Of a stretch of DNA of 64,000 nucleotides, positions 1 to 64,000 are shown in pieces; the first letter of the stretch is position 1, and every line of letters begins with the position of its first letter. Position numbers and translations under genes: made by a program. The notes under the pieces are model-generated. The model saw only the letters and a program-made list of their open reading frames with translations, was not told where the DNA came from and searched no databases. Source of the DNA: Symbiodinium natans (Eukaryota > Sar > Dinophyceae > Suessiales > Symbiodiniaceae); NCBI GenBank assembly GCA_905221605.1, contig CAJNDS010002094.1:1-64000 (forward strand), given 5' to 3'.

Positions 1-536
1 TAAGTGTGCCCGACAGCAGTCCAAAACAGCTGCTAAGCACCTGTTGCATTTCCACGCGCTACTTGATTCCCGGGCAATGTAAACCACATAACCATCTTTT
101 GCAACTTTGGTCTTCCACAAGCGGCCGCTACCTTGCCAATTCTGGCTACAATTGCTACTACAGAGGTGCTGTCGAGACGTTATCGCCGAAAGAAAACAAA
201 ACAGAATGCCTCTAGAGCAAGCCAAGCATTCTAGAGGCAACTTCGCTCGGCCTCTGCCTTTGATCACCTCAAGATTGAGACAAGACAGCCAGTGGGGTCA
301 ACCTGATGTTCTAGAACCACTGCGAAACCCGCTTTCAGTAAGGGGCAATGGGGGACCGGCCCTCTGCTGAGAAGGCATATAGAAACGGAAGACTCGCTAC
401 GCAAAACTTTTGTTATTTTGTCCAGAGACTTGTTCGGTGGGCTGACTGTACAGAGGTACGTCCAGGTCCAAGTCTGGTGAGACTCAGGTCAGGTCGAACT
501 AAAGGGTCATAAGTCACAAGCGAAGGCTTTCAATCT

Positions 537-1089
537 TCAGCCCAAGCTTTGCGAACTGCGCATTAACCTGAGTGGTTCCGGGAAGTAGGCGGCAACATGG
601 TTGAGTTTTGTTCTGCCGTGACCCATGGGTGTTAGGTTGCATGCCCACAACCTCAAGCTCGAAATGCAAGAGGAGCAACTTCCTGTTTGGCGATCCGGTA
701 CGGAACTCTGTGGGCACACTTGTAGATGTGGCCGCAGCTTCCGCCTGTATCGACGAAAATCTCTCTCGTGCTCATTTGACGTATCAGGTATGAGGAGATG
801 CCCAGCCTCCTGCAAGCGCCGATACTCAGCGATGGCATCTTGTGCCTTTTGGCAACCTGAGCAGCAGGAGTCTGGGAACGGCAGGGGACATGAGGATAAG
901 CTGATGAAAGATTGACCTAAGTTGTTTAGATGTGCCTCCACCACGCTTTGCTGGGCCAGCTGACTGACTGCTTGGCCTTGTGTCTGCAGCACTCGCATCA
1001 GCTCTGCGAATGGAAACTTTAGCTCCGGGTCTGCGACTGCTTTCGGGCCTGGGCCAGGTTCGCTGCGGGTTGCCGGCCGGCACCTAGGA
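537..1089 (-). CDS. hypothetical protein exon(s), unrecognised
   Basis: Minus-strand frame open from about 1089 to 537. It begins right after a good acceptor (CTCCTAG|GTGCC near 1089-1086) and encodes two protein-like blocks. The first contains 'LKFPFAELMRVLQTQGQAV'; the second has 'AIAEYRRLQEAGHLL' followed by a charged R/K/E stretch. The linker between them (about 920-860) is Ser/Pro/Cys-rich and may be an intron: AACTTAG|GTCAAT gives a possible donor and CTGCTCAG|GTTGCC a possible acceptor. No start codon or upstream exon is identified. No family is recognised. It could be the 3' part of a longer minus-strand gene. Confidence 0.35.
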
Positions 1090-3029
1090 GAGCTGAACAC
1101 TTACGACCCGATTGCCTGCCAAGTATGTCGCGCTAAGCGCTGCGCTGCTCCGCAGTGGCCCATGTCCAGGAAGTGTCGGGGGCCTTCCATCCCGCTCGGA
1201 TCGTGCACACAACTGAAGAGGGCCCTTAAAATCAACGAAGGCGCTCTCCAGCAGTCGGGGGACGACTAACAAAGTGCGATGGCTGCATTTTTGGTAGGCT
1301 TCGGAGGGTCCCCCGTCCCAGATGTTCTACACGACGCGCGCACGCGCACGCACACGCGCCCCTACTCGCTGTCGAGTCGTTCTAGGGCACCTGGATGGCT
1401 TCGAAGAATTTGGAAAACTCATGAGAAAACGCTCCTGCATGTTTCAACAGCGAGGCGCTGGGCAGCGCTGCTAATCGATGTGCCGGTACTTTGTCCAGGG
1501 CCATCGTCATCATCAGGGTGTGGACGTATGTGAGAAGTGCACGGTCAAGTTAACACGTTGAAAAAGTCATGCGTGGCTGGGCCAAAGGGATCGTCGGTTT
1601 GGCACTCGCCGCAGGCTCTTCGCTACCTCTCCTACTCCTCGCAACACCTTCCTCTCGGTTTAAACTTCTTTTAACCTGGTGAGAGTATCATTCCCTTGTC
1701 GTTCGTCGTTCGCACTGCCCCATTTTCATCAGCTGATCCTGCCATGTTGTTGCAGCTGCTTGTCGCATCTGCATCTTCTTTCCGGCCTCCACCCCTGTGT
1801 GATACATCGTACGATACAAGCATAAACATATGAAAGAGAAGCACCGTGCGCAAAGCGAACGTGGCATAGGTATAGACCCTCCCACCCCGCCATGCTAATG
1901 CACGACATCAAGACAAGCAGAAAAGAATGAAGAGCTGGGCTGGCTGTCACAGTGACACAGTGTACTCTTATGTTTTCGTGACTTGAACGTCGTTTCCACA
2001 GTGGCGCTCGCCTTGGTTGCCTCCGCTTCTGAGCCGCCAAGCATGCTCGAGCAGTGGAGATGTCCTGCGGCAGCTTCTGATTAGGTTTCAGAATCTTGGC
2101 TTGCATGTCTCAAGTCCTGAAATCCCCATTCATCCTGCGCGTGCAAACGCAGCTGCACAGCTACACATGTCAAAAGCCCAAGCTGCCACTGGTGTTGTCT
2201 GTGCCTTGGCCTGTTCTGCGCGTGAGCGAGTGCCCTGGCCTAGCAATTTTGGTCAGTGATGCAAAAAGTATGGCATAAAAATGTCGCCATACCTGCCGGA
2301 TCTTGCCGCCACCACGTTGGAAATGCGGCTGTGTTTCATTATCCTTCTGTAAGTTGCTGGCCGTCTGGCTCTGTCATGGCAGATTCAGCTGTTGATGAGA
2401 GCGATCTTGATCGTCGTGGACCTTCAGCAGTACAAGCAGCTTCAAGCGCATACGCAAACGAAACCATATGCTTAAATCGAGCCATGCGGAAGCTTAGCAA
2501 GGAACCAATACCAAAGCCTGAGCCCGGACGGCTGCTGTGAGGTGATCCCACAACACCTCGGGAAGCATAGAGTGAACATTGCTGTATCCGAATAACGACG
2601 CTTCTTCGCTGCGGACCCGTGTTTAATGGGGGGAAGCGGTTACCTTGCTCAGGCATTTTCTGGGATGGATTTCAGGGACAGTGCTCGCGCACTACACACC
2701 GGACAGCGGATACGACTGAAATGAGATAAACGCAAGGTCCGCTCAAACAAGCGCAGCTCAGCAACGTGCACAACTCAGAACTGTAGTGACTGTAGTGCGT
2801 CTACTGCCTTGTTATGCTTCATGATTCAACCTGAGACAAATCGCCCTCAAGAGCAACAAGGACATCACGAAGATGAAAACAAATCCATCGCTCGATCAAG
2901 GTACTTCCGCTCTCGCTGACAACATCAATGGTTGCTGGAGCCGGCGGGGCGCCTGCAAGCAGTCCAAAACGAGCGCACTTCTGGCACTGCTGCTCACAGG
3001 AAACCGCTGGCGACTGACTGAAGGAAAGG

Positions 3030-3297
3030 GAGCTGGAGAATGAGAGAGAGCGAGAGAAAGGGACCGGAGCGGAGAGGAGCGAAGCAAAGAGAAAAGAGAA
3101 GAGAGAAAAGAGAAGGGGGAGAGAGGTAGATAAACAAACTCTATATATCTTAACTCGGCCACTAGGTTAACCGGATAAACAGGTAATAGTAAATAGGAAA
3201 GGAGATGGAGATAGAGACAGAGAGAGAAAGAGAAGAGAAAGAGAAGGAGAAGGAGAGGGCAGAAAGAGACAGAGAAAGGGAGAGCGAGATCGAAACA
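3030..3297 (+). repeat. purine-rich (GA-rich) low-complexity tract
   Basis: Long runs of G and A on the plus strand (GAGAGAGCGAGAGAAAGGG-type), interrupted by about 60 bp of mixed sequence at 3125-3185. The complementary pyrimidine strand yields a Ser/Leu/Pro-rich open frame that is an artefact of composition. Confidence 0.85.
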
Positions 3298-4156
3298 ACA
3301 ACAGCTCACTGAATGGGCTGTGTTCGCAACAGGCGCGCCTGGAGCAATACTCTGCTGCGTCCACGCAACCTTTACGAAATTACTCGAGTGCTTCGATCAT
3401 CAGTACGACTTCTGCGAATGCGAACATGCGGATGCAGCTCGGATGGCAGCCATTGGACCACGCGGCAGTGGCTCCGGCGCAGCGACATTGACCTAGAACG
3501 TATTGATCAATCGTGATTCGTTTTCAGGGCTTCCGGTTTGATGCCGGATGCTGGGTGCGCCACGTTCTGGTGAGTAATGCCGAATGCCTATCGAACGTCT
3601 GCTCACGGAATCTGAGCTGCAACTGTGACCCCAAAGTCCTGCAAAGCACAAGAAAACACAGCCTGAGGTACTTCCTTGAGCGGCGGCAAACTCAAGGAGC
3701 CGAAAGGGTCGGCCTCAGCCATCTGCCATCCGCGAAAGTGGGAGGAATGCTAGCTTTTGAGCTCGCAGTGTCTATCAGCACTTTTATAGAACGCTCACCG
3801 GCTGTCGGACATTCGCCACTGATCGAGCTTCACTCAGCATCTCCTCCAAATCCACCTCAGGACAGTCCTTGCGGCATCGCGCAAGGTCGTGTGCTTAGCG
3901 TGGCCTACGTATCAAGCTCCAGACCAGCAGCTTGATGACTTATGCAACACGTTGTGGCGACATGTCGAGACTGCCAAGCCAAGTGAACTGTCCTCCAAAT
4001 CGTCATTCGCCATCCTCGACCTTTGTTTCGACTTGGATCATGTTGCGTGGTTCACAGCCGGCGAACCTGAATACCTGCCTAGGCAGTGGGTGTCTGGCAC
4101 TTCTTTGGCCCAGCGCAGCTTTCGACGCACACGCGAGCCACGGAGTGCAGCCTGCA

Positions 4157-4191
4157 TCATCATCAGCATCATCACCATCATCATCATCGTA
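4157..4191 (+). repeat. (CAT)n microsatellite, imperfect
   Basis: About eleven CAT/CAG/CAC triplets in a row. Low complexity; the His/Ile/Ser-rich reading frames across it are not evidence of a gene. Confidence 0.8.
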
Positions 4192-5400
4192 TCACATCCC
4201 ATCAGACACCAGCGATAATTGCAATGAACGTGAGAAAGCGCCGTGCAGGCTCTACAGCGGTGCCTGAAGTTGCGTGGCAGCCTGCTTTAGCCTGGCCAAG
4301 TGCTTGTCTCCTGGTAGCACCTTCAGCCCCAGCTGAGCATCGTCCATGCTTCAACTTCGAGGCTGCCGGGTGCCACTCGGGTGCCACACCATGCCACGAG
4401 CCCGGAGATTGTTCCGAGAAGAATGGCCACGCCACATTGCCTTGCGTCTGCTATGCTGGCTGCATCTGACTTCTGCATGGGGCGCATCAGCAGTGAGGCA
4501 CTACCTGGAAGCGGTTGATGCATCGAAGATGCCCTGGTGATATTGCCTGCTGGACATATGACTGAATGGACCGGACCCTGCGCTGACAGGTCCACCCAGC
4601 TCTGTCAAATGCCTCGCACACTCGTTCAAGGCAGAGTCGGGCAGCAGCCCTCCGTGCAAGGACTCCTCTCCAACCTCAGAAAGGCCAGAGATGGGGGATT
4701 CGAAGTGATTCGCGATTCAAAAGTCTTGAAAATTGAAACCAGGGAAATCGGAACGCTCAAACATGTTCGGCCTCTTTTGTTTAAACTGGCATCGACCTTA
4801 GTTTTTGGCTTGGCCTGGCTTCTGGGCAATTCTGGTCCCAATCCAGAGGTCCGTTGTCTTTCGGTGTGGTATGCTTGGCCTGGTCTCATCGGTTCTCTTA
4901 GTCGTTGCTCCTGCCCAAGGCTTAACGCGAATGATCGCGGATTCTAATTCTAGGAACATGCAGAAGGCAATGCTGAGTTCTGCATGCCGGTTATGCTTGA
5001 ATTTTCAATATGCCAATATGCCGGCTGCGAGATGCCAGACAGCTGCTGACAGGAACAATGTGCGTTCCCAAAACTGCAGGACATATTCGGTTCAACAGAA
5101 CCAATGAGACTGCTACTTACTTACAATACTTCCAAATATGAGATGGAGGGGGCACTGATTCCTGCTTCCTCAGAATGTTGTGAGGGCCATGAATGAAATC
5201 TTCAGAGAGGTGCTGATCAGATATGTTGAAATGTATTGAACATGCTGGGCGGCCGGAGTACAGCTCTGCTCACCAGGCTCATGCTCTTTTGAAGTGGTTG
5301 GACCTCTGAATTTCCTAACTTGATGCGGAGCAGCGAACGAGACAGTTACTGACGCATGGATGCTACAAACTTGGCAGGTGACGAGACTGTACTTTGAGGA

Positions 5401-8400
5401 TCAGCGTCTGACATGACCTCGCATCTCAGACTGCTGTGATCGAAGGCGGCTAAGCTCGAAACTGAAACTCAAGACCCACGCAGACTCAGGCAGACTCATG
5501 CAAGCCATCCAACACAGAAGCTGCGCATCCTTCGCCCAATACTTCCCTAACTTGTCTTCTCCTCGCCTCTCGGAGCCCGGTATTTGTAGCTCCTTGGAAG
5601 ATGCCGAGACCGGCAGTTCTCGCGGTGCCATGCAGTATGTCGGAGTGACCGGCCATTCATGGTAAGGCGATGGCGAATGCCGCTCTTCGACAGACAGCGC
5701 CCTGCTTGGCTCTCCACGGCACCAGCCTTGTGCTTCCATTGGAAATCTGCAGGCAAAAGCGGTGTGATCATGGGATGTCATGGGATGTCATATGGGATGT
5801 CATTCATGGGACTTCAGAGGTCGGTACCAGTCGTACTGCGTGAAGCAAAGCTGCAAGTAAGCAGTCCAAAAGTCATGCCTTCGACGTAAAGCCTGGCATT
5901 CGCACCGCGGAGGCTCACTAGCGGGAATTGGCGGGCACTTCAGAGAGCGATCTAAGCTTGGCTCGAAAAGGGCTTCGCAGCGGCGAAGGCGCTGAGCTCT
6001 GGTTTCGCAGCTGGATAGCAACGCGGCCTCGTTTGAAAACATCTGTGACAGCGATCTGTTGATTCTTCGAAGTGCATCGAAACGCATCAAGCTTCTCGCA
6101 GTGCGTCGCTCGTCCCTGGTATGAGCAACCTTGCTTCCAGCATTGTGCGCGTTTTCTGCCTTATGCAATCACTGCCACTGTCTTCTTGCCAAGAGGAATA
6201 AGCTTCGTGCGAATGGAGCACTCCGTGCGGCATTCAACATCTGAGGATACGGTACGACACACCATGTCAGCAAGTCGAAATGTCTACGGGCTCTGAACAT
6301 CGTATCAGGACAGCGCCTCGCACCAGGCTGCAAGCCTCAACAAAAGTGGATGGCTGAAACGAACTTTCCTGGGCTCTGCACGATGGCGCAGGTGAAAGAT
6401 TTGGGGCACTGGACACGAGGCTGTTAAGCGCAGGGCGCACACATCGGACAGCCACTTTCTTCCGAGACGATGTCGCCAGACATCTTCCAGCCAGCCTTCC
6501 ATCTGTCGACCACTGCCTGTTACAACTGTCACAACTACACGCAATGAGAAGCTTAGAACGCTTACCGCGACAGGCAAGCTCCTGCAGTCTGCAGTGATAC
6601 AGGGCTCAAACTATTCAACTTCATGGGAGCCGAGGGGATTATAGGTTGCCAAAGACTGCCAGACCCGGACTAACCAACTCTAAATGCCGCCTAGCATGCA
6701 TCACGGCTTGAATTTTTCAGGTTGTGCAAGTTCAATGAGCCGTGGACTTTGGTGTCGGGGAATGGAGATCGAAAAGCTGCGGAAGCAAAGCTGGCTCGCC
6801 GGACGAGAGCGAGGTCCATCTAAGGGGCGAAGGCAGGATGACAAACTTCAGCCCCACTTCCACACAATGTGTGCTATTTTGCTAATGTACTTGCTGAGTA
6901 TGGAGTGCAGCGAATTCAGAGGCAGCCTGCTTCAGACTCCGGTAATGCAAACACATCCGTTGGCATCTTGACAAAGCAAGGAAACTTGCATCTTGGAGGC
7001 TAGATTGATGTCGACAACTCATTCAACTCACGACTCTGAGGCCTGATGCCAGCTGATGCCAGTACTCCTTCCTGGCTGAGAATTCAGAACTGGAGAGGAG
7101 ATGTTGGAAGCCAGGGTGACGCAGCAAAAGCTGAAAAGCATGTGCCTGCCAGTCCTGCACACCGTTCGTTTTGATCTGGCGGGGATGTTGGGCAAATCTG
7201 GGGCCGCCTGCGCCAGGACACCGCTTCTTACTGGTTTCCAATGTATGCTTGCACCAGCTCGAGCTGGCTCAATGTAAACGCACATGCCAGCTGTGCCGGC
7301 TCATTGCGACGTCAGCTCCCACCAAGCCTCGTGCATGAGAGTCTGCTACCTTGAAATAAAAGATGTCCCTCAATGCTGTGACATTCCGTGCCTAGGAGGC
7401 CTTCAGCGTGAAGGCCGGCCTAGCGCACGTGACCGAGGCATCAGCCACGCGGTTCCAGAGCTTCACACGTGCGTGGGACGCGGGAGAAGCATTGGAGAGG
7501 CTCTGTGACCAGCAGGCTTGCCAAGCCTTGTCTCCGAATGGCGATGTCGGCCAAGATCTGCAGTGGGCGAAGGTTTGGGGCTTGTCGATGTGTTCGACAT
7601 TGTTCGACATGTCCTGCCTCTCCGTGAGTGAGGTAGCTGCCTTGGCCTGCCCTGCTTGGCCAAAGCCCTTCAAGTCCAGCTCCCGCCTGATGCGATAGTC
7701 ACATCGGTCACCCAAGCTTTTGCTCTACATCACTTTACATCCTGCATGTTAAAAAAGAGTGAAAGGGATATCTAGATGTGAAAGGGATACTTTTTCAGGA
7801 AAGTTAATAAGCTGTTGGAACGTTTCTTGGGGCCCTAGCCTTTTGGACTCATGAATACGACTGCCCATGACAGGGTTCTTGCATGAGGAAGTGCGTCACG
7901 GGTGTACGAAGCTAATGCTGGTACACGCAAAAGAGAACCCATCACATCCACTAAACATTCTAAATTCATGGGGGCCTCTGGAGAATTTTCGCGTGCCCCT
8001 ACAAGTAAAAATATGCGGCAAAAGACAAAGCGCATGGGATATGGCCGCTCGTTAATCAAAAAACCTTTTTTGCGTGGAACAAAGAGTTCATGAATGATGA
8101 ATGTACCCGAAGCCCTATTACAAGACATGAGTTGTGGCAAGGGCCTCTCAGACTCGTTTACCGTCTCATTGTCGAGCTCCTGCGCATCTGACCAGTGGTG
8201 AAATTCAGATCCTTCGGTCTCGCTTTCGACCTCGAGCTGTGGCGCCATTCTCAACACCCATGGCCTCGCTGACACAGTGACAGATCAGTGATACTGTGGG
8301 ATGATGCCAATCATGCCTACAGTAGTACTGTAGTCTTGCAGTACGTTCAATACAAGTACATCCGAGACTTTGGCCGATACTCTTCCATCATCTCCGCAGC

Positions 8401-8909
8401 CTAGCTCCCAGAATGCGCAGACGGATCAGCTTAGAACAACCGAACTCTGATTTCTGAAATTTCTCTCTGTGGCTAGAAACCGCACAAGGCGGAGATCTGC
8501 TCCACGCGAATCGAACAAATCATCCTCTAAGCTGCCGAAAAGCATCTCTCCCTTGGCTTTTCCACTGGGCCGCGCACTAGCGGGTTGTCATTGAGTTGTA
8601 GACGCGTCAATCTCGCAAAAGGTACAACCTCGACTACTTGTCGCATGTTTCTGACCTGCATGGAAGCCTCTCACCTGAGCTCCTGATGGCATTGCTTCTC
8701 GGCACCGTCGACGTCTGTTTGTGGAAACTCGGAAACTCCACGAGGCTGTAAGGCTGAGGTGGCGGCAGCCTTGTAAGACTCAGGGCGGTCGAGCTGGTTG
8801 AAAGCCTTTTGAGTCTCGGAGGAAGTCTCTCTTGCGACGCTTCTGAAGCTCCGGCTCTGCTCTGCATCATTTTGACGTCGCTAATTTGTGTGTTCTCCCG
8901 GTCTTCCAT
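5401..8909 (-). CDS. hypothetical multi-exon gene, unrecognised
   Basis: A string of minus-strand blocks with protein-like composition that I group as one candidate gene. A plausible start is the ATG at 8909-8907 ('MEDRENTQISDVKMM'), followed by an acidic exon near 8248-8130 ('LEVESETEGSEFHHWSDAQE'). Further blocks lie near 7690-7580 ('TSLTERQDMSNNVEHIDK'), 7180-7030 ('SARKEYWHQLASGL'), 6510-6360 ('MEGWLEDVWRHRLGRKWLS'), 6110-5930 ('RFDALRRINRSLSQMF') and 5740-5510. Intervening sequence has stops or changes frame, as expected for introns. No domain is recognised, and splitting into two genes is possible. Splice sites were not worked out. Confidence 0.33.
5771..5804 (+). repeat. 10-bp tandem repeat (TGGGATGTCA), about 3 copies
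   Basis: Two perfect adjacent copies of TGGGATGTCA at 5771-5790 and a third after a TA insertion. Short local duplication, inside the span of the hypothetical minus-strand gene. Confidence 0.8.
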
Positions 8910-9285
8910 AAGCTATGACCCCATGTACACAATGTACACGTGAGACCAGGAGACCCATGGGACCTCTTCTGGAATCCCAGGAGGTCAAAACGTTCGGGCA
9001 ACAAGCAGGAGGGCAGCTTGTGCTGCACTCGCTCGTAAGCGCAAACTTGACTAACACAGTACTAACACATGTGGCTACACCAAGGCATGTGCCTTGGCAC
9101 GGCAAAATGCGGTATTGACAAATGCAAGAGGCGGCCATCGCGCAAGGCCATCTGAAACGAAATTCTATGGCTCTGCATTCTGTCTGCGAACCTGGATGAA
9201 TTTGAAATTGGCTCTTATGTTTGCAGCCGACGGCTCCCTTTTCATGCTGGTCCTCCAGCAGCACGCATCCGCAAACGCAATTCCT

Positions 9286-12247
9286 TCAAGCAAGAACCAC
9301 TGCAGATTTGCTGCACAGGCAAGCGAGCTTGCACAAGCTTAAGCAGACTGCAGATATCTGCCGATACTCCTGGTACAAGCGGTTGCCAAGATCCTCATCG
9401 CCCTCACACTGCTGGGTGAATCGTTGGTTTGGCCAGCGGAGCAAGTTCCTCATAGACTGGCTGCAGGCTACCACAGTACTACTAGACAGTGCTTCACAAC
9501 CATGGACCCCCGGGCAACCAGTTGCATCTGAAGAACTTGCCGTCAGTGCCTTTTGAAATCGTCGCAGCAAAAACCTTTGCCTTTCCTCCACAGGCTTCCT
9601 GGAACCACTGACGCACCTCTGCCACAGCACCAGAGCTTGCATTGAGTAGCCCTTCACCAGGAATGCGACAGCCCGTGAAACACTTTCCCTGATCCCGCCT
9701 CCGCCTCAGACCAAGTCTTTGGATGAGCCTCCTTGGAGCACATGCTAGGATTGCAGAAGCGCATGAGAACATTGGGTAGAACAGCAACAGCACCGTGAAC
9801 ATTGGCTGAAAGCCGAGGATCTACCTCCTGCTTTGGCTTGACTATGTCCTCTCTCTCCTCGAAGCTCATCTGTGTACCCTGAAGTTGCTGCAGGGCACGG
9901 AGTGTCCCGATGGAGTGCTCCGTGTCTTTAGCTGATGGACTCACAGTGCCAATCGCAACCACCATAGCTTGATCGCTGGCGAAACTATCTGAAAGCACCC
10001 TCGTCAACAAGCTTTCTCTGTATGGTGGTTGTCCTCTTGAGGAGCGCATGACTCGGAAGCATTCTTTCAGTGCAAAGATTGTCGAATTGATCTCTGCGGC
10101 ATCCTTTCGGCTGCCTGAGTCAACTGGCAGTTCCATGTCAAAGACCAAGAGCAGCATACTCAGTTGAGAGGTGGAATTATTCTTAAGCCCTGACTTAGAG
10201 CAAACAAGGTGAGTACTGAAACGCTATGTCATTATGAAAACCTATGGAGCCATGAAACACAAGTGACACGACTGACACGATGCAACTTATTCTCAACTTC
10301 ACCTGAACCGGGCCAGCTATGAAGTGCTAGCATGGTGCGAGCATCGTGCTGCGTGGTGTCCTCTCTGCGCTCACTGCCTGCGCAATCCACCAGAGTTAGC
10401 GTAGCCGGGCTGTCCTTGGCTTCTTTTGCCTCCCGTGTGATGCGAAACACCGCGTGAGAGCGAGAAGACGTTTCGTTGACTTGCGTAGCTCGCGTGGCTC
10501 TGTGAGCCTGTGCCCCTTGCAAGATTCGTACCAGATCCGCACTGCTTGACGCATCCTGTGTCTGAAGACCAAGAACTTGTGTCTTACCACTCTTGTCTTC
10601 ACGAATCTTCAGCTCTTTGGGGCTGCCATCCAGAAGATCGCGCATCACTTTGCCTGCGATTTCGAAGGCAGTGAGCGTCACTTTGCTTTCCTGCTGGAAG
10701 ATATGCGCTGCAGCTCGTTGCAGCAATCCACTCATGGTGTGAGTCTTGCCACTCCCAGTCTGTCCAAACATGAAGAGCGCGGCAATATTCCCACTCAATA
10801 CATGCTGAACTGCTGCACTCGCACAGTTCTCATAGACCTCATCGTCGGACACCGACTCATGAAAGGCGTTTGTAAACTGAAAGCCCATGTGAGACACAAA
10901 GAGTGAGCGTAAGTCGGCCTTGGTCAAGCAATTGTGGATGATGACCTTGCGGCCTGTCACAGTCGCAACATCAAATTCGTCTGCCTCCTCCTCGTGTGGG
11001 AAGAGGGGACGCTTTCTGACATACACGCGTACTCGACAAGGCTCACTCGCTTTCTCTGAGCTCTCGTCGTTTGAATGACGCTCACACCAGGACTTGATGT
11101 GCTGCTCATACATGTTCTTGTGCCTCTTCCGAAGCTCTCGCTTGTCAAACATTTGTCTGGTCACATCCTCAGATTCCAAAGCCTCCTTGGACTCCTTGGC
11201 TTTTGCATCATTCGCCAACCGAGCAGATTTTGTGCGTCGTATGACGGCCGTGTCATCTACAGCTTTCGGCCTTTCGACCCGCTCGGCCTCTGCTTTGTCC
11301 CGGATGCGGCTGGCTGTGCTGAGTTGGTGTAGGTTCGCATCGCTGATGTCTTCCATAACCAAAGACCGCCGGCGTTCTGGTAGTTCACCGGGAAGTTCAC
11401 CGAAGGAGACAACCGGACGATTACATTCTTTAGCGAAGCTATCCATGTTCCGTCGTAGATGTTCCATATTTCGACTGTTTCGAGCTGCCAGGTCAGCAGG
11501 CTTGGGTCCCGCTTGGCGGGGGGGATGGGGGGCCTGGGGAGCCGGGGGGACCTGGGTGGCCTGGGGGGCTTGAGGGGTCTGGGTGGCCTGGGGGGCTTGC
11601 TTCTGCCGGCCGGATGCTCCATTGCTTGAGGCACGGTGCTGTGCAGCCTTTGGGGCAGGCACCACTTTTGCAGATTTCCGTTCGGAAGTGCGTGTTTGCG
11701 TCTGGACATGTGAAGCGACAGCCTTTCGGCCGCCTTGATCTTGATTGAGGTTAGCCAAGTTGGTTGTGAGAAATTTTGGTGTGGGAGTGTCCGAGCCTTG
11801 TTTGGCACGGGTTGCAGGATTGAAGTGTAACCCGTTTCTGGGCAACGGCTGTGTTTGAGCGACAGGCTTGGTTCTCGTCATGGAGGGCCGTCGCCTTTGG
11901 CATGGCCCGGGCTTCGGTGGTGATATGGATGCGGCCTTCAACACAATCCCAGTCTTGCGATAGTGCTCAAAGCGTTGCACTTCATTGCGCAAATCCTGGT
12001 ACAAGGCTGCTGCTAGGTTGTTGTCGCCCTTGCACATCTGCTCAAAGCGACTTACATTCCATCGCATGATGTTGCGGCCATCTGTACCTTTGGAGAGCGG
12101 CTCCACCTCTTTGGTTCGCTTTGTCCGTTTATCCCACCAGTCTCGGACTTGCTCTTCAGTCCACTTCTGCGGATGTAAAACAGACGACGCTGACACTGCG
12201 CCAGGCAACAGAGCAGGCGTCAAATCGCAAATCTCCTCGCACAACAC
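9286..12247 (-). CDS. kinesin-13-type motor with SAM-like domains at both ends
   Basis: Microtubule motor ATPase. Proposed exons are 12247-10303, 10114-9825, 9616-9537 and 9448-9286, joined by three GT-AG introns of 188, 208 and 88 nt that all keep phase. Exon 1 has a SAM-like domain near its start ('VRDWW', 'SKGTDGR', 'LYQDLRNEV'), a Pro/Ala/Gln-rich linker, then the motor: 'RVRVYVRKRPL' (the kinesin-13 form), P-loop 'GQTGSGKTHTM', switch I 'NETSSRSH' and switch II 'DCAGSER'. Exon 2 continues the motor with 'AEINSTIFALKECFRVM'. Exons 3 and 4 together encode a second SAM-like domain ('VRQWF', 'SKGTDGK', 'LLRWPNQRF', 'LYQEYRQI'). The family includes microtubule depolymerases, and KIF24 has an N-terminal SAM domain. 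No in-frame ATG precedes the first SAM domain, so a 5' exon is missing. The stop at 9286 may be preceded by a further splice. Confidence 0.88.
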
Positions 12248-12283
12248 GTTACATGAAAACTGCTCGCAGCGCTGTCAAAAGGC

Positions 12284-12640
12284 CTAAAGACAATTGTTCT
12301 CCGGTTGGGTTCTTCTTTGGTTTGTAAAGTTTCCAGTGTTTCGCAGTGATCTGAGCCAATATTCTGCGTCCTCTCCGGAATCAGCCGGCAGTTGCCCAGG
12401 CTGCGAATCTGCTACCGGCAGCTCCAGTGCCATCTCATCTTTGCGAGGTGGGTGTGGCATTGCAATGCAACAAATGCTCATGATGTATGCTGCTGATTTC
12501 CTTGCTGTAGAGGTTCGCCCGTCTCACATAGCAGTCAACATGTTTCAGCATGACTTGCAGTGCTACGTGATCATGTATGGAAGCTAGCAGCATTCGCATG
12601 GAGATGCAAGCTCCTGACCAGAGCCACACTCTCAGCAAGA
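12284..12640 (-). CDS. possible upstream exon(s), perhaps of the kinesin gene
   Basis: Two overlapping protein-like frames just upstream of the kinesin exon. One starts at ATG 12433-12431 ('MALELPVADSQPGQLPADSG') and runs to about 12290. The other covers about 12620-12450 ('LASIHDHVALQVMLKHVDCY'). Either could carry the missing N-terminus of the kinesin or the 3' end of a neighbouring gene. I found no pair of splice sites that settles this. Confidence 0.25.
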
Positions 12641-12948
12641 CTTCTTCTTCATTGCTCGGGCCGGGACAAGCTCCAACGTCCGCAGTAGCGGGCTAGCCTG
12701 GGTCCAGCGGGTTCAGGTTATCTCTAACTGTCACCAGAGGAATCAACATCAGCATGCTCAGGTTGGCACAGCAACTGGAAAAGAAAGCTTTCGGATCCGA
12801 TTGTGCTTGGCCTGCACGTGCACATGGTGCACATGGCTGTTGACTATGTTATCGTACTATGGTATCCTGTAGCCGTTAGGCTTGCCATCAGGCTGTGCCT
12901 GAAGCCGTTCCAGTGAAGGTAAGAAGCCAAGAGGTCCCAACTGCTCGA

Positions 12949-13953
12949 TCAAGTTGTTGTCGACCTACAACTTGAGGCTTGGCACAGCCCTGCGAAAAAA
13001 TGAACTAGCGCCCCTGAGTGCATGCGTGCTGCAATGATGCAGACAAAAGGCAAGCAACCTGATACTGCAAATTCGCAGACATTTTTCTTGCCTACTTGGT
13101 AGAGCAAGGGTGTCGTCAAACGCTGGTGAAGAGCAGCACTTCTGTCGACAGGTTCATCGAACATGCATCTTTGCCAGGTCTGCTGTGGTAGGCTTGACAA
13201 GACCAACGCAAGTGCAGTAGCGGGCATTGTAGTATGTCCAACATACCATGTGAGAAGATGACAGTGTCTAAGCGCTGCCAAGTCCTTTGCGGTTGCATTA
13301 GCTCCAGGGAGCCTGGATGTTACAAGAAAGGCTGCACATTGGCAACCGAAACTGTCGGTGCCGACGTTTGCCAGCAACGTATGCCTAGCCACCTGCTAGG
13401 ACTGGACAACAGGCCTAATTAAGGTACAAAAAACGGCTCCCAGAGCTGACAGCTGAGCTGACAGTCTTCGCCGGGCTCTTAAAGTGCCGCGATGCTCGAG
13501 TCAACGCTTGACTGTCCTGCGCCTTACGACCATGTGGCGAACAATACGACACTCTGACATGCTGATACTTTCAGAATGCAAAGCGAGAAGGAATGCAGCG
13601 CAGCATAGCGCAGCGCCCTGACCTATGCAGTCCCAGAAAAGCAAGCAACTGCGCAACTGCGCAAATCAGTCGAGTCGCTGTATTGCTGCTAGCCCGCAAG
13701 ACTCTGAGCTCTCCAATGTCATCTTGTTGATGAGATCGGGATCTGAGTGAGTTGGAGGTGTTTCGCAGATTTTGCAGATTTTGCAGCTCGTTGATCTTTG
13801 TCGTCTGAGGTCCCGACCCCATGGCATGTCAGAGGCTTCACCTCTGCCTCGAGAGCTCCAGTTACAACAAGTTGCCGCAATCCCCCAACAGCTGCGGGCT
13901 GCGGGAGTGGAGAGCAGGTTTCTGTAGGAGACGACTCTTTCCACGACGGGCAA
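12949..13953 (-). CDS. possible exons of an unrecognised gene
   Basis: Minus-strand blocks near 13390-13240 ('AKDLAALRHCHLLT', ending at a good ATG|GTATGT donor) and 13820-13660 ('KINELQNLQNLRNTSNSLRS') look coding. They are weakly leucine-rich-repeat-like. I cannot join them or name a family. Confidence 0.22.
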
Positions 13954-13984
13954 GCCGAATTCAACGAAAGCTAGCCCAAATCCG

Positions 13985-14165
13985 AGTGGAGACCTGCGTA
14001 CGCCCTAGAACCCTACATGCCCTCAACCTTCAACACCCCAAAACCCTGTATGCTCCAAACCCTCGATAATTCAATACCTAGACACTGGATTCCCTAAAGC
14101 TGGAAACCCGAAAGCCCTAAATGCCCTAAACCCTCCATGCCCTCAACCCTGTCTAAAACCCTTCT
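13985..14165 (+). repeat. degenerate telomere-like (CCCTAAA/CCCTCAA) tract
   Basis: Repeated CCCTA/CCCTC-AAA-type words (CCCTAAATGCCCTAAACCCT and similar) with many substitutions. They resemble the CCCTAAA (TTTAGGG) repeat of plant-type telomeres, also used by dinoflagellates, but the array is old and interstitial. Confidence 0.7.
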
Positions 14166-15536
14166 TGCTGTTGCTCTTGTTTAAGTGTGGTTGGACAACA
14201 TATATTGATTTGGTCACTAATCCCCCCCAAGCAGATTCCTGTGGACTACAGCAGACTTAGCTCCACTAGCTTTCGTGATTTGGCACTCGCCTGAGAGGAA
14301 GGCTTCCAAGTGGTCTTGGCGCTGAGTGTAGCTGTTTCAGTTTCTTGCGACTTTGGGAAACATGACTCAGTCCCGACCGCGTGTTCCAACGCTTGCGAAC
14401 AGCTTCTGCTTTATTGCAGCCGAGTTACTCTCCATGGCATTTAGCTCTGCCACGAAGGCAAAGACAAAATGCCTGTCAAGATGCAAAGCTTTCTATGATG
14501 CCACCTACTTTTGCCTCTCAGATACTCAGATGGCCCCACGAGCTCTCCTGCAAAGAACGAAGGAGCTCTGGCTCATCCGCATGACGTTGCCGAAGCTTTG
14601 TGACCTTTAGTTGGAAAGAACGACCCTTCGACGTACTGAAGCACACAAAAAATGTTCAAATACCAGTCAAAACCAGTCTGGGATGTCTCTTAGGAAGCCC
14701 CCGCCGCCGCTGGATCTCAAAGACTCAGGCCTTCTTACCCCTTCATCCTATGGACTGTGAGGCAACCTTTCTGAACCGCTTGCTTTTTGATCACTCACGT
14801 GCTTTCCTTTCATGCATTGTGATGTCTTGTGTAGTAGTTGGTGGTATCGCATGGCTTTAGAACTTTTATTTCAACCCATTGCAGCCTCGACAGTAGTTTG
14901 TTGTTCTCTGAGAACATGCAATTTCAGAACTTATCTTCGTACAAAATGGAGATAACCTCATTCTTATCGAAACGTGGGGAGCAACTTTTCTTTTCAAATG
15001 GCAGTGACCTCAAATAGTGCCACTCTAAATAACCGCAGATTCTGCAAATGAATGGTGACCGCTTTAAACGCGATGGTTCCATCAGGTAAGAAAACTTCAA
15101 GATAAAGTGGGGAGGGGGGGTAACGCCGTTCTATACGGATTGTTCGGGGGGGCTTCCCCCTCCGCTCCAGCAGGATCTTCATTTTTTGTCGGCTCGGTCT
15201 TGCCCGCAGGGCTTGTCAGAGAAACCCTGCGTCAGGTTCGAGGGTTACGGCAGCGCCGTCGGCCAAAAAATCTTTGCGTAAGCAGGCCCGCCAAACAGCG
15301 TGATTTCTGCTGGGACACTAGTTCTGAGTCAAAGCTTGAGGTTTAGGGTTTAGAGGCTTGACAGGATGCAAAGATACCTCCAGCATTTTGCATCGGCCAG
15401 CCTGAAATATGGCTGACACTCAGGGAACTCAGGCAATAGTAGATCTGGACTGGCCTGAACCTACGCACCTACAAGCCTACACACCTAGACACCTACACAA
15501 GCACACAGGCAAGCACAAAAGCACGCATGGTCCCTC
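14166..15536. other. no gene identified
   Basis: Spacer downstream of the channel gene's stop on the minus strand. Short plus-strand open frames (14353-14860) show no recognisable protein. At 15460-15520 there is a loose ACACCTACA-type repeat, and at 15343-15357 a single TTTAGGGTTTAGAGG telomere-like word. Nothing else seen. Confidence 0.4.
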
Positions 15537-18500
15537 CTAGCTGAGGTAGTGGCAGCTCTTCAACACGTTCAACGAGCAGAAACAAACGAGAAGACTGGAG
15601 AGCGATGCTGAGTGCTTGGCGACAGCAACAGCAAGACAGTGGGCTGGGAGGAGATCACGAGCCTTAAGCTGCGAAGATCGAGCTGTCTTCTGTGAGCTTT
15701 GCAGTGAGCCTTGTGGGTTCAGATCTGAGGAATATGCAGTCCACGATGGCTCCATTGAGTCCACAAGGAAGCTTCGGCCAGCCAATCACCCTCATGTAGT
15801 TCCTCTGCATCACCACAAAACAGAGTGCGCACATGAATGCACATGATATTGCTTTCGACTGAAGCCAGGGAGAGACAAGGGTAAGACCATGGCCTCACAC
15901 CTTCCATGCTTTACCACCGGGTAGGCATACTTTGCATTTCCACCTGGGCCAAAGAGTGCAAAGGCAGCTCTTCGCTTTGTCCTCTTTCCACATTGCCACA
16001 GCAGAGTTTGACTGTCGGGTGCTTGCATCAAGCATGCCCTGAATTTGGTTTCGTTCTGTTTGGCAACTCTGACTCCTGGTTTGAAGACTCATACGTCTGA
16101 TATGCTCAGGCTCCGACTAGCAATGAAGTACATGTGCTCGCCCAGCTCACCTTCGCCAAGGAAGCAAGTCAAGACCGTTTATGCTCCGGTCCGGCCGCTG
16201 GCCACATTGCCGCACTACCCAGAGGTGCGCTCCTATTCCGACTTATTTATTCAGCTTCAGCGCTGTCTTGTGAGCCAACCCTGGTACGCAACATACATGA
16301 CTTGTATGCCGTGCAAACGCCCGCCGGCTAACCGCAAATCCTGCAAAAACTGATCGGGATTGTGTTTGTGCGCCCATGCCAGCACAAGGGCACATTATGT
16401 GCAGGCTCGGCTTCTTCCGTTGTCCAAGAAGCTCTCTCTCTCTCTCTCTCTCTTTCTCTCGCTCTCCCTTCTTCAAGCGTGCAAAAGGCTCTCGCTCTTT
16501 CTTTCTTTCTTTGGGGTGTGGGGGTGTGCCCCCACGCTGATGCGCGACCCCGCTCCCGCGTCACTCGGGGAAGACCTGCTGTGACTCTCGCTCTTCCTTC
16601 CTTCCGTCGCACATAACCTCCCAGAGGGAGGTCGCCCTCACGGGCGTGCTCCACTGAGTCTGTCGGTGAAATATGGTGGGGAGGGTGGGGTTACATCTTG
16701 TTCGATTGCCCCCCTCTGTGCCTCCCCAAAGCAACCCACGACTCATCGCTCTCTCTCTCTCTCTCCCTCTCTCTCCCTCTCCCTCTGAAACCAGATTGCC
16801 TTGTGCCTAAAGTGTTAATGCTACGGAGGCAGGCATGGGTTATTCCGCTCTGCATGGTCCTCTGCCACCAGAATGAAAAACGAACACAACACTTAAGCTC
16901 CTGCAGCCTTACCTCGAGACACATCGAGCGCAAAAATTCGTTGTGGCTGCTCTGGTCTGCTTTCTGAGTCTGTAGATGTCAAGTCAATCGTTTTCTTCAT
17001 CAGTATAGTGTTACGGATGCACCTTCGCCCACGAGATGTCTGCAGCAATATTTCAGGTGTTTCACTGCTCTATGGAGGTCTCACGCTAAACTTTAACGAG
17101 CCTGGCTTTACACTCCTCTTGGGAATAACTGCGATGTTCCCGATCTATCACGTCTGCATGCGGCCGTGTCTCCAGCTCGAAAGATGCAGTCTTGAAGAGC
17201 GAACTGCACCTGAATCTCTCAGGCAGCTCCACTTTGACAGATGTCGCATGACTCGCACAATGTCCCCTCATGTCACCAGCTCATCCAGCCTGAGTTATCG
17301 CGCCAGCACACAACTTGACCTGGTGCCGTTTGCACAAGTCAGGCGACTTCAATGGCTGCCTACGGACACACTGATCCTCTTTCGCTCATCTGCATGAACA
17401 AACGCTGGAGCAAACTTGCGAGGCACACTGTGCAGCGGTCAAAGTCTTGCTTAGGCAAGCACCATCAAGGAATGTACGCACTCGCCCAAGTAATGGAAGA
17501 AGGGGTGGAGGACGACCTGTCAGCAAGCCCAGCCTGATGCCTGGTGCCCTGTGCTTCGTTTGCCTTTCAGAGTTAAATAGCTACGCAGCTACTAAGTCCC
17601 TCCTTGTCTAGCTCCTTGTGTGCTTGTGGGCTGAGCACGGGACAGTCTCCTTGTGGACCTCGTACTGAAGAAGTTCTTTGAGAGGGTCCGACAGCTTGCC
17701 CAGAAGGGTGACATCGGTGTACTTCACCGTTCTTGCCTTAAGCCAAAGCGAAATGTTGTCGGGGATTGTTCGTGAGCTACAAGTAGTGCGGGTTGCTTGG
17801 GGCCTGCAGCATGACCACGTGCTCCAAAAACTTGATTATTCGGACTCGAGATGGAGTAGTGACCTGTCGCAGAGTGTTGAAGCGCCGCCCAGCGGCGCAA
17901 CCCAACTTGGCAAACATCAGTGCGCCTTTTTGCGGCGTAGATATCTACGGAGCAGCCAGAATTGCTTCTTCGAGTCTCCCTGCGAATGCGACAGCGCAAC
18001 TCGCGAGATTCTGAGTCCTGAATGTGTCAGGAATCTTGAGCATCACCTGCAAGCTTCTCAATGCCGTCATTGAAGCGCTGACCTTTGCATGTTTGGGACG
18101 GGCAAGGCTGTAGCGAACCTTCAAAACCTTTGGCATCCAAACGATGCATTCTTGCATTACAGGATGTTAAATATGTTAAAGGCATCGGATTAGACTCTTC
18201 ACCTTACAGGCCCAACCTGGCTGCCACGAGCATCGACCCGAAACTCTGCAGCCCAAGAGCGCTGGCAAGAACTGAAGAAAAGATGATGACCGCAAAGCCG
18301 AGCACAATGACCGACATGATTCGCTCTGGGACATTTCTTGCAAAGACGTCCATGCCTGCCAGATTCTGCATGTCACCGTTTGAGCAGGCAGGTCCAGATT
18401 GAGCTTGAGGACTTGCCCCTCGAACTCCAAACTAGGCGTTGCTTTTTCAGTCCTTGTCACGGAGCTCTTCGACAATACGCTCGTCATGACTGAGAACAGT

Positions 18501-19602
18501 TTGTTTGGGTCAAGCGTCAGAACCTGACGCCCTCTGTATTTCCACGTCCCAAACACAGGAGCCTCACTCCCCGCAGAACGGCTTTCGATGAAAGACTCCC
18601 CGCCCACACGTCAAGTGCGTGGCACCTAATTCTACCAAGGCTGAAAGAAAGACCGGTGCAAACAGCCTTGACTAACATATCCGCAGACCCCGCTGTCGGC
18701 GTTAGTGAAATCCCGCGTTTCTGAAGTGTTTAAGGGCTCTGCTGCCCCAGCCCCCCCCCCCCCCCCCGCCCTTCCCGAAAGCATGCCCAAACCTGCTGCT
18801 GCTCCTCGGCCTCCCCTCTCCCCCTGCCCTCTTCTCCTTCCTCTCATCTGCCGCTCCTCGACCCCCTCCTTCCCCTGTGCCCTGAAAATGAAGTGCTTCC
18901 ACTCTACTTCCTGCATGCAAAGGCCTCCTTCCTCTACACCCTGAACATGAAGTGTTTCAAGGGCTCCAATGCATGCCCTGGTCGGGGTCGGCGGCATTGG
19001 CGGCAGCCATTGAATCACGCCCCTCTGTGTGCCCGCCAGGGCGGAAGCCCTTGCTTTAGCAATGAGCCGGCATGCAGCGCCGCCGCCCCGGAGGGCATCA
19101 TGGGGCCTCCCGGGGCCCTTCCGGACCGGGCCCCATGGGGCGGGGACGCGAGAGCACCTTCAAAAGCATTCCAAAGCAGGAAACGCCGCCCATACCGATG
19201 ATTTGGAGCTTTTTTTGGACCTGAAAAAGGGTGCTTCTGGGCCCGAGTATCATGAGCATCAGCGGCGTCGCTATTTCGGGAAGAGGGGCTGCAAATCCCG
19301 CCTCGGCAGGTGCAGCGTTTTTGCGGGATTTTCAAGGCGGGGGCCCAATGATGCTCATGATGCTGGGGGGGGAGGGCCCAGGGGGCTTGCAGGGCGAGGA
19401 ACGGAGCCAATGATGCTCGTGATGCGTCTGTCGGAGGAGGCTTGTGAGACTTTTTGCCGGCTCGTGCAGCTTGTCTGGTGCGCGCTGCGCGCGCGTTGGA
19501 TGGCCGCGCGCCCACGGGAGCCGCCATTCGCCTGCGCTGCATGCCTCTGCCTCCTCGGGGCGTTGCCCACCCCTGGGCGCAGCCCCTTAAAAAAGTACGA
19601 TA

Positions 19603-19643
<41 letters not shown>

Positions 19644-22202
19644 TATTGCGTCATGTACAGTGTCATGTATGTTAATGTTGGAAAATGTCGGAAGCGTGTG
19701 CCTGCTGGAGTGAACTGCGTCAGACTCCAGTGCAAGGCAGTGGTGTACTGCCATGCAATTGTCCCATTGATCACCTCAATCGCGACGAGTTTCTTCACAC
19801 GCAATGGCAGCCTGGAGTGCACTGGCTCAGCAAGGCACCGCGGTGTATCCAGTGTTCTGCAGCCAATTGTTTTCGCCACTTTGGACCCCTGATCAAGGCA
19901 AATGATGCCAAGCTGACATTGTCACACACAAAGGCGTATCGCACCTATGTAGCCCAGGAGGTACCACAGGCATGCAATGACGTGATTCAGAACCTAGGAC
20001 CAGATGCCAATATGCAAGAGTCAGCGGCGCAGCTGCCAGCTGTATGATGCTGCACGTCTGGGATGTGGCAGTGGTCAATGCCGAGCAGCCACAATGAATA
20101 GCAACAGGCGCAATATATCCATAACAATGAACAGATATTCGGAGTCAATGAAGTCCTCGACACAGCTGTCCAAAAGGGCTGCTGGAACTCTCAGGCTCAA
20201 GAAGTGCAAACGAGGCGCATACAGCTTGTTCATCATCTTTTGCAGCTTCAGCAAGCGAAGCCTCGCTTGCAGTTGGTCATGCAAGCAGAACACCATTCTA
20301 TCTACTTGAGCGCTGCTTCGGTTCGATGTGAAGCATGTCATGTACATGAAAGCCTTCGTACGGCCTAGCACGGCGAAAATTATGTATATGATATGAAGAC
20401 CGTTGGCATCTGTTGGCTCGAGGCCAGAACATGAAACCACGACGCTGGCAAACATGTTGGAGCACACGCAGCTACAGATGATCAACCAAGGTGTGCTTCT
20501 TCGTGCTTCCGATGGATGCGTCACCCACAACTTCAGATGCAGATCAAGAAGCAGTCGAATGACCCGAATAGCCCGTGCGGATCGAAGGATTCGCCCAAGG
20601 TTGGCCAAAACACCCTCCAGCAAATGCGGGGATGGAAAGTGAATCGCAAACTGTCGTGAGATGAGATGTGTTAACACACGAAGCAACAGCAATGCTGGCC
20701 AAGTGGCTGAGCTGATGTCCTTGAGGGAAGCTTCCACACTATGAGGAAATTTGAAAAAATTACTCCCGAACAATCTTAGAGGAGATGAGAAACGGACCGG
20801 ATCAGTGCAAGGTAGCCAGACATTCGTCCCAGGTTAGGGCACACACACACACAGACTCCTTTGGTCAGATGCTCGAAATGCTTGCCTCTTAGGACCTTAG
20901 GACCTCATGTATGGAAGATCAGCCGTTGGACCTGCATGGCCTTCAACGGCTGGCATGGGACAGTATTCATGTGGCTGCTTTCAACAACATATCGCCTCGA
21001 GGAGTGAGAGCTACTTCACTTCATGCAGCAAAGCGGGTCTTATGGCCTCAGTCCATGTCTGGATCTTTGCATGCTGTAGCTTGAAAGCATGCGCTCCTCT
21101 GCCACCCGAGTGAACCAATCAGGTATAACCACCACGGCATCCAGCATAAACCAAGTGCGCAAGTATCCTAAGCAATGCGGCATCAGACCATCCGTCACAT
21201 CTCATTCAACAGAAGCTCAGCGTGCGTGTCTAGCTCCCTCCACTGGATGCTGATGAGCTGCGCAGTGTGATGCGATACTGCTGCATAACTAATTGAGGCC
21301 CATCAAAGAAGCCGACAACATTACTCATGACCTCAGCTCTCACGTCATCGCCTCTCATGCGAAACGTCTCCTCATCTGCGAACTTGCCCACTTTCAGCAG
21401 AGTCAGAGGGACTGCGAGGAAGAACTCTTCACTCTTTCCATTTATAGCAGCATTCAGCTAAACAAAAAACAAAAAAACATCCTAAACATTGCCTTCTGAC
21501 AGGCTCTTCCTTGTGCTCTCCAGTGCTCTTACCGACGTTCTAATGCTTTTTCAGGCTTCTCCGTGATTTCTCGACTCCGAGATACCATGTCCATGGTCCA
21601 GAAGCAGAGTGTGATCCAACCCATACTGATGGTGAAGACATCCTGAGAGAGAGCAGGCTTTGGGGCCGGTATCCTCGTCATCTATGCCATCTATGCCATC
21701 TATGCATCTCTGCGAAGTTCCTCGTCGAGTGGGAAAGCCTGCAAGGGAATGGCAAAGACGTCGTAGGCAATGAGCAACAGACCTGACAAAATGCCGAAGC
21801 GTGTCAGGACTTGCTCTTCCGAACCGACCCGAGGCTCCTACCAAGTATGTCCCAGGCTAGCGCAACTTCGGAGTTCGGGCCTCGGGCAAGGCTGAGATGG
21901 CTGAGAATCTTTGCACATTCAAGTTTGTTCAAAGCGTATGGGAAAGAGCTGAGTTAGGCACTCATTGGAAGCCTCAAAGAAAGACAGTAGGACGCCGGTT
22001 GCAGTCTCGTCTTGTCTAGTCAGTTCATGACTTCCGAACTTTGCTGCAACCAAGTGCGCAACCTGAACTGGATAAGCAAGTTGACAAAGATGTCATAGCA
22101 TGACATCCTTCGATCGTCGTCCTTCGCGCCGTGCATCTCCACAGATTCTGAGAATCGCCGAAGGTCTTGCACCAGCGTGGCCTCCAAGCTCGACAGTAGC
22201 AT
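15537..22202 (-). CDS. voltage-gated, CNBD-type cation channel (KCNH/CNG/HCN-like)
   Basis: Six-helix cation channel of the plasma or an internal membrane. N-terminal exon about 22202-22080; S1 about 21801-21722 ('LLLIAYDVFAIPLQAF'); S2 from 21642 ('TLCFWTMDM'); S4-S5 about 20700-20087 with Arg at every third residue ('RILRSARAIRVIRLL') and 'IDSEYLFIVMDILRLLLF'; 19993-19945 ('NHVIACLWYLLGYI'); a piece near 19860 ('GENNWL'); pore helix 19774-19702 ('HWSLTQFTPA'); S6 18355-18261 ('ERIMSVIVLGFAVIIFSS'); microexon 18082-18047; C-linker to 17804; 17736-17644 ('LLGKLSDPLKELLQYE'); 17516-17463 ('HPFFHYLGE'); microexon 17319-17290; from 17209 ('CIFRAGDTAAC'); about 15815-15725 ('EGDWLAEASLWTQWSHRG'). 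Probable stop at 15538-15540. Phases agree wherever exact ends are given. The S3 exon, the true start and some CNBD exons were not found. The filter lacks GYG, so selectivity is unknown. Confidence 0.85.
16432..16461 (+). repeat. (CT)n microsatellite
   Basis: About 15 CT units, continuing as an imperfect pyrimidine tract to 16480. It lies in an intron of the channel gene. Confidence 0.9.
16749..16791 (+). repeat. (CT)n/(CCCT)n microsatellite
   Basis: Pyrimidine tract of CT units with CCCT interruptions, in the same channel-gene intron region as the CT repeat at 16432. Confidence 0.9.
18690..19600. other. GC-rich block inside a channel intron
   Basis: Most of the 1346-nt GC-AG intron (18356-19701) between pore and S6 exons is a GC-rich, low-complexity segment unlike its flanks. 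It starts with C17 at 18751-18767 and contains an imperfect duplication of a CCCTGAAMATGAAGTG-type word (about 18880 and 18940) and ATGATGCTCATGATG-type words near 19350. The 287-aa plus-strand open frame through it is a composition effect that runs into the TA repeat. It may be inserted DNA; no terminal repeats were found. Confidence 0.45.
19605..19641 (+). repeat. (TA)n microsatellite
   Basis: About 18 TA units near the donor end of the pore-S6 intron. Confidence 0.95.
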
Positions 22203-22420
22203 TAAACTGAAGCAGTCGACATCAGTCGGTCTAACTTGCCTTGAACTGTCTCTCGGTTGCTTTGTCCAGGGGCGTACTCAAGAACCTGAGTTTAGGATGC
22301 GATGATGCGTATACGCCGTATGTGTTTCCTTCCCCAGCCCGCAGACTCGCAGAGAATCTCAGAAGGTCGAGTCGGAGGCTGGGGCAGGACCTGGTACCGG
22401 TCTGTATTAAAAGACGACCT

Positions 22421-22460
22421 GAGCTGCGCTGAGCTGCGCTGAGCTGCGCTGAGCTGCGCT
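22421..22460 (+). repeat. 4 perfect copies of GAGCTGCGCT
   Basis: Four identical adjacent 10-mers followed by a partial fifth (GAGCT). Perfect copies suggest recent expansion. Confidence 0.95.
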
Positions 22461-22463
22461 GAG

Positions 22464-22889
22464 CTTCTGAATCCTCTGAGCCCCGCTTCAGGCACTCCAG
22501 GCACTCCAGGCATGGAGCCGATACACCGAGCTTCGCACGACTTTTTGCTTTCGATCTCCACCTGATAAAGGATGCTTAGGGCAATCACGTTCACGGCTGA
22601 AATGGGAAAAAAACGCGGTACATGGGCCACTTATGGTCCCACCTGCGAATGAGATCGTACAGGCTCCGACTGGCTACGTCCCACCGCCTCGGGATCAGGC
22701 CAAAAGACGAGGAGGGGGGGGGGGAATGCCCTTAACTGGCAAGAGTCAGGCTACAGTATGAATTTCGGAACTTGTACCTGCCCCGGCATCAGGACGGCTT
22801 AGGTTAGTGACCCGTTAGTCACGTCTGGGAGGTGTTGCCACCTGGGACTCTCCTGAGACTAGAGGCGAGAACGGAAAAAACGTTGGCAA

Positions 22890-22961
<72 letters not shown>

Positions 22962-23917
22962 CACGACTCCTACTACTACTCCTACTCCTACTGGTACTGC
23001 TACTGCTACTGCTACTGCTACTACTAGTAGTGTAGTACTGGTAGGACTAGGTATTAGCAGTACTAGTACCAGTACTGGGACGACGACTTAGCAGGTCTAG
23101 ACCACAGCCCTAAACCCCCTGCAAGGTCTTATGCTTTGTGCAGGTGGCAGGGTTTTGGGAGACAAGACTAGGACGGCCCTTAAAACCCTCTGACAGATAG
23201 TCCTGAATATGATGCTCTGACGCCGACGACAGGACAGTAGGAGCAGTAGAAGTAGTCGCAGCCGCAATAGTAATGTTGCCAATCCGACAGTCGACCTCAA
23301 GCAGGCCTTTATGCAATTGCAGTCAGGGAGGAGCAGTGTTGAGCTTTGAGCTCCCGGCCGCTGGTGAGTGGACCTGCCACCAGGAAATAGTGGCGGGCAT
23401 GTGGCATGTTGGACATCTGGTAGCGACTTACATGATCTAGCTATATTTCACACTTTGGTTGCACCGAGGCCTGCTGGTGATGGTGAAGAGGATGATCTTC
23501 CCAGGGGTCAGAATCTTCGTCAGAATCCCAATCTAAAGGCGCGTCCTGACAGCAGTCGCATCGTCCGTGATGAAATGGATGATTCTCTCTTTCTTTCTTT
23601 CTTTCTAGGGGCTTGGGGTCTGCGCCCCGGGCATCTTTGCCCGCCCCTGTTTCGGGGTGGAGTGGTCGGTGTCCGGTGCCCGGGTGTACTCTGCCAACTG
23701 TTCAACCCCCCCCAATGTAGACCCGTAGCCCCCATGTAGTCCCATAGCCCCCCTTATCCGGTGAGGCAGTGTTGGCTGCTGGTACCCCGGTGCCCGGTTT
23801 GACGTGAAACTGGTGATCAATGACCCCCTTGTATCGTACCACAGCCCCCAACCCGAACCTGAACCGGAACAAGCAAACAAGCCCCCCAATACTTAGCCCC
23901 GGGGTTCTTGATGATTC
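22464..23917. other. no gene identified; microsatellite-rich spacer
   Basis: Spacer between the 5' end of the channel gene and the next minus-strand gene upstream. It contains a G run near 22710, the ACT array, and short frames without recognisable protein. A minus-strand frame near 23300-23130 could be an exon but also carries trinucleotide repeats. Confidence 0.4.
22891..23045 (+). repeat. (ACT)n trinucleotide array
   Basis: A perfect ACT/CTA run occupies 22891-22960, then imperfect copies (CCTACT, GCTACT, GTACTG) to about 23045. The poly-Leu plus-strand frame across it is an artefact. Confidence 0.95.
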
Positions 23918-23948
23918 TCTCTCTCTCTCTCTCTGCACTGTCTTCACT

Positions 23949-24510
23949 TCAGGCTGGACTCTTCTCACGCAGCAGATACTCAATTTTTATTACTGGCAAG
24001 TCAGTCTCTCTGCATGCCTCCGTGAGCTCGTCCAAATCAGCCTCTAAGTCCCTGACCAATTCCAGGCCAAGCTCTTCTCTAAGCCGGATATTCTCTTGGA
24101 CCTTGGCATCTTTGGCATCTTTGGCATCTCGCTCGAAACGCACTCTTGGACCGTTGACGATTTCAGTTCGGGTCATCTTCGGCCACTGGGCAACCCGGCA
24201 AGCTGCTTCAAGTCCTGGCTGTAAACCTGTATCTAGTCAACGTAGCGGTGCTTCCAGCTCTTGCACATAAATCAATTGTCGAATTCACGCTGCAGGGGCT
24301 GCAAGCATTGCTCTAATCAGGCCTCCACCAACTTTTGAAACTTGGGATTCTTGAACTCCTTTCAATGTGGTCAAGCGGTCAAGTGAACTGTGTCGGCTTG
24401 CCTTGCGAAGCCTTGCCTTCGCTACTTCCAGTGTCAGAGTAGCATCCTCTTCCCCGTGGAAATCCTCGGCCTTTGGCAGCTACAAGTTCGCTCCGCCACC
24501 GGTTTGGAAT
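23949..24510 (-). CDS. hypothetical charged coiled-coil protein
   Basis: Two clear minus-strand exons. One, about 24490-24290, reads 'EDFHGEEDATLTLEVAKARL' then 'RLTTLKGVQESQVSKVGGGL', ending in a TGA near 24289 that is probably intronic. The other, 24176-23949, begins 'MTRTEIVNGPRVRFERDAK' and continues through a DAK triplicate into a Glu/Leu-rich helix ('LVRDLEADLDELTEA'). The spacer between them is consistent with one intron. The DAK triplicate is a perfect 9-bp tandem at the DNA level (about 24102-24132). No family recognised. The ATG at 24176-24174 could be internal. Confidence 0.5.
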
Positions 24511-24639
24511 GTTCTGAGGTCCTTGCAGCCATTCCCGACGCAAGCCTGCCAGCGCACGCTCGCAGATCCGACCTCAAGCGGCTGCAAATCTGGCATTCCG
24601 CAGACGGCATGACAAACGACTTGGCCAAGGGCACAAAAC

Positions 24640-25389
24640 AAGTTGCATGGCACGGTCTATGGATTGCCTGAGTGCAGAGAGTGCAAGCAGTGCAACAACT
24701 CGCCATGCTGTTGCTGCTGATCCAGCCGACAGTGCCTAAGGCTCTGGCCGTGGCATAAGTGAGCACCCGGCCACTTCATTGTCAGGCTGAGTTGCTGTCG
24801 GCTACGTGTTGTGCTTTTGAGGCTTGCGCATGCTTGGAGGCAGATTCACGGATGTAGAGACTATGTGCGCTTGCAACTTTCGCTTGTGTGTTCTTCGAAA
24901 GCCTCTGAGAACCTGGAGCTATTGCATTATGCGGGGCCGTGTTGTGTCTTGCCATGGTCTCTTATTTGTCTTAACTGATACAAGAAGCGGAAAATGGCAG
25001 ATGCGGCGTCGCCAAGCAAACGTGTGACATCGTGTGACCCATGCAGTGCAAACACTGTGCAAACACTGGCAGATACGAGAGTGCAAAAATGGGGGGCACC
25101 CAGAGATCCGTTAACAACGGCAGATGAAGCTCTGGAAGCGAAGCCTCAGCCCAATCACCGCGAGAGATGCGATTCGTGTTCTTGATTCATTTTGCATCGA
25201 AAAGAGCTGTTGCATAAGAGCACAAGAGCCTTCTTTCTTTGTCTTCTCTACAACTCTACAAATTCCCCCCATCGAGAGCCAATCCAAGCAGTTCTCGTAG
25301 AGGAAGGCTTTTGTAAGCACTGGGTTCCACCTTTGTCACACTGTCACATGCAAACGCAATGCATCGAGCGGATCGAGCACATTCTGGGC
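24640..25389. other. no gene identified
   Basis: Spacer 3' of the LRR exons. I see only short overlapping open frames and no clear exon. Confidence 0.35.
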
Positions 25390-26640
25390 ACAGGTGTTTG
25401 CAGCCGAGGACACTCGGAGATTGCGGAATCCAGCTCAGTGAGCTTGTTACGCCCAAGATCCAGCTGCGTCAAAGATGGCCTTGGCATTTGCTGCATGGCA
25501 CTGAGCTCATGCCACAGTAGCTTGAGTCTGTGGCAGCTCGCGCAAAAAAGTTGCCGAATGCAAGGAGTTTCTGTACAGAACCAGCCTTGGCAAAGTCAGC
25601 CCCAGGTCAAACAGATGCAAATCGGAGGATGTGATGTGGATATCGCTGTCCAGAACAACTTGTAATGGCTTTGGGTCGAGCTTGCCCAAGCCTTTGGCGC
25701 AAAGTTGCACCTTTGCAGCAGGATTGTCTGCAGATAGCAATGGAGCTCACCTGAGCCTGAGACTCCTGCTGAGGTCAAACGGTTCTTGCTGAGGTCCACA
25801 ACCTGAGTGCATTCGTGCAAAGGTTGGAGTGTCACGCTGCAACTGGGATCACGTGTGAATGCTTGACTACGACAGTGTGTGCTATCTACTGGCAAGCATG
25901 GCGAAGTTCAGCAATGGCCCTGGCGCGAAGCTGTGGAAGTTGCGCCAGATCCTAGTTCTATCTTCTCATCGACGCAGGATCAGATTGGACCACTTCAATG
26001 CCCATGTTTGCCCCCCATGCCTCTGCATCCGTGATTGCATTCATGGTGGCTTTGAGGACCTCACGGTCACGGTGTTGCACCGCTTTTGATATTTGAAGCA
26101 CTTCAAGTCACTTGGCGATTGCACAGGGCGATTGCACAGGGTGATCTAAACTACTTTGCATAGAGAAGCATGCTCCACACAGGATTCGTCCTCTGAGGGT
26201 CAGAAGCCCTCTGAGGCCAGCACTGAGAGGTGCCTTAGGTGCCGCAGCCTTGGTCCACTTTTGACTCCGAGTATGCTGCACAGCTGCAGTCTTATGGGCT
26301 CTCGTGGGCTCGGCCCGTGACCCATCCAATGATGTCAGGGCATTTTGGCAAAGGACTAACTCCTGCACCACCGCGCACGTCAAAACGTCAATTTCAACTG
26401 GGCCAAAGAAGCAAGCTGTCCTCAAGCTTGGGACAGCCACGCAAGTCTTCCTTGGATCTGCCAAACAGGCTTCATCATGCTTGAAATTATGCTTGAATCT
26501 TCTTAATTCTGCGTGCTAATGTTTACTAGTCACTGGAGTCGAAGTTCGGGCTCGGACCAGGTTTGAAATCTTGTTGCCGCTGAGCACCAGAATCTCATCA
26601 GGACAAAAAGTCATGACAACTATCACATTTTGCCCCATTC
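25390..26640 (-). CDS. leucine-rich-repeat protein, multi-exon
   Basis: At least four LRR units in separate minus-strand exons: 'CPDEILVLSGNKISNL' (26606-26559, ending at CTG|GTCCGA), 'VVQELVLCQNALTSLDG' (about 26365-26315), 'CTQVVDLSKNRLTSAG' (about 25812-25765, ending at TCAG|GTGAGC) and 'SLTQLDLGRNKLTELDSA' (about 25480-25430). A further leucine-rich block lies at 25735-25560. Each has the LxxLxLxxNxL spacing of the family, which usually mediates protein-protein binding. Neither end of the gene is defined; a minus-strand frame at 27000-26838 ('RAFQVALIKLENCQQAL') may be an upstream exon. No effector domain is seen. Confidence 0.65.
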
Positions 26641-27239
26641 TGCCTGTCGCATCACTTTGCCACTGAAACGTCATGCTGCGTTGCACACTGGGCTTCGAGC
26701 ACGCAGGTGAGGCACTCTTGACAGCGCGGGGAGCTGCTCTAGGCCTTTGCGAGAGGCCATGTGAAGTCCAACGGGCTTTCGGAGCGTCATCAGCTCAGGC
26801 CTTCCATGCGGATCTCCAGCCGCACCAAGTCCACGGCCTAGTGTGGCACAACTGTCACAATTTGCACCACCTTCTCAACCGCCTTCTGAGGCTTCTTGGG
26901 CTTGAGCCGAGCCCCCATCCTCAAGGCCTGTTGGCAGTTCTCCAGCTTGATCAATGCTACTTGGAATGCCCTTGCCATATTATCAACAGTGTTCTCTTCA
27001 CACATAAGACTTTTATAAGGAGCGAACAAAGGATGTGTGAATGAAGGGTGTGAAAAAAAAACCATCAAAAAAGGTCTTTTCATGCGGGCTTCTTCACCCT
27101 TCACACACGGTCTTTATGGTGTTCACAGGGTTGTGGAGGTGTTACGACTTTAAGCCACAGAAACGTGTTCCAATAGTAACGCCCCCGGTGGAGGTTCCCT
27201 GCCTACTTCACTCCTAAGTGTCACTCTGTTGCATTTGCA

Positions 27240-27600
27240 AAAAGATGCGGTTATATATATATATATATCTATTTGTACATATGTATATCTATATATGTGT
27301 ATTGGTGTGTATATCTATATATGCTTGTATCTACGTACCATTCCAACTTCAATATATGTATACAATTCTCACGCGAGTGCATTACAACCTATGACCTATA
27401 TATATATATATGTATATCCACATATGTGTATGGATGTGTATATGCATATATATATATATGTATGAATGTATGTCTGCATATGTGTATGTATACACTGTGT
27501 CCGATACTGAAATATGTGGTACTATCACGATAATCATAACACACCCACATATATATATATATATACATATGTATCTATGTTGCTATACATTATGTTCACA
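27240..27600 (+). repeat. AT-rich TATATG/TGTATATC satellite-like tract
   Basis: Alternating TATA runs and TGTATATC/TATGTGTATG words over about 350 bp. The Tyr/Ile-rich frames on the plus strand are artefacts. Confidence 0.85.
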
Positions 27601-27694
27601 TACAGAATACGAGCCCATGAGTGGGCTGGGAGCACAGCGTAGTGATTTTCTTCTCTGAAGGGCTGGGGGGTGTTTCTTCTCTGCCACAGCCCCT

Positions 27695-27709
27695 CCCCCC
27701 CCCCCCCCC
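27695..27709 (+). repeat. C homopolymer (15 nt)
   Basis: Run of C in a C-rich context. Length in the read may be unreliable. Confidence 0.9.
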
Positions 27710-27860
27710 GCGCACCGGCCCCCCCTAGGTCAAGTTCGGTGCAGTTCGCTCTTTCGTTCGTTGCTGAGAGCCGTGCCATCAAGTCTGTGAAACCCATGGC
27801 ATCGACACGTCAAAACCACACAGCTGCATCCAAGTTACTTGCCCAAAGCTTCCCATATTG

Positions 27861-27878
27861 CCCCCCCCCCCCCCCCCC
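27861..27878 (+). repeat. C homopolymer (18 nt)
   Basis: Uninterrupted C run. Adjacent minus-strand frames near 28100-27950 are Pro/Ser/Arg-rich and not assignable. Confidence 0.9.
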
Positions 27879-28622
27879 AACCTAACCTTGCGACTGCACT
27901 ACACTCATTTCCACACATGCTTGAGACCGCATGCTTACCATGGCCTGCGAGGCCGTCCAAACCCAGGTCTTCTGAGATCGACTGTCGGCCCGGCTGCTCT
28001 GACTTCTGGTCGTCTGGAGGACGACCTGGTTGGGCTTGTGGCTGCCAGCAGGGAACTGTTGGCATTTTTGTCTGGGTTCTCAGCTCCAGGGTTTGGGTGG
28101 CCGCTTGCGATTGAAGCCCTTACCTGGCTGGCGCAGACGAAAACCACTGAGGTCACTCGAAGTCACTCAGTGTTGAGCGCACATCACACATGCCAAGAAA
28201 TGAACAGCTTCTGGGCAGATTGATTTGTCGTGCCGCTGTACACAGGTCGGCGTGTCGCACATGGCTCGGTAGCCATGACAAGCAAAGGAGCCAGATTGTA
28301 AGCGAGGGCGTGTCGTGAAGACGATTGACTCACCAGACTCACAAGACTCACATGTCTTTCGTCACCGAGAGGACCAGCACCTGGCAACAGGCCGATACAT
28401 TAGTCGAAAGACGTGTCCGACAGTGGCCAGCCTCCGTTGCTTCAAGCAGTACTTGAACTTGTGCAGCCGTCGGAAGCCTCCAGTTCGAGCTGATCTGCAG
28501 TGTCATCGGTCCACAGGTTGCTCTGAACTCGAAGCCTGCATGAGGACAAACTTCCGGGACGAAAAGTCCTGAAAAGATCGCCGAGCATTCCACTATTCTG
28601 CCTGTCCCTGCACACGATAAGG

Positions 28623-31131
28623 TCACGGCGCCGTGCAGTTCCATCCGGGAAGGCGTTCGAGTCTTTTCCTGATTAGGATTTGAAGAGAAAGCAAGCTGCA
28701 TGACTTTGCCAGAGACAAGACTTGAAGATCTTGAATGTTGGGATCATCTGATCTCATCTGGGATCTCGGCGCTCCCGTGCTAGGTCGAAAGGCGCTCTTG
28801 ACCAAAGCAATGGTGAAGGTCTCGCCACTCTCAGCTGACGGAAGCTCCAAGACCTGGCAGTTCTCCGCAGGCTCTTCGCAGACTCCGACACCTCAGAAGC
28901 CTCAGGCCAGGCCTCCTGCAAAGAAAAGCGAGTGCCTTAAGGATGCCACTCCAGCAAGCCGATCACAACAGTCAGTGAAGGGCACTGAGCTTCGCACTCA
29001 CTTGAGGCGCTCCTGGTATTGAAAGGATGAGCTTGTTATACTGAGTCGGTAATTCGGCAGCTTCACTCAGTGCTTCACTCATGCTTCTAACATCTTCTAA
29101 CATCTTCTCGCTTGCCTGATGGGTTGTGGAGAAGCATGAATCCGCGCATGCTGGCAACGTCCCATGAGGCCACACAGTAGATCTTGTACTGGGTGACATC
29201 GCCAAATGCCCAATGACTGTCACGCAGGATTGCTGAGTGCTGACGAGACCACTTCAAGCCTTCTGCCAAGATGTCCCATGCCTCAGGGGTCATGTGGCGT
29301 GGGGCCACGTATAGCTCTTGCAGCTGCAGTCCCAGTGCTACGAAGGACCACACTTCTTGAGTAAAGTCAATACTATCGAACTTGTCCAATCCCCAATGCA
29401 AGGCGTCGCCGTGAGAGGCCACTATGACCCCATGAATCATAAGTTGTGACAGCGGGAAGAAGGTCGACCTGCGCACAACCAGGATATAAACGACCATGCT
29501 GCGCCACCGAATCCAGCGCTGCCGGCCAGTCAGGCCGTCGAGCCCTATCTCGCTGAGTGGAGGTAAGGTGAAGTGGCCTTTTTGAGGATGCTCCGGGGCC
29601 TTAACCGGGCCGTACCAGTCCCGTGGCCTCGTCGCAATGTCTGGACCACCTCGCCAAATTGAGTCCGCCCAAAACATGAAGAAAGGAGAGGGCCACGTGC
29701 CCGTGGTCAGGTTGATCCAAACATCATCTTCATCTTTTCCATCAGACTTCTGAACCTTCTCACTCCGCAAAGCTGCTATGGTCTGCAACATTGCCTCCAT
29801 CTCCATGCCCAGTTCTGTAGGATTACCGGCAACGCCATCGAACTTAAACATGTTGACTGCCTGCTCACGCCGGAAGCTCATCGCTGTTTCATGAAAGGCA
29901 TGTCGATACTTCTTCCCTGCGAGGCTGAAGGCCTCTGACTGGATGTTGCGATTGTAGTTCGTTTCAAAGCCTTGGCGTTTGCCATTCTTTACTCGGGCCT
30001 CTTGTGTGAAGCCGTAGCCGCCCCAAGGCGAGAGCCACACACCCGTGCCAGCGCCGTATTCTCTGGCCTTGCTGGCAACCTTCTCAAACCGCCGAGGGAA
30101 ACGAAGCTTATCAAATTCCCACAGCGTCTGGGGATCGTCCCAGCCATCGTCCCATAAAAAGGAGTCCTGCAAGGCTCTTGGAAACACCTTAAACCCTGAA
30201 CGCAGCAATGCATTTTGCACACTGAGAAGCACGATAGTTCTCACAGCCTCTATCGCTCGTAATCACTCGACAGTCCAGCTTCGCGCCACGCTTCTTGACC
30301 ATCTCCTCACCGAATGCCTCGACCCTTTGCAAGCAGCTGCCTCTCGACACATGCACAAACGACGCACATGACAACCAGAGTCACTAGAGTAGCTAGACGA
30401 CTCCCGGCTAAGATTCTCAGAACAACAACATGGCCCGGGACCAGAAGCAACCCCTGAAACGTTGAACGTTGTCCCTCCTGTGAAGATATAGCGCGGACAC
30501 CTTCGAACTACGAAACAACAAAGTCGGACAAGGCCGACCGAGAAACTACCTGGTCCACATCGACCAAAACATGTGTGAATCTTCAACGATTTCAGCGTGC
30601 TTATCCGGACGAGTTGGACCGTGTGCCAGCTTTGCCTAAGATTCGAGAACCCATGATAACAATGGCAAGTTGTACGTCATGTACTGTGAACATCTGGTTC
30701 CAGCGCACTTCCGCTGCTCAGCTTCAGATGACTCTATAGCCTTCATATGCCTCAATGACGCCGACCCAGGGTCCCGAGATCCCGACATCTAGCCGAATCT
30801 AGCCTCTACCTGAACAAAAACCGGACTTCAAGACCGAACCAAAGAAATTGAATACAAAGCTAATATGCAAGCAGTCTTCGACAGGTGCCTTCGCTCATCT
30901 TGTCCGGTCGAAGTGAAGCTATCAGTGTCTCGTTGGGCCAAGGATCCTGGGGGTCCCACTCTGTTTTACTCTGTTTGTGCGCATCGGCAGTCAATGAGTC
31001 AATGGAAGGCAGAGTCCTTGAAACCACCATTGAAGCCCTCGTCCTGGACAGGTTTTACGTGTGCATGGCAGCCGCTGCATTGGGCAAAGCTCCTGGTAGC
31101 TGTAGAAGTCGTACCAACTGTTGTAGTGGAC
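28623..31131 (-). CDS. GH36/GH27-like glycoside hydrolase (alpha-galactosidase-like)
   Basis: TIM-barrel carbohydrate-active enzyme of the melibiase-like clan; the substrate is not determinable here. Proposed exons are 31131-31091 ('HYNSWYDFYSYQ'), 30336-30276 ('RVEAFGEEMVKKRGAKL'), 30166-29116 and 28834-28623. The large exon carries 'DSFLWDDGWDDP', 'GTGVWLSPWGGYGF', 'MFKFDGVAGNP' (likely nucleophile Asp in FKFD), 'INLTTGTWPSPFFMFWADS' and 'LQLQELYVAPRHMTPEAWD'. The last exon resumes with 'SGETFTIALVKSAFRP'. The introns are 754 nt (GC-AG), 109 nt (GA-AG) and 281 nt (GC-AG), and phase is kept at all three joins. N-terminal exons above 31131 were not found. The 3' end is uncertain: the stop at 28623 may be intronic. 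Some bacterial relatives carry an 'enterotoxin' label in databases, but this sequence shows only enzyme motifs. Confidence 0.82.
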
Positions 31132-31189
31132 CTCCAGTTCAGCAATGATGACTTTCAGAACTGAGGCAACGCTGCGACACACCACTCCC

Positions 31190-34020
31190 TACAAACGTAG
31201 AGTTGGAGCAGTCTCCTGAATAAGTGGCGGATGTCCCAAAAAATGTTCCACTTTCGCTGTGAGCATCGCGCCATTGGGCTGCGGCGGCCAGGCCGCTCTG
31301 AGTGCAAATAAGCCAGAAAGGATCTCCTCGCCTCGTCAAGTGCCAGCTGCTTCAAGTTATCCCACAATCCCTAAAGTCCTGCACTTGGAGTCTCTGCCTG
31401 AGACATTTCGCTGAAACTGCCGATCACAAATCCGTAGTCCCAGGGAACCTGACTGAAGGGAAGAGTGTAAACTTTGTAGCGCTGGCTACACGCCATCACT
31501 CGTGCTCTCAACGGCAACTTCCCACCCATCCACAAACGAATCCTGTAAAGAATCCTAACGACTGGGTTATGAGGTGGTGGGGCCTGCATCGGGAAAGCTC
31601 AGGTTGGGTTCACGGGGCAAGCAAAGAGAAGGAATAATCATAGAACAATTGCTGTGCTGGCCAGGTAGAATCATGCAGATTCAGCTTGGTACGACCCACA
31701 ACCTCATAATATGTGTTCGATGTCAAACACCGCATGACGCCACTTGCCGTTCGTCAATCCGTCAGTGTTTGTGTGCTTCGTGGAGTATTCCCTCGTAAAT
31801 CTTCGGCATTCATCCGGAGAGTCCGACGAACAGGTAAGTGATGGAACGGTCAAAGAAATGTAGGCACCAACATGTCTACAGGTCGGCAACAGCTTCAACC
31901 ACACCGGATTCGCCCTCAATAGCTAACAGGCCCGCTTTCTGCACACGTCTGCTTTCCCATGCAAACCTTCTAGCCAAATTTGTGAGAGGAAGCCGAACAA
32001 GGCTTGACTGACTGAACCAGAGCGCGTGCATCTGACGCGCCTCATTTGTGGGCTTGGCCAAGCTTTTCAGGTGCTGTACTTGTCCCGCATGGTACGGCCT
32101 TGAGCTCTATTCCATTGTGCTCTCTTGCCGCCACTCTGGAACACGTCAAAGTGAACATCTCAAGTGACAGCCTAGTGGCAGATTGTTGCTCTCTTGCGTG
32201 CTCACGACTCCCATGGGATGTTCAACCTTGTTGCCAGGCCGCCAGACACTAGTCTGCCCCACCGTGCGTCTGCTAAGGCCCTTAGGCCCAACTTAGGCCC
32301 TGGCAGCCAGGAAGAAGCCTGAACCAAGTGGAAGTGACAGAAAACACGAGAATCCGAGCACGACTGTCCACTCTGCACAAATTGTTACAAGTGCGAAGCG
32401 CTTGTTGACCACGACCGGCAGCCCAAGCACCTCGTCAAACTCTTCCTGTCAGAGCTTGCTTCCAAAATGCTGGCATTCCAGTGGCCATTGCTGCAATCCT
32501 CGTCGGGAACCTTTTTCAGCAGAGCGCGCGCTCCCTGGAGGTGTCTGAGAAGTCATGTCCGGAAGGCTTCGCCGCGCGCAAACGCGTCTGAGCTTGGCTT
32601 TGGTCCCCGGCAGCCCCCTCTTGTTACCTGACGCGGCCAACACTGCGACGCCAGCAAAACTGTGGTTGTCAAGACCCTGCAGTTTGTGCACAGGTCTGAG
32701 TAGCACATTCGGCAATGTGTCCTCTCAACTTCGAATTACCCTGGCTCCACAGGCATACACGCCTTCAGCTGGCATGTGCAGTCTGCTGGCTGGCCTACGG
32801 AGCCGTTCGAGCTACAGTAAGTTCCAGTCTCTACAACTTTAAAGTCCAAGTTCACTCATCCCGGAGCAAGCCATGTGCAAGACATGGGGCAGATTACGCA
32901 TTTACTATGTCCCATGAACATCTTACGCTCCAGGAAGAGCTGCGTCGCTGCCCTTTTGGGCGGACGTACTCAGATTGAAAATTACAGACGGCTCATGAAA
33001 ACAGGGACTGAATCACTGCATCGCTGCGCCCTTTTATGAAGTTCAGGCCACATCAAGCGAGTAACGTGTAATTCCAGGATCAGCGACATGTAGTAAAACA
33101 ACTTCGGAGTTTCTCTGCCACTGTCTTGGCGATGGTGCTCAGACTTCCGCGGGGGTCTGGATGCGCTCCAGAAGCCTAGTGGGTCGCTGCTGGGCTGCTG
33201 CAACTTGATGGCAAGCGTGTGCTGCCAGCAGTGCTTCCAGCCTGGAGTGCGGCTGACTCTGTGACAGCAATCACATACATCACATCTCGTTTTGTCAGAT
33301 TTCGTCAAGCGGCCCGAGAGGCTTCACACTTCTTGTCTTTGCCCATGGGTCCTGCACTGCTGTGACACTGCAGAACTCGCACAAACGATATTTTCAACAC
33401 AAACGAACAGAAAAAAGGGCAGGGTGCAGATCCTGGACTCGCCCGGGGCCACTTTGCTTTGAGCTGCCGAAGCTTCATTGAGATTCCCTCGCGTGCAAGA
33501 GGCCCACCGGCACTTTCATGATTGAGCGCTTCGAAGCAAGCAAACTTGCCTCTAGGATGTGCCTGCGAGATTCGCATGAACTTTCCGAGAAGATGAACAC
33601 CTGCAGCCAGTGCTGCAGGTGTGCACACTGCGGGCAATAGAAGGCCAGAAGAGGTAACACTTAACTACGACTTTCGGTTGTGGCACAAGTTCCGTCCTCA
33701 CATGCCGCCTGCGCTGCTGTATCGGGGGCAAAAGGTGTCCTGCCAGCCAGCTTTATACTGAACCCCTGAGACTCATTTTACCCAGAATCACTTGAGAACG
33801 CTTATCCTGCCAGGAGATCTGCCAACTTGATGGGTTGGGGTCAAGTTTTGCATCGCCTTGGGAGAAAAAAACGATACAACAATATACAACATGATACAGC
33901 ACGGCTGTTGGGCTCTGACAAATGAACAGAGCCTCGAGGCAAGGCGCTTTACCCAACTGTGGCAAGGACTCTTCGGTCGGACGAGACCGCCTCCTAAGCC
34001 GCAGCGGAGCTTGCTTCCAT
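31190..34020. other. no assigned gene; scattered minus-strand exon candidates
   Basis: Protein-like minus-strand frames occur near 32050-31880, 32680-32550, 33240-33060 and 33630-33420 (for example 'GKFACFEALNHES'). None has a recognisable domain, and the missing N-terminal exons of the glycoside hydrolase could lie in the lower part. Confidence 0.3.
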
Positions 34021-34043
34021 GTTACACTTATTTATAATAACTA

Positions 34044-34152
34044 TGGATTATATATATAAAAACATGTATATGTGTATGTATATGTGTATGTATATGTGTA
34101 TGTATATGTGTATGTATATGTAACTGTATATGTATAATATATATATATATAT
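34044..34152 (+). repeat. TATGTGTATGTA 12-mer array with TA flanks
   Basis: Four or more copies of TATGTGTATGTA (34066-34120) followed by a TA run at 34137-34152. Confidence 0.9.
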
Positions 34153-34207
34153 GCACACTTTGAAAACGCAATCGAAGAATTTAAGAATATTTGAATATGA
34201 TATGGTT

Positions 34208-34896
34208 TCATTGTGTCACACGATGCAAAATGCAGACCGCAGCCTTCAAGCTAAAGCTGCCGTCAAGCTTCACGATTGGAAGCGTAAGCTGTTTTCGAGC
34301 TTCCCCCTCACCTGGGCCAAGCAACCGGCGCTGAAGCATCAACCTCCTCATACTATGGATCATGGACTCCTTCATCTGCTTCCATGTGGCGGGCAAGAAG
34401 GACGGGGATATCATCCTTTACTGGCCCGAGTGCCTTCTGAGAACGGACTGAGACCATGGTTACCTCAGGAAAGTGGGAGCTTACCAGCATGGCTGATGCA
34501 AGTACACCCAACCTCTGCAGGACGCTAGGAACAAACCTGGTTCGGCAGTCCGACTATGCTCGACTTCACTTTGAGTTGAGGGGCTTTGTCCCGGCACTGC
34601 CGGTGCGGCTTCAGCTCCATACATTCGCAAGCGCCCATGGCTTGCGAGCACTTGGATGTTTGGCCGTCTTTTGACAGATTTGAGAAATGACAATGGGTAT
34701 TGCGATCTGGTTCAAAACCTGCTTGCATTTCGAGCCGAGTCCCTTCAATGACGCAGTGGCAACCGAAAGTTGCAGGTGGCACTGGTGAGTTAGTCCACAT
34801 GTGTTTGAGGGATGTCACCACAGAATTCTGCCCGCGTCCTCGTCGGAATGTGGGAGCTTCGTCTCCGTCAGATTCAAAGGACCATGCAGTCTCCAC
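34208..34896 (-). CDS. hypothetical exons, unrecognised
   Basis: Two minus-strand blocks look coding: 34890-34690 ('ESDGDEAPTFRRGRGQNSV', then 'CHCVIEGTRLEMQAG') and 34390-34220 ('MIHSMRRLMLQRRLLG'). No known domain, start or end. They may belong to one gene with blocks at higher coordinates. Confidence 0.3.
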
Positions 34897-35939
34897 AGCT
34901 GTAGCCTAGTCGCTGGCAATGGGAGGTTGATTGGTGCTCCACTGTGCTTGCATCAAGCTTGTAATACTTGACCAGCGGCTGGCGGTATCCCCCTCGTGGC
35001 CAACCTGGGCCTGATTGCCGAAGCCTTACCTGTGCAGAGCTGCGCAGCTGACATGCTCCGCGTGCACCGCAAGGGAATAGAGCCTTGAAGCGGACGAAGT
35101 GTGACTCCTATAAGCAAAATCGCATGGACAGGTTGCTTGTGCTCACATCAGGCGACGCAACTCTGCTGAACAGGAAGCGTTTGGCGCAACGTCCATGCAG
35201 TCCATGCATGTCTCGGGCATCCTCGTCACGAACCCAAGCAGAGAACGAGGCGGAGATGCCACCGCTGCAGCCTGGTCAGCACAGGCAGACGTGTTTGTCA
35301 AACAAGTCTTGTGCACACGGTCTACAAGTTGACGATGGACAAGAGATTACTTCAGGCCTTGGATTTTACACATCGGCATGGCTTGGGTTTTGCAGTGCTG
35401 GGGATCCGAGTTCAAAATGTAGCGGGCTCCACGACTGAATTACAAGATGCTGGCAGGCCGATGGCATGCCAAGACGTACTTGCGTACTTGAAAAGCTGAA
35501 ATCCTTATAATGCGAACCCGCAACAACACTGAAAGTCCCATCAACACCAACCCGCTCGGAAGACATCTGCACTCCCTTCAGACGGCTATCCTGAATGAAA
35601 CCGGTCCGTCGCCATCTAGTCTATTAGGCCAACTAAGGCACCAGGTCCGGCAGCCGAGGTGTTAACTGAGCTTCTGCTGCCGAGGACCAAGCTCAGATTG
35701 AACGTAAGCGAGAGGTTCAAGGCATCTTGGCTCACTGCCTCGCGTAATGAAGTACTCAACTACTCAATCAGAGATCCCCAGGTGCTGATGCCCAAGTCGG
35801 AGCCTGTAGACCACAGCCCAAGTCCTGACTAAGGACTACCAAAGGTGTGTTATGAATGAGCAGCAGAACGTTTGAAGCTCCTGACGCGAGGGAAGCAAGT
35901 GGAAGAGTGGAGAGGCCTGCACCTCACACCATTTGAGAA

Positions 35940-37034
35940 TGACATTCAGCTTCGACGAGCTTCACTGACATTTACCTTGGTGCCGGACAGGCAGGCTTGC
36001 AAACTCTGATGATTGGCCACTTCCGAGTGCTTCAAAGGTCTGCCACTGCAGCTGGGGCCTCCGAAAGCAACAGCTGATGAACATGAGGTGTCGTTTGCAA
36101 AGGCTTCGGTACGCCGGTAGTTTGAATACAAGCCGGCAAGCTTGTCAGTGAAAACGGCGCGGACTCGATGGCTTCGCACCTGCTGATATCGACGTGTTCT
36201 CTTGACCATGCGTTGCAGCACAGCACAGCACCACCTCCCAGCAGCAAGTTCCGCCCTCCACGTGGCCATCTAGGTCATGGGCAGGGAAAAGCTTTGTACA
36301 CACACACACACGCACACACAAGTTTGCAAGGGCCATTCTTTTGATTTACTCCGTGAATGACAATGAAGTATATGGTTGAGTCTGCTTTCACGGTGTGCTT
36401 ATTTGACCTTCCCTCGTGCATAAAGCTGAGAAGCCCGCCGCACTTGCCGCATGGATGTGCTGCACCAGGAGCAAGCGTAGAAGCACTTGCCGGCAAAGAG
36501 CCCCTGACAAAATCAAGTTCAAGTTCCAGGCATGGCATGACAGCAACGCGACATAAATTTGGCTTCCGGATGAGCTTGAACAGATTCGTAAAGAAGGCCC
36601 TGATGATCGATTGAGTGTTTGGATGTGTTTGGCAACTGTTCAGTGCCTGCTTGGCCGAACCAAGAGCTGTCCGATGCGCGAGTCCACAACCTTCCACAGA
36701 CTAAATTCAAAAGTGCCAGAGTTCCGCTGCGGTTGTGCCAATTGTCACCCCAGTGAGCCTTCGCGCCGGCCAGAAAGCCGCGCTCCCGGCTGCTTGCCTC
36801 CTCATGCCCATGCCGCGCCAAACACCGGAAAAGCGGAGCATGTGCGGGTGAGTAGGTGCAATTGACGCTGCGCTCAGTTGCTAGCTTCTTAACCTTAGGC
36901 ATTAACTCAGGCTGACCAGCTTCACTGACCCATAGCTTCAAGTGAACAATGAAATCAAAGGCCACCTCACCCGCACGTGTGCCTGCTGCCACAGTGTGTC
37001 TGTGTGTGAGGCACTGTCCGCTACATGCCTTCAA
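35940..37034 (-). CDS. hypothetical multi-exon gene, unrecognised
   Basis: Three minus-strand blocks: 36990-36760 ('AGEVAFDFIVHLKLWVSEAG'), 36540-36350 ('PCGKCGGLLSFMHEGRSN') and 36265-35950 ('RYQQVRSHRVRAVFTDKLAG'). Composition and length are exon-like, with a CxxC pair in the middle block. No family recognised. An (AC)n repeat near 36297-36320 falls in a presumed intron. Confidence 0.35.
36297..36320 (+). repeat. (AC)n microsatellite
   Basis: About ten AC units with one G interruption. Confidence 0.85.
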
Positions 37035-37039
37035 ATTTT

Positions 37040-39590
37040 CTGAACATTGCAGGGTTATGCATGAAGTCGTGCGCCATATTCGCTGAGAAAACGCACCTCC
37101 AACAGCAAAAGTTGGAACCTTTTTAAATATTCAATCCTGATTGTAATGAATGAGCGAGACAATCAGGACATGCTCTGTAGCTTCAAAAATTGTTCCAGAC
37201 ATGCATTGGTCAGATCTCAAATGCCAGATATCGGGAACCCTCTCATCAAAGACAAGCTACTTGGTTCAGTGTTCACGAAGCGAACAACGGCCTGCTGAAA
37301 CCAAAATGCACACCACAGCACTCTACATAAACGAGTGGGGGAACAAGGCGTCAGGAGACTACTACATCTGTGCGCCAGATTGTGCGGTAATCATAATACA
37401 ACACCTCACGTAACCTTCCGACGAGCTCTCTTCCATCGCACGAATGCTTACAGCGTGTGTTGACACTTACATGACCTCTGGCATACCCAACACACCAGGT
37501 GTGCGTGTCTGTGTGCGCTCGCTGCGCGCGTGTTGCAAAGCTTTCCGAGTATGAACGTGAACGTGTGCAGCACTTGAAGTCAAGTCCGGCTCCTGCTGCA
37601 CCAAGAACAAGTACAAAACCAGGCAAGCCTCAGCAGCGCAAGTGCCCTTCACATTGAGAATGGTAATGACTTAATGTTTTTGCAAACCGAAGTGAGGAGC
37701 CCAAACCACCAGAACGAGAAGGATCGCGTTCCGAGTCAAGGGGCCTCAGCAACGGCAAACTGTTCTGCTGCGCGCATTTGTGGGAAGACAAAAAACAGGT
37801 GCCAGAAAGACGAAATCAGCTTAGGTGCTCCATGCCATGACAATCCGATATCGACAGCAACTACACAGCGGACCATCGTCTGATCCACAGAGTTTCTACT
37901 GCCTGCTCTACTTCAGCTGGGCTGCTGTTCCTGACATGGCCAGTTCACAGTCAGAGTGAACATTCTAGTTTACATATTCGAGCTACTTGCCTCTTTCTTC
38001 TCCGTGAGTATTGTGCATGCAGCTCTCTGTCGTGCCATTCCTGCCTTTCTCCAGAAACATGAAACATGTCAGATGCATGGCAATGTCTATTCAGCCTTGC
38101 AGGCTTGGGCGCAAGTGCATCGATCAGCAGCGATTAAAGTGCGAACCAGTGCTGTTGACGCTGGAGTGAGTGCATATGGGCCTGTGGGACCTTTGCATCG
38201 CGAGTTGCCCTGGCCAAGTTGCAACGAATTCAGTGAAAGCAACGTCTGAATCAGTCAAGCTCCGTCATGTTGCAATGTAAGGGTGTACGTAGCTCACGCA
38301 CATGAAACACCAGCACCATCCAGCACCTCCCACAGCTGCAAGCACATCAAGCTGCCACACGTAGTGGCCTGGCGAGAACAGCCGTGCAGGTATCTTGTAA
38401 ATAGCACCTGCGTGAGAATGGAACCTCCTTGGACTTCATGCCGCTTTTCACAGCAGGCTCTGCAATACTACCTGGGGCAACTGATGAGATGCGGCTGTAT
38501 GCATTCTGCCGGAAACCTCCAAACCCAACTTCTGCTCAAAAACGGCCGCAAGCTCAGCGCCCTGCTGGAGTCCCATGGGTTCAGCGCGTTGTTGAACTGA
38601 GCAGGCCAGCTGGAACCTGAGCAGTCCCTTCGAGAATGCGGTCTGTCGGACACCGATGACGCGCCTTCATGGTGATCTTGTTGTGTCGGCTTCGGGGGAC
38701 CAGGCATCACCATCTGTGCCAACACCTCATGCCATCTTTAAGCTGGCAAACCGAAGCAACAGAGAATGTGCAACCTCTATCAAATTGAGTTGCTTCTTGT
38801 TTTAGCTTTTCAGTTCTCGAGTTGGAGAGACCATGGAGAGGTGCTCGGACCCCGGGTATACCTGTTACCTGGAATTGAATAGTTGGGGAAAGATGAGGAA
38901 CAATTTACGCAAGGCCGCAACGTCCCAAGCCCTGAGCCCTGTGGCAGGAGGCGTGAGAGACCAGGGACCGACAGCTCCCATGGAGTCCCCTTTTCAAGCA
39001 TCGATTCGATGATTCACACATCGCACATCGCAAGCTGGCGAGAGGCCTGCGCAGTTCAAGCACGAAATCTCCTTGTGGGTTTAAGCTTCAGCAGTCTCAA
39101 TTTCAGGGCAACCACGCAGTAAGAAAGAAAATTATCATGCGCCTGTGGTTGCGTGGATGTGCAGGCAGGCGTCTACTGTACAGATCTAATTGGGTCGTCA
39201 TGACCTTGATACAGAAACTGTACGGACAGAGAGATACAGGGCCAATGCGACACGCCAGCCGCCAGTCTATTGCGCAAGAGCCAGGCGTGCAGCGGCTCAC
39301 GGGCTGCTTCCGAGTACACTGATCCAACTCTAGGCGCCTAAGGACGCTAACTGTTGACGCTCAAGTTTCGGCTACAACCATGGAATCCCAACGAATAGGC
39401 TCGAATCTCGAAGTTTGAAGAACCGCAATAGCCACAGCAAAGCAAGAAATGTTGGATGCCTTCATCTGCAAGAATTGTGCATGCAAACAAGCGGCATGCA
39501 AGGGCTGAATTCGTGTGACTTCGCTACTGCAGCGGAATGCACGCTCGTCCGCGACATGTGACCTGCCGCAGAGCTGTGTTTGGCTCATGA
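37040..39590. other. no gene assigned
   Basis: About 2.5 kb with overlapping short frames on both strands and no recognised domain. Plus-strand frames at 37956-38249 and 39137-39322 and a minus-strand frame at 38725-38468 are the longest, but none is convincing. Confidence 0.35.
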
Positions 39591-39592
39591 GC

Positions 39593-40412
39593 TCAAACAG
39601 AGCGACGGAGCGTTTCCAATGCCTGGCTCAGGGTTCGTTGGAATGGATCGCTGTCCAAACGGCACGAAGCTACACCGACTAGGGCTCCGAAGGACATCTT
39701 GGCCATTACTTTGCCAATCTTGCGAGTCTTGCGAGTCTTGCGGTCCAGCTCGGCAACCTCGGATTCCCCGTAAATCCGCAGCTCCTGCTCAAAGATGTCA
39801 AAGACTGTTTTTGCCTTGTTGGTCATGCCAGTCTCCTCCGCACGGATGCGCAGGAAGTGCAACACCAATGCGCAAAGCTGTGCCTTCGTCATCGTGGCCA
39901 TCGTGGTGCGGTGACTCGGGTCCAACTTGACTTGGCGGGCAGCCGAGTGCTGGTGATGGCAATAGTCGCAAGCGGCACCGTCGTGGCAGAAGCCCCTGTT
40001 GAAATGCACGCGCGGCGGCACACCTCAGGATGCCCGATGGCCCCCTTCGCTGGAGGTGCCAGGTGGCCCAGGTACCAGGCCAAGCAAGAAAAGCATGGGA
40101 CTTATGGAGCTGGTCATGGAAATCTGGCCTCTTCCAGCAACTCCTTGACCCTCTGGGGCAGGTTGTCCACATGGCATCTCTGCTCCCTCTCCTCAACCAG
40201 GGCATCGCACTCCTGCATCCTGCACCTCCTGTAGATAGCTGGAGCACTGGCCGAACGCACGCCGGGTCCAAGGTCCCACGATATTCAAGCTCCAATGCCA
40301 TTAGGCGGATATGCACAAGTTGGTGGCACAACTGCCTGCAGTGGCCCACAAGAAGTGCTAGCAGGACTCCTTTGACGAGAGATGGTTGGCTCGCTACAAT
40401 GCCCTCACGCAA
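39593..40412 (-). CDS. CCCH-type zinc-finger protein (partial model)
   Basis: Probable RNA-binding zinc-finger protein. The minus-strand frame from about 40018 to 39593 holds 'FNRGFCHDGAACDYCHHQH', matching the Cx5Cx3H part of a CCCH finger. An alpha-helical, Lys/Glu-rich tail follows ('RAEETGMTNKAKTVFDIFEQ'). An upstream block at about 40230-40120 ('CDALVEEREQRCHVDNLPQR') is in another frame, implying an intron. Just before the finger, a different frame reads 'GHPEVC', which would supply the usual leading Cys if a frameshift or tiny intron lies near 40015-40030; as read, the first zinc ligand is missing. Such single-finger proteins are common in dinoflagellates (from memory). Confidence 0.55.
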
Positions 40413-40849
40413 CTCGAGCCACAGCCGTTTTCAGTCGATAGCATACACGTGTGACTTCTACGACTGTTGTACTGGTAGCATGTGAGGCTCCTGCCGACAA
40501 GTCAGGGGCCACGGCGTCCACGGGGCAGGCTACCTCGGCAAGTCATGACAAGTCTGAGTCCAACGTTGAGATGCGCAAATTGCACGCGAAGCTAACGTGT
40601 CTCAAAACACTTGAAATCATAACCATCCATCAGGACGTGAACACAAGGACGCCAGAGAACATCCAAGGGTCAAATTCAACATGGCTGCACACCAGTTATG
40701 TTATCAGAGTTGCGTGGCAAGAGGGCAGTGCAAACTAAGTCGATTTTCCAGCACGGCATGCAAGCTCTAAACAACCTTGCCCTTGGTGGGTTTCTTCCAG
40801 GTTTTGTGTCTCAAGAAACGCGAACTCTTCACTGACTCGATACTACTCC

Positions 40850-41406
40850 GCCATACAGTATGTTACATCACTGAGAGCGCCACCTGCCGGTCGATGGGAA
40901 CCACGGGCTTGAAATCGCAAAGCCGCAGCCTGAAAAACTGAATAGTTTCGAAAAAAGCGGTTACTCGCATCCACTCGACGAATCAACTTCAAAGTTTGAG
41001 AGGCGCCGGAAAGTCTGAAGATGATGCACATCCTACGCCCTTCAGTGCCCTGGTGACGACTGGCTCATGAACGAGGGCCGTTCTGAGCGCCGTGCATTGA
41101 CGATCGCTGATCTTCTGAAGCCATTTGTCTGGACTCCGCTGCCTCCAATGCACTTCTTGTTGAACTCTCTTCGATTTTTTGGCAAGCACTTGCAAGCACC
41201 ACCTCTCGGCAGATCTCCCTCCACAAGAACGACTCTGCATCTGCAGCTGCGAAGCCTCAGATCATCTCAACACTGTCGAAACGCCTTGCAAGATTGATGC
41301 TGAAATGATGCTGAAATCTGGATGAGTTGAGTTCAAGGCGTTGGCTCTCAGCAGTGAGGCGCAATGCTTCACGCCATGCTGCTGACAGCTCATCCTCTGC
41401 GGCCAT
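40850..41406 (-). CDS. hypothetical amphipathic/coiled-coil protein
   Basis: A likely start is the ATG at 41406-41404 in a strong context (AACCATGG), reading 'MAAEDELSAAWREALRLTAE' and remaining open to a stop near 41260. A second exon about 41240-41080 reads 'AESFLWREICREVVLASACQ' and then an Ala/Glu/Ser-rich helix; the alternative frame there is also open. No family recognised. The end of the gene is not defined. Confidence 0.42.
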
Positions 41407-41509
41407 GGTTGCTGCTTCTCGCCTTTCATGATCTCTCCTGACCAATCAATGGTTCAGCCAGTATTCAAGACTCTATAGGCTAGAGGATGCTAAAGGTTTT
41501 GGATGGTTT

Positions 41510-42076
41510 GACTAAGGATATGATGGCTTAGAGTCTTCAGTCTTAAGGATCAATGGTCCACCTATATCATCCACATGTCCATCCTTTGTTGAGGGTGCGA
41601 TGGCGGCATGCTCGCATGAACCCCGTGATTCAGCTTTTGTTCTTTGCGTCATCACGAAGGCAATCAAATGCCGTGAAGAGCTTCCCACATGGGAATGCAG
41701 CTGGCCTTTCGGAGAGAAGCCACACTTGGTCACTTGTTGCAGGTACAGCCGCCCTCTCCAAACTCGCTTCCAGTCTTTCCACGTACAGCTGGTGATGTGT
41801 GACCGAACTCATCCAAGCGGAGGTCACGGATGTCCTTGAAGTTCGTGATGGGCATATCCGGGATGTAGTGTGTATAGCCAACCAATACCATCACGAACGA
41901 CAATGCCGATGAAAGCGCTGAATCAAAAACTCCAACCGCGCCTCCAACTTTTCGATCCGCCTCGCTTCCAGCCTCATTCCTGAGCAAAGCGTTGCCCAGC
42001 GACAACAGAAACAGCAACCGTGACCCAGAAACAACATTACTTGTTATCTTTTGCATCAATGCTTTTTGCAGCATCC
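41510..42076 (-). CDS. hypothetical protein with hydrophobic segments
   Basis: Minus-strand frame beginning near 42076 ('MLQKALMQKITSNVV') with two hydrophobic stretches ('SRLLFLLSLGNALL' and 'ALSSALSFVMVLVGY') followed by a charged segment. From about 41810 a second frame continues with 'LYVERLEASLERAAVP'. The frame change is too close for a normal intron, so the model is incomplete. It would start only about 30 bp after the stop of the upstream coiled-coil gene. Confidence 0.33.
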
Positions 42077-42106
42077 GCACTTGCACGATGCGACGAACGT
42101 GGCAAT

Positions 42107-43999
42107 TCATTTCGCCATGCGTCTGTCCCGTTCTTCGCCAAACCTGCGGACAGCCCACTGGTCATTCTCTTTCTCGGTTGAGAAGTTGCCACCCCGCCGA
42201 AACCGCTTGCCTGCAGACTTTTTGTCCAATCAAGCTTGCTATGTTCCAAGTTCTAATTCGAAATATGTCTAAAATGTACATATTGCTGAATTGGTCAAAG
42301 ACGCACCCTGCTTTGTATAGTTCTTTGCGTTCCGCGATGAGCTGTCTCATCCTCACAATGTCGAGCCTGGAATGCTCGGGGCGTTCAATAAATAAAGGTC
42401 TTTAATCATCACGATCTTTCAATGTGCAAAAAAGCATTGTAAGAGAACATCGGCCGAATGTCTCCAGCAACGGGCAGAAACGAGCTGCCATGAAACGACG
42501 CGATAAGGACATCGCTTGCCGGCTGGTTGTGCACCATGGGCCAGAAACGCAACGCCAGGCAGCCATTTTTATGGCCGCCCTGCCCCCCCCCCCCCCCCCC
42601 CCCCCGCAAAACCCGTGTTTGCAATGGCTTGAGCAAGATTCGCTGCGAGATATCCCACAAACCTGCTGCGTTAAGCCTGCAGCAACAAAGCAAAATCCCG
42701 GCCACCAACACAGAATATTGAAACTGGACTCCACAAAAACCATTATGTGTCCTTCGTATTGCTGCCGCAAGTGCTTCTTCTGCTGCAAATCTTTGCCGCT
42801 CTGCGGCTTCTTTGGCGCGCTCCGCCTCAATACCCGCGCCGCATTTGCAATCTCATGTTGTCCTGTTCTATCAGCCGAGACTATCCCACACAACGACTGG
42901 CGCCTCCACTGCCTCTACTTATGCAGTCATCTTGGTGCGGCGATGTGTGGCGGTCTGGTCTTGGACCGTGGCATTTTCCAGCATCTGGCGCTCCTCGTCT
43001 CGGACATGGCCTAAGTTATGGCATGCCGAAGCAACAGCCGGCTTACTTACGCTGGCTTCCATTTTATTTCTGGGGAGATGGCTGCTATGCTTGTCTTCGA
43101 TCCACATCTTGCGACGGTCACGTCTCTGGGCGGTACTCTCTTCCCGATAAAACCTCGGGCAGCACAGTCCTGCTGAATGGAATGTGGAATGTGGACGGCA
43201 AAGTGCGCGACTCTCGGCATAGGAGTTCCTACATCCAGAAGAGTCGCAATAAACAGGCCCGAACCAACACAAGAGAAACAACACAACAGCGCAGTCGGTT
43301 TTTTGTAAGGTGGCTCTTGAATTAAATAAGTCTTTGCACTTCTGCAGCATGCACTTCTGCATGTCTACCGAATGCTACACAAATTATGTCGAGGTATGCT
43401 GTGCTGGCAACTCACTAGAGCTCGTCTGCGCTGCCTCGACCAAGGATGCAGTGCACAGGACAGGACGGGGCCCGAAATGGGTCCGCACTAAGTCTAGAAC
43501 TGTGGCAATATTGTGGTTCCGCTGTCTTAGTCTGAGTCCGGGTCGAAACTCGTCAGATTTTCTGCGTGGCTTGGGTGACTTGGGCGGTGGTGGCCTCGAC
43601 GGGCCTCAAGATTCTTCAAGATGTTTCTCAAGCACCAAGAAGAGCTTATGCTTGTCAACGCGGCACATGGCTTTGTCCATTGGCTCCCTACCTCTAGGCA
43701 CGGCATTGTGAGATGCCAGCAGCTGATCCACTGTTCGCTGTATGCGCTTTGCATCCTTGGTCCGAGAGTCCAGATTCACTGTCGACAGTGGACAAATTCT
43801 CGTATTTTTGACTGGCGTCGTAGTTCTCTCTGGGACGGTAATATGCGAAGGCCATCGTCACATCGCCATGCAGTAGTTGACCGCTCCTGCACGCTTCGCT
43901 TTGAAGGCCATGACAGTCGAAACTGACACCTCGAAACGGGTCCTTCCGTGCGGAAGCCTTGCACCTTCCTGAGGTGCCCATGTTAAGAAAAAAAGGCAA
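42107..43999 (-). CDS. coiled-coil protein, possibly TPH/axonemal-type
   Basis: A series of highly charged minus-strand exons: about 43950-43790 ('GDVTMAFAYYRPRENYDASQ'), about 43790-43615 ('KDAKRIQRTVDQLLASHNAV' then 'KHKLFLVLEKHLEES'), about 43170-43070 ('REESTAQRRDRRKMWIEDK'), about 43010-42915 ('VRDEERQMLENATVQDQ'), about 42830-42745 ('GIEAERAKEAAERQRFAAEE'), about 42360-42310 ('MRQLIAERKELYKAG') and a last exon ending in TGA at 42109-42107 ('RRFGEERDRRMAK'). The Glu/Arg-rich helices and the 'LIAERKELY' word resemble trichoplein-homology axonemal proteins such as MNS1 or CFAP45, but this is a weak call. A C23 run sits in an intron. Confidence 0.5.
42583..42605 (+). repeat. C homopolymer (23 nt)
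   Basis: The longest C run of the window, in a presumed intron of the coiled-coil gene. Poly-Pro and poly-Gly frames across it are artefacts. Confidence 0.92.
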
Positions 44000-44067
44000 C
44001 TAAAAAGTTGCATGTGCATAACAAAGCTTAAGCATACATCAAATATGATGCAATCGAAGGACATAGA

Positions 44068-45918
44068 TCAAGAGGTGACCTGAGGCAGCTCCAGATCATC
44101 TTCAGCACTGAGCACTTTGATGCACAATCCTCCGTTGGCTCTGATGCTGGAACCTGGCTGGAGAGGTATTGGCCGCTGCTTTCTGCCCTGTGGATCCCCA
44201 ATCTGTAAGTGCCAGCTGGATCCTGTCGAAAGCCGGAGTACGTCATGAAGCACTTCCGCACATGCAGCGGGCGTCTCTCGCGAGGCCTGCTCCATTGGCT
44301 TCCAGAAGCATAGCGACTGTAATCGGAGTTTCCGGGCCTTGGGCATGCATTGCATGCCATGCATGCAATGATCAGCACAGCTGACTGCCGTATTTTCTTG
44401 TGGAATCTTCCGTCGATACATCACCGGCGATCGGTGCGATTGGCGTAATTACTCCTTCAACACCTCCTTGAAAAGCCAAAGTGTTGCAAAATGCCGAGAT
44501 CCACACTGTCGACGTGCTGCAGAAGCGACGCACCCTCCTGCAGCAGCGACGCCGTGTCATGTTGCCATCTGCTTCTCTATTTGGGCTTTGTCCTCGTAAA
44601 TTCGGAGGCTCGGGGCGATGCTGACCAGCTCCTTAGTCACCAGCAAGGAATACCCGTATACCCCTTCGGATGGGCCGACCAACACCCTCACCGCCCCAAC
44701 TGCGCTCGTTCGCCACCCATGATCCACCACATCCCACCACTAACCCGACCTTCCTGAAGCACCAACTTGCATTTTGCATATGCTACAGTGAAGAAATTGA
44801 CAAGCACTCCTCATGTATAACTTAATAAACTTAATCAGTGTTTCCGAAATGTTCTTGCTCGATGCAGCCGTTGCCACATCCCTTTGTGCCTTCCTAGGGT
44901 GGATACTGCATGCTTTACGTTGGAGCAGTTATGGGGGCAACGAGCCTTGCTTGAAAGCTGGGTCTCGATTCATAAACGTGGAGGTACAGTGACGCTGCTT
45001 GCACAGATTTGCACAGCACGCTGAGTCTGCAACCATCTTTTTCCCTGATGCTTTCTCTGCGATTGGGCGCAGCAGGTTGTCCATGAAACCCCCCTGAACA
45101 CGAAGACCATGACTGGACAAAGCTGTCTTCGTTGTCCCAGCCTTCTTTGTCCATTCTGGCAGGAGCGGCAGTGCTTTCCTTGAACATGTGTGCAGTCGTT
45201 CGCTCCCAATGCTCCATGCATGTGGCGACTTCAAATCCTCCAGGTTAAGGATGAGAATAGTGCGGTTGAAGAGCGCCTTTCGCTGATTGCCAAGAATAGG
45301 ATTGAAAGCTTCAGTGAAGGACCTCGCCAGGCCAGGTCTGTTGAACTCGAACCGCGTGGGACAGCGGGAACATGCAGGAACAGTTCGGCCTGCCGCGGTG
45401 CGACTTCATGTGGCTCAGCAGCCGCTGCTGGATTTCTTTGGGCACGTGGCCTGCCCTGACACATAAGGCGACTTGGTTGTGCACAGCGCGCACATGAAAA
45501 TTGAAACGAATCGCAATGCTCACGTGAGTGGCACAAAGGCAACCGGTGGCACATGCACTAGCATCGTGCCTCACATATCCCATGGTATGCCTTTGGATCC
45601 AGGAACACATGCTTGACGCATGCAATGAACATCGTCTTGAGTCTCTCACAAAGCAGGTGGGCGAAAAAGCTTCTGGAGAGCAATTTGGCCTTGCGCCCCT
45701 GCAAGAACCTGCGTTTTGATGGCGAAGTGGATACTGACATTTACCAGCTTTTCGGCTGTTGCTCGAGCTTGTGCTGTTAGCCTTGCTGGGCATGCCTCCT
45801 GCTTCTTTTCCTCGGCAGCCATTTGGTCTGACAGCCTCGCCAAGGTCCACCAGACATTCTGAGGCCATGATAGGCCACACAGCACAAGCTGAGGAGCTCG
45901 GAGAAGCTCTTCTGCCAT
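44068..45918 (-). CDS. hypothetical multi-exon gene, unrecognised
   Basis: A candidate start is the ATG at 45918-45916 ('MAEELLRAPQLVLCGLSWPQ'), with an Ala/Glu-rich helix to about 45720. Later blocks are about 45470-45320 ('VPKEIQQRLLSHMKSHRG'), 45300-44930 ('NRTILILNLEDLKSPHAWS' and 'GGFMDNLLRPIAEKASGKK'), about 44490-44420 ('GGVEGVITPIAPIAGDV') and a final exon 44330-44068 ('PAACAEVLHDVLRLSTGSSW', 'GLCIKVLSAEDDLELPQ') ending in a stop. Grouping into one gene is inferred from order and strand only. Confidence 0.4.
44348..44370. repeat. inverted repeat, 10-bp arms, 3-nt loop
   Basis: CATTGCATGC at 44348-44357 and its exact complement GCATGCAATG at 44361-44370 can form a short hairpin in either strand. 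Function unknown; possibly chance. Confidence 0.6.
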
Positions 45919-46363
45919 GATATCATGGCCGTCTGCTTCCTCTCCTGGCGAAAACTAGCTTAACATACAGTATCATCAAGACAGGCCAAGTAGAAACAAC
46001 GAGGAGCCTCACAAAGTCTGGCAATATCTCCCATCTGGCCAAGACATCAAAAAGCAAATGGGAAATAAGGCCAAGGATAACACCTGCAAGTCGGCAAGTT
46101 TGCTACAATCTTTCCACGGCCTCCGCATGCGTCCTGGCGACATGCACAAGAGGGCAAGTTACATCAAATGCATGCGGCCGAAACTTCGATGCAACGACTC
46201 CTCGGCCCTACAACAGTCTCTCAGACAATCAAGGCCCTGCGACAGACCGTCAGACCCTCTGAAAGGAAAATTATGGAAATCATTTGCCCACCTGAAATCT
46301 TACGAGGTTCAAGAGGATCCCTCTGGATCCTCGGGGCCCTGGCCCGGAAACTTTCGTCTTTGT

Positions 46364-47036
46364 TTACAGGGTCGCATTTAAGAGGGCCCACCACTCCCAG
46401 TTCACCCGAGAAAAAGGTTGCTCAGAACTGCTGCACTGACGCCAAGTGAGGTATTGAGGTGCACCTGGCTTCCAGGCCTTGCCATCTGCCGGGCGTGATC
46501 TTGCTTGTCCTTTGCTTCTTCTCCTTGGCGACTTGGCGCCGGAAGGACTTTCCTCACCCAAGGCGACCCAAGGGAGTGAGAATCTGGGAGGCCAGCTTCT
46601 TTTGATGGCACGTTCTCTGCTTTCTTCCGACAGCTTCCTCGCACGTGCCCGTGCTTCCTGCAGCCCAAGAAGCGAAATTCTAACCATTCAGGGAAATCGC
46701 TGCAAAAGCTATCAGCCTGTGACACTCAATGGTGCACCAGATGCACAAGAACTGCACAATCCCCTTTTTGCGATGCGGAGTGGGCCTGTCCGCTGATTCC
46801 TAAGCCTCAACCTTCAGCATCATCTGCCGAATGAATTTCATGCGCGGAGCACTCCGCACACAAGATCGCTGCGCGTGACACGCAGTGCCTCTACAAGCCG
46901 TAACCGCCATAGCGAAGAATGATGTCCAGATGGAGCTGCTTTGGCAACTGGAGCAGCTGGGATTCTTGTACGCAGTAGATACATGGTGACTATGACCATG
47001 TGCTAAATTTCGTCTCCCCACCATAGACCCAGCCAT
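46364..47036 (-). CDS. hypothetical Arg/Ser-rich protein
   Basis: Minus-strand block about 46860-46805 ('MKFIRQMMLKVEA') and block about 46687-46450 ('ARARARKLSEESRERAIKRS', then 'PRRRSKGQARSRPADGKAW') with RNA-binding-like basic composition. An overlapping frame reads 'GCRKHGHVRGSC', a partial CCHC-like word lacking the first Cys, so a degraded gag-type zinc knuckle is an alternative. No firm family. Confidence 0.33.
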
Positions 47037-47143
47037 ACTTCCTGTCTTTGATGAAGCGGCTCTTTTCTGTCAATGTCTTCGAAGAACCTCATGGGCACGA
47101 GAATCTACGCTTTGCACCAGCCAATGGATTGCATTTCAAAACG

Positions 47144-48953
47144 CTACTGCCCCAGTACCGATGTCACAGCCGCAGCAAGCCACAAGCCCGCAGGTGCTGC
47201 ACACATGCATGTAGCATCATGTAGCTCGGAGCTACCGTGGAGATACCAGAGCATGAAAACTGGAACCTTTGCTCCACCTACAATTCGACGGGAACAAGAA
47301 TCCAACGCACGAGCCTTGGGGAAGCCTACTGGGAGCCTCGTTGCACTCACCGTAAAGTAGTCGCTACGAGTGAATGTGCTAGCCGGACGGCAGCAACTAC
47401 CCAATTCGAAGGATGGCACGAGACTGATTTGTTATCGAAAACTCGACTGTCTCACTCCCAACTCTGCTCTCCTGGCCAAAGCGTGCCAAGCAACAGATGA
47501 TTTTAAACTCGACCCATTCACCGTCTGTCGACACAACTTCGAAGGCAGTAGGCTCTCGCAAGTTGCTTGCATCGCTGTTGAAGTTCATCATCTTGTCAAA
47601 CCTTCAAAACAAGGGCAAAAAAGCTCACAGCTGGCACCCCGAAATTGTCTTAAGGTGGCAGTGAGGGGTGCCGTCATCACAGTTGCTCAAGCTTATCCCT
47701 TGTTGCTTGCGTTTTGTGCCCCATGTGGCAATGCTTGCGACACGCCGGCACGCACCTTTTGACAGAGGAGAGCCGTGTCTTTAGAGATCTTGACGGGCCC
47801 TTCGCCCAATGCACCTGCAATTGAATGATTTGAATGCCGCAGCATTGGAAGGATATGGAAGGATGTCCGGCGTCCAGGGGTGTGTCGTGCTATGTTGTGC
47901 TCCTCTTGCGCTGCGGTTTGCTTAGCTTGCTTTCTGTTTTCCAGTCTGGTTCCATGGTTCCACACGGAGCTGCATCACCGCCCGCTGTTCGTCCCAATCG
48001 ATGCTGTTGATGTTGATGTTCTCCTCCACGTGGACAGTAACTGTGAATGCCGCAGTTCGTGGCCAGGTTTCTTGCTGGGTTTGACGGCGCCGTCGGTCTC
48101 CATGTCAGGGCGCTCCTGGACTCCTTCCTCAGTCCGAAACCCTTCTCTGCCTTCTCTTTTTCTTGCTTTGTTTGGAAACGGGAAAGCGTGTGCGATGGCG
48201 ATGTGCCACTGGGCCAATACGCATCAGGTACAACACATTTCTCTTTGCTCTGCTCTGCTATGCCCTGCTCTCATGTGCAACAATTTGCTCAGTGGCATTT
48301 TTAGAAATTCAATTGCAACTACGGGAGATCCGGGAGGAGGTTGGATGTTGACGGACGTTGTCGTATGTTGACGAATAGGTGCACTAGTCCTCGCAGGTCT
48401 GCTGAGCATGATTACTCCAAGAGACATGCCCATCTCCTCTAGGCCCAGGAGAAGTGACCACTGCTTTGCGCGATCCCTGATTGACAGATTCTCGTCCTTC
48501 TCTGTAGCTGCCAGAAACTGTGGATCTTGAAACCGAAGCGCCGTGAATCGTGCCTCACATGCAGTACAACTCAGTACAAGGGCATGCCTTCTGCAAACAA
48601 CAAACTCTGGCATAGCGACACTAAGCAGAACATGTATTCTTTTCCTCGGCAAGGAACGCGCATGATAGCTTCAGGACTTGAAGCTCGGAGTCCCACAAGG
48701 ATGTCTCTCACATCTTCCCACTTGTTCCCATGGTCATTTTCAAGCTGTGCCTGGCTGAGCGGGCACTTTGCCCTGCGCGCGTCCAAGTCGTCGGAGGCCC
48801 ACCGTGGAAGTCGCGCGTTCCGTGCTGGAGCGATTGGCGCATTGGCGAAGCCAAGTTGACCAAGAATATTGCTTCCTGTCCCAGCGTGCCATAAAGCCAG
48901 AAGCAAGCAAATGAAGCCGTGCCCAAAAAGACGGCGGAGACGTACAATCATGG
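47144..48953 (-). CDS. hypothetical secreted or membrane protein, multi-exon
   Basis: A likely start is the ATG at 48953-48951, giving a basic N-terminus and a hydrophobic segment ('GHGFICLLLALWHAG'), like a signal peptide or anchor, then an acidic exon to about 48620. Later blocks: about 48560-48400 ('RFQDPQFLAATEKDENLSIR', 'AKQWSLLLGLEEMGMSLG'), about 48040-47920 ('VTVHVEENININSIDWDEQR'), about 47830-47740 ('GPVKISKDTALLCQKV'), about 47590-47500 ('FEVVSTDGEWVEFKI') and about 47370-47220. The strand-rich 'HVEENININSIDWDEQ' pattern recalls the extracellular domain of Cys-loop (pLGIC) channels, but I saw no four-helix membrane part, so this is only a suggestion. Confidence 0.4.
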
Positions 48954-49368
48954 CCAATCGAACTATAGGTAAGAAAACACCTTGAGCATGCGGCTGAGGC
49001 GAATGATTGGTGCAGATGTGAGCAGCAACAGCTACAAATACTCGGACGTGTGCGTTGAAATGTTCAACCGACTTCTCGTCGCCACGAATGTTCCCTTCCC
49101 AGCCTCTGCTCGCTGCTTGCTGTCCATGGAGGACTTCTGAGCCGACGTGTCTGGCAATTCCGTATCGCAATTGGGGGATGCTGGGGGTTGTGGCAGGGAT
49201 GTGCGGGGCATTCTGCAGGGATGCCTCCATAGGCAGCCGAAACGATTAAAAGCATGAGAGCGCCGGGCCTGTGCCAAAGGATGCACAAGGGCAAGCTTCT
49301 AGGTTGCCGGTGACGGGGCAAATGCTCAGTGCGTGACCGAAGCAGCAGCATCTTCAATCCACTAAGCT

Positions 49369-49638
49369 TTAAATGACAAATTGTTTGATCTGCTCCATGA
49401 AAGTTCCAGACTTGACAATTTGAGTGCTGAAGCTAAGTTTGGCTTTTAGCGGCTGGCTACGGCTAGCTGCTGGACAAAGTTGCCCTTGGTCCTTATAGGC
49501 CTTGGGCCAGCCATGGCACCGAGCAGCACGATCGGGGATCCACAATAAACCGGCTTCATTAGGTGCATGGGCAGTGCATGGCCGTGCAGCAATGATCACA
49601 AACATCAGGGGCCTCTCGATGCATGCGCACCTCCTCAC
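49369..49638 (-). CDS. possible exon, unrecognised
   Basis: Minus-strand frame with a Lys/Ser-rich C-terminal half ('QPLKAKLSFSTQIVKSGTF') ending at a stop at 49369. The neighbouring region 49640-50140 is open on both strands and cannot be assigned. Confidence 0.22.
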   Translation of the reverse strand: MRRCACIERPLMFVIIAARPCTAHAPNEAGLLWIPDRAARCHGWPKAYKDQGQLCPAASRSQPLKAKLSFSTQIVKSGTFMEQIKQFVI

Positions 49639-50146
49639 GCACTCGTACCTCGCAGAGAGGTAAACCGGCGCGATTTCTCAGATCGGTCGGCAGCCAAGAT
49701 GCCCGGAATCAATACGGAGGTTACACCGAGCGAAGCTGTGAAATCCCCGAACGGGGAAGAAGCAGTCACTCCACTTATCTTCACATTGAAGCTGCAGTCA
49801 TGCTGCAACTCACAGCTGAGAAAGCGGATTTTTCCTTCTCGACCCAGGCCTCTAAACGAAAGAACTGTTTTGAGGTTTTGTGGCGTGGACCATGGCTGAC
49901 CAAGGGGTAGGCAAGAGCGAGACATGGCGGGACCCACGAATGGAAGCCAGCACGTCTGGCGTGACATTGGACAGAACTCAGAATCCTAAGGGAGAACGAG
50001 AAGCCCAAAGTTTTTGGCACCCGATTACAATTTCATGGATATTCGTTCGAAGCTACCAGGCACTGCATCCAGATATGTATGTACAGCTGAAGTCCGTGAA
50101 TGTGTTTTTGCGTTGCTGCCAAGGCAAGGAAGGCATAGAGATTAAA

Positions 50147-51994
50147 TTAGCATACATGCATACAGCCGGGGTAAAGCATGTGTGACCAGCATACTGCCTC
50201 CTCGCAGCGGATGTCTTCCTCTTCTTGTCGCATTTGTTCAACAAAGGCCTGCCAGCTCCAGCATGCCACGAGCGGGAAAACAAAACTGGCTGAGGATTGT
50301 GACTCCTCATGCTCCCGCTCGAGTTCCTCAAGACCTGTCAGTGTGCCATTGCATGCTTTCTGTACCACTCTTGCCCATGCGAGTGACTGCCGTGGACGTG
50401 AAATGGCGTGAAGACTCACCACCCATGTCTCAAGAGCAGGACATGCTAGCCGCTCGTCTTCGATGCTCTGAAGAGCCTGGCCGCAGCACATTCGTGAGTT
50501 CTTCGAGGCTTCGCTCCATCTACAATGATGCATGGCGCACGCTGCGCTCGAAAATTGTTACTTAGGTAGCAGGACGTTCTAGCCAATGTAACGTCCAAGA
50601 GATCCTACCTACTCCCCATGCCGTGCTTGCATCGCGGCGCTCGCGTGCGCCCCCTCGAAATCGATGACTTTCAGTGTTTCCATGTGCTTCCTGCATCTTC
50701 CTGTAGGCCCGGACGCTCTCGCCTAGCGCGTCGCTCTCGCCTGGGCAAACATCGGACGACACATCGCGCTCTGGCCAGCTGGACCTTCCGTGATTCAATT
50801 CGAGCTGCTTCCACCTGGATTCCGAGCACTTTTCTGAGGCTTGGAAACGCATTTTTGCACCAAGGGATTTGCAGTTCGTTGTGTTGCAAAAGGCGCTCTC
50901 GCTTCGGTCCCGTGCATGCTACTCGTGAAGCTCTTTTTTGAAGTCTACAACAGCCTAAGAGATACTCGAAGCCCCTAGCATCCCCTAGCCATGCCAACAC
51001 GTGCATGCATACGCTCTGACAAAACCAGTCGCCGCAGTATCAAAACCAACCGCATGCCACGAGCAATGACATGGGCTCCCCCTAGTCCGAGTGCAAGGTT
51101 GAATATGGTTGAATCAACTACCTGGCCTCAGCAGAAGAATCGAACGCAGCCAGTTGGGCTGTCTCAGCCGGCAAAGTCAGTGTCTCTGCCACTGGGGCAC
51201 CACGGCCTAGTCAACTGCACAGCTGAAAAGTTGACCGGTTCCAAACCTGGACTTTCTCGCCTGGCCTGTATTTGACGAATCCGCTAGTGGTGCCTTCGTT
51301 TGTTCGTGGCTGATGCACAAAGCGCTACTCACATTTACTCCTGACAGTGCAGCCACAACAGCAACAGCCATAAGATTGCCGGGTGGCACTGCGGAGTTCG
51401 ACAGAAGCCTCGGCCTCTTCGTGCACGGCCGGCTGAAGTGACTCCTCCAGGCAACGCGGGTGAAGCTTTTTGAAGCTGCAGCGGCCGAGAAGAAAACAGT
51501 CTGGCAGCCGAGGGCTTCCTCAGAGGCAACCTTCTCTGACTGCTCCCCAGGGCCTCCACGGCCTTGGCCCACAGTCATGGCTAGGCCCGAGCCGTTTGCC
51601 TCTTATCGGCTCTTTCTGCGATTGAAAGATTTGAAAACTGATAACAACCTCAAGTTTTCTGCGAGGCGTGGCTGAACAGCTTCACACGCTCCTCCTGCAG
51701 CGCAGAGCGAGCCTGACCCGAAAGATTCCAACAGGCGATGCAAGCATTTGTTCAGGGCCCACATGCCATCAACATTTTTGAGTTACCTTTCCCTACTAAA
51801 GATTGAGCCAGAAGAAGCCAGTTTTCAAACGAGGCCTGCATATGCCTACATCTTGCTGCGCTCTTTCTGGCCTCTGCTGCCATCTGCGCCAGGAACGAAT
51901 TGACTTCTTCAAGGCCGGAGTCCAGCTCGATCGCTTCACGGCCGGGATCCTCGAGAAGGTACAGGTGCTGGAGGTAAGCCGCCGCATACTGCAT
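50147..51994 (-). CDS. hypothetical multi-exon gene, unrecognised
   Basis: A candidate start at ATG 51994-51992 opens an exon with strong coding character ('AAAYLQHLYLLEDPGREAIE', 'EVNSFLAQMAAEARKSAARC') ending about 51790. Blocks follow at 51560-51290 ('EKVASEEALGCQTVFFSAAA'), 50850-50640 ('ESDALGESVRAYRKMQEAHG') and 50490-50190 ('EELEREHEESQSSASFVF', 'FVEQMRQEEEDIRC', then a GAG|GCAGTA GC-type donor). They share strand and composition; joining is inferred. No known domain. A tRNA-like element lies in one presumed intron. Confidence 0.4.
51121..51207 (-). mobile_element. tRNA-like sequence (pseudo-tRNA or SINE head)
   Basis: On the minus strand, TGCCCCAGTGGCAGAG fits an RNA polymerase III A box, and GCGTTCGATTC, about 50 nt on, fits a B box. 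The two ends (GGCC and GGCC) can pair as the outer part of an acceptor stem, but the T and anticodon stems do not pair well, so a functional tRNA is unlikely. A tRNA-derived SINE or pseudogene fits better. Confidence 0.45.
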
Positions 51995-52299
51995 CTAAGC
52001 GACTAGCATGGAACTGTGATGGCACAACTCTTTTCAGGCAATGAGCAACAACTACGTCCCGAGGCATCGTCGTCGTATTGCCATGAGTCTTGGTAAATCC
52101 ACACTCAGGTGAGACTTGAGCACTTGAGCAGTGTTCGAGATACTCTCGGTGATGAGAAAGCCTTCGGTGTGATTCATCCAAAACATTCCAAAACGTCAGT
52201 CTGCACAGTGCATCTCGGACCCTTCCGCAGGGCAAAACAATTCGCCAACTGGCTGCAACATTGGCGGGATCAGTCTCAGTCTTCCTGGGAGGCACGTTG

Positions 52300-53685
52300 C
52301 AAAAGAAACCACAGGTGGCAAAGCATGTAAAGCATGCGACATGTGGTGCTGGAAGGAAAGTTGTGCAGCCGGCCTCATGCTCTGCAACAAGAAGCATGGT
52401 GGAGGGGCAAAGTCCAGCTTGCCTGCGTTAAGTTAGGTATGACATGGTATGCTGTCGGGCGGGGAGGACGGCACTCAAGTACACTCACAAATCGTTGCAT
52501 CACGGCTGCTTCAGTGTTTGCTGCTCCTTTCCCCGAAGGTTTGTCACCGGGAAGGAAGTCCTGGCAAGGAATCCGTCGGAAGACATTGTGACGCTGCTTG
52601 AATTGTGAACGCAATTGAACTCCTGAGATCAAACGGACGGCCCAAGGCTGGGCCATCCCAATCTGCCACAGCAGCAAACTCGAACAGGGCAGCGACCTGT
52701 GAACACTGAACACTTGCAACATCTTGCAAATTCTTGCAACATCCTGCAACAGTTGGACCATGGGCTGGGCTCCTCGTGCCCCTACCCCCAAGCCACAAGC
52801 CAAATCGCACTGTCCAGCTGCATTGCCTGCGTGTCTTCGGCAAAAGCACGCTGAATGGTGGCGCCGCTGGCCGCACGGAAACGGACAGTCGCCTTGTCAG
52901 ACATCCAAATGGGTTTGAGGTGCACGCATGCATTGGCTTTTGATGTTGCACCGATGGTCGAATGGCAAGTGCTGCTTATAAACTCGTGTCTGGGGGAGCT
53001 GCTTGAGGCAGGCCAGCCTGAAACTGTCAAACCATGCCCACTTCGAGCATCTTACACGTCAGCTACCTTGCTGACATCCCTTGCTGACATCATCTGATAT
53101 CTAATTTTGCAGAACATCCAAGCTTTGCGCTCCAGGCTCAGGGTGCTGAGCGGCGAAGTCGTCACGTCGAACTCTTCTTTGCTCCGCAAGTGCCGCCGCC
53201 TCTTCAGGCGCAGGCGCACACGACACATTAGTCCACCTGCAGTCTGTGCAAGCAAGCCTCATCCGCTTCGAGTTTTTGCTTTCTGGCCTTCTGCTTAACA
53301 TTGCTTAACGATTTGCTTCTCAACATTCTGCCGACTTGTGCTTCTGTAGCCCATGCCAATTTGCAGCGCTTGCTGACTTCAGGCACACCAGACATGTTGC
53401 GCAGCCTCTTCTTCGGCCGCAACTCGCTCTTGTTCTTCCTGCGCAGGCAGCGTGGGGCCTGCCTGGAGAGCACAAGTTCGGGTGGGCGGCCTTCTCGGCC
53501 TGGGCTATTCGACGAAGCTCATCCTGACGTAGACTTTCCTCTCCAGCAGGCACGGGTGAACCACGCTTTAGTCGCAGTCCGGTGCAGGCAATGGCCTCAT
53601 ACTCCGCATCTTGGGATGCAATGATCTGGCGATCTTCTTCTCTGCGGATGGCTGCCTGCTGCCAAGGTCTGGTGGACTCTTTCAA
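52300..53685 (-). CDS. UBX-domain protein (FAF/UBXN-like)
   Basis: Likely adaptor of the AAA ATPase p97/Cdc48 in ubiquitin-dependent protein turnover. From the 5' side: 53650-53480 with 'ASQDAEYEAIACTGL' (the 'QDxEYExxL' word that precedes UBX domains) and a Glu/Arg-rich helix; about 53320-53230 ('KARKQKLEADEACLHRL'); about 53215-53110 ('EEAAALAEQRRVRRDDF' followed by 'HPEPGA', matching the 'LPxEP' linker of the family); and about 52960-52800 ('KATVRFRAASGATIQRAF'), the first strands of the UBX fold (IRLPDGxxxxRRF). A further block at about 52600-52450 ('LPGDKPSGKGAANTEAAVMQ') may complete it. Exon borders were not fixed. Any N-terminal UAS/UBA part is not identified. Confidence 0.6.
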
Positions 53686-53875
53686 CCAGTCAAGCTACTG
53701 CAGGGTCTTCCGCCGGCTTGCAGCCGTGTTTTCAGGAGTGGGAAGATCCCCCACCTTTACGCACTCCTTTAGGGCTTACAGTCAACCAAACTGTGCGATC
53801 CTTTTGGGCTCGCGGTTGATGGATTCCTGTGCAAGAACATGCCGTGTTGGGCTCAATTACAATTAACAGATCTCA

Positions 53876-55373
53876 TCAGATCTCTATAAATCCTTCTCTA
53901 GGCCTGAGGGCCAAAGGAAAAACAGCCTCCAACTTGCAGTAATGAGGAGCGGCATCTGCCCCGTGCAGGCGCGGCTCAGAACAGGATTCATCACATGGCC
54001 AAATTAAAACGAGGGGTTTCGAGTGTGCCACATCGCTGGAACGGTTGTTTCGGATCACAAGAACTGCTGCCGCCGGGCTTTCGCGTGCGTGGGTGCGAAA
54101 ACACTGCGCACGGTGGTACTTGAGAGCAGGGAGCGTAGATGGCAAGCGGCTGTTTTTTTTGCCCTGAAGGCCAGGTGGGTGGCAAAAAGGTCGGGCGGCG
54201 GCCCCCCCCCCCCCCCCCGTAATCGCGGGTTCGCTTTCAGAACGAGTAAGGCACTACCTCCTTAAATGTTTCCCAAACTTGTCCAGAGTTCGTTGACATG
54301 CGTGCAGCTCCAAAACATCCAAGGTGCACGGCAAAACTTATCTGAACACACCTATAATGACCTAGCGCCCACTTTGAAGTGTGGCCGTGTGCTCCCACTT
54401 CAATGTGGTACGAAAACGTCGTCCCTGTGGCCTCCACAGCTGCGACCTGCCAAAATCTGCCAAAGAAGGCTTGTGAGAAGTGCGCACACCCGTTCAAGTA
54501 CACTTCCTCGTCATCCCAAGGGAAGGAACAACTTCACACAGTGACACTTATAAGGCAGTCGCCGCCGCAGTTTCCTCTGCAGACCCAGCTCGTGCCTGAT
54601 CATTCTCTTTCATTGCCGAGATCTGCCACAGTCCTCGAGCTGGAATCTTGAGGCAAAGGCCGCGCCGGCAACAAACCTGAAGCAAAATCAGCTTCACAAG
54701 AATCAGTGCGGGCATCTGCTTTACGAGTCCGTGAATTGCGAACATGCAATCTCGGTCGCGCACTCGCCCAGCGGCTCGCAAAGGTCCAACACATTTCCGA
54801 TCTGAGTCGCATCGGGTTTCTCACGACCACTTCCAATAAATTCCTTTGACTCTCAAACGAGCTTCAAGCGGCTGCGTATTTCCCATTCAGAACACTGCAC
54901 AGCTCGTCGAAAAAGGTGGTCAAAAGACTTTGTCGCTCCTGCAAGGACTGAAACCGACAGGCCCTCAGCTGGCTGCAGTCACGCCCAAGCGTGGCCTGCA
55001 GGAAGGTCTCATCAAAGCGGCCTGCAAATGTTGACCGCATCGTGACCTGAGCAGCAACTTTGCTGGTGCCACTGCCACGATAAGTTCCCGTAAAGTTTGC
55101 TCGTCGTTACTTCGCGGACCTTGGGCGGAAGTCGCGGAAGCACCACATCCTGAGCAAGCGAGTGGGGCCAGAGCCCCGGCCTTGCAACACCAACAGGGAG
55201 TAGGCCCAGCGACACGCAGCTCGCTCATCTGCGACAGCTGACCCAGAAGTCTGTCCACCTGAAATATACCGGAGCCGACATAAAAGCACAATGCAATTTG
55301 CGAAACGACGCGCCCTCGTCTCCTGCCCGAGCCTGGGAGAAGCGAAACACCAAACTTTGAGGTGGTGCTCCAC
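53876..55373 (-). CDS. possible upstream exons, unrecognised
   Basis: Minus-strand blocks at about 55240-54970 ('VDRLLGQLSQMSELRVAG', a Cys-rich 'CWCCKAGALAPLACSGCG', 'DEQTLRELIVAVAPAKLLL'), about 54760-54650 ('CMFAIHGLVKQMPALILV') and about 54130-53950. They could be the N-terminal part of the UBX gene or a separate gene. No domain is certain. Confidence 0.27.
54202..54218 (+). repeat. C homopolymer (17 nt)
   Basis: Uninterrupted C run following GGGCGGCGG. Composition artefact frames only. Confidence 0.9.
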
Positions 55374-55784
55374 TTGTGCTTGACCTAAGAGAGGAATCCA
55401 TCGCCAAGACTAAACCGACGCAACAATGAGTACAAAGCTCCAAAACAGGTCCTGCTAGGTAGTGGGCTGCGCACGGAACTCCACATGTTGACGGGCGCCT
55501 TGGCCTGCCTTGCGAAGTCCACACAAGAGCCAGCGATACTACTCGAGACTTTGCTGGCAGTGCGTAAGGCAGAGAATGGCAGCACTGCAAACTCGCAAGC
55601 TCCACCACGAAATGCTCGACGATAACACAGTGCCACCTCAAAGATTGAAGCTTTGCTGCAGAAGCAGAAGTGCGAGGACAAAATCAACGCTCAGAGCCCG
55701 TACCCTGTCTCATCCGTCATGGCTCGATGCCCTACTGCGAACAAACTTTTTGCCAGTGTGTCCGATAAGTTGCGTTGAGTTTAA

Positions 55785-56373
55785 CTACGTACACATTGGT
55801 GCATGTGATGCTTGCGGCCTCCTTGCAATGACTAAGGCGGGTTCATTCATTTCTGCTTGACATTGTTTACGCTGCGCACGTGTGATTTCCCAAGAGCCCA
55901 TGCGAGGCGACACATGCAAAACGCAGAAATCGGCACTGAATCTCTGGTTGGGACCGTGATCCATTGCAATGCAGGACTGAAGTTGTAGTTCCGCCTCCTG
56001 CTCGCCGAGGTCGAGAAGAGGCAACGACTCGTGTGGCGTTGACACTTCCTTCTTCCATGCAGAGGACGCCACAAGGTTCGGAATCATGCTTCCTTGCCGA
56101 GGTTGTGGCGAAGAATATGTCCGGAGGAGCAGGCCGTTCCTGCTGCGCTGTGGCATGGAGCCGCTGCGCCAATTGAAGCCATGCAATGATGCAACAAGTA
56201 GCATGTGCCCAGGTCAAGTCCTGCAATTGTTGCTCCAGCCTTTCCGCCTCCAATGCGCTTTCCCACATGGTTTGCTGCATGTTCTCCTCCTTAGTTGTGC
56301 AGACCCCAACAAACAGCCAAAAGCCCGGACTCACCAAACCCCAACCACCAAACCTTGAGAGCTGCTTGGGCAA
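55785..56373 (-). CDS. hypothetical protein exons, unrecognised
   Basis: Two strong minus-strand blocks in different frames: about 56290-56095 ('MWESALEAERLEQQLQDLTW', 'LQLAQRLHATAQQERPAP') and about 56080-55850 ('WKKEVSTPHESLPLLDLGEQ', 'FCVLHVSPRMGSWEITRAQR'). The frame change near 56090 implies an intron or a shift. No family recognised. Confidence 0.42.
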
Positions 56374-57099
56374 TCAATCACACCTTCAAAGGGCGGCGCC
56401 CCTATAGAAGATTGACAAGGTGCCATTGCACGCGCACGTGGTCTTGCGATATAACTCTTCAAACATCGTGCCCAACACAATTTAACTAATGGACCGCGAC
56501 ACGTGCACCGCGCGCCAAGACATTCGCTCACCGAAAACGTTAGCAGCAATGCTGCGGGATGCGCATCGCTGTGCTGAAAATACACCGCAAAGCCGTTCTG
56601 CCCTTTGCCAGCAGCAACGCGAAAGCACCATGACGAACAGCGCGAGGTTCAAATACCTTTAAGGACCGAAACTGTGAAGTGAACCTGTCCAAGAACCGGA
56701 AGGAAAGAAGGACTTGTCACGTTGTCGCGAACACCCTTCCGGTAGCGATGTTTTTCGCTGGATCACAGGCCTTATGAGGGGGGTTTGTGGTGAGATTTAT
56801 TGGCTAATGGGAACTTGCTGACCTGCTCAAGCACTCACACTCACACAAAGCAACGCAAAGACGCATCACATGAGACATGACGCTATGTTGCCTCGCACCT
56901 ATGAAAAAAAAAACATGCATTGGGATTTTAAGTGGGCATGTCTACAAGTCCATATTTCCGCTGAGGACGCCGCCATGGCAGAGCCCCACCTTAATACAAT
57001 TTCGCCCACGGAAGGGGACACACTATTACTACAACATGTGCTCTTTCGTGTTCAGGCATGGCCTAGGCTCGGGGCGCACCAAGTTGAGCAATGAACCTT

Positions 57100-57791
57100 G
57101 AAACAGCACAGGCCATTGGCTACATTCATGCTTTTCATGCTGAGTCATGCTTTGGCGGCGGCTCGTCAAGTTGCATCCCGCTTTCGGCAATAGCCCCTCG
57201 CAGGAGAAACAGAAGCAGGGACTGCGGTCCAGTGCTGCCAACAATGTACGTTGTGAGCTTCAAATGCTTGGATGGCTAGGAGTTGCGCGGCGCCTGCATC
57301 TTCTTCAGCCAGGGCATTCTCGTCCAATCTCGGTGAGTAGCTGCCCTGGACAAGATGCAAATGTGCGGAGGGTGGGCGGACAAACGTTCTGCAGCAGTCG
57401 GGGTTGACAGTCGGGAGCTCGTCATGCCGTACTGAGGAGTTTGCGCCGTTGTGGGGTCCAACCCTTCACAATTGCAAGGTCGCATCACGCCAGCAGTGCC
57501 AGCCCGTTCAAACCCAAAGAATGTATTCTGCTGTCTTGATTTCACAAAAATTCTGAAAGCGCGCGAAGCTTATGTGCACATGTATGCACCCATCCATGCC
57601 GACTGTCATAACCGGCAAGCCCTGGCAGCAACCCTTGTCTGCACAGCTGTGCGGCCCACGCGCGGTCTTGCAACAGCTTCGAGAACAACTAACAAGGATT
57701 CGAAAACATCATCTTCATTACCAGTTTCTGCAAGCTCAGTTGCTTGCCTGGGACAAGCCTGAGTCATTTTGCTCTTCTTGTTCTGACGCAC
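57100..57791 (-). CDS. hypothetical exons, unrecognised
   Basis: Minus-strand blocks at about 57750-57650 ('ELAETGNEDDVFESLLVVLE') and about 57340-57220 ('RLDENALAEEDAGAAQLLAI' then 'QAFEAHNVH') have acidic, helical, exon-like composition. No domain known. Confidence 0.35.
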
Positions 57792-58369
57792 TCATTGCCC
57801 AACACACCTTAGGAGTCGACTCGGCATTTTGCGTACATGCAACCGCTCCGTTGCGCTTTAAGGCACCGGCATTTGCGCACCCAGCTTACAGCATGCACAT
57901 TCGAGCCTCATGCCTTGAATTCTGCTATTGGTCGGCTACGTTGTGCTTCCGAATGATGTTTATCGAAACATCATGAAACATCCAAACACATGAGACCGTG
58001 GTATGGATGTTTGCCATGTGCGTGGTTCTGTTTGTTTTGTAGCCTTCCTAACACGCACTTATGTCGCCAATGCTTGCCCCCAACGCAGAAATCCCCATGA
58101 TTTGAACAACCATGCCTTCCACTTTTGATCCAAACGCCTGTGCCCGCGGCACTTGGGCGGCATCCCACAACCCTTATACCAGCACCGCAATTGCCCCCCC
58201 CCAAACCCTAAACCCATGCAAAACTGAGCAGCCACCGGCCTTTGCGGCGTGAGAATTCCTGTGCTCGATTTGGGTTCGCCCTTCTGGTTCAGATTCCGGG
58301 GCTCTGGTGCGCACGCTCTCTCGTCCGCGATGCTGTGAGAGTCCGACAGCGTTTTTTTTTTTTACCGCA

Positions 58370-58492
58370 AAATGTGGCCATGACTCGAACGCAGGGCCTG
58401 AGCGGGCGACTGCAATTGTGGAACTGGGCGGAGCAAACCTGGTGGACTACTGTGGAACTTGTGAGCTAACAGCGCTACACCATGCCTATGCG
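58370..58492 (-). mobile_element. tRNA-like / SINE-like element
   Basis: Minus strand: GGTGTAGCGCTGTTAGCTCA fits an A box and GCGTTCGAGTC fits a B box, but they are about 75 nt apart, longer than in a normal tRNA. The B-box word is nearly the same as in the element at 51121-51207. Best read as the 5' part of a tRNA-derived SINE; no tail or target duplication was identified. Confidence 0.4.
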
Positions 58493-58651
58493 GCGCTACA
58501 AACTGCAAGCAGCTGGGCTTGGCCAGGGCCAAAACCTGGCTCAGCTCTGGGCAGGAGCGAGGTGCCCGCGGCGGCTTGTTGAGCTGTCACACGGGCAACA
58601 ATCCTCACCAGCATCGCGTCCCGGCGGCCTCTCACCTCCATGCCCTACGCG

Positions 58652-58656
58652 AGCAG
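58652..58656 (+). repeat. target-site duplication, left copy (AGCAG)
   Basis: AGCAG directly before the 5' LTR, identical to 63211-63215 directly after the 3' LTR, as expected for integrase-mediated insertion with a 5-bp stagger. Confidence 0.93.
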
Positions 58657-58833
58657 TGTGAGCAGTTTAAGTACTTGGCTCACGTTTGATGCCTTACATG
58701 TCATGACATCCGTGAATCCAGAGTGATTGCATATGATTGCATCAGACTTGCCTTGGCAATGCCTTGGCTCAAGTGACCGGGTGAAAAAATGCTTGCTGCG
58801 TCAAAGCTGTGCTTGATTGAGCTGTGACCAACA
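58657..58833 (+). repeat. 5' long terminal repeat
   Basis: 177 bp starting TGTGAGCAG and ending GACCAACA, matching 63034-63210 at 174 of 177 positions by eye. It contains the 10-mer TTGGCTCAAG, identical to the 3' end of the dinoflagellate spliced leader. Confidence 0.95.
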
Positions 58834-58853
58834 CAGGGTTATCAGCCGTAGCT
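58834..58853 (+). promoter_or_regulatory. probable primer-binding site
   Basis: CAGGGTTATCAGC immediately after the 5' LTR resembles the TGGTATCAGAGC initiator-Met-tRNA primer site of copia elements, with an extra T and mismatches. Position is right, sequence only approximate. Confidence 0.5.
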
Positions 58854-58862
58854 GTAGGTGCC

Positions 58863-59615
58863 ATGGCGACGGACGATGCGACATCAGGACGCATCTACAT
58901 CAAAGATCTGCCAGAGACTGGTTCTGATTATGAGGGCTGGCGCTTCACGTTGAAGAGTCAAATCTTGCGTGTAGCACCGGACCCAGTGGCAGCCATGGCT
59001 TACATCAGAGTGTTTGATGATGAAGCGGTTTCCTTTGGCGATTTGGTGTCAAACTTGTCCGTAGACATGAACAAAACAGACGTGAATGTTTTCGCAGCGG
59101 TGGTTGCCGCATGTCAGAAGGGCAAGAAAGGACCGGAGATCCTCAAGCTGATACAATCACGTGCGCAGTTTGGTTGTGGTCGTCAGGCTGTCCGCATCGT
59201 TGATCAGTGGCACTTGCATGAGTCAACGCATTTAGCCACGGAGGCTAACACCAAGATCCAAGAGCTCAGTTGTTCTGGATTGTCGGAGCTTGACAGCTAC
59301 ATGGCATCTTTTTCGTTGCTTCGTCACCAGATGGGTTCCGGCGAGCATAAGCTCACGAATGCTGGGGGCATTGCGCTTCTGAAGCGCAAACTCAAAAACA
59401 TCAAAGAACTGGATGCCACTTTTGCCGTTTTCAATGCCAGCAATTCTGTGGATTTAGACGCCTTGATCTATGCCATCAACGGTTTGATTGCACATCGCTC
59501 GGAAAAGGTAGAAGGGCGAAAAACGCAGATGTCACATCTTCATCTGGGCGATCACGGTCTCGCCGCGGATCGCATCCATCGGATGCAGATTCGGAACGTG
59601 CTTCTCAAGGCCTAA
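58863..59615 (+). CDS. gag: copia-type Gag protein
   Basis: 250-aa capsid-like protein of the LTR element. The ATG at 58863 has a good context (GTGCCATGG) and is the first ATG after the 5' LTR; the frame is open upstream only by non-ATG codons within the LTR. The sequence has the Gag/UBN2 helical pattern: a Trp-containing start ('YEGWRFTLKSQIL'), 'VDQWHLHESTHLATEANTKI', 'LDSYMASFSLLRHQM' and 'LIYAINGLIAHRSEKVEGRK'. It would package element RNA into virus-like particles. There is no CCHC zinc knuckle at the C-terminus, unlike most copia Gags, which fits loss of sequence between gag and RT. Confidence 0.8.
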   Translation: MATDDATSGRIYIKDLPETGSDYEGWRFTLKSQILRVAPDPVAAMAYIRVFDDEAVSFGDLVSNLSVDMNKTDVNVFAAVVAACQKGKKGPEILKLIQSRAQFGCGRQAVRIVDQWHLHESTHLATEANTKIQELSCSGLSELDSYMASFSLLRHQMGSGEHKLTNAGGIALLKRKLKNIKELDATFAVFNASNSVDLDALIYAINGLIAHRSEKVEGRKTQMSHLHLGDHGLAADRIHRMQIRNVLLKA

Positions 59616-59670
59616 CTGTCGCACAAAACCCGGCGTCTCCAGCACACAGTGGATCACATCCCCCCATCCG

Positions 59671-60837
59671 ATGCTGACTCGGAACGATCCAGGCCAATTT
59701 TTTTCCAATCACAATCGGACGAGCACCGAATTGCAGCCAAACGGCATACACAGTTCGGATGCTGATTCCGAGAGGTCGCAGCAGCCGAGCAATGTTCTTG
59801 ACAATGGGGCCTTCTCCTCCACGGTAACGTTTGAAAGTGATCGATCTGGACTCAGCACAGTCGTTCGCAGTGGGACGGTTCTCACGACGGCTGCAGCGCT
59901 CAGATTGGAACAGTTGCTGGACAAGTTGACAACTGAGCTCGGGAAAATGTTCGCTTGTGTCACCAAAATACTCAAACGCAAGGATCCAGAGTGGAATACA
60001 AACGCCGCGCGTGCAGCCATCCGCAAGGAGGCGGCAAACCACGCATCGAAGCGGACTTGGGATTCCGAAGCATGTGAATGGGAAAGTGCTGTGGCCAAGT
60101 ACGGGCCTGACGTGGAGTACGTGCAGGCAAATCTTATCTTGGGGATCAAGCACTACGAACTCGATCAGTCCCAGCACCGGTTCAAAGCTCGCATAGTTGC
60201 GCTCGGAGACAATGTGCGTGACATCTACGGCCGCCTTGTGGAGGAAGACCAATTGCACGGTCGACCCATTACACTTGAGGGATCGCGGGCGCTGGATTGC
60301 TACGCTGGTTTGCAACCCGACGGCGATTGTCAGACTGCTGACGCTGATGGTGCGTACTTGCATGCTCGACTCAAAGGTCGTCCGAAGGTTATTTGTTTGC
60401 CGAAAGAATTTCGCACACAAGCAGAGCTGGAGATGCGATGTCCAGTTCACCTTTTGTACATGGCCATCTACGGGCTCACGCATTCAAACAGCGACTGGGA
60501 AGATCATGCTGACGAGCGGTTGTTGCTTAAGCATTGGCTGCAAGCTCGTGACATTGAGCGTCCGATGTTCAAAAAGGAATACAACGGACACATTGTGGGC
60601 ATGGGCCGTTTTGTGGATGATTTCAAGTTGGCGGGGCACAAACCAGTGCTACCACACGCATGGGCTGAGATTTTCGAGCGCTTCGATTTCGCAGACCCAC
60701 CTCAACCCGTCAGCCGATTTGTAGGTTCCGAAGAAATACTGTCACGTGACCATGCTGATGTTGCCACGTTTCTTGTCAAGCAGGATGCTTACATCGATAC
60801 CTTCACGCGGAAGTATTTGGATGAGATTGCGGCCTAA
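59671..60837 (+). CDS. pol: copia-type reverse transcriptase (pol fragment)
   Basis: 388-aa frame in a different phase from gag. Residues 170-179 'RFKARIVALG', 224-232 'DADGAYLHA' (first catalytic Asp region), about 261-268 'LLYMAIYG', and 314-317 'FVDD' (the YVDD catalytic box with Phe for Tyr) follow the order of the RVT_2 family. It copies element RNA into DNA. The frame stops at TAA 60835-60837 inside the conserved connection to RNase H; homology continues in another frame from about 60837, so this is a damaged pol, not a natural end. The first about 100 residues do not match RT and may be a remnant of the protease/integrase junction. Confidence 0.88.
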   Translation: MLTRNDPGQFFSNHNRTSTELQPNGIHSSDADSERSQQPSNVLDNGAFSSTVTFESDRSGLSTVVRSGTVLTTAAALRLEQLLDKLTTELGKMFACVTKILKRKDPEWNTNAARAAIRKEAANHASKRTWDSEACEWESAVAKYGPDVEYVQANLILGIKHYELDQSQHRFKARIVALGDNVRDIYGRLVEEDQLHGRPITLEGSRALDCYAGLQPDGDCQTADADGAYLHARLKGRPKVICLPKEFRTQAELEMRCPVHLLYMAIYGLTHSNSDWEDHADERLLLKHWLQARDIERPMFKKEYNGHIVGMGRFVDDFKLAGHKPVLPHAWAEIFERFDFADPPQPVSRFVGSEEILSRDHADVATFLVKQDAYIDTFTRKYLDEIAA

Positions 60838-61495
60838 AACTTCCACGATACGACACACCAGTTGTGAAGCTCGCGGCCAGTGATGTGTCCAGCATGAATG
60901 AACCAGGTCAGTTTGCCTCAAATTGTGGGACGTACGTGGGGGCCGGATTGTGGATAGCTCGGAATAGTCGTCCTGAGATGTCTTTTGCTGTTGGATGGTA
61001 CACTACAAAATGGACCAAGAGACAGGATGCGGCCTTGCATCGTCTCATGGGATATCTAGCAGCTACTCAGTCCTCTATCCTGCTGATGTTCTGCAACGCA
61101 CTCTGAGACTAGTACTGTGGGTCGACTCTGACTGGGCGACAGATCCTGAAACCAGGCGATCGACGTCAGGAGCTGTTTTGCAACTCGTTGGGTCGCATGG
61201 CGCTCGCGCGACATTTGCTTGGAGATCGCATCGACAAGGTGCAACTGCATTGTCGGCGCCAGATGCCGAAGTGACTGCTATGGCTGAAGGTGTCAAGCGC
61301 CACGGGATCTGTGCAGAAGATCTTTTCGAGTTTTTGTTGGGATATCGAATTCCATTAGACATCATGACCGATTCAGCAACAGGCATCGCCAAAACCAGCA
61401 CTGACGATAACCTCGCAGATATCATGACGAAGGCATTGGGGAAGAACAAGTTCCAGCATTTTTCACGGCTTTTGGGAGTTCACCCGCATGGTTGA
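60838..61495 (+). pseudogene. pol: copia RT C-terminus and RNase H, frameshifted
   Basis: Continuation of pol broken by two frameshifts. About 60838-61103 reads the RT connection ('IARNSRPEMSFAVGWYTTKW') in frame 3. From about 61100 the RNase H follows in frame 2 ('LWVDSDWATDPETRRSTSG', 'TFAWRSHRQGATALSAPDAE', 'NLADIMTKALGKNKF') to the stop at 61493-61495. The RNase H Asp and Glu positions look intact, but no single open frame links them to the RT. The shifts could be mutations or sequencing errors in this copy. Confidence 0.85.
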
Positions 61496-61920
61496 GATTT
61501 GCATGGGCTTTTACAGCATGGTGATTTCGTTGTCATGATTATGCGCATGTGTTGCTTGATTTTCCGCATGATCTCATGATTGATTTCGTGATTTTCGTTG
61601 GATGCATGAACAGTGCAGATTTTCTAGGCTGTTGATTGATTTGCTTGACACCTGCATCTCACGGTTCGCATCGCGGAGCATCGCCAAGCTCTTTAGCAAT
61701 CGCCTGGCGTGTTTGACTGGCTGTGCCTACAACATCCTGCGGCGACTTTTACAGGTCTCGAAATCTGGCACACTTGTCGCGCCGGGGCAATTCTTTCCAA
61801 CACATGAGAGACCTATGAAGCGCCCCTGCACATCCCGGTGCTGAACTCCTTCAGCAACCCCAATGTGCCTTCTACATTTTCACAGCACACACCGGGTGCG
61901 TGTGCGTGTGCGTGCGTATC
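61496..61920 (+). other. non-coding tail of the LTR element
   Basis: Unique sequence between the RNase H stop and the telomere-like arrays; TGATTT-type words at 61520-61600 and a GTGCGT tract at 61888-61916. No gene seen. Confidence 0.5.
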
Positions 61921-62027
61921 AAACCCTAAACCCTAAACCCCAAACCCTAAACCCCAAACCCTAAACCCTAAACCCTAACTCCTAAACCCTAAACCCTAAC
62001 TCCTAAACCCTAAACCCTAAACCCTAA
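61921..62027 (+). repeat. CCCTAAA telomere-type array
   Basis: About 15 copies of CCCTAAA with occasional CCCCAAA or CCCTAACTCCTAAA variants. This is the C-rich strand of the TTTAGGG repeat used at plant-type telomeres. Confidence 0.95.
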
Positions 62028-62180
62028 ACCCTAGGCCTAAAACCCTAGGCCGAAAACCCTAGGCCCAAACCCCTTAGGCCCAAAATACTTAGGCCCAAAA
62101 CCCTAGGCCCAACACCCTAGGCCCAAAAACCTAGGCCCAAAACCCTAGGCCCAAAACCCTAGGACCAAAACCCTCCCCAC
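62028..62180 (+). repeat. 14-bp AGGCCCAAAACCCT array
   Basis: About ten copies of a 14-mer that fuses CCCTAGG with CCCAAAA, apparently derived from the adjoining CCCTAAA array. Copies differ by one or two bases. Confidence 0.9.
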
Positions 62181-62227
62181 TCCCCCACTCCTGTTGTTCT
62201 GGTCGCAAAATATGTTTTATAGCGTTA

Positions 62228-62288
62228 TTTAGGGTTTAGGGTTTAGGGTTTAGAGTTTAGGGTTTGGGGTTTAGGGTTTAGGGTTTTG
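62228..62288 (-). repeat. inverted TTTAGGG telomere-type array
   Basis: About eight copies of TTTAGGG (one TTTGGGG, one TTTAGAG) on the plus strand, opposite in orientation to 61921-62027, so the two arrays face each other across about 200 bp. Confidence 0.92.
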
Positions 62289-62293
62289 GGCCT

Positions 62294-62795
62294 GGGGAGT
62301 GGGGGAGTGGGGGAGTGGGGGAGTGGGGGAGTGGGGGAGTGGGGGAGTGGGGAGTGGGGGAGTGGTGGGGGAGTGGGGGAGTGGGGGAGTGGGGGAGTGA
62401 GTGGGGGGGTGGGGGAGAGTGGGGGAGTTGGGGGAGTGGGGGAGTGGGGGAGTGGGGGAGTGGGGGAGTGGGGGAGTGGGGGAGGGGGAGTGGGGGGGGG
62501 AGTGGGGGAGTGGGGGAGTGGGGTGCGGGGGAGTGGGGGAGTGGGGAGAGGGGCGTGGGGGAGTGGGGGGGGGGGAGTGGGGGGTGGGGAGTGGGGGAGT
62601 GGGGGATGGGGAGTGGGGGGGTGTGGGGGAGTGGGGATGGGGGGAGTGGGGGAGTGGAGTGGGGGAGTGGAGTGGGGAGTGGGGGTGTGGGATTGGGGTA
62701 GGGGGAAGTGGGGGTAAGTGGGGGGGAGTGGGGAAGCGGGGAGTGGGGGGGAGTGGGGGAGTGGGGGAGTGGAGGGGAGTGGGGGAGTGGGGTGA
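62294..62795 (+). repeat. G-rich 8-bp minisatellite (GTGGGGGA)n
   Basis: About 500 bp of GTGGGGGA units with deletions and runs of up to ten G. Long Gly/Trp/Val frames on plus and Pro/Leu/His/Ser frames on minus are artefacts. It has strong potential to form G-quadruplexes on the plus strand. Confidence 0.95.
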
Positions 62796-62799
62796 GAAG

Positions 62800-63033
62800 G
62801 GGCCTGGGCGGTGCTATAAGCAAATGGAAGGGGCCTGGGCGGTGAGCCAGCTTGCGAGCGGTAGCGGCCGCACAGGTCGTACCCATCATCATTTTGCAGA
62901 AGCACTCTTTTGTACAGATTTTCTTCGGTGCTGGCGTATTCTTGTCGCAAGATTCAGCAGACGGGACAGAAGTCTGCACACTTTGATTCCATTTTCCTTT
63001 GACTGTGATGCCATGCTCGGCATGGGGGCGTTG
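62800..63033 (+). other. unique 3' tail before the LTR, weak polypurine stretch
   Basis: A GGGGCCTGGGCGGTG duplication at 62800-62843, then ordinary sequence. CATGGGGGCG at 63021-63030 is the only candidate polypurine primer site, and it is weak. Confidence 0.4.
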
Positions 63034-63210
63034 TGTGAGCAGTTTAAGTACTTGGCTCACGTTTGATGCCTTACATGTCATGACATCCGTGAATCAAGAG
63101 TGACTGCATATGATTGCATCAGACTTGCCTTGGCAACGCCTTGGCTCAAGTGACCGGGTGAAAAAATGCTTGCTGCGTCAAAGCTGTGCTTGATTGAGCT
63201 GTGACCAACA
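63034..63210 (+). repeat. 3' long terminal repeat
   Basis: 177 bp matching the 5' LTR except for one C-to-A and two T-to-C differences, same TG...CA ends. Confidence 0.95.
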
Positions 63211-63215
63211 AGCAG
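63211..63215 (+). repeat. target-site duplication, right copy (AGCAG)
   Basis: Identical to 58652-58656; see the left copy. Confidence 0.93.
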
Positions 63216-63998
63216 TCTCGCCAGTTCTTGGTCAGCCGCCTCTTTGATCTTTTTGCATCGCTCTGCGACGCGCGGTGCTGTGCCCTGCGTCAAGGCCTGG
63301 CTGCCTGCTCGGCTCATGTTTGCTTGCTTGTTATCGCAACGAACGCGTGGGCCAGTTGTTGCGGCAACATCTGGACTTCAGCACTGTGATCACAGAGGAC
63401 ACAGTCGCAGTGGATCTGCCGCCTTCCTTGAACAGGCAACCCTTCTTGCATCCCCGGAGCGCCGGCTAGGACTCAGCCGAACAACGGCCGCGATATGCCT
63501 TGCAGCTCATTCGTGACAGCTTTGCATGGAACACGCCATTGTGGCTCAAGGGCTCAAGCCATTCTGGCACATGCTGAGTAGTTGGCGCGCGGATCGCTCC
63601 AGAGCCGCAGGGCAGCTGGGGGACCGTGTCACTTTTGAGGCGCGGCCGCTCTTGGGCATGTAGTGCAGCTGGAGGGTCGCGCAGGTAGCGGGCGGGTATC
63701 CCTGCGCATGTCGAGCGTGCGGGCACACTTGCGGGGGGCGTGTCTCGAAGCAGTGGTCCAGGATAACTACTTGCTTGTCAAGCTCGCCACCCCAGGCCGC
63801 CGAGGAACCGGCGCAGTGAGTCTCGCAGCCGTGCGGCCCTGACGGCTGCATGTTGCAGGAAGCCGCAGCGCCTGCCAGGGCCGCCGCAGGCGCCAGCATG
63901 CGCAGGTCTGACACGCCCGGACGCGGACGGTCGCGCGCTCCTACCGTCGCCCCGTCTGTTAGGCCAGCCGACCCTGAAGAGGAAGGCGCCTCAACCAT
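63211..63998 (-). CDS. hypothetical exons next to the LTR insertion
   Basis: Minus-strand frame beginning at ATG 63998-63996 ('MVEAPSSSGSAGLTDGATV', GC-rich, then 'ELDKQVVILDHCFETRPP') and a second block at 63300-63211 ('VAERCKKIKEAADQELARLL'). The second block runs directly into the 3' LTR. With the element and one TSD copy removed, the frame would end two codons later at a stop just beyond the insertion site. Unrecognised; the first block reaches the window edge. Confidence 0.33.
63535..63550 (+). other. relict dinoflagellate spliced-leader sequence
   Basis: GCCATTGTGGCTCAAG matches the last 16 nt of the 22-nt DinoSL (GCCATTTTGGCTCAAG) at 15 positions. It is followed at once by a second GGCTCAAG and then CCATTCTGG, i.e. 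partial further SL copies. Relict SLs arise when trans-spliced mRNAs are reverse-transcribed back into the genome, so DNA downstream on the plus strand may be an old retrocopy; a short frame from ATG 63571 is the only candidate seen. Confidence 0.6.
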
Positions 63999-64000
63999 GC

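Follow-up and report, generated by a model that had tools for sequence, protein, structure and literature searches.

Filler DNA in plants is a close known system for templated insertion, as are the class 2 templated sequence insertions. The latter are described in the available text of PMC5110952 as patches of DNA at double-strand breaks. The available part of PMC2246262 covers rodent and primate interstitial telomeric sequences that were inserted at breaks, and in it the 'no modification' class takes 31 of 130 rodent and 4 of 25 primate loci. These published insertions used for comparison are mammalian.

Here, we analysed a window, meaning the whole stretch of 64,000 nucleotides from a Symbiodinium natans contig, that holds an LTR retrotransposon copy with telomere-motif arrays inside. 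This copy probably suffered a double-strand break that was closed by a patch of DNA drawn from two other loci. The locus resembles the class 2 insertions, as far as the available text of PMC5110952 describes them, in its distant-locus templates, lack of target duplication and simple join, but differs in that it has two donors, a telomere-like composite satellite among them, and a dinoflagellate retrotransposon copy as the target. It resembles the loci in the available part of PMC2246262 in that telomere motifs stand opposite an empty counterpart, whereas its joins do not touch telomeric repeats and its insert is mostly non-telomeric.

The element is laid out in the window as follows.

58652..58656, no strand, 5' target-site duplication (TSD), AGCAG
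58657..58833, + strand, 5' LTR, 177 bp, TG...CA
58821..59615, + strand, gag-like open frame of 264 aa, labelled by position; no Pfam match
59512..60837, + strand, pol remnant with an RVT_2 (copia-type reverse transcriptase) match at ~60157-60798
59528..59529, + strand, internal deletion scar, where 2,315 bp of another copy, L009, are missing
60977..61495, + strand, presumably the RNase H-like end of pol, labelled from motifs; no Pfam match
61496..61651, + strand, 3' non-coding region left of the insert, also in other copies
62845..63033, + strand, 3' non-coding region right of the insert
63034..63210, + strand, 3' LTR, 177 bp
63211..63215, no strand, 3' target-site duplication, AGCAG

The element has the paired LTRs and short target duplication of Ty1/copia. 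The two LTRs differ by 3 mismatches over 177 bp without gaps, and the LTR occurs at 29 places genome-wide (759 Mb). Three of four other copies checked have their own 5-bp TSD. The window element is best explained as a Symbiodinium element of Ty1/copia type, low in copy number and recently active, that makes a 5-bp target duplication at integration. The anatomy read in the first-pass annotation, with both LTRs, AGCAG, a copia-type pol and the arrays, is real, though the pol is degraded. The distance of about 1.5 kb that it gave from pol to the 3' LTR also holds, being 1,538 bp from the pol stop at 61495.

The window element is defective, having lost ~2.3 kb of coding region, with the rest split over several frames. 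The RVT_2 match in frame 59512-60834 is weak (E 4.2e-5, 23.7 bits, below the Pfam cut-off of 31.6), and the other three window frames submitted have no Pfam match. Copy L009 matches the integrase-type SH3_retrovirus at 40 bits, above the Pfam cut-off, and rve at 26.4 bits, below it. Both lie upstream of the stretch that matches RVT_2 below cut-off in the window. The LTR ends and the 5-bp TSD are the likeness to Ty1/copia, to which this order and the weak RVT_2 match may add, and the window copy departs from that type by its coding loss and its insert. Two L009 pieces spanning the reverse transcriptase and RNase H gave no Pfam match, and Rfam found nothing in the window at gathering scores.

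The insert and its parts are the following.

61652..62844, no strand, whole insert, 1,193 bp, missing from all 9 other copies that were informative
61652..61919, + strand, piece 1, 268 bp, with a single other genome place at C1112:64103-64394
61920..62033, + strand, CCCTAAA array
62034..62192, + strand, CCCAAAACCCTAGG array with a terminal CCCCACTCCCCCACTCC
62193..62227, + strand, satellite spacer, with 9 occurrences of its core genome-wide
62228..62284 (TRF: 62228-62290, 9 units), + strand, TTTAGGG array
62285..62793 (TRF: 62294-62802, ~63 units), + strand, GGGGAGTG minisatellite
62794..62844, + strand, start of a 31-mer array that runs on elsewhere in the genome

In the whole genome, the point 61651/62845 is closed in all nine informative other copies, and therefore 61652-62844 is an insert of the window copy only. 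Six of these copies are 97–99% alike in the 3' region and three are diverged. All 12 of the 12 candidates for the element's 3' region were scored, with the insert found solely in the window copy. The segment 61496-63033, set apart as a whole in the first-pass annotation, is thus foreign only at 61652-62844; the 156 bp to the left and the 189 bp to the right of that stretch are normal parts of the element that other copies share.

That annotation had offered two histories for the arrays. Their later insertion is supported by the nine copies without arrays at that point. The other history, that the element captured telomeric sequence and its family disperses it, was to be checked by searching the whole assembly for copies with different TSDs and the same cargo; the arrays are absent from every testable other copy, and the copia family as a carrier of mobile telomeric sequence was rejected (0 of 9 informative copies). 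The element does not spread telomeric DNA, and the arrays are bystander DNA rather than its cargo.

The arrays are not due to chance; TRF also reports 7- and 14-mer arrays at 61921-62174. The joins of the insert are blunt or share one base, and at 61652-62844 there is no target duplication and no loss of copia bases. Piece 1 differs from its sole counterpart on C1112 by 3 substitutions and two gaps, one of 17 and one of 6 bases. The remaining ~925 bp, piece 2, corresponds to roughly a single unit of a composite satellite present elsewhere in the genome, in the order CCCTAAA / CCCAAAACCCTAGG / spacer / TTTAGGG / GGGGAGTG / 31-mer. Its left end is a cut within the CCCTAAA array and its right end one within the 31-mer array.

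The empty counterpart, the missing TSD and the distant-locus templates are the marks of a patch insertion, and the event was probably double-strand-break repair. The copia element would have integrated with its 5-bp target duplication and then been broken in its 3' non-coding region. The break would have been closed by a patch made of a ~268-bp copy of C1112 sequence and ~925 bp of the composite satellite. The insert would thus be later than the integration, and the template, as opposed to the product, would be C1112 or a related locus since lost.

The C1112 stretch matching piece 1 has a direct repeat on its two sides, for which the patch model gives no account.

Capture during the window copy's own reverse transcription, in which the template was switched to satellite or telomeric RNA and the insert arrived with the element, is unlikely. 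It needs jumps to satellite RNA and to a C1112 transcript, and then a return to the exact departure nucleotide that loses and repeats nothing, while the insert is absent from other copies. It too predicts no target duplication, and the 2.3-kb internal deletion could reflect a template jump. Ciliate TBE elements have telomere-like ends and other loci show the core order of the composite unit in full or in part, as if the insert were a mobile unit of its own, telomere-capped or an inverted-repeat element, transposed into the copia copy. Such a unit is very improbable, as the target duplication is absent, piece 1 is not repeated together with the unit and on the right the insert stops within a longer 31-mer array. 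On the same three grounds a mobile unit with telomere-like termini was rejected.

There is little chance, either, that an assembly error joined arrays from elsewhere into the element. Piece 1, with its one other copy, lies between copia and the array, both copia halves sit within one TSD pair and the window contains no N. Such arrays are nonetheless difficult to assemble, many relatives are on contigs of 5–40 kb and the published S. natans assembly is, by the available text on it, a PacBio/Illumina hybrid. A telomerase-made insert at the copia break was also rejected. Telomeric repeats do not start at the break, as the left join is piece 1 and the right one the 31-mer array; since both joins are free of them and most of the insert is non-telomeric, telomerase at the break is not indicated.

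The striking composite element is thus read as a patched retrotransposon copy, which removes the claim that copia spreads telomeric DNA. Another lead, on introns, matters more than the copia insert. The genome is full of telomere-like repeats, often on both sides of exons. Genome-wide, CCCTAAA followed after 100–130 bp by TTTAGGG has 244,473 matches vs 69,446 in the reverse order, while at a spacing of 300–330 bp the two orders are nearly equal in number. In one gene family, dynein, 24 of 37 places were taken as exons, leaving out 13 that were long matches and a few others. Nine of the 24 have CCCTAAA upstream and TTTAGGG downstream, so that inverted repeats may stand at both ends of the adjoining putative introns, as in introners.

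Against the exon reading, the other 15 have neither motif, TTTAGGG outnumbers CCCTAAA upstream of two flanked exons (L046 and L047) and the downstream motif counts are equal at a third (L048). Taken together, the orientation bias and the nine exons, which are the measured part, suggest that in some genes the putative introns begin and end with inverted repeats of the telomere motif. A guess from a query-biased sample that CCCTAAA...TTTAGGG pairs are telomere-capped linear inserts was dropped. Exon flanks agree better with the genome counts and the exon test, as the putative introns run from TTTAGGG to CCCTAAA and a capped fragment would run the other way.

We tentatively propose that the telomere motif is an element of gene structure, with TTTAGGG...CCCTAAA introns in a large gene set. 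Each exon would have CCCTAAA before it and TTTAGGG after it, and the RNA of an intron could fold as one long hairpin that draws the intron ends together. Such an intron might arise if an exon breaks, telomerase heals both broken ends and these are joined again, with exon-TTTAGGG(n)-CCCTAAA(n)-exon as the result. It might be kept since the stem aids splicing at weak splice sites, and the copia insert would be a spill-over of such telomere-motif DNA. If true, telomere-repeat introns of fixed orientation would number on the order of 100,000 at the spacing of exons, as extrapolated from one contig. This would be an intron architecture that we have not seen described, linking telomerase, intron gain and splicing. 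Full-length transcript data (IsoSeq) exist for S. natans, by the available text on its assembly.

Dinoflagellate introner elements with inverted repeats are described in the available text of PMC7789003, PMC9860276 and PMC10522408. The exon-flanking arrays, not the copia insert, would resemble them in placing inverted repeats at the 5' and 3' ends of the putative introns. The Amoebophrya introner repeats are 8–20 nt in those texts, unlike the much longer telomere-motif tandem arrays here, and the same available texts describe no telomere motifs in an introner-type role. The row for S. natans in a table of PMC10522408, in its available part, reads 5099 (14.5%), apparently the genes with introner elements.

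The element reads much as the first-pass annotation had it. Each of the paired LTRs (58657-58833 and 63034-63210) spans 177 bp, with 3 differences between the two, AGCAG is present at both outer flanks, and the pol stop (61495) is 1,538 bp from the 3′ LTR, a distance filled mostly by CCCTAAA, CCCAAAACCCTAGG, TTTAGGG and GGGGAGTG arrays. The inter-LTR frames are a gag-like one, one with an RVT_2 match under the Pfam cut-off and a short RNase H-like one, where we take the gag label from position and the RNase H label from motifs. The element's pol matches a relative in Symbiodinium natans at 87% over 25% of the query, one in Symbiodinium sp. CCMP2592 at 67% over 56% and the best-scoring relative overall at 86% over 76%. 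Compared with another copy (locus L009), the window copy has a ~2.3 kb internal deletion at 59528/59529, where the two edges overlap by 2 bp.

The arrays had been proposed as captured cargo that the family might disperse, or as a later insertion. Searching the genome (759.4 Mb, 2,543 contigs) with 61496-63033 gave six places in which query 1350-1538 comes after query 27-156 (or 151). In all six aligned copies, on contigs C2130, C2127, C1347, C2481, C1302 and C2297, 61651 abuts 62845, and the join neither loses nor adds a base. Searching with 62845-63033 alone gave 12 places (12/12 candidates scored), namely the window, these six copies and five partial copies, of which three (C2374, C2089 and C1769) extend over 61651/62845 and lack the insert; the remaining two partial copies carry no information on this point.

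The arrays are absent at the insert point in all nine informative other copies. Mobile cargo common to the family is therefore not borne out, and the later insertion is supported by the closed 61651/62845 junction. Hence, the pol stop and the 3′ LTR usually lie ~345 bp apart, and the window's excess is the insert. The family is small, with 29 LTR places genome-wide (28 candidates, all scored). Of four copies examined, three are flanked by a 5-bp target-site duplication of their own (ACCTT, CTAAA and CAGGG) and the fourth by none that is visible; the LTR pairs of the four differ by 0, 1, 1 and 2 bases.

Two parts make up the insert (61652-62844). The first, piece 1 (61652-61919), recurs at a single other genomic place, C1112:64103-64394 (2/2 candidates scored), from which it differs by 3 substitutions and by gaps of 17 and 6 bases. 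Piece 2 (61920-62844) approximates one composite satellite unit in the order CCCTAAA, CCCAAAACCCTAGG, CCCCACT, spacer, TTTAGGG, GGGGAGTG and 31-mer. This order occurs as two tandem units in C1619 (L018) and without the left CCCTAAA array in C1018 (L026), and its core is found in C602 (L027), C708 (L004) and C1714 (L019). The spacer core, 30 bp long and near-invariant, turns up 9 times in the genome at ≤3 mismatches (control 0). The insert's right edge is a cut within the 31-mer array, which runs on in C1619, C951 (L016) and C1820 (L017).

Whole or partial, the composite satellite was seen in C1619, C951, C1820, C602, C708, C1018, C1714, C41 and C729. The C1112 counterpart of piece 1 (~3098-3408 of L015, C1112:61000-68000) has a near-perfect 13-bp direct repeat on both sides, GTCCTCCT[G/A]CATC, as if the stretch were itself inserted or excisable; the patch model below does not account for this repeat.

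The insert's joins are blunt or have one base in common, with neither target duplication nor deletion. We infer that a break would have arisen in the 3′ non-coding region of the window copy after the element's integration, and that it would have been closed by a patch copied from two places. Such a patch at one break explains the joins, the donors and the absent duplication and deletion by one event. Template switching during reverse transcription could also have brought in the arrays but is less likely, as it requires an exact return to the departed nucleotide. Patching at a break matches a class of break-closing templated insertions described in PMC5110952. The insert also matches the 'no modification' class of interstitial telomeric insertions known from mammals (PMC2246262). 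Unlike in those insertions, both of its joins lie outside telomeric repeats, so no action of telomerase is required at the break.

In sum, the window element is real and is accounted for as a retrotransposon copy that was patched. The part worth pursuing is the telomere arrays that flank exons. TTTAGGG is the dinoflagellate telomere repeat (PMC11453091 and PMC11508785). The pattern AAACCCTAAACCC N(100-130) GGGTTTAGGGTTT has 244,473 genome matches versus 69,446 in reverse order (control 0 for both), which are match counts rather than locus counts since matches overlap inside arrays. In the same 268 kb of C1, the listed matches comprise 46 separate places versus 7 in reverse order (binomial p 4e-8, from start positions copied by hand). 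At N(300-330) spacing, the counts are nearly equal, 181,767 (control 1) versus 163,976 in reverse order (control 0). Orientation is therefore strongly biased at the exon-size spacing and weakly so beyond it.

With C1 showing roughly two matches per place, extrapolation would put the number of pair places genome-wide at the order of 100,000. The pairs look clustered, since the first listed 100-130 bp pair on C1 is at 235.5 kb and the window has none at this spacing. Further short CCCTAAA stretches in the window are at 14092-14130 and 58203-58215, one of them ~450 bp upstream of the 5′ LTR.

Across two C1 stretches of 10 kb, 11 of the 14 gaps from a CCCTAAA block to the next TTTAGGG block measure 85-149 bp, and by eye many of the gaps look like exons. 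The 14 reverse gaps there range from 54 to 3,978 bp. To test the exon reading, we searched for dynein heavy chains with Pfam AAA_6, which gave 37 places (92/92 candidates scored), and took the flanks of 24 of them on 12 contigs, chosen as short exon-like matches. On the coding strand, with a limit of 200 bp on each side, CCCTAAA precedes and TTTAGGG follows the same nine exons:

Flanked dynein exons, nine: four on C1812, two on C96, two on C1971, one on C204

The remaining 15 exons, spread over eight contigs, lack both motifs within 200 bp. The flanking is all-or-none by contig in this sample. The exact motifs around the nine total 87 CCCTAAA and 9 TTTAGGG upstream, and 4 and 53 downstream. 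The CCCTAAA and TTTAGGG flanks lie 9-86 bp and 0-53 bp, respectively, from the edge of the Pfam match. In none of the nine is the arrangement reversed on both sides. Array-bracketed exon-sized segments are exemplified by L043 and L044 and by the dynein loci L045-L048, L051-L054 and L057.

In dinoflagellates, introner elements that place inverted repeats at the ends of introns are already known (PMC7789003, PMC9860276, PMC10522408 and the review PMC11453091). In the accessible, mostly non-subscription literature on dinoflagellate and Symbiodinium telomeres, introns, introners and retrotransposons (including PMC8110479 and PMC8045281), we found no description of exons bracketed by telomere motifs.

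In some genes, introns thus seem to begin with TTTAGGG and end with CCCTAAA; the exon test covers one gene family in one genome, with Pfam edges in place of transcripts, and one folded intron. This putative 888-base intron, its ends read by eye, folds at -369 kcal/mol with the ends paired, compared with a mean of -279 kcal/mol (s.d. 6.3) for 12 dinucleotide shuffles.
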